Source of the DNA: Polymyxa betae
Lineage: Eukaryota; Endomyxa; Phytomyxea; Plasmodiophorida; Plasmodiophoridae
Assembly (NCBI GenBank): GCA_003693705.1
Contig: RBZT01000747.1
Span: 1 to 33,687 of the forward strand
Reading direction: 5' to 3'
Length of the DNA: 33,687 nt
Shown here: positions 1 through 33,687 of the stretch, in pieces
Layout: each line of letters starts with the position of its first letter
Numbering within the stretch: position 1 is the stretch's first letter
Position numbers and translations under genes: made by a program
The notes under the pieces: model-generated
What the model saw: the letters and a program-made list of their open reading frames with translations, nothing else
Database searches by the model: none
What the model was told of the DNA's origin: nothing

Positions 1-582
1 GTGCGTTCTGTTTCCGATTAGAAGGTCTCGAAGCCCTCCGTTGGGCTGAAACTCGCCGAACTCCCCCAAAGGCCTCCGAAATATGATTAGTAGGAGAGCC
101 ACGGACGCCGCCCACCGTGCCGAAATGCACGATAACTAATACAATCGAATCCAATCCTTTCCCTCTCCTTCATCCATGATCGACACATGGCCCATAACCT
201 CTTATATCCGATTGTTATGTGTCCAATCATCGTCGCTTCATTCATCCGAGTAGGATGAAAAGGCGTCGTACGCTACACGATTTTGTCTCCGAAACATTTC
301 CGACCAAGATTCTTAAGATTCTTTGTTAGAACTGATACAGTTATAGCTGGCGGGTTTATAGAAATGAAATAATCGCAGAGATAAAGGATTATAGGGCGCT
401 ATATTCCATTGACCATCCGGACTCGAATTCATCCGCATTCAGGCAATATATGGAGGTCACGCTACTATTGTCACGGCACAATAATCTCCAGAATCGATCT
501 GAATCGGTTGCCGTGGCGGACTTTTGCCCTTTGCATGGGTGGTCATCACACTCCTGATTCATTCCGCAATCCGACGTTTGCC
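1..582. other. Intergenic leader, nothing recognised
   Basis: No gene, tRNA or repeat could be supported here. The reading frame of the downstream membrane protein is open back to about position 409, but the residues encoded by 409-582 are mixed and charged and do not look like a natural N terminus, so this part is treated as 5' flank. Confidence 0.5.
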
Positions 583-1560
583 ATGACGCTCTGGCTTCTT
601 CTGCTCCTGGTCGTACTGGTCCTGGTTCTGTTACCCGCAGATGTGGAAGCCGGCTTCCGCTTCAAAGCTTTTATCACCCTGATCGTATTGCTCTGCGCGT
701 TTTCCATCGTCAGTGTCTTCCTGCTGATCTTTCTTCCTCCGAATGCGTTGAAGAACGGATTTCATTCCCAGGATCAATACTTCATGATCGAGTTGTTCGG
801 ATTTATTGGGACCGTCGTCCTGAGTGGTGTCCTGGGATTGGCTGCCGCAGGTTTGGGAGGAGTTCGGAGTGGTATTCTGGCCGGACTCCTGTTTATGGGA
901 ATCTGGGCTGGTGCATCATTCGGTACGCAGAGAGCGCTCATGGAGCGTAACTACAACCATCAATGCCGTCAGTTGGGATACGATACTCGAATGACCGTGA
1001 ACAGCAAAACGTTACAGTCCGAACTGCATTTCTACAACAGCGGCGTTTCGCTACGCGCCTTTCGCACCTACGCACGCGATGAGCTCACAATCCCGTCCAT
1101 GACATTCTCACTGGAACGTCCCGCTGGTCCATCGAACCTCACTCAGGTTCAAGTCCGTCTCAGTCTCGATGGTCTGAACACGTCCGTGACGGGCCAGTAC
1201 GGCGCCAACGTCCGGGAGATCGGGACGGTGGAGTTTCGAAAACGTCGCCCAGCGCATTTTAAACTGCAGATGGGCCCGGAGCGGCCTCAGCTCCGGACCT
1301 GGTTTGCGGTCAACCTGAACCCGAACAAGATTCTGGATGGCGACGGCGTCGAGCTGGCCCGCATTCTGCCCAAGTTCTGGGATAATCCGCGGCATTTGGC
1401 GATCTGCGGACGCGAGAAGCACCTGGAGCTGAGCCTGTTTCTGGGCGCGATCACGCAGCAGTTCCAGAGCTACAATCGCCATTGTAAATGCCGAAAATAT
1501 TATATTGGGAATGTACTTTACGAGGATTGTCAGAACTCGTGCCCAGGCTTGCTCCCATAA
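583..1560 (+). CDS. Multi-span membrane protein of unknown family
   Basis: A single open frame of 325 codons ending in TAA. The ATG at 583 is chosen because it immediately precedes a very hydrophobic stretch (residues 3-20, Leu/Val-rich), which reads as a signal peptide or first membrane span. Further hydrophobic segments follow at about residues 27-50, 68-87 and 92-113, the last two Gly/Ala-rich. After that comes a soluble domain of roughly 200 residues with NLT and NTS glycosylation sequons and a Cys-rich end (C-x-C, then two more Cys). No family was recognised. The frame is also open upstream to a TTG at 409, but the encoded residues are unconvincing. The layout suggests a surface or endomembrane protein with its C-terminal domain in the lumen or outside; this is inference. 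No intron is needed to keep the frame. Confidence 0.72.
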   Translation: MTLWLLLLLVVLVLVLLPADVEAGFRFKAFITLIVLLCAFSIVSVFLLIFLPPNALKNGFHSQDQYFMIELFGFIGTVVLSGVLGLAAAGLGGVRSGILAGLLFMGIWAGASFGTQRALMERNYNHQCRQLGYDTRMTVNSKTLQSELHFYNSGVSLRAFRTYARDELTIPSMTFSLERPAGPSNLTQVQVRLSLDGLNTSVTGQYGANVREIGTVEFRKRRPAHFKLQMGPERPQLRTWFAVNLNPNKILDGDGVELARILPKFWDNPRHLAICGREKHLELSLFLGAITQQFQSYNRHCKCRKYYIGNVLYEDCQNSCPGLLP

Positions 1561-2003
1561 CTAACAAAAATACTTCAATATTTTGTTTTTAGTTTCACAA
1601 TTTATCACTGAATTTGTTTTTATCTTCAATACATTCTAAAGAATTATGACGAGTGTTTCTATTGATCTCCATCACAGAACAAATGTAGGGTCGAAACATT
1701 ATATCAGTTCACTTTCACCTGTAGATTGGGATGTTTTCGATTCAGTTCTTGGCGCGCTTCTGAAGCAGTCTTCATGAAAACTTCGTCGGCGTTAGAGCCT
1801 TGAAGAAAGTGAGTGCGAAACCATTTCTGCATCAATAATAACATTGAAATCGGCACAATATGAGTTATGCAAAGCATCAGATGGCGACAAATAAATATTT
1901 TGGAAGATTAGAGAGTATCCATCTCTGCATCTAGCACAGATATTGTCCACTCAATGTGTAAACAACATCTGCTGGCTTCACGCGATTCTAAATCACGACA
2001 ACT
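1561..2003. other. AT-rich intergenic region with one short ORF
   Basis: Mostly AT-rich. A 43-codon ATG frame runs 1646-1774 and closes with TGA at 1775-1777; five further codons (basic) lead to TAG. It matches nothing recognised and may be chance. No other feature is seen before the tRNA. Confidence 0.4.
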
Positions 2004-2075
2004 TCCGATATAGTACAGGGGTCAGTATACCTGTCTTTCACATAGGAGACCGGGGTTCGAGTCCCCGTATCGGAA
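2004..2075 (+). tRNA. tRNA-Glu (UUC)
   Basis: A complete 72-nt cloverleaf without intron. The acceptor stem TCCGATA pairs perfectly with TATCGGA. The D arm is GTAC/GTAT. The anticodon stem CCTGT/ATAGG encloses the loop CTTTCAC with anticodon TTC. The T arm is CGGGG-TTCGAGT-CCCCG. A run of five T follows at 2079-2083, as expected for RNA polymerase III termination. It closely resembles other eukaryotic tRNA-Glu(UUC) genes. Confidence 0.95.
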
Positions 2076-2329
2076 AGCTTTTTGCCAAATCGGAATGCTT
2101 CCATGATCAGCAATTGGAATAGAGTTTCAAGCTGGCGTTGATATAGTGAAATTGAACTCAGAAAATGTGCGTGTTTTCAAGCATTCAATATTGATATTCA
2201 TCGCAATAATGGAGATGAAATAGGAGATAAAATTCATAGAAGTTGCGTGGATGCACCGCGCACAATTTTCGCAACTGAATTATCAAGTTCATGAGCGTTC
2301 ATTGAGCTGTGCATTGGTCTGATTTATAT

Positions 2330-2700
2330 TCTGCTTCCGAGCTGCTCAGAGAATGTTGGCTGACATATTCGCCTCCATTATCAGAGATCATCGAGCTCGG
2401 TTTCCAGTGAATTGACGAAAATCGTGAACATTTTCAGGACATCAGATTTACGGCGTATTTCGTAAACGGCGACCTGTCGAATGTAATTGTCGATAATGGT
2501 GACGAAGAAACACTCTCCCCTCTGCGACCACGAAAGGGCATTTTCCCGCAAACATCCATTCGGAAGAGGTTTCCCGTAAGGAAGCCCGTTACAGCCACAT
2601 CACCATCAAGCTTGAACTCGACAGACATGACGTTACGCTTGAACAGATTTCGTCAGTTCCGTTAAAAGCGACGATTAATCCAATAATTGTTATTGATCTG
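2330..2700 (-). mobile_element. Ty1/copia integrase remnant
   Basis: On the minus strand the translated fragments match the conserved integrase core of Ty1/copia retrotransposons. An MDVCGKMP block corresponds to the usual DVCGPM around the first catalytic Asp, a block around VTIIDNY corresponds to FIDDYSR with the following KSDVLKMF, and SDNGGEY is the hallmark of the third motif. The blocks lie in different frames with stop codons between them (a frame change near 2515, stops near 2390), so the element is dead. Weak pre-integrase similarity extends upstream to about 2700. No LTRs, primer-binding site or reverse transcriptase are visible, so only a piece of pol remains. Confidence 0.8.
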
Positions 2701-3059
2701 TTGTACGATATTCTGCACTCAGGGACAAGTTTGTAAGGTGAAATGATAAAACGGGAACTTTACTTTCAACAATGCGAAAAGGAACTTCTCTTGAAAAGGC
2801 TCTGTGTCTAACAGAGTGGAATTTATAACTATGAAGAAACACACGACAGCAGTGAAACATTTCGCAGATGACCTTACTGATAATGTAATGTTACATCAGA
2901 TTCTATTCTTTGCAAATTGCATTATTATGATCGACGACTTTAGAGCATTGTGACCAAATCCATCAACTGCTGAACCGAAACCCGGCGATAACGTCCATAA
3001 TAGCGGTTTAGCATCTTGGCGATGGACGTACAGGCCCCGGTGACGACCCGTCTAACATG
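2701..3059. other. Spacer between two retroelement remnants
   Basis: No gene recognised. It may hold further decayed retrotransposon sequence, but no conserved block could be read in any frame. Confidence 0.35.
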
Positions 3060-3718
3060 GGAGACCAGTGAGCGACTCGGCTCAGGTAGGGGGCTCAAAT
3101 AGCGTCTTTTGCCGTTCATCTAATAACACGAGTGCCGAATCAAAGGGGGCCGCGTTTCCAGACCGTGAAAGCCAGCATGACCATCCTGAAGAAAATCGAC
3201 ACGTTCGTATCTGTACGGATTCATTATCTTGTTTGCAACAACTGGCATCCCTTCCGTAACAAAAATACAAATTCGTCAACGCCGTCGTGAAAGGTGTTGC
3301 CGAAACGCTAGCTGAACTTAGCGAAGAAAACGAATTCGAACTTCACTTCATTCGTAATCATTCAAAGCAGATTGCAGAAAGTGATGCGATACATGAACTT
3401 GTCAAGCAGGCTGCAATAGATAGAGAATTGATTGAACACGACCCATTAGTTTCTTCATATAAAATACTTTATAAAAAGTTAGAAAGACAAAAACAAAATC
3501 ATTATTTAGAGAAAAAGGTGAAACCTACGAAACGAATTCCTCTAATAGACGGTTATTCTCGAACACAGAGTAGAGATGGTAATACAGACTACCAGATCTA
3601 CTTTGATAGCCCTCTATTAAACAGAGTAAGAGCAGGACGCACTCGAACTCAATCACATTTACACAACTTAAAAAATAGAGCCCAGCGATGTATGTCGACA
3701 CTGCCATACAAAGAGTGA
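3060..3718 (+). mobile_element. Non-LTR retrotransposon RNase H remnant
   Basis: Two open stretches in one frame (3068-3256 and 3260-3715) are separated only by a TAA at 3257-3259. Together they read like the RNase H domain at the end of a non-LTR retrotransposon ORF. There is an SDSAQVGGSNSVF block at the position of the usual TDGS strand, then RICTDSLSCLQQLAS carrying the second acidic residue, and then FIRNHS...SDAIHELVKQAA at the position of the usual H-x-G-x-x-x-N-x-x-A-D-x-x-A-K motif. A later block, RAGRTRTQSHLHNLK, resembles the RLRTGHTRLNSHL segment that follows RNase H in many LINE-like elements. The GN and AD residues are replaced and the frame is broken, so this is a degenerate copy. 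Confidence 0.72.
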
Positions 3719-5149
3719 AACTATAGAACATCAACTGCTGATATGTATTTATAACAAATTTCAAGATCAACTGAAAAAATATCGCAAGAAATACAAACAA
3801 ATAAATTTCGCACAAACTTCAACGACGCACTTTATACAGACGCCAAACTCTTGGCAGTTTCTAGCTGCAGCATCTTCTCACGGCTGTTACATTTAGCGAC
3901 GCATGGCGAAAGCTGGGAATCCAGAAGGAGATTAGTAGAAAGGTTAGGGTACATGGGATTGGATTGGGTGGGTGCCTCCCTTACCTTATCGAGGCTCTCT
4001 TTGGTCCAGCTGATAGGGCCGCTTACGATCAGCAATTATCGAAACGGGTGAAATACTGTGACGCCCCGAAATCGTTAGTAGGGGTTCGAAAATCTATTTG
4101 GGCAATTTACCTAAACATTCCAGTCAGATTTTCAAAAGAATTTTTTATGGGAAACGGCCCCGGTTCGCGTCTAACTGTACACGAAGTCAGCGTTCAGGAA
4201 TCGGGCGCAGCCCCCTCCCTTCTCGTTCTCATTTGTGAGACAGTTCGCCTCCCTTTGACAAAGAGGAGAGCAGGGTTTCCAGGTTTGCGATCGCGAGAGG
4301 GCGCTCTCTGTCTTAAGAATATATCTGATGAGGATCGGACAGCGCGGCTTGAGCATTCGGATGTGCCTATGGGGCAGGCTCTGTCCCAGCCATAGATCCC
4401 TGCAGATGGAATCCCAACAATGATATAGACGTCTCAAGACTAGGCAATTGAAGTACCTGTTTATTGGAAGAAAAAAGCAGTGCTCACGAATATGGAGAGC
4501 TTGATTAGAAAGTTTCGGTTTTTCTGAAAACATTTTTAACATGTTGACGACCTCAATCATCTCAGCAAAAGAGAATATGATCAGTATCACACGAAAACGT
4601 TCTGAAAAAAGTGATTCGATCCAGGTTCAGTTCGAAACCGACTGAAAATCCAAACCAAAGGCAGACGAAGAACTGATCAAAACCGATATGTTTGCCAGAC
4701 AGAAAAGCGAAGGAAATGAGCGAGAAGCACAGATTCTTAGACAATAGAAATCATAACGAAAGAGTTGGGAGAAAAAAGTTTTGAAGTTAAAAAAACGCAG
4801 GGTTGTAAAAAAATATGCTTTGAAGTTTTAAAGACGCAGAGTTGGGAAAAATAGTATTAAAGTGAGAGAAAGGATTGCCTTGACGCTCCAATCAATCCAA
4901 GAGATCGCGGATTCACTCAAATCGAGACCATCATCAGACACAAGAATCGCAATCCCATCGAAATCGGGGATTTTAAAACGATTTCCCTTCCGGAATAATC
5001 CGAGGCCGCATTCCTCGCCCGCAAAATTTTTGGTCAATTTGACCCATCTCTCCCACTCGGGCATCAATCCGTCGGACTGAACCACACAGACCACGGACTG
5101 CGTCACGACCGGATCCCTCATAGTGTCTTTGGCATCGTCCCGAATCGAC
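3719..5149. other. Intergenic region without recognisable genes
   Basis: Several medium ORFs overlap here on both strands (for example 3964-4395 plus and 4171-4590 minus), but none shows a domain, a plausible N terminus or a splice pattern. Around 4760-4860 a short imperfect repeat recurs, GAGTTGGGA followed by A-rich DNA. The last 290 bases are the probable promoter and 5' UTR of the kinase-like gene. Confidence 0.4.
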
Positions 5150-6711
5150 ATGATCCTCGTACACGCCGTTGTCGTACTGGCTCTACAGGTCGTGGCCGCG
5201 GCGGCGGCCTCCGTCTCCCTGGTCGTCATTCGCCCGGGCTGCATCGACGACCAGTACGCCGTCGATTACGAACGCGACCTTCGAGTGCTGTCACGCTCGG
5301 ACTCGCTCCTGGACGCCCGGACCAGTACGACGGGGACGGGGTCCGGCAGCAGCTCCAGTTCGGACTCGCTTGGCGGCCGCAGTAGCTCGGTAACGTGCAG
5401 TACGGGCTGCTGTTCGGATTCTGCGGAGCATTCGGGCGTGTTTCGCGGCGTCCGGCGCAGAGACGGGCGCGACGTGATCGTGAAGCGGATTGCGAAGAGC
5501 GCGCAGCAGGAGGCGTTGAAGGAAGCGGAATTAATGGCGTTCCTGGATGGGGTCGACACGACCATGAGGCTGTACGACGTGGTCGAGAACGAGCAGTATT
5601 GTTACCTGGTGATGCAGTATTTCCAGGGGCGGACAGTCCGGGAGTATCTGCGGGATTTGGTCGCGGATTCGGAGTGCGGCTTTCAGGAGGTTATGGATCG
5701 GATCCGGTTTATAGCCGGATCGGTAGCGCGGACACTGACCCAGTTTCTAGATCGTGGCGTCATGCATTGGGATCTTCACTCCCTTAATGGTAGGTGCAGC
5801 GGCCTCCTCTTCCCACTTTTACAAACTGCGAAGCCTTTCTTTTATTAAGAGCTTTTCTTTTGCCAACTTTCCAAGTTTTCCGGAAAAAAATAATGATTTT
5901 GAAAATAGGACAGGCGGCCTCCTCTTCCCACTTTACAAACTATGAAGACTGTTTTTGTTATGAGCTTCCTTTCTTCCAATTCTCCAAATTTTCCGAAAAA
6001 AAATAACGCTTTTGAAGATGGAGCAGGGCTTTGGTTGTCTATACTGCTTCAAAAGATTAATTTTAACCTTTTGTAAGGTGTCCAACTTTTTTGGGGGGTT
6101 TAGGGTTTCTTAGGCCTCTGCTGGTACTGATTCGTCTCTTCCTCTCAGTGCTCATCGATGCCGACGACAACGTCGCTGTCATCGACCTTGGCCAATCACG
6201 GACGATCTTCGATCATTGGCTGCCGAATTACGAGCTCAACCTGATCCGATACGATTCGTTCAACGCCATGCAGTCGCGCAATTTCAAGATCTTCCTGAAG
6301 CAGCTGTTCCAGATCGCCGAGTGCAGATCCCAGGACTTACTGGTCCACGATCCGCTCTACCAACGGGTCGTACTGAACCCGCGGGCGTCGCTCCCGATCG
6401 CGGACCTGCTGACGGACGACGCCAAGGGCAAGTTGCGCGGCGAGAACGCCGCCCGGCGCTATCGCGATTTCCATCAGTCGTTCCCGTTGCGGAGTGCGCT
6501 GGGCGGCGCCGGGGCGGTACGACCGGTGGTGAGCGATGCGCAGATGGTGGCGCAGGCGCGATTCTGGGAGATGCGTCGCAGTCCGACGGAACCGAGCGGA
6601 CTCGAGCCTGAGGAGGTTGCGACGCTGCTGAGGTCGTTGTCGAAGAGAAGCAAAAGTCGGATTTTTGCGGTGTGGCTGTCGCGGTACATTTCCGGATCTG
6701 CCGAGGTTTAG
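5150..6711 (+). CDS. Secreted or luminal kinase-like protein with HWD catalytic loop
   Basis: Two exons, 5150-5789 and 6149-6711, give exactly 400 codons plus TAG. The ATG at 5150 begins a signal-peptide-like N terminus (about 20 residues, Val/Ala-rich). A Ser/Gly/Asp-rich linker follows at residues 45-95, then a protein-kinase fold: VIVKRI with the beta-3 Lys at 112, HWDLHSLN at 206-213 holding the catalytic Asp and Asn, and IDLGQS at 225-230 in place of DFG. No Gly-rich loop or APE motif can be seen, and Trp replaces Arg in HRD, so it is a non-RD and possibly atypical kinase. The 359-nt intron (GTAGGT...CTCTCAG) sits right after the catalytic Asn; joining the exons restores SLN|VLIDADDN. 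The intron carries a 115-bp tandem duplication and a telomere-like GGTTTAGGGTTT at 6097-6109. By its signal peptide it may act in the secretory pathway or outside the cell; this is inference. Confidence 0.8.
5799..6024 (+). repeat. 115-bp tandem duplication inside the kinase-like gene intron
   Basis: Two diverged copies begin at 5799 and 5914, each with GCGGCCTCCTCTTCCCACTT and each running through a T-rich stretch and TTTTCCG followed by an A-run. Each copy is preceded by AG, so each could offer a cryptic 3' splice site. Confidence 0.8.
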
Positions 6712-7663
6712 ATCCCGTGACCTATTTCAGCTAGGGTTAGGGTTGTACAGATGTAAAACTGATCGATCAATCATACTGTTCAACATAACATATTTGTCAA
6801 TAGAGACTATTCTATAGACTGAGAATTCTTTAAGAATCGGATCTTTCGCTGTAAATTGTTTTTTTATAGCAATCGTATTCTTTGAAAAATCATTTTGCCA
6901 AAGCCCAGAAATCTTTTTCCTTTATAGCTGCTGCTGCTGTTGAAACTAGGTACCATATGCAGAAACACTTTCAAAGGAACACAGAATTCTTTTCTAAACA
7001 GACGTACAGGAATATGAAGGAAGATTGGGACTACCGTAGCGGACCTTTCTACTTTGATTGTTTGGTAGTGCCAATATAACAAAGATTATAGGGGTCGATG
7101 CCGGGCTGAGAGTTCCAAACACAAAGCCAAAATGCAGATTTCATCGATACAACCATTTTCGAGTCTCGAGTTTGAAAATTGGCTCTCTCCCTTGCGCAGT
7201 TATAACGCATGAAAGTCGTTTGGAGAGCTGAGAGGTTGCCGATTGTCAAAGAGACAAAAAGTTTAAAGTGCGCTCAGATTTTCCACGGTACTTTTTGTCG
7301 ACAGTCATTTTGTATCAAAAACAGTATTTTGCGGACGCAGAGTTTGTGAGCATATTTTGAGTAGGAGAAAGTCGCAGCTTCCGTGAGCGCGCAAAATTCT
7401 TCGGCAGTTGATGCAACACCCATGACCTCGTAAAGCCACCGCCTCCTGTCGCAGGCATGCAGCTGCCTCTTCCGAAACATTCCTCCTCGCATGCTGGAAA
7501 TTGATGCTCGCAAAATTTTACGCAAATTGTGGAACTACATACAAAATGAAATTGTCGCTGTTGACAGAGTTATGGTGCTTCTGAATCCAAGCAGTCTGAT
7601 GATTGCTAAATTCGTTCAGTTCAATGATACATTTTATTGTAAGAATCCGGAAGCAAAAATAAC
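6712..7663. other. Intergenic region; telomere-like tract just after the kinase-like gene
   Basis: TAGGGTTAGGGTT lies at 6732-6744, about 20 bases past the stop of the kinase-like gene. A minus-strand frame at 7274-7525 has a protein-like composition in its middle, but no family was recognised and no clear splice sites flank it. Nothing else could be supported. Confidence 0.4.
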
Positions 7664-7750
7664 AACCCACGGCGGGGCTCGAACCCGCAGCCTTGTGATT
7701 GACTCCCAATTTGTAAGAGTCCCACGCTCTACCGATTGAGCTACGCGGGC
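7664..7750 (-). tRNA. tRNA-Lys (CUU) with a 14-nt intron
   Basis: An 87-nt cloverleaf: acceptor GCCCGCG pairs with CGTGGGT (with G:T wobbles), D arm GCTC/GAGC, T arm GCGGG-TTCGAGC-CCCGC. The anticodon stem starts TGGGA and the loop is CTCTTA with anticodon CTT at 34-36. Fourteen extra bases (CAAATTGGGAGTCA) follow position 37, the standard place for a nuclear tRNA intron, and can pair GAGT with ACTC near the anticodon. After removal the 3' strand of the anticodon stem is TCACA, leaving one G:A mismatch against TGGGA. No strong T-run is seen immediately downstream. Confidence 0.9.
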
Positions 7751-8167
7751 TGATGATGTTACGTTACAACTTCATCGTTCCAACAAACGTAGACCTTGAC
7801 GAGGGAAGTTCTTTCTGGATTCGATGGGATTGCAATTTTGTTCGCACCTTTTGTTGATAATCAAGGCTCTCGAAATTTCGATTATCTTGAAGCTTAACGT
7901 ACGAAATTTCACACATTGTAGGAGTATGGTTGCCGTAGTTACAATCGCTTAAAGCTTCTGTGCTGATTGATTTGAATCCCAAATAGACGGACTATAAATC
8001 AAAACTGCACTTTTTTCGCAGAATTTTGTGATGTACAAACTGTAACTTGTTGCTGAGCTGATTTCTGCGGGATTCCTCCGAAATGCAACGCAATCGCGAC
8101 GTGAAAGCTTTAATGAAATGTAAACTGGTACAACAGTATCTCTATAGAGACTGCAAAGTCGACGTAA
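7751..8167. other. Intergenic region, nothing recognised
   Basis: No feature was found apart from GTTACGTTAC at 7758-7767, a relative of the GTAACGTTAC motif that recurs elsewhere in the window. Confidence 0.4.
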
Positions 8168-8404
8168 AATATTCCCAAAGATCTGTTAAATTCTTCATCT
8201 GATGAATACCGCACGTTCGACGGTCGTCCACGTTCTGTAGAGACTCTTGCGTCTCAAAAATTGAACGCTCAGGCCTGTGCCCTCACGTCCCAGCTTTTGG
8301 ATCTGAGCTACGACAAGTTGCCTAATTGTCTCGTTGGCGATTTTAGCGTCGATAACGAGTGCCCTGACTACAACTTCTTAGACAGAATCGTTTCCGATTT
8401 GCAG
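8168..8404 (+). other. Coding-like open stretch without ATG (possible exon)
   Basis: Seventy-nine codons are open from just after a TAA at 8165-8167 to CAG|GTTCTATG, which could be a 5' splice site. The composition looks protein-like (balanced Asp/Asn/Leu/Ser, for example ECPDYNFLDRIVSDLQ). No start codon, partner exon or domain was identified. It could be a lone exon, a decayed gene or chance. Confidence 0.25.
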
Positions 8405-8608
8405 GTTCTATGATCTCATCGTGATGGTAATGACAGAAAATCGCTCCATTTGCGACAGAAAACGCACTTGAAGGATGCAGTTCAGATATAAGGTTGCTTA
8501 CGTTTAGAAAATGCTAAACCCTAGCTGGCACCATATATTTGCTTTTCAATGAATGATTGATATATTTGAACTAAGAACGCAGAACATCGAGACTGACTCC
8601 GACTCCGA
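8405..8608. other. Downstream flank of the CDPK7-like gene
   Basis: Short AT-rich stretch with TAAACCCTAG (8515-8524), one of the telomere-like tracts near gene ends. No gene seen. Confidence 0.4.
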
Positions 8609-11600
8609 CTACGATTTCTTACCACCACCGACCTCGACAACTGAGTGAGCAGCTTTCAGCGCTGACGACCTGGGCGAACATGATCGCGGCTGTGCGCTCC
8701 AAGCCGCTAACGCATCGCCGGTTCTGGTCGAGTCCCGATGTGATTGTGACGTGGAAGCCGTCGGTTCAATTAATGAAGCCGGGTTGTCCGTAGCAGACGA
8801 AACGGAATCGATCGTTAGCCGTACTGGATCGTTTTCGGAGCTCAGTGAGAGCCGTGATTCTGGTTGCGGCTCAATCTCTTTCTCATTCCGTGCAGGCGTT
8901 GAATCGAAGCTGGAAACAGACGCCGGTTGGATAGCAGCGACCGGAGCTGGCACGCCTTCCGCGGATTTGGGCTCGGCCAGAATCCAGGGCTCTTTCAGAG
9001 CCTGAGCGACGGTCAAGCGACGGCGCGCATCTGGACAGAGTAGCTTGCGGATCATGCCTTTGGCCTCGTCCGAAATCTGAGCACAAACGGGGTCCCCGTC
9101 GATCGGCAACCTGCCGCTGATTGTCTGCGCGTAAAGTCATTGACCTAGTTCAAAGACTTTTGATTGAAAATAACCAAAAAGCGCACTGAGGAGAAGTTAC
9201 TTCGAACATAACAGAAAGGGGGATAAATGGAAATTTAAATCGGGCTGTACATTGAGTAAATAGAGTTTCCTGAATGAGCCGTAGACCTCCAGACAAATAG
9301 AAAATCTTTTAAAAAGAGAATGCAACCGTTGGAGGAAAAATGGGGTTGAAAAAGTGCCAAACCTTATCGATCATTTCGTCCTTGTTTTTAGAGTCGAAAG
9401 GTAACCGGCCCCGTAGAAGGACGTACATGATGACACCAATTGACCACAGGTCGACTTCTTTGCCATATCCGACCTGGGTCAGGACCTCGGGAGCAACGTA
9501 GGCTAGCGTTCCGCATGGCATGCTCATCGACTCATTAGGCGCCGTGAACTTACTCAAACCGAAATCGGCAACCTAAGCACAGAAGTTCATCAATTGAAGC
9601 TCACGAGGAAAAGAAAAATTAAAACTGTTCATAAGAGAGAAAACTAAAGCATTTGAAAGCGCTAGGTATAAGAAGAGAGTAGATAGAAAACCTTAAATAA
9701 AAAACGCAATTCGCTGAAAAGCAATCCCATGTGCGAACCTGTATATCGAGATCGGAATCAGGATACGTCATCATAATATTTTCCGGTTTAAGATCCCTGT
9801 AAACAACATTCAATTGGTGATAGAGAGCACATGCAGAGAGGGACCTGTGAGCGATACCCCGATCGTGCAGGTATTGAACAGCATTCAACAACTGCCGAAC
9901 AACGGATCTGGCCGCGACTTCCGTAAATCGATGCCGTTTCAGTATTCGTTCGAATAAGTCACCGCCTAAAGCAACCAAAAAAATTTGGGAGGCCGAAGGC
10001 ACACAGATTTGGCAACAAAATAAAGGGATTCCAAACACGACAAAAAAAGCCATAGCAATAGAAGACAATGTGGAAACAAGGACCTTCAACAAGTGTAGTG
10101 ATTATATAGATTTTGGAGCGCGTTTCAAACACGTTTTTTAAATGAATCACATTGGGATGATGGACCAGCTGGAGAACGGCGATTTCCGTTCGCAGCATCT
10201 CACGCTCCGTATCACTCATGCCTAAAAATACATCAGTAACCATCTCAATTGGAGGGTTGTAAATGTTCAATGACATGAAATCCTTATCAAACCCAACACT
10301 CATTTGCTGATAATCGAATCCTTAACAATGCCAAAACATATTTGCTGAAAGCTTCGTAATTAATGGAAAAAGCTCAAAAGAATCCGGCAAACGAAATGGT
10401 TTGATAGTGAATGCAATAATTGAGATCGTGCTGGAGTACGTACCGGTCTTGTCGATAATCTTAACAGCATATTTCTTCCCTGTAACTTTATGCGTACATC
10501 CACAGACAGACGAGAATTTCCCGGTGCCGAGCTGCGCCCCAATATCGTAATAATCCTGAAAGAATTTGAGAACAAGTACACCAGAAGACGAAACAAAAGA
10601 AGTATCCAGCTTGAAGAATAACAAATTGACAGAAAACAAACGTCCTTAAAGAAAATAAAAGAGGGAACATTACCTCAAGAACGAATTGTCGAGCGGCATG
10701 CCGGAAAGCAATACACCAGTCATTCTGCGATTGCTCGTCTTTGGCGTAGAAGAAACGGGAGACGGTGTGCTCGGACGTCGGCATGGAAACCTCAATGCCA
10801 TACTTCATAGGCGGATTACGATCGCCATGGTCGACGGGCTCCACGAAACACCCCTCCAGGCAGAGCAGCCCGGTCGGTCGTACGTCTTTGTCGCTGTGGA
10901 AAGTGTACAAAAAATTATCCTTGATCATGAACCACCGGAACTTCAGTGTCTATTGGGAACGTTTATCACAATATTGCATGAAAAAAAAGGTTTTTTTTCT
11001 AAACTTTCAATGCGAAGGGTGGACGAGGAGCTCAAAGGGCAAACAAATGGATATTCGCGGGTATTACTACAAAGCAATACGAAGCAGCGAAAGAAAGCAC
11101 TTGAACATAACGCAATGAGAGCAATAATGAAGACGAAAGACACAGAAACAGTAGCACTGGAACTATGACGAAAGCCAGATACAGATAATAACAGAAAAGG
11201 CGGAAAATGAACAAGCATGAACAGCAAGGTTTTATATGCATGAAATGAAACCAACCTTAAACATGCTTCCGATCTTGTAAAGCCATCCTTCTATCTGACA
11301 GTGACCGTCATCAGGCAATCTATGATGTCACAGTAATCAGCAAAACCCTGATATGGATCAACGCATACCCACGACCGAACATCGGCTCCAGCGGCTTATC
11401 GTTCAACGATAAGTCGAAGCCACAATGCATGCAGTGCGTACAGGTCCATTGCATGCCCTGGGAGCAGCAGTCCCGACACGTAATGATGTTGCTCTTCATT
11501 GAGAGCAATGGCTTCCCGCAACAACAGCAGTTTTGGATTGAAATCACGTAATGGCAAGCTTGACATACGGCGTGCATTCCCAGGCTACATGAAGGGCAGT

Positions 11601-13761
11601 CAGCGACTCTTTAATCAGAGACAAATACAACCAAAAGTAGGACAATGAAATTGCAGACATACTGAGAAGAAATCAAAAGGAACCAAAGCATCCGCGAACA
11701 CAAAGCAATAGAGAGACCTAACGAGAACAAAAGGGAACAGCAAAAATGAAGACAGTCGCGAATATCAAATAAAAAGATTAGGAAGAAACAAAGCATCGGT
11801 ACGTCATACAAAAGGAGGATGAATGGCAAGAAAGAAACCCCATAAATATCAAACCATAATGTGTGAGAAAATACTGAAAACGATTTCAAATAAAAAGATG
11901 CTTTAAGCGAAAATATGATACATAGAAAATAAAAGAGTATAGACAGGAAATGAAATGGACTGAGCACCTGTCGCGATCTGGAAGGTCGCTGGTCTGGCGG
12001 CGATGAAGTCGGGGCGTCGTATCGGAGCCGGTCAGCGTCTTCAGAAAAGCGTTGCTGAGGATGCTGGACGCCTTTCGAAGGCGGCCGGTCGGGGTCGGGT
12101 TATGCTGACGAAAGCTGGCATTCGGTGATAAGGCAGGACTGTTCGAATGCAGAATCTGATTAACAAGCTGGATCAATGAATGTAACATTACACTGCGTTA
12201 ACAAAACTAGCAGAAAATGAGACACAATAACTTCGAGTTTTTTAAAAGATAATTCTCGAATGTCTAAACTCTGCAAACCATTCGGGAATTAAAACCATCA
12301 CGACCTTCAAAAAAAGGAAATTTCTTTGAAAACAGTATTAGCTTCAGAAAAGGGAAATCTATTTGAAAACAGAAACATTACACAGTCTAATGTGATCTTC
12401 TCTTTGTCGCGATGGCTATGCGATTCTGGTGCGGGCAACGCTCCATTGGGCTGGAACACGAGCTCGAGGAAATCGAGCGACTCGGTGTGCTCAACGATCT
12501 AACTGACAATCAGCCACGTCATTGCGGCCTGTATGAAGAGTCTCACCCATTGCTTGAACTGGTCCTACGAAAGGCGGTCTGAATCCCGGCCTGTGAATGC
12601 ACTAGATACAAGCAATTGCACCTACAGCGATATCATGATCAGTATGATGATGAAGCACTATTGAGAAATTCCAAAATTGAAGCTCATGTTTTATAGCTGA
12701 AAAACAATCTATGCGAAGAAAGTCTCAGGTTTCCAGCTTTGTGAAATAAAAATCATTTGGTAAAACAAATGCGATGTAAGCGCCAATGTGTAAGAGGAAA
12801 AGAGAAGTTCGAATCAAGCTCAATCACAGAAAAAAAAATCCAAATCCGATCGAAGCGGATGGGTCGGAAACGAAAAGATCTGAAAAGCGAAAAAACCTTT
12901 TCGTTGAGCTCCTGGACAGTCTTTTCGGGAAGTTTGTCTCCATCCAAGCTGGCGTCCACGATGGTGTAGGCCGCGAAGATCATTGAGTTCAGAATCGTGG
13001 TGAGTTCGGCGCTGGTCAGGTAGCCGTATCCGTTCATGTCGTACATTCGAAATAAAAAATCAATCTGTACGTTGGTTTAGCAAAGAGCAAATGAAGCATT
13101 TGAGCGAAATCCAAACAGCCAATGAACCTCAAATTCAATTCACATCCAAGGCAATAACAGTTTAACACGGCACAATAAATAAAAGATAATTTTGATAACA
13201 TCAAGCCAGATGAAAAGAGAGAAACAGACTTAATCAAGAAAAATGTTTATCGACCGAAGATAAAACAATAACAAGAAATCAATGTTAAATTCCATGAACG
13301 TTTGGGCAACAGTAACACAGCGATCACAGAAGATCAAAACTACGAATTTCCAGATGGGGAACGGACTTCAAACAGAGAGAAATCGGATCAAAACAGGAAA
13401 GCTTTACCGGAATTCAGTATTTTAAAATCGAAAAATCGGCACCTCATCCAAATTTCCGCGAACAATCAAGCCGAGACCGCCAATGAACTCCTGCCAGTCG
13501 ATGGCGCCGATATTCTTCCGATCGAATGCCGAGAACAGGCGGTCGCCGAGAATCCCGGGCAGCTGGAACACCTTCGTGAACGTCAGCTTGTCGATCGCCT
13601 TGCCGCGGCTCCTATAAGCCAGGTCCTGGAACGCATGCTGCAGAATCGCCAGCTCCTTGTTATCAACTAAACCCCGGGTCAATGACACAGGGGGCCAGCA
13701 CGCCCTTACATTTGGCTCGCAGGCGCTGGTATTCGGGGTTCTTGCTGAATTTGCTCCCCAT
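8609..13761 (-). CDS. CDPK7-like Ca2+/lipid-regulated protein kinase (EF-hands, Cys-rich, PH, CAMK kinase)
   Basis: About 15 exons, in transcript order: 13761-13702, 13655-13443, 13064-12897, 12564-12547 (provisional microexon), 12498-12382, 12155-11968, 11608-11369, 11319-11256, 10949-10674, 10555-10444, 10221-10084, 9965-9845, 9796-9739, 9572-9363, 9124-8609. Their sum is 2499 nt, a whole number of codons (832 aa, TAG stop). The N terminus MGSKFS fits the N-myristoylation rule. EF-hands follow ([14 protein letters not shown] degenerate; [12 protein letters not shown] near-canonical), then a Ser-rich linker, a module of repeated C-x2-C pairs (about 255-335), a PH domain (EGWLYKIG...[10 protein letters not shown]...) and a full CAMK kinase: [19 protein letters not shown] (formed by splicing), DFG, APE, DLWSIG. 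The tail is Ser-rich. EF-PH-kinase order is known from apicomplexan CDPK7; the Cys-rich insert is extra. It would be a membrane-tethered Ca2+-responsive Ser/Thr kinase. The 12.5-12.9 kb exon borders are the weakest part; an open frame also continues upstream to 13980. Confidence 0.87.
9797..9844 (-). other. 48-nt intron inside the HRD motif of the CDPK7-like kinase
   Basis: The intron runs GTCCCT...GTTTACAG. Removing it turns HDRGIAHR(S) into [14 protein letters not shown]. It is a multiple of three and has no stop codon, so a retained copy would insert 16 residues without breaking the frame and would end in VYRDLKPEN. Confidence 0.8.
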
Positions 13762-15657
13762 CTGGAGCAGGCACTGCGCGAACCCGCGAAGGCGAATCCG
13801 CCGTCGTCGATTGCTGGAACGACGGTCGTCGCTATGGGACGCCGACGACGCGCTGGGCACGCGCCGGATCGACGCCGGCATCGGAGGCACGCGAACACCG
13901 AACTCGCCGCTCACCGACGGCACTAAAGCGGAGATTGCCGGAGGCTCGATCTCCGCCACTGAATGAATTGCGTCTAACAAGGGGCGGGTTCTTCATCGAA
14001 TATCATCCATGTAAACCCTAAAACCCTAACATTAACGACGCGTTGGAAAACTTTGGTTCATATTCTTGTTATTTTTTTTATCTTTCTTCAAATGATTGTG
14101 TAATTTCAGCCATTTTCGATCCTGAGACTTTTATCTAAAGAATAGAAGCATCGCTAAAACAATCAAAAATCAGGTTGGATCATCTCAGAAAGCGTTAATC
14201 GCCTTTATGATTTTAGAACGGCGCGAGGCCTTCGCCTGTGTCACAACATCCCGAGGCGAATATATCGCCCAGTTCGCCAACTACAAAAGCCATCCCTTTC
14301 TGATTCGCTTCTCTGCTTTCAATTATCATCTTGGTATTTTGTTGATAGAAGACCGTTTCTTCGGTGTTGTCATTTTGAATTCAAGCAATGAAGAAATCCA
14401 GTAGCAATTCTTCCAACTCATGCGTCAACTCGTTTGCTATAAACATTCAGGGTTAAGGTTCATGGCCGCGATGGTTACGTATGGTTATGTCCTCGTTATC
14501 AAACAATGCATTATGGGACCTCACGAACTTGATCCCCTCAGCTGGTATTTCACCCAATGACGAATTGGTTTTTCAAATGGCTTTGTCGATTTTGCAGTTA
14601 GCCTCGAAAGAGCTGCCGATGGGGTGGTATTACTTCAATCACGCACAAATCGATGACGGTGATGCGAAAATTCCAAAGTTTCGTTCGTGTTCGAGCTGGC
14701 GACCCTCGTTGACGAGGCTCCCTTATTTCAAACGCTACGCCAACCGCCCAGGGCTGAACGAGCTCGTTGGGGATGGTATTGGTTTGGTGAGGAGAAGTTT
14801 TTCTTGCAGTTTCAGATAACGATCGCTTTAAGGCCATCCATAGCTGTTGATATCCCTGTCATGATGGCAAGCTCTGACACGACTTTAGCTAACCCGAACA
14901 GCGCTGTTTGCAAAAGATCTCTTATAAGACCTTCAAGTATTAGAGACGTTTCGGACGCACTCTTCCGTTCGGTTTAGACTTTAGAGTTCCACATTTGTTA
15001 ATATGATTTTCTAGTCTGTTTCATCTGCACGCACTAATCTGAATGGAAAACCCAGTTCCGTTAAAGGGGGGGATTACGGAATAGGTTCTTCCGTTCCGTT
15101 TGCGCTCACACTGTAACAGAACGGAAAAGGGAAAGTGCGTCAAAAAAGTCTCTATTTTTACAGCGCAGTTGGAGGTTTGGAGACACTATGTGCTCTAACA
15201 CTTATTGGGAGGAACAGTAGAGGAGTCCGTTACTGTCGCTACTGCACAGATCTGCCTCTCTGTCACCCTTACTGAATGGAAAACATCAGCGACGCTACAG
15301 CAATATTTCTAGTTAGGGATGAACGGAATGGAAATCCTCTTCACAATATTGATGGAGCTACACCAAATTAAGACTTACGATGATAAGTGATCATTTACGT
15401 GTGGATTTGTGGCCAAAGACAATGTTTTCCAATTACAATAGAGACATAGATTGAGTATCAAGGCTGACCTTCAAGCTTGAACGTTTTTACCAGAACTTAA
15501 CATAGACTGTATTCGGATTAGAATGCATTTATCTTTTCTTATTGGTATACTAGGTGCAGAGATTCTATGCACAGAGTTAAAGCTTCAATATTATCTCTCC
15601 AGTTATATGGAGATTATCCATAACTTGTATCAAGCTGGAGTCTGATTAACAAGCTCT
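13762..15657. other. Intergenic region upstream of the CDPK7-like gene
   Basis: A telomere-like tract AAACCCTAAAACCCTAAC (14013-14030) lies about 250 bases upstream of the kinase ATG, on the promoter side. Open frames at 14207-14404 and 14481-14819 (plus) were examined; neither shows a domain or convincing splice partners. The stretch 15050-15130 has several GGAACGGAA-like and complementary TTCCGTTCC words. The remainder is AT-rich. Confidence 0.4.
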
Positions 15658-16741
15658 CTATTTAAGGCATTCAAACTGTTTATGAGACAATTTCTGATAC
15701 TGAAAGATAATGAGGAATTGGAGAGCGTTCTGTGATCGAGACCTGAGAGCAGAAGGGCGGCCATCATGGTAGACCTTGAGAAGGAGGCCGCCGATAATAA
15801 CACAAAAGAGGACAGCGCCGAGTATGAAGATGATCGTACCTAATGAACAGGTTAAACCCTAATCCTGTCAATATCAAGTTCCTGACAATCGGACTTGGAG
15901 TGTTCAAGTTCAAATTGCGAACTTTTCGAGTGATGGTTGGGCGAGTACGCCTTATCATTGGAGTTCTGTGCGGCAGCAGATTCCGATGAAGACATGAAGT
16001 CGGAATTCGGATCTTGAGTGTGTAATAGATTATTTATGAGCCGTTTCAGGAGACATTCGCTGCTCTTCCTGATTGTCAGATACGGAGTCCGAAGACTCCG
16101 AAGACGAAGGCAAAGATTCAACAGGTTCCGCATCTTGAACGTTACTCGAATCCTGCGTCTGCATTACAATTTTATCCAATTGCGCCATTTGTTGCTTGAA
16201 ATTGGGGAGATGAGGTCGTATAACATCGAAATAGAACTGATACAATTGATGGTCTTCAGGAGAAGAACGCTTCCAGTGATTGAAACAAACGCTTAAAAGG
16301 GTATTACTATAGTGATCAGCAACGTCAACAATTAGACGGAAGAATGGCATCTCGGCAACCATTCAAAGCAATCGTATCGAAGTTTTTTGATCCATCATCA
16401 AACATCTTCCAGATCGCGGACAGAAAAGAGATCGGACTAGAACGGATTGCATGCAAATCAATGGAGACCGGAGACACGCCCGCGCGCCATTCAACAGCGC
16501 TGTATTTTGCATCTCGTCGACCAAAGTTTTCATAATGTCAACGGGTTTGAAGGCCAAATAAGGAATGATTTCTTGAAGCCGAACATTGGAAAAACGCGAG
16601 AGCAGGAAGAAATCCTGGTATGAGAATCGCAATCCAAGACGCAGCAGATTCAGCAAGGGATCTTGATCGCATTGTTCCCACCATTCGTTGGAGACCGTTG
16701 ACGGAATCTTTCGTCGACGCGCTCGAGCCATTGCCATGCAT
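15658..16741 (-). pseudogene. 5'-truncated member of the F-box/repeat-module family, with a C-terminal membrane span
   Basis: The translated minus strand is homologous to the gene at 20586-22866. EWWEQCDQDPLLNLLRLGLR matches RDWWKHSDQDLLQTLLRVGLR of its second module, and EMPFF...TLLSVCFNHWKRS...FDVIRPH matches ELPFF...TLLSVFVNKWKRS...FDIIRPY of its first module. The N-terminal half of the module, including any start or signal peptide, is missing upstream of 16741. A TGA at 16363-16365 interrupts an otherwise continuous frame and aligns with Arg of the first module. After a Ser/Glu-rich acidic stretch, the last exon (15839-15658, TAG) encodes a clear membrane span (TIIFILGAVLFCVIIGGLLL) and a short basic tail. 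It can be joined by a 47-nt intron at 15840-15886 containing GATTAGGGTTT. The join near 16030-16050 is unresolved. A truncated pseudogene is the simplest reading; a live gene with unseen 5' exons or TGA readthrough is possible. Confidence 0.65.
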
Positions 16742-17248
16742 CGTTAATGATCACAGCTGTTCTGCATTTCGCCCAACGAGGCAAATTATGAGGTTAAGTT
16801 GACGTCGTTCTGTCTAGAAGGGCTGCGCGTGGCGCAGGCGTCGCGCAGCCCTCTCTCATCATGAGCTTCCTCTTCATTATCACTGCTGTCATTGTATTAC
16901 TATGAGACAGATACTTCCAAGCCGTTATCTGCTTGATGAAACTACCGGTGTTTATGCTAAGAGTTTTCTGTACATAATTCTAGTTCTCAACTTGGGCAAT
17001 TTGGGATTCTCGGAATCTTGGATTTGCAGCGGATAGACGAGTGTGGACCAGGATTCAGATTAGTCAACTGGACGATTCTTGATCTTGAAGCAAAGAAAAA
17101 ACGGGAAATGGATTAAAAGTATCAAAGCAAATCACGACGTCATCGGTAGAAAGAAATTTATGTGTTTAGGACTCGTGTAAGTCCGTGCGGATCCCCAAGA
17201 AGGCGACCCTTAACTCGTTGTGTCTCTCTATTCCATATTCATCAAGCT
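16742..17248. other. Intergenic region with a GC-rich hairpin
   Basis: Apart from the hairpin at 16819-16852 nothing was recognised. The part next to 17249 is the probable 5' flank of the type II membrane protein gene. Confidence 0.4.
16819..16852. repeat. Perfect GC-rich inverted repeat
   Basis: AGGGCTGCGCG at 16819-16829 and CGCGCAGCCCT at 16842-16852 form a perfect 11-bp stem with a 12-nt GC-rich loop. It stands out in an otherwise AT-rich spacer and lies about 80 bases from the truncated end of the neighbouring pseudogene. Confidence 0.85.
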
Positions 17249-18573
17249 ATGCTTTGCAACAGGTCGGGGTTATCTGGTCGCGGCCGCTTCCTCCTAGCCG
17301 GTTCTCTTCTATTGATTGTTCTGGCCATCTGCCTGGGTGTTTATTTTGGGCGGTACCATTCTCCCCGGGTTAGTAAATTATCTGAGCATGTAAATCTCGC
17401 TTATAATTTCTGCTATTAAAGGCAGCTAATGCTTCATTGCGGCAGGATGATGATTCAGCTGAAAAATTCACAGAAAATGAAAATGCTCTGCCTGAAAGCG
17501 ATGACGCCGGAAAGACTGAGTCTTCATCCGTTGTTGGTGTTGTTGATTGCTCTGAGCGCGAAGACTTTCAACGTGAACGCGGTGTTGCTGAATCCGCAGG
17601 CTCTCAGACAGACGAAGATCCAAAAATGCTGCCTTTTGGTTCTCATTCTTCCCAACTGAATTCGATCGATGTCTCTGTATTACCGAGAACGGATGGTTTC
17701 TATCAAGTTATATCACTGAATGACGCCGGCGATTCTGTCGCGGAACCGATCCCTGAGCTGCAATCGGCCGTTGCTGACTGGCACAAGCTCGGTTATTCAC
17801 ATAGCAAGGTCCTCTACGATAACAACTCGGTTCTCCTCAATTTCAGTCGCTGGCCTCGTATCGGTGACCTTTTAACGAAGGCGTACAACGACAAGACTCT
17901 CGAATTGCAAAGAAAACCATTCTTCGTGACCGCTTCTGTTAGCGATCAGATCGGCATCCAAATCGAAGGCGTTTCTCGCAAGCTTCAATCGATAGAGAGG
18001 ATCTACAATGAAATCGGCGAATGCGGCAAAGTGATTTACGAGTGGAAACCGATCTACAAGATGTATGAAGGTTCTGTGATCCAGCAGAATGGGTCTGAGC
18101 TGGAATGCGACCAGATCATCGATGTTATTCAGAGTTTCGATGCAGATAAGCTATCCGGCGAGCTGGATTTGGGTTTCATCTTGATCTGGCATGATGCCGG
18201 CAGCGACTTCTGGATCCGATGTAAGACCGAGCAGCTGGCTGTGTCGATCTGGAACACGATTCCCGAGAACTATCCCGCCGCCTTGTGTAGCTACAGCACA
18301 GGCGTTATTCGTCGCCGTGGAGAACATAACGATCTTCTCGATCAAACTATCGTGATTGCTCGCACATTGAATACTGTATTCCCTCTGGGCTCTTGGTCGA
18401 AATCCTGCCAACGGGCCCAATCTTGGTTCGATTTCAAATCGGATCGCCACATTGTTCAGGTTTGTCTTACGGAACCTTCGAAAGAGTCGTCGTATGGTAC
18501 CTTTCGAGTCAACTGCAGCCACTCGTATTGCAATCGCAATGGGCGACTTCTACGCACCGAGGCATCCCAATAA
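17249..18573 (+). CDS. Predicted type II membrane protein, unknown family
   Basis: Two exons, 17249-17368 and 17422-18573, join in phase 0 around a 53-nt intron (GTTAGT...TTAAAG) to give 423 aa ending in TAA. Exon 1 encodes a short N terminus with positive charge, then a single hydrophobic span (FLLAGSLLLIVLAICLGVYF). Exon 2 begins with an acidic Ser/Glu/Asp linker and continues into a mixed alpha/beta-looking domain of about 250 residues with NFS, NGS and NCS sequons and several Cys. The positive residues before the span suggest the N terminus is cytosolic and the large domain is luminal or outside. No family was recognised. The 3' end is uncertain: CAG|GTTTGTC at 18457-18466 could be a splice donor, in which case the last 38 codons would be replaced. 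Confidence 0.72.
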
Positions 18574-20585
18574 AGTACTTTATATTTGGGCGGTTGAGTT
18601 TCGCTCAAGTATGAAAACGACCCGAGTATTCGGCTCAGTTTACCACTGCGAATTGCGATTTCGGAACTTCTTTGGAATCTGGTAACGGCTTGAAAGTAGT
18701 TATTTATCTCATAGTCACTGACTACAGTTGCAAGAGGCTGCTGTCTGACAGTATTGGGGCTGAATATCAGAGGCCGCGTCTGAGTTTAAAGTAGTTCTTT
18801 ATCAGTCACTGACTACGGAAGCAAAAGGCTGCCGTCTGACAGTATGGGGGGTGAATATCAGAGGCCGCGTCAAAAAATTTCTACCTGCATCCTGCGCGGC
18901 CTCGGTTTATTCCCATTAGTTCAAAAAAATAATGAATCTAATTGATCCAAGAGCCATCGCTGACGCTTCATGATCTGCTAATACACTGAAGTGACGGCCT
19001 TCGGCTTCGATCCTGCTGCCTATTTCATTTGCAAAAACGATGAACGTCGACAAGACATGTTCCACGACTCCGATGAAGCTGAAGCCATAGGCCACTGCTA
19101 CTATAATCCATATCAATGAAGGTTGGATTGGATTGGATTGGATTTACTAATTTGTTGATTTTGTCAATATCAATGAAGGTTCGGGCTTTTTCTGTTGGAA
19201 AAACCGGTCCTAAGAATCGCCCATTTTTTGTGGACCTCTACCAAGTTTTGACATTACGAACAGTAAGTTTCAGATTGCCACTTTTAGAGTCATTTTAATG
19301 TCGTCACTCTATCGAACTCGACGAAAGTGAGCTCGGTGTCGGTTTGAACAGGGTTGTCGAACATAATGAGACAAACGAAATTTAGCACAACGAATGAGCT
19401 CACATATATCGATACTGAATTGTTCAATTCTGCCGAGCAATTCTGTATTGAGGTCATTGCATCACATCAATATTTAGTTAGAGTCAGAGCTTGTGAAAGC
19501 ATTTCCCATTCACTGAATACTGCAGACGAATAAGCGACTAGCTTGATTGAAGGAGTGGAGATTCCCGAACCTGTAAAGCCACATTTTTTGCATGTATAGA
19601 CAGCGTTTAGTGAACAGATTGAATGCGATAAGACTCAGATCATCTAGTTATGACATTATTGACACTATAGAATATTCCAAGCAGAGACGATAACGAATAC
19701 CAAAGGGCGTATGAAGAGAAATCGGGTCTTCATTCATGGATGATACAATTTTTGAAAAAGGCTCTTCATATCCTACAAGCTGAGTCTCTTCCTGTAGATC
19801 AGCAGAAACCAAAAAACGGAAAACAGAACTGGCGATATCGCAACCAATTTAAGTCTCTTGATTAGACTCAAAAAAATTAGAATTATTAAAACAGCCAGAC
19901 CAGAACTTCTGCTGCAAATACTTCGGTGAAGTATTGATTTATTATTGTTCTCTAGCTTAACCGCATCAAGCAAACAATGCAGCAGATCAGCATGGCAGTC
20001 GAATATCCGCTTTAAGCGAATGTCGTGCGATACCAGATTGTTTATAAAGCTGTAAGATTCGCACCTGGTATCAATCAGTCGTATTGAAGTTGAACGAAGG
20101 AGGCCTCAGAGAAGCGAGGTTGTCTTGTATAAGGATAATGAAGTAATGGAAGGCGTCCGATAAAGAAATGAGACGGTCTCAGGTTCGTATCGAAGTATTA
20201 CGAAGGAAAGAGCGGCATACATGGCTATATATTGGCATCTGATTATAAGCACAGCGTTGGCGAAACTGACAGCTGTCTAATAAGATGAAATGAAATGAAA
20301 AAAGATGGTCGAAATACACGTGAGCTGAAGTAAGTTTCACTATTCCCTATAGCAAGGAGCAATTCGTCCGGAAAGCGCAACCTCGTGCTGGATTATGGTA
20401 TCGCCGAGCCGGTCGCCCATTGGATCTGCTCTCGATCTCCTGAATCACCGAGCTCATCACAAAGGTGAAGAGGGTCCTGCGCCTTCACCTGATTCGTCAT
20501 AGCCCAGATACCAGATTATGGAATAGTTGACGGACTTTCCAGTACTACCTCCAGTCCACTCTGTCTTCCGAGCTCTCTCCTCGAC
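18574..20585. other. Long AT-rich intergenic region
   Basis: Contains the duplication at 18693-18871 and a short GGATT tandem run at about 19121-19144. No coding potential was recognised on either strand. The last few hundred bases are the 5' flank of the F-box-family gene. Confidence 0.45.
18693..18871 (+). repeat. Tandem duplication of about 88 bp
   Basis: Copy 1 (18693-18780) and copy 2 (18788-18871) both start AAAGTAGTT and end GAATATCAGAGGCCGCGTC. They share the core GTCACTGACTAC and GTCTGACAGTAT and differ by substitutions and small indels. Confidence 0.85.
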
Positions 20586-22866
20586 ATGAAGGCCGCCGCC
20601 ATGCTCGTGGCCGTACTGGTCCTGGCCAGCGTCGCCGCTACCCAGGACCCCGATTCGCAGATCGACCGTCTTTGGGACTCACTCGTCGAGAAGATTCTGG
20701 CCCGGGGTTCGAATTCGGCCAGTACGACCATGGGCGTGTTTCGGAGATTCCGCTTCCTGCTCAAGACCCCGATATCGGATCTCTATGATGGACGCTTTCC
20801 GGACTCCGAAATTCTCCGGCGGATAACTGCGGCGATTCGCTTCATTGAAGAGACGTCGATTCCGTGGCCGGTGATCAGTCCGCAGCTGACCGTGTCCCTG
20901 TACGACCGCCTCATTAGCAGTGAGCATTTGACGGACTCCGAGAAAGCCGAAGGACTGAAACTCCTGATTGAGAAGATCGATGCGGATCTGATCACTGGAC
21001 TGTTGGCCTCCTCAAACTCGGATCTTCAATCGGAACCATTTCTGCAATTATTCCTGAACTATAAACAGCAGCTGGATACGGAGACGCCATTCACGTTTCA
21101 TCACATTCCTGCTGAGGTCATCGAATCACTTCATCGTGCTCGGCCTGAAGACGATAATTTCGGATTCTCCGAAGAAATCGTGTCCGAGGTCCGCGGTCGA
21201 TATCCTCCTCCATTCAATCGGTTCTTCCCGCAAGGACCTGGTTCAGACACACTGCCTAGATTCCGGAAAAATTCGCATCCATTGGCCACTCATTCTGTCC
21301 TCCTGGCTCTGCTCTATCAAGGAGTCCGCTTCAATTTTAAGGAATTTTTCCGTTTGGTGACTGTCTCAGCAAACGAAATTTCGGACATCATTCCACTATT
21401 ACGTTCACAGAATCTCGAGCTTCTCGATATCATGTTTACATTCTTCAATTTAAAAAACCTGTCTGAAGCTCGGGCGATGTTCCTCATTCCCATGGTGCGT
21501 CGTCTAATTCTCTCCAATACGGATTATTTCTTGACCAAACTCCTCAACTTCTGTCGTCTTGGAGAGCCCTGGTGTGCAGATTCCATAACCCTACTCCGAT
21601 TCATCACCGAACTGCCGTTCTTCCCGCAGATCGCGAATTCCGCAGATCAGTATGGATGTACTTTATTGAGTGTCTTTGTCAATAAATGGAAGAGGTCTAA
21701 TACTACCGATGATCCATGGTATCAAGCTCTATTCGATATTATTCGCCCATATACAGTGGATTTCGATTCTCTATTCGTCCGAGTGGTCGCACAGTTTCAG
21801 GAACTTCAACGTCTGAAAAGTCTCGGTCTTCCGCGTCCTGTCGGATTCCGTCGTATTCGGACTTGTGCATCGTTCCCATTAAGGATATGGAACAGATCCC
21901 GAATTGGAATTTCGTTCCTATTGAGAGCGGACAATCCCGTGAACTTCCTCCTTCTTTGGAAATCGTCCCTGAGACCGAATCGTATTTCGATCGTCTTCCG
22001 GACGATCTTATTCGAGTCATTATGAGCGCTGATCTGAAACTTGACCGAGTCCTTCCACAAGTTTGTCGCAGATTCCGCCATCTGTCCATTCCGTCATCAA
22101 TGCGGACACTGCTGTGTTTCGTTACCCAATCGAGTGAGCTCCCCGATCTGTTACGAGCTCTGCCGGAGCTGCTTCAACAGAATGCCGATCTCCGGCGCTT
22201 TTTAACGCCCCGGCTGATCGTGAGCCTGTACGACCGGGTGATGGAGTGTCATGATCTGACGGAATCCGAGAAGGTGTGACTGCTGAAGATTTTGATGGAT
22301 GAAGGCGACCGGGATCTGATTTCAGGATTGTTATGCAGCGGATCGCAGCTCTCATCACCGGCTATGATGGAACTATTTCTCAGTCAAAGTCCGTCAATGG
22401 ATTCTGCAGCAGCTCTGTCGGACAAAATTCCCGCCTCTATCATACAACATATCGAGAGCTGGCCGCTGTTGTCCGAACCGAGTCATTTTTCCAAGGAGGT
22501 CGTTGATGCCGTCCGCAGTCGTTTCCCCCCTCCTTTTAATCGCATCTTTCCATTTGGAGACAGATTGCCTGTTCGTATTTTGCAGAACCACCGCGATTGG
22601 TGGAAACACAGCGATCAAGACCTCTTACAGACGCTGCTGCGTGTTGGATTACGTTTCTCCTACGATGAATACTTCTGGCTGAAATGCCCCGCGCGTCTTT
22701 CCGATGCTCGAATTCAAGAACTGATTCCTCATTTGGGCTTCTCCGAGCCTGCTGACGTTATCGCAGCTTTGATCGAGTCCGTGGAAGTTCACGAAATGGT
22801 GACTGTCGTGCGTCATTGTCTCCGGTCTCCATTGGTGCTGCATTCCATCCAAGCAAATGCTAGAAG
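20586..22866 (+). CDS. Signal-peptide protein with two F-box-like repeat modules (3' end unresolved)
   Basis: Exon 1 (20586-21839, 418 codons) begins with a signal-peptide-like sequence (MKAAAMLVAVLVLASVAA). Module 1 starts DRLWDSLVEKI...VFRRFRFL and continues through VSLYDRL, SEEIVSEVRGRYPPPFNRFFP, TLLSVFVNKWKRS and FDIIRPY. A 44-nt intron with GTCGG donor (21840-21883) joins exon 1 in phase 0 to module 2. Module 2 opens with an F-box motif (LPDDLIRVIM...VCRRFRHLS) and repeats VSLYDRV, SKEVVDAVRSRFPPPFNRIFP and so on. DRLWDSL...RRFRFL of module 1 lines up with DRLPDDL...RRFRHL of module 2, so both modules carry an F-box or its relic. A TGA at 22277-22279 interrupts module 2 at a position aligned with Glu in module 1. 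A donor AG|GTATGA at 22867 ends the recognisable exon. An alternative is two genes, with the second starting at ATG 21887. F-box proteins normally recruit substrates to SCF ubiquitin ligases in the cytosol or nucleus, which conflicts with a signal peptide. Confidence 0.7.
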
Positions 22867-23515
22867 GTATGATTTATTTTTAGACGCGAAAAAGATACAC
22901 TCTATTTACGGACAGCTCTTATGTATTTAATTCCATCGTGATTCCGCAATTTGTTTGCGGGCTTTATTTTGCAGTCTGACGGCCTTTTGTAGTGAAGTTT
23001 CATACAAGTAAGTCGTACTGGATTCACGATTCCCATGCTGTATTCGTCATGATCATGCCCTCAGGAAGGAACCGCTTTGTTAGAAGCAGAACATTTTGCC
23101 TGCGAAGAATCCTACAAAGCTGTCTAAGACGTGCCTTGAAGCCGCTCTCGTATCCAGAAACGAAGATGCCGCCGCCAGTTCTGCGCAAGTAAGAACAATT
23201 TGAAACAGCAGCTAGCGCGAGTTCCTGATTCTCAAATGCAGAGCACGAATTGAGCAGCCTGCGGTAGATGATTAGGTAGAATATTCATCGTGTTCTAGAA
23301 GTTAGCAGCAATTTGGATTTTTTGATTGATTTTTAAGACCTCTTTCTTCAAATTCCGGAGTTCTCGCTGTTAAATCGTCACGTTGATTGCATCATATGCA
23401 ATAAAGAGCAGCGACATCAATGCAATTGCAAACTATATGGACATCGGTAATAGGTAGTACTGGCAGTGAGTGATCCACTTAGTCCATTTTCGTCACGATC
23501 AAAGATATTATGATA
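22867..23515. other. Unresolved downstream exons or 3' flank of the F-box-family gene
   Basis: A possible acceptor TTTTGCAG (ending 22975) and donor AA|GTAAGTCG (near 23008) could enclose a small exon, but the encoded residues do not match module 1, so it is not annotated as coding. The remainder is AT-rich with nothing recognised. Confidence 0.35.
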
Positions 23516-23815
23516 CTTACACGATACACTCGGAGACAATATGGAAAATATGTCTGAGCAGCGACATTCCGAAAACCGTAATAGAGCAGCGAGACTGTTC
23601 GGGCAGCCCTATCTCGAACATCAATCTCAGCCGTGATTCTACGCTGCGGACCCCGACAATCCCGGACACTCCGCCAGTGCGACTAAAGATCCGAGACGGA
23701 TCGTAACCATCAGCATAATCGGGACAAGGATCTTGTACGCAAGCAGGCAGAGAGCGAGGTGGGTCAACGCAAACGCAAAACCAGTACGACGCACTCGATA
23801 ATCGAACTTCGTCAT
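23516..23815 (-). CDS. Possible small membrane-protein gene
   Basis: On the minus strand an ATG at 23815 opens 58 codons with a strong hydrophobic stretch (GFAFALTHLALCLLAYKIL then VPIMLMVTI) preceded by basic residues. The frame ends at TAG. A second open stretch in another frame (RTGGVSGIVGVRSVESRLR... to a TAA at about 23520) overlaps its end and could be joined by a short intron whose acceptor is ATCTTTAG. The donor cannot be fixed: GTACAAG and GTTACG are candidates. No family was recognised. The hydrophobic block is convincing as a membrane segment, but the gene model is not firm. Confidence 0.35.
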
Positions 23816-23966
23816 CGGATCGTATTTACTGGATTGAAGCCGAGTTCAGCGAGAGACAGCCAAAAGGGTCCCCGGATTTGAGGATGCTGATTGATTTTAA
23901 ACCAGGACTGGACCGATGGAATCGGATGATGATTGACATAGTAAGCGAACACAAAATCGAAAAAGA

Positions 23967-24040
23967 CGTCAAAGGTGGGACTCGAACCCACAACCTCTCG
24001 GTTAACAGCCGAACGCGCTGACCAGTTGCGCCACTCAGAC
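23967..24040 (-). tRNA. tRNA-Asn (GUU)
   Basis: A 74-nt cloverleaf without intron. The D arm is GCGC/GCGC, the anticodon stem TTCGG/CCGAG encloses CTGTTAA with anticodon GTT, and the T arm is GTGGG-TTCGAGT-CCCAC. The acceptor GTCTGAG pairs with CTTTGAC with one T:T mismatch and one G:T pair. A run of five T follows immediately on the minus strand. It matches the eukaryotic tRNA-Asn(GUU) pattern throughout the anticodon and T arms. Confidence 0.92.
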
Positions 24041-25640
24041 ATACGCTGATACTGTTAGACGGGAGAGGGTTTGGAACTGGAATGGGTTTGAAGAAGTGTT
24101 TTATTTNNGAAGACAATGCTTCCGGTTGAATTAGCCTGAGTCAACGCTATTGATATCTCGAGATTGATCTAACAGCGCTCATATGCTAATAGATACTCTC
24201 CACCCTCGCTATGCGGAGTGCGCCGCCCACCAACTCTAATTGCAAGAATAGTTTCTATCCGATTGAAAGCGCGGTCCCCAATTGAGAAGTCAATTTTCTG
24301 TTTGTGCTCTTCAGCTAGCTTTGACCAGTAAGAAAACTCTGTATTAACCTTCTGAAATAGGACAGCAGAGCCAAAACAAAAATGGGTATTGCGCACGGTG
24401 CAGTTGCTCTAAGACTCTGAATACGGACATCAAGTCTTGAACTCACAGCTGAATCGTTACAAGAAACGCAAATGCAGCATGTGTAAGAAAAACGGGCACA
24501 TAAAATGATTTTGTTATGGTGTCGTTATGGTAGAGGAGAATGACTACGGTCTTGACTTGTGAGTCCTCCGACCTTTTCCAGGAGGTCTTTCAGGATGCTG
24601 TAAAGTGTGTCAACTTCTTGGAGCTTGTCGTCCTCGGATAGTATGCGAATGATGTCCGCCGTGATTCGCTCACTACGATCTGGTATTTGAAAAATAGCAC
24701 AGCACCACCTGTTTAGTGATACCAATTGTCTCACATCTTCTCATCTCTATAGAACCTACACCGCCTAGAACTTACAACATTTAGTTGCGGTCCGAATTAT
24801 AGCGAACTAGCCAATTGAGATGTCAATTTTGAGACGTTTGTTGAAGCTCTTCATCCGCTTAGAAAACTTGGGTATTGTCATGCAACCGCGGAACTCGTTA
24901 CTGTAGGTTTAGTCGACTTGACGTTTCAATCAAGACCTTGGCAGCATTGATCGGACATGACGATGGCTCCGGCAGATAGTTCATGGACGTCGCCGTCCGT
25001 TAATCAAGTCAAGGAGGCTAGCATCGCATATCACGCTAAATCAGACCGTGCGCAATTGCAGCCGTGATCAGGGCCAGGATACGAGGAGAGATATCGTCGC
25101 TGGAACGCTGAAGACGACGAGGACGAGAGATGCGACCGTTGTCAGCTGATTTTGAAAGTACGAATGGAAAGTTTTTTCATTCATCCCTCAAAAAAAAACT
25201 GAACAGAACGTTATTCACCGCTCTAAAAAAAATCCGAAACGCTCTAAGCTATTTCAAGTGCAGAATCTCTTGGAAATTTTTATCTATGGATTCGTCTAAA
25301 TGAAATATAAACCTCAATATACACGGATGGGTTTCGCTCGATCCTTTCCCTAAACCCTAAATCCGAATCATTGTACATCAAGCAATGCTCTAAAACAGTT
25401 GATTTGGGTTGTCGGAAAAGCTCGATCATGAGACTCCGCTGTTTACAGCTCGCGATAACATGGCTTTATTCCAGATCACAGGCTTGAACGATCCAATATA
25501 TCGATACCACTTTAGAGCGGTGAATCCCAATTCTAGAGCTGTGAAACTCCAATTAGCGCAACAATATCATCCTCTTTTTTGAGCGCCGCTCCAGCCAAAA
25601 TTTTAGCCGGAAATTGATGGTTAAAAGCGCCTGGATAGTT
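24041..25640. other. Intergenic region with decayed coding-like fragments and an assembly gap
   Basis: Two undetermined bases lie at 24107-24108. Minus-strand stretches around 24525-24700 (including IIRILSEDDKLQEVDTLYSI) and 24220-24365 (including KLAEEHKQKIDFSIGDRAFN) read like protein. The second recurs in weaker form at about 24795-24885 (shared AAAATTGAC-TCTCAATTGG), so a decayed tandem duplication is likely. On the plus strand, ATG 24957 opens 36 codons to a TGA at 25065-25067, and the same frame stays open beyond, with ERCDRCQLILK before a possible donor GTACGA. A telomere-like CCCTAAACCCTAAA lies at 25348-25361. None of these is annotated as a gene. Confidence 0.35.
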
Positions 25641-26456
25641 TTATTGGGAACATTTAGAAAAAAGCGGTGAAACTATTCGGAAAATGCGATAGACTCCAAG
25701 GAGGCCGAACCCAATAGCCAGAGACAGAGAGAGGCCCTGCTTGATAGTGTTACAGGCCGACAGAGCTATTAATATCTGCGACAGGGATATCGTTACCGCC
25801 ATGACGGCCTGCGCACACAGATACGCCAGGTGGCTGCGGGCGGAGCCCTCCGCACGGACAGGGTACATCTGTAACGACAGCGACAATTCGGCTGTGACCA
25901 GTTCATCCCACCTGACCAGGTAACGATAACTGTAACGTAAGCACATGGGTGGTAACGTGAATCACCAGACGACGTTCGCGACGCAGGCGTCGCCGTGCAT
26001 GAGATTCCAGACGGCGACCACGAAGTAGACCAAGAGGATGCCCAGGTACAGGATCGCTAGACAGTAATTCGGTAACGTGGGCGGTATCGTTAGGTAACGT
26101 AAACGCCGGAGGCCTTGGCCTCGCTCCAGCTCGCCCGAACTCTGACAGGTTTCCGCGAGCGTTATGTGGAGCTCGTCATGGGGTCTCCTCGAGGTAACGT
26201 TAACCACGTTCACTGCCCGGACACGTTACACTATTTGACAGTGACACGTTTCAAGCCGCACCTGCAATTGGGTCGATTTGCGAGGAGGCCCGGTTTCCTC
26301 TGCTGCTGCTGCAACCCTCCTCATACGATACGATGATGGATCGGGTCCCGCCTGTAACGTCAAAGAGGGTATCAAATCAGTCGTAACGTATCTCGGACCC
26401 GGGACGATGGCGACCAGCACGACCAGTAGCAGGACAGACGGACGGCATTCGACCAT
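25641..26456 (-). CDS. Three-span membrane protein with signal peptide (paralog A)
   Basis: The ATG at 26456 starts a signal peptide (PSVLLLVVLVAIVPG). A likely 36-nt intron (26387-26352, GTTACG...GTTACAG) follows; it is stop-free and in frame, so retention is possible. The next junction, near 26250, is unresolved. An exon ending at 25966 encodes an extracellular-looking segment and membrane span 1 (IPPTLPNY then CLAILYLGILLVYFVVAVW). A 36-nt intron (25965-25930, GTGATT...GTTACAG, phase 2) leads to the last exon with span 2 (CAQAVMAVTISLSQILIAL) and span 3 (LSLSLAIGFGLLGVYRIF), ending TAA. It is paralogous to the gene at 29804-31032: the IPP..NY-span block, the RW...LSL block and spans 2-3 align, and the phase-2 intron lies at the same place. 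Family unknown. The gene is unusually rich in GTAACGT/ACGTTAC words in exons and introns. Confidence 0.72.
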
Positions 26457-27093
26457 TGGGCAATGATTGTAATGACGCCGAGAAACGCGAAGAACATCGG
26501 CCGAAACTGCGCACTATCAGCTGGAAAGTGCGCCTAATTTTCTCTACCGTTGCGAACAGTTTTTAAAAACGCTGTCCTTTTGTTAGGGGGTTTGCGGATT
26601 TTATAAGATCGACCTGCAACCATGATCAACAACAGATTCAAAGGCAATCGATAGATTTCGGGCCATTGGGTTCATATGAGGTTCACGAAGTTTTAAAAAG
26701 ATCAAAATTTAAGTGAAATAGTCCGGCTTAAGTTTCTGAAAATAGCAAGTAGTTTGAAATCTCGTATGGATGATTGCTGTTTTCGCACAAAAGTGCGTGA
26801 GTGTACGTTCTGTCCCCACAGTGGAAAAATTCAACTCGCATATTTCATCCAAGAAAACTGCGGGGGAGTTTTCAGGCACGGATTGCTGTTTTCCCGTTTT
26901 CGCACAAAACTGCGAGAGTGTACAAACGGGCACAAAAGTGCGAGAGTGTACAAACGGGCACAAAAGTGCTAAAGTGTACGCTCTGTCCCCACAGTAGGAA
27001 CAGTCAAAACGCATTTTCATCCCAATGGAAATGCGCGGGACTTTTCAGGCAACCAATACACCTTTAGCTCTTGTTTCGCGATAACCTTTTCAT
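26457..27093. other. Intergenic region holding the duplicated block upstream of the BTB gene
   Basis: Apart from the repeats at 26772-27051 no feature was recognised. This is the shared 5' flank of the divergent three-span gene (minus) and the BTB gene (plus). Confidence 0.45.
26772..27051 (+). repeat. Imperfect duplication upstream of the BTB gene with a nested 28-bp tandem repeat
   Basis: Two copies (26772-26880 and 26881-27051) share GATTGCTGTTTTC at the start, CACAAAAGTGC...AGTGTACG, CTCTGTCCCCACAGT or its variant, and TTTTCAGGCA at the end. The second copy is longer because it holds TGCGAGAGTGTACAAACGGG plus CACAAAAG twice in tandem (26911-26938, 26939-26966) and a partial third copy. 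It ends about 40 bases before the BTB start codon. Confidence 0.85.
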
Positions 27094-27924
27094 ATGCTGA
27101 TTATGGAGAGCGTCCCTGTGTCGTCGCGTTCGCTGTTGGAGGATGTGGTGGCGGCTTTGTTCAATCAGGAGTCCTGCAGTGACCTGCGCCTTGTCGTCGA
27201 CGGCACGACGTTCTTCTGCCATCGGAACGTTCTATCTACGAAGAGCGAATATGTCCGACAGATGCTTCAATCTTCACTGTTAGAGAACCAATCTTCGCTT
27301 GTCGTCCAGCTGCCATTTCCGAGCGGTAACCCATCGTCACACGCGAGATTGTTCGAGCTCTATCTGAAGGTCGTCTACGGGCTTTTAGATCTGTCACAAG
27401 ATCACGTTTCGATCATACCGGTGGTGGCCAAGATCGCGGATTTTATGATGTCGAAATCCATTCTTGATCTATGCGATCATCTTCTGAGCTCTTCAAAGAT
27501 GAATCTCGATAGGCTTCTGTTTGCGCAGCGATATAACCTTCCTGTAACATTACACAATTGCATACAGAAAATGGCGAGCAATGCGATCGTACAGAGCCCG
27601 AAACTATTACGGATTAATCTGGAAAATATTCTAAAAATGGTGTCGCTCTGTGATCAGGGATCCTTTTATACAATGCGGCTCATTGTCTGCTATACATCCG
27701 AAGGACGTCAAAAGGGCATTGGGCCAGTACAGATTCACGGCGACGAGATGGTGCAGCTATTCAAATCGTGTATTGAAATGGCCGCCCAGAAATGGCCGCT
27801 GGAATTTGTGAAATATTTTCATGAACGGTTGGACGAAATCGAGCTGATCTACGATTCCGGTGAAAAAGATTCCGTGTTCATGCTGAAAACTATCGCTGAT
27901 CGATACATGAAAATGGTATCGTAG
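27094..27924 (+). CDS. BTB/POZ-domain protein
   Basis: An intronless frame of 276 codons ending TAG. Residues about 14-110 carry the BTB signature: DLRLVVDGTTFFCHRNVLST resembles the usual D(V/L)x(F/L)xVxGxxFxAHRxVLAA strand-helix start, followed by SEYVRQML (the S..F..ML position) and a later helix with VVYGLLDL. The C-terminal half is helical with no recognised partner domain; no Kelch, ankyrin or MATH repeats are seen. BTB proteins dimerise and many act as CUL3 ubiquitin-ligase adaptors, which is known for the family but not shown here. A second ATG three codons in is an equally good start. An imperfect repeat block ends just upstream and may overlap the promoter. Confidence 0.85.
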   Translation: MLIMESVPVSSRSLLEDVVAALFNQESCSDLRLVVDGTTFFCHRNVLSTKSEYVRQMLQSSLLENQSSLVVQLPFPSGNPSSHARLFELYLKVVYGLLDLSQDHVSIIPVVAKIADFMMSKSILDLCDHLLSSSKMNLDRLLFAQRYNLPVTLHNCIQKMASNAIVQSPKLLRINLENILKMVSLCDQGSFYTMRLIVCYTSEGRQKGIGPVQIHGDEMVQLFKSCIEMAAQKWPLEFVKYFHERLDEIELIYDSGEKDSVFMLKTIADRYMKMVS

Positions 27925-28528
27925 AAAGCCGACCAAAGTCCCAATTTGTTTTCAAAAAAAAGTTGAACTGTTAACAGCCTATTATGAGTGTGAATACACA
28001 CGATCTATTATAATAGTGGGCACAGGATTGAGAGGACCAGGAGCCACGGACTTTTTGCGAAGCTTAAGACGAGAAGGAGCGTTGATTCGAAAACGGCGTT
28101 GACCGAATTTTGCTACCTTGTTTAGCCTTGGTTATCGTTTACATAAGAATATTGTTCACAAAATCTTATATTCAGCAGCGAATTTTAAAAGCGGCTAAAA
28201 GTTGCTTCTATCAGAAATTGCTTCCAATGACCTGACAATGCCAATTCCAACAACTGGTTACAGCCCTCAATTTCCTAACAGCAACTTTAAAACGAAAATT
28301 GGGACACATTTCTGATTTTATCCTTCACAAATTCCGTTTCGCAATGAGTATTAGGGTTAGGGTTTGAATTGCAAGCGCCAGTAAGCAGTTCGTTTTGAGC
28401 CCAGCGAAACCGTTGTTAATGTTACATTGGTTGATGAAGCTGAGGTAACGTTACATGGCTGGCAGTCGGTCATGGTCGTCAGTCCGGATGCGATCGAACA
28501 GTACCACGCTCAACACGTCGTCGTCGTC
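27925..28528. other. Intergenic region with telomere-like tract and GTAACGTTAC palindrome
   Basis: TTAGGGTTAGGGTTT lies at 28351-28365 and a perfect palindrome GTAACGTTAC at 28445-28454, both upstream of the lectin start. The lectin frame is open back to 28427, but the residues are not convincing as a mature N terminus. Confidence 0.5.
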
Positions 28529-29248
28529 ATGCTGGCCCGACGCCGGCTCTGCGGAATGCGGCTCTGGCTGGGGCTGTACGCCGTGCTTCTGATGGCAGTG
28601 CCGAGGACGGCGGCCCGGATCACGATGAACTGGGTCCTGGACCCCATCGCCCTTATCAGCCCCAACGAAATGTTCGCCACCCGAATCGGCGGCGTCGTAC
28701 CGGCCCAGGCCGTGCTGAACCTGGCCTGCCCCAGTAACAACATCATCTCGACGATCAAGTTCGCGTCGTGGGGGCGGCCTTCGGGCCAGTTCCCGGACTT
28801 TGTCCGAACGAATTGTTCGGCGACGAACAGCAGCGCGATTGCGTCCGCCGCCTGTGTCGGGTCGGCGTCGTGTGCGTTGAACGCGTCGGCGGCGGTGTTC
28901 GGAGATCCGTGCCCCGGGGAGGCCAAGCAGCTCGCCGTGTTGGCGTTGTGTTCGCCGCTGATTGGGAGCGCGGCCTCCGAGGAGAATACCGCCCATCTGC
29001 AGTGTCCGGGCAGCCAGCTCATGTCCGTGATCACGTTCGCGTCGTTCGGGAGGCCGAGCGGCAGCTTTCCCAACTACCAGACGACGTCGTGTGCGTCGTC
29101 GTCCAGTCATCAAGTGGTGGCGGCCTCCTGTCTCGGACGGAATTCGTGCTCGGTCCTGTCCAATATTGGCGTGTTTGGTGATCCGTGTTCGGGATTGGGA
29201 AAATGGCTCTATATAGTGGCGTTATGCACAGATCTCGTGTTTGCATAG
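28529..29248 (+). CDS. Secreted protein with two SUEL-type (rhamnose/galactose-binding) lectin domains
   Basis: A single exon of 239 codons plus TAG. The ATG at 28529 gives a signal peptide with basic start (MLARRRL) and hydrophobic core (LWLGLYAVLLMAVP); the ATG at 28556 is a possible alternative. Two SUEL lectin domains follow at about residues 63-141 and 155-233. Each has the pattern C...I..I.FAS(W/F)GRPSG.FP......C........AA.C.G...C.......VFGDPC.G..K.L.V.ALC, with GRPSG at the position of the animal YGR motif and FGDPC at the DPC motif. Conserved Cys pairs are present in both. SUEL domains bind galactose or rhamnose in animal egg lectins and occur in plant and protist proteins. No membrane anchor is seen, so secretion is expected. 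The gene sits between two paralogous membrane protein genes. Confidence 0.9.
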   Translation: MLARRRLCGMRLWLGLYAVLLMAVPRTAARITMNWVLDPIALISPNEMFATRIGGVVPAQAVLNLACPSNNIISTIKFASWGRPSGQFPDFVRTNCSATNSSAIASAACVGSASCALNASAAVFGDPCPGEAKQLAVLALCSPLIGSAASEENTAHLQCPGSQLMSVITFASFGRPSGSFPNYQTTSCASSSSHQVVAASCLGRNSCSVLSNIGVFGDPCSGLGKWLYIVALCTDLVFA

Positions 29249-29803
29249 CTGTAAACCCTAAACCCTAATATATTGTCAGATTTGTGATTTGTGGAAGAAG
29301 ACTGCCTTGACGAGTACATTTGACGTAAAGCCCAAAGTTGTGATCTTCTGATTTTGTTTGAATGGCGCAGTATTTTTGACACAAACTTCGAACGGAGGCC
29401 GAGTGAGAGGCCAGCATCGTTCCAGTCGCGCATTTTTCATCTTTTCATAGCGCACTTTTTCGCATTTCACATTATGGCAGAGTGTTCTCGCTGTTTCTCA
29501 GAAAAGATGCGGGTTTCTCAAATGTTCTGCTGCTATGAAAAATATCCAATTCCGAAAGCCATCAAGATGGTTCTGATCAGATTAGCTTCCAAGCAAAAGA
29601 TCGGCAAAAGGCAGTTCACTATTTGAACGAAACATCTCGGATCAAAGAGAGAATCGAGAGAGAAGTTCTGCGCGAAAACTCTCGGCTATTCTGTGACATT
29701 AAAAAGCGGGCAAAGATTACAGTATGCGCCAAGAGGCGTTCTTAAAATTTCAACTTTTATAAAAAAACAACTGTACAAGAACATCGAAATAGATTCAGCA
29801 ACG
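29249..29803. other. Intergenic region starting with a telomere-like tract
   Basis: AAACCCTAAACCCTAA lies at 29253-29268, five bases past the lectin stop codon. The sequence GTAAACCC...TATTGTCAG (29251-29279) would itself pass as a 29-nt GT-AG mini-intron in the 3' UTR. Nothing else was recognised. Confidence 0.5.
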
Positions 29804-31032
29804 TCAATGTTGAAGGAATCTGAAGAATCGTACAAAGACGAAGATGCTGAGCAGAGAGAAGGCGATGGCCATGCTCAGCGAGATCCATTTGATAAGGCCG
29901 CATGTGCCGTATGCGAACAGGAATTGGGACACGCCTAAGCCAACTGGAAGCAGAGCTTGTACGATTCGATACCAGAATTGACTGCGGAGGCTGCCGGCGG
30001 TATCCACCGTAATCAAATGAAGCGGAAGAGAGAGCAAACCCTCAGCCAACCCACACCACCTGAGAAGCAATTTCAGGGGAATTCTGAAGACGAAAACGAG
30101 GTACACTTTGTGAAGTTCTTTAATTTAAGAAAAAAAAAGGACTGAAAACGCCATAAATGGTCATTTCATACCAAACGAGAGTGAAAATCGTGCCAGAAAT
30201 TCATGAAAAAAGGCAAATCAAGTAGTCAGATAGAACGATCTACCAGTTTAGAGAAAGCGCCAAAGCGAAAGGAAGCCATGAATATGAGCTCGTAACAATG
30301 CAGGCTATATCGAATAGTTTAAAAGTTTGAAAGAAAAATTGTTTTTTGGCAGGATGTAAAATCGAGTCCCAGACAGAGCTCAATAAGAAGATATAATGAG
30401 AATGATTTTAAACAAAAAAAACATTCAAGAATTCATAGGCCAGGAAATCTTCAGAAAAAAAACACCAAAAAATGATTTCAACAAGATTTCAATTACCAGA
30501 AAAGACTGGGTAAACAACGACGGAGTTTCTGGCTGAAGCCGATTCCAGCAATGATCATATAAGTGACGAGGAACAGTGAGTAGAGCATCGCCAATGAATA
30601 GTTGCGCCAGTCTGGGGGGATGACTGCGAAACATAGAAGGTCAGCCAGCGTATGGTAACATAAAGGGTTGCGAACTTGACTTGAAAACCGGGGCCTCTGC
30701 CGACCGGGTCCGACCTGGCAGCAGCTCGAAATCGGAATGTTCATCAGCGGAATCGCGAGCGCGGTTCGACCCGATCTCCACGTCTACGGTAACATTAACG
30801 GTAACATAAACATGAAACGTGGCGGCGGACCCAGAGAGTAGCCGTGCGTATCGGGCGAGGCGGAAGGCGCCGGGATCGGTGCGCGGCTGCGGCCTCGTGG
30901 AGGCCCATACGAAGTGGATGCCTCATCGCTGCCTGTGAAACGTTAACGGACTTGGTAACGTTGGCAGCAACGTTACCGACCAGGAGTGGCGACAGCGACG
31001 GTCAAGGTCAGGAGCAGAAGCAACGGCTGCAT
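29804..31032 (-). CDS. Three-span membrane protein with signal peptide (paralog B)
   Basis: Five exons: 31032-30981, 30932-30831, 30783-30676, 30623-30497 and 30059-29804, totalling 645 nt (214 aa, TGA stop). Exon 1 is a signal peptide (MQPLLLLLTLTVAVATPG). Exons 2-3 encode a Pro/Ser-rich then acidic extracellular-looking region. Exon 4 has IIPPDWRNY followed by span 1 (SLAMLYSLFLVTYMIIAGI). Exon 5 has spans 2 and 3 (ending LSMAIAFSLLSIFVFVRF). Introns 1-3 are mini-introns of 48, 47 and 52 nt; intron 4 is 437 nt and AT-rich. The phase-2 intron after exon 4 matches the position of the 36-nt intron of paralog A at 25641-26456. The acceptor of exon 5 is uncertain, because similarity to paralog A (RW motif) reaches slightly upstream of the chosen AG. 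Function unknown. This is the only well-modelled gene here that seems to end in TGA. Confidence 0.7.
30954..30977. repeat. Perfect hairpin beside a 5' splice site
   Basis: GGTAACGTTG (30954-30963) and CAACGTTACC (30968-30977) form a 10-bp perfect stem with a 4-base loop. It lies in intron 1 of paralog B (30980-30933, minus) and begins three bases after its GT. Confidence 0.9.
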
Positions 31033-31530
31033 CGTCAGATTCAGGTGTGGCGACGCCGCGGGACGGAATGGGCGCAGCCCACCCACTGGTGAGTGGTCGA
31101 GGGTTTCGTGACTGGGACGCCTGAACTCTGTCAGGTTCAGGTCGGCGGAGCGGCCTTTGTCGATCGCCAAAAACGCTGATTTCAGTGTCGACGGCATCAG
31201 CCGGGCGCTGCCTGCGCACAGAGACCAGCTCGCCATTGACCAATATTGGTCAAAACCGATCCGTTTTGCATAACACAGTATGCTAATAAGGCAAGAAGAG
31301 TTTAACAGAGATCGGGATGTAACAGCCGAACGATTTTTTTTAAATATTTCACAGTTTTCTTCTCAGCATTGCTCGTTGTAGATCACATCCGTACAATGCC
31401 TTCTAGACAGCAACCTGCTTGCTCACATAAAACGACCTATCTGTCCGTAATGAAAATGTTGCCCAATAAACATCGAATAATCAGAATTTTCAACTGAAAT
31501 TGTATTTGCTGTTACATGACAGACAGACAG
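31033..31530. other. Intergenic region between paralog B and the FSP1-like gene
   Basis: It is the 5' flank of paralog B and the 3' flank of the FSP1-like gene. No feature was recognised. Confidence 0.45.
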
Positions 31531-33233
31531 TTAGTGTGATGCGGGCGCGAGTTTGTCCACGATGGGATCGGGTTCCGTGTGCTTCCGAGCCACGGACTGG
31601 AACTTGGCGTTGGTGGCCGGTAACCTAACATTCAGAATGGCCGCGTACCTGCTGGTGAACAAATCTTTGCTCTTGGCCATTTTGGTCACGAATGCGCCCA
31701 GATTGAACCCGAACAGTAACGAGACGCCGGTTTTCGGTCCGACCGGGACAATCATGGTCGAATAGCCCGCGGGCTTGTACGGCTTCATGGCGTTACCGTT
31801 TTGTAACGCGATCAAGTTTTTCGCTAACAGCGAGGCGTGATTGCCGGCGTACGCCGCCAGACGGTCTTCGTCGGCCTGGATACAGTCGCCGATGGCGAAG
31901 ACGTTGTTCTGGCCCTCGACCTTGAAAGGGTTAGGGTTTAGGGTTTAGGGTTTCCAATCCGACCTGGAAGAATTCGTTCACTTTCAGTCGCCCTTTGTCG
32001 TCGAGCGCGAACTCTTTCGCGTATGACGAGTTGTTCATCTGTTGACAGTTAGGGTTTTAGGGTTTGTCGGCCACCTGGCTGACCTTGGTGACACCGATGC
32101 AGACGAAAACCAGGTCGGCTTCGAATTGTTCGCCGTTGGATAGACGGACGTTGGTGGGGCCTTTAATGACGGACGTCCCATTCCAGTCATCTATATAAGC
32201 GACCACGTTCGTCTTGACCTGAATGCCTTGTTGCTGGACGCAACGCTCCAGATTCGATATGAACTTCTCCGGCTTGTTCGACTGACATAATCGGGGAAGT
32301 TTGGAGATTATCGTCACCTATCTCGCAAGTTTAGATTATTTCTTCAAAATCGAATTTGAAAGAATATAGCAGTTCGTATTCGAAGTGACCAAAAAACAAT
32401 TCCGGGAAGAGAAAAATTTCTTGCAGAATATCGAATCAAAGCATCACAAGTTGAAGATAATTCATTCAAGAAAGCTAAAAAGCAACTAAAAACCATCATA
32501 AAATTCGCAAACAAATTGACAAGTTTAAACAGGCCAATTTGACCAATTCTTTGAGTATCAACTGACTTTTATAAAACAAACAGTGATAATTTCTATGAGA
32601 AAACAGCTGGCCCAATAAGGTTTTAAAGAGTCTGAAATGCAAGAAAGTTTGTCATTGCAGTAATCGATGGACACAACTTTTTGTGAACAAAAATATCGTA
32701 TCGAAGTTTACCTCTTTATCGGGATGCTGAGCCTTGATCTCGCCGGCAAATTCGCAGGAGACGGGCCCGCCTCCGACCACCACCACCCGACGTCCAGCCC
32801 GGCCCAGGTCGTCGACGGCCTGGGCGTACTCGCGACGGGCCTGCGGACCGTTCGTGGCCTGGATCTGGCACGGGAAGGCGAACATCGACCCGGTCGCGAT
32901 CACCACGTAATCGAACGTGACGGCTTGGTCGCGGCCAGCGACCTAGAGTCATGAAAACCCTAACCCTAAAACCCTAAAACCCTAACCGACCTTAATCGCC
33001 GTCCCTGTGATACTGGTAACTTCGGCCTGGATGAAAGTCCCTTTGCGCAACAAGTCCGTGTACGGCAGGACGATATTGTCGACGAATCCCGGTACGACCG
33101 AGGCGCGCATTGCGCCGACGTTATGCAGGAAATAGTCCTTCCGATCGATCAGGTAAACTTGGAAATGCGATTCCAGGGCCTTGGCCAGGGCGATCCCGCC
33201 GTACCCGCCCCCGACAATGGCGACCGTCTTCAT
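31531..33233 (-). CDS. AIFM2/FSP1-like FAD-dependent NAD(P)H oxidoreductase
   Basis: Five exons, 33233-32991, 32942-32712, 32317-32075, 32038-31964 and 31920-31531, each a whole number of codons, give 393 aa with TAA stop; all introns are phase 0. The FAD-binding Rossmann motif VAIVGGGYGG lies at residues 4-13, VVIATGS precedes the NAD(P)H-binding motif VVVVGGGPVSCEFAGE, VFVCIG follows, and NVFAIGD is the second FAD-binding motif. Length and motif order fit the AIFM2/FSP1 (AMID) branch of the AIF family, about 370-400 aa, whose members reduce quinones with NAD(P)H. No mitochondrial presequence is visible and the protein starts at the Rossmann strand, as in FSP1. It does not start MG, so the FSP1 myristoylation signal is absent. 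Three of the four introns are 36-48 nt and made of telomere-like repeats; intron 2 (394 nt) is ordinary and AT-rich. Confidence 0.93.
31921..31963 (-). repeat. Mini-intron 4 of the FSP1-like gene, telomere repeats in CCCTAAA orientation
   Basis: A 43-nt intron GTCGGATTGG...TTTCAAG whose centre is AAACCCTAAACCCTAAACCC and a further TAACCC on the coding strand. Removing it joins NEFFQ to VEGQNNVFAIGD. Confidence 0.88.
32039..32074 (-). repeat. Mini-intron 3 of the FSP1-like gene, telomere repeats in CCCTAAA orientation
   Basis: A 36-nt intron GTGGCC...CAACAG containing AAACCCTAAAACCCTAA on the coding strand. Read through, it creates a stop (TAA) from the repeat itself. Confidence 0.85.
32943..32990 (-). 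repeat. Mini-intron 1 of the FSP1-like gene, telomere repeats in TTAGGG orientation
   Basis: A 48-nt intron GTCGG...CTCTAG whose body is TTAGGG, two TTTTAGGG units and another TTAGGG on the coding strand, the opposite orientation to introns 3 and 4. It joins GTAIK to VAGRDQAVTFDYVVIATG. Confidence 0.9.
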
Positions 33234-33687
33234 TGGACCCTTTCCCTTTCGCAGACGGAACGTTTAAGTAACCTGGGCGTGATTGTGTCCACGATCGATC
33301 TGTTGGAAACCGTTGTACGAGTAAATGCAAATCGGGTTGTGCTCGAATCCTTTCCTGTCCGTCATAGAGACCGGTCGAACGTTTTGTCCACTAGTGGATA
33401 GAGGCCGCGCTGTCCCCTTGTGTACACCCTCGTCACAGCTATCCACTAGTGGACACCCTCGTCACAGCTATCCACTAGTGGACACCCTCGTCACAGCTAT
33501 CCACTAGTGGACACCCTCGTCACAGCTATCCACTAGTGGACACCCTCGTCACAGCTATCCACTAGTGGACACCCTCGTCACAGCTATCCACTAGTGGACA
33601 CCCTCGTCACAGCTATCCACTATTCTTTGTATGGGATCTGCTCGCTGTCTTGAATAAGTGGTCGATTCAGCGTTTCTGTGCCTGGCA
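33234..33687. other. 5' flank of the FSP1-like gene
   Basis: Holds the minisatellite at 33427-33620 and an isolated TCCACTAGTGGA at about 33388-33399. No gene recognised. Confidence 0.5.
33427..33620. repeat. 29-bp minisatellite with palindromic core
   Basis: Units start at 33427, 33456, 33485, 33514, 33543, 33572 and 33601: six complete, essentially identical copies and a partial seventh. The unit runs CCCTCGTCACAGCTAT followed by CCACTAGTGG and ACA. CCACTAGTGG is a perfect 10-bp palindrome. The array lies about 190-390 bases upstream of the FSP1-like start codon. Confidence 0.97.

Follow-up and report, generated by a model that had tools for sequence, protein, structure and literature searches.

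Telomere-repeat tracts in the mini-introns of an FSP1-like gene and what they may say about intron gain and take-over

How might a conserved gene come to carry introns built to a large extent of telomere repeat? The question is raised by an FSP1-like gene on a window of 33,687 nucleotides (the whole stretch of DNA analysed here, contig C104 of a 24.4-Mb assembly in 541 contigs). An earlier note on the letters of this window had described three of the four introns of the gene as mainly telomeric, and had proposed that they were born from telomeric DNA captured at double-strand breaks. We find that the predicted introns are very likely real and largely telomere repeat. We also think it fairly probable that introns 1, 3 and 4 are spliceosomal mini-introns whose telomeric bodies came from break repair, with gain of new introns and take-over of old ones both operating.

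The gene encodes a spliced product of 390 residues, an FSP1/AIFM2-like NAD(P)H:quinone oxidoreductase (Table 1). Its top homolog among the matches listed is from Plasmodiophora brassicae (45% identity, 94% coverage), its Pfam domain is Pyr_redox_2 and its top PDB match is an FSP1 structure (E 8e-58); these homolog, Pfam and PDB searches used a 393-residue version of the protein in which intron 3 is 36 nt long. The gene is single-copy in the assembly, and so offers no paralog comparison for the gain of its introns. A 29-bp tandem repeat (7.4 copies, 97% match, window 33409-33622) lies directly upstream of it. The window has a G+C content of 46.6%, and values of 45.1% and 45.7% are given for Polymyxa/Spongospora (PMC6328671); with the P. 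brassicae homolog, this agrees with a plasmodiophorid of that sort. We considered that the assembly might mix two organisms, which is unlikely: XPD is found at one locus and RPB2-type genes at three, so that the assembly looks like one organism.

Table 1. Features of the FSP1-like gene, its introns and their telomere tracts (positions in the window)
Feature	Position	Strand	Remarks
FSP1/AIFM2-like NAD(P)H:quinone oxidoreductase gene	31531..33233	-	Homologs, Pfam Pyr_redox_2, PDB FSP1, alignment, gene finder; exons 32991-33233, 32712-32942, 32084-32317, 31964-32038, 31531-31920
Intron 1, 48 nt, phase 0	32943..32990	-	G-rich telomere strand in sense; TAG/TGA/TAG in frame if retained
Telomere tract of intron 1, 33 nt, spacers T2 and T4	32954..32986	-	
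Direct repeat AGGTCG, 5' end of intron 1	32987..32992	-	Partner 32939-32944; junction score 6
Direct repeat AGGTCG, 3' end of intron 1	32939..32944	-	
Intron 2, 394 nt, phase 0, without telomere doublet	32318..32711	-	Gene finder, penalties 12 and 14
Intron 3, 45 nt, phase 0	32039..32083	-	C-rich telomere strand in sense; gene finder and alignment
Telomere tract of intron 3, 17 nt	32049..32065	-	
Intron 4, 43 nt, phase 0	31921..31963	-	C-rich telomere strand in sense; frameshift if retained
Telomere tract of intron 4, 27 nt, spacers 3, 3, 2	31927..31953	-	
Near direct repeat TTCCAGGTCG, 5' end of intron 4	31960..31969	-	9/10 bases against partner; junction score 7
Near direct repeat TTCAAGGTCG, 3' end of intron 4	31917..31926	-	Partner of TTCCAGGTCG

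Genes were predicted from codon use and splice-site weights by a simple trained gene finder that had no telomere term, at intron penalties of 12, 14 and 16; weaker penalties gave far too many introns and were abandoned for these stronger ones. At penalties 12 and 14 it returns the four FSP1 introns exactly as listed in Table 1, and at 16 introns 3 and 4 come out as one and the acceptor of intron 2 is shifted. Left unspliced, introns 1, 3 and 4 each bring an in-frame stop, and intron 4 a frameshift as well. The GT-AG ends of the FSP1 introns restore the conserved reading frame, as in U2-type spliceosomal introns, and at introns 1 and 4 the spliced protein aligns with its homologs without a gap. 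For intron 3 a length of 45 nt is most likely. This form joins CIGVTK to MNNSSY, gives a gapless alignment with the P. brassicae protein (CTGNSHVNNSCF), with a one-residue gap at the site in the other five aligned homologs, and has a donor (AAG followed by GTCAGC) of the GTNNG type preferred in the gene-finder set. The earlier figure of 36 nt for this intron is thereby replaced, and the 43 and 48 nt given for the other two are retained. Homolog alignment and two of the three gene-finder settings agree with the phase 0 splices proposed for the conserved AIF-family frame, and the two orientations are also seen, with the G strand in intron 1 and the C strand in introns 3 and 4.

The T2-4AGGG repeat occupies 33 of the 48 nt of intron 1, 17 of the 45 nt of intron 3 and 27 of the 43 nt of intron 4, so that the description "mainly telomeric" is valid for introns 1 and 4 only. 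The donors of introns 1, 3 and 4 read GTCGG, GTCAG and GTCGG, and the GT is therefore not supplied by the telomere unit in FSP1, as had been suggested from GTTAGGG. That suggestion does find a place elsewhere, since GTTAGG donors occur in a gene on contig C5, which we take to be WD40-like, and in another on C31, consistent with the G strand as a source of donors. Short direct repeats lie at the junctions of introns 1 and 4, and the junctions of intron 3 share AG only.

Telomere doublets number 12 in the window, against a mean of 0.01 and a maximum of 1 in 100 order-1 simulations. Five doublets of the window fall outside the FSP1-like gene, at 6733, 14016, 25348, 28353 and 29256. The one at 29256, intron-like by eye, begins 8 bp past the end of a frame that encodes two lectin domains of the SUEL (galactose/rhamnose-binding) type; a BTB-domain frame lies next to it (window 28385-29248 and 27085-27924). 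Another gene of the window has a long intron (5790-6103, found at all three penalties) with its acceptor inside a TTTAGGG unit, cut between TTTAG (6099-6103) and GG; a 113-bp tandem repeat (1.9 copies, window 5799-6016) lies within this predicted intron.

The excess extends to the whole genome. The doublet TTAGGGTTTAGGG occurs 145+138 times (283), TTAGGGTTAGGG 164+138 times (302) and TTAGGGTTTTAGGG 78+89 times (167), against 2+2, 4+1 and 0+2 for the reversed controls, in counts that take in several arrays located at contig ends or close to them (C64, C167, C171). C167 ends in a telomere array whose spacers are T2 and T3. On C171 (locus L054, 11640-12298) an array some 190 bp long, set about 130 bp in from the contig end and with non-telomeric sequence after it, mixes TTAGGG, TTTAGGG and TTTTAGGG, that is T2, T3 and T4 spacers. 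The mixed units of the introns thus match this assembly's own repeat, and in having at least two such units at internal sites the tracts agree with short interstitial telomeric sequences. In P. brassicae the telomere repeat is TTTTAGGG (PMC6823432). Spacers number 92 T3, 32 T2, 17 T4 and 3 T5 in the other fetched loci, and T2 accounts for 18 of 24 in L054, a difference that carries no conclusion because the bait favours T3. Tracts are regionally clustered, reaching 5 to 8 per 10 kb in stretches of the small, high-GC3 contigs C5, C27 and C35, and 14 kb of three large contigs held no doublet.

Where the tracts lie was determined in a sample of the window and 20 loci (219 kb), the loci having been picked for holding a TTAGGGTTTAGGG doublet. 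The sample contains 53 tracts, 32 of them intergenic, 5 exonic and 16 intronic at penalty 12 (33, 4 and 16 at penalty 14). Their density per kb is 3.06 in introns of at most 70 nt, 0.45 in longer introns, 0.24 in intergenic sequence and 0.08 in exons, so mini-introns exceed intergenic sequence about 13-fold, or 9-fold when the window is left out. Among non-coding bases, introns of at most 70 nt hold 7 tracts where 0.70 are expected (P 9e-6); without the window the density is 2.13 per kb, with 4 tracts against 0.55 expected (P 0.0025). A telomere score of at least 12 is reached by 7 of 47 introns of 30-75 nt (three of the seven being those of FSP1), by 0 of 376 shuffles and by 1.3% of 600 intergenic 50-mers. 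The enrichment of telomere units to be expected of telomeric introns is thus borne out, genome-wide as an excess over reversed controls and in the sample as a concentration in mini-introns. The remaining short introns of the gene-finder set score 8 or less (next-best 8 and 6), making the distribution bimodal, and a widespread population of decayed telomeric introns, which we had considered, is not seen in that set. A telomere-blind choice of kinase genes from 151 matches provided 29 gaps between adjacent kinase exons, none of which contains a doublet, and a single telomere unit was found in 1 of 20 kinase loci; telomeric introns therefore look like a small share of introns. As a class they look both small and distinct, and probably young.

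For a closer comparison, 11 telomeric introns were set by hand: three in FSP1, two in XPD, and one each in an AGC kinase, a P-type ATPase, a permease, the WD40-like protein, a putative RNA methyltransferase (a presumptive label) and a gene of unknown function on C31. Homology spans the junction in 8 of the 11, and the other three rest on coding potential. XPD has a 61-residue gapless match at one of its telomeric introns, with the DEAD_2 domain spanning the other, and in the AGC kinase and P-type ATPase homology crosses the junction. The permease has a weak Pfam match below cut-off and paralogs at 44% and 43%; the Pfam match of the putative methyltransferase is also weak. Additional degenerate telomere-like stretches, perhaps older telomeric introns, were seen by eye between exons of the XPD gene (L055, C173:41200-43400, at about 1060-1430). 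A metagenomic XPD fragment of 103 residues (P0235; 95% identity, query coverage 23%) has DKFR as its last residues, exactly where the second telomeric intron of XPD starts; a close relative may have another intron there.

Telomeric introns have a median length of 48 nt (n=11), against 53 nt for 25 kinase introns, of which 20 measure 36-60 nt, the ordinary size here. With the tract removed, 7 of the 11 would be shorter than 30 nt, and the shortest of the 25 kinase introns has 36 nt. Because their lengths are not above ordinary and most would be this short without it, the tract is part of the intron rather than a simple addition. Its position depends on orientation: the midpoints of G-strand tracts (n=6) fall at 0.24-0.43 of intron length and those of C-strand tracts (n=5) at 0.46-0.59 (P 0.004), as would suit a G strand that provides donors and a C strand that provides branch points. 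The branch-point motif CTAAC, contained in the CCCTAAC of FSP1 introns 3 and 4, occurs 4 times in 65 ordinary introns where 1.5 are expected, a weak signal.

Junction repeats may set some of these introns apart. A score of at least 6 is found in 3 of the 11 telomeric introns and in 1 of 81 controls (56 gene-finder and 25 kinase introns; Fisher P 0.005), and the other 8 telomeric introns have no notable junction repeat. A general target duplication is not evident in the flanks of 92 tracts, whose mean of 5.52 shows no clear excess over the 5.16 of re-paired flanks. Read side by side, the 11 introns share telomere units alone, in both orientations, and not the common sequence that would mark them as introners.

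Paralogs provide evidence on whether such introns are born or taken over. The best case for gain, and a good one, is the AGC kinase (contig C9), where the telomeric intron divides HAW from F and is missing in all 11 paralog matches spanning query residues 95-110 (one of which has a TGA inside); its ends carry the near-duplicate ATGCTTGGT/ATGCTAGGT, alike at 8 of 9 bp. The telomeric intron of the permease (C12) is without a junction repeat, and both paralogs are unbroken at its site. The P-type ATPase (C101) tells another story. Among its 24 domain matches, 17 are continuous across the site, two of these with internal stops, and the remaining 7, one of which is its own, end nearby. Of the six others ending there, four were read. 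In three of them an ordinary intron (48, 57 and 56 nt) occupies the same codon in the same phase, and the fourth has a 54-nt intron a few codons further. The site is thus old in this subgroup, and the telomere tract a take-over. For the telomeric introns of a gene at locus L019, the paralog on C495 breaks near both tested sites and that on C298 near the first, and that on C99 is continuous through the second. Together with the ATPase, this indicates that telomere sequence also enters old introns. Hence the idea of telomere-born introns keeps a gain-like case in the AGC kinase and, as a general rule, finds no support in the ATPase, the L019 gene or the weak flank excess. In FSP1, the junction repeats suggest that introns 1 and 4 were gained.

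These observations can be joined in one account. The intron bodies would be short interstitial telomeric sequences, two to four units of the genome's own mixed T2-4AGGG repeat. Hundreds of scattered tracts would most likely arise during double-strand break repair, by telomerase addition or capture of telomeric DNA; insertion by break repair we consider likely, and the involvement of telomerase, actual splicing and the age of the FSP1 introns we infer. Tracts landing in exons would mostly be lost, and tracts would be kept and spliced out if they fell within an intron or at an AG/GT site that was duplicated into donor and acceptor. One route would thereby lead to new introns (the AGC kinase, FSP1 introns 1 and 4) and another to the take-over of old ones (the P-type ATPase). 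That FSP1 introns 1 and 4 were born by telomere insertion is about an even call. Telomeric DNA as a general route to new introns is possible, one good case speaking for it and at least one clear case against. We put at somewhat less than even the bolder idea that telomere repeat is self-sufficient intron material in this lineage, so that, through telomerase or telomeric DNA, breaks in genes would keep yielding mini-introns, with the G strand nearer the donor (through GTTAGG) and the C strand nearer the acceptor (through the CTAAC branch point).

It could instead be that every one of these introns is old and was partly replaced by a telomere tract through repair of an internal break, none being telomere-born. 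Such a history fits the ATPase, where three of the four paralogs read have an ordinary intron of much the same length at that site and phase, as well as the paralog breaks near both tested sites of the L019 gene and the commonness of mini-introns of 36-60 nt (20 of 25 in kinases). It sits poorly with the AGC kinase intron, which all 11 paralog matches lack and which has a 9-bp near-repeat at its ends, with the permease intron, missing in both paralogs, and with the higher tract density of mini-introns compared with longer introns. We regard it as rather unlikely, and continue to favour break repair that feeds gain and take-over alike.

Far less probable still is a regulatory role, in which protein binding would preserve the units and introns would merely be one more location. 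The telo boxes of plants show enrichment in 5' UTRs; among introns, they are commoner in the first two (PMC3022908). Here, however, unit number, spacer length and orientation are freely variable, and the 32 intergenic tracts include 8 within 300 bp of a predicted start, 9 within that distance of a predicted stop and 15 near neither (in gene models that are incomplete); we rejected this promoter reading, as intergenic tracts have no bias to gene starts. We give similarly little credence to the idea that unspliced insertions, allelic disruption or assembly errors mimic introns. The assembly is split over 541 contigs, and a frame-breaking insertion can make a gene finder call an intron, but conserved proteins are exactly restored in several genes, the gene finder is concordant at its two lower penalties and less so at the highest, and the donors match the GTNNG preference.

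These observations bear on where new introns obtain their sequence. Telomere repeat is recognisable, has two orientations and decays visibly, so that a genome using it would allow intron birth, take-over and ageing to be dated and counted, and telomere repair would have a lasting role in gene structure. Among the papers listed in searches of the open-access literature, judged by title and start of abstract, none was on introns made from telomere repeats, and the telomere route to introns appears plausible and is unreported in the literature so searched.

Several known systems resemble parts of this picture. As in the break-repair introns of Daphnia, new introns would arise here with, in some cases, short direct repeats at opposite ends (PMC4202315; PMC3443670). 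Most Daphnia neointrons have no known source, whereas here it would be telomere repeat, and the searched texts of those two papers do not contain the string 'telomer'. In Drosophila, junction repeats are equally frequent in conserved and gained introns (PMC3443670). Introners, which are intron-making transposons, likewise spread one kind of sequence across many introns (PMC12730881), but the 11 introns here share the telomere unit alone, in either orientation. Plant telo boxes are also interstitial telomere motifs near genes, for which non-processive telomerase acting at free 3' ends has been proposed as well; a telo box, however, is defined by one unit and is concentrated in 5' UTRs (PMC3022908), and the 11 introns here have 2 to 4 units, with intergenic tracts showing no start bias. 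A further counterpart is found in the interstitial telomeric sequences of mammals (primates, rodents and the horse), which were inserted at double-strand breaks (PMC7215372). Like the tracts described here they are short, with few internal units; theirs carry marks of repair, with one target duplication in the horse (PMC7215372). Human tracts are intronic in 31% of cases and exonic in none, their intron share equals random expectation, and the effect of mammalian tracts on splicing was left open by the authors (PMC7215372). Unlike these human tracts, those of our sample make up much of tiny introns, where they are about 13 times denser than in intergenic sequence.
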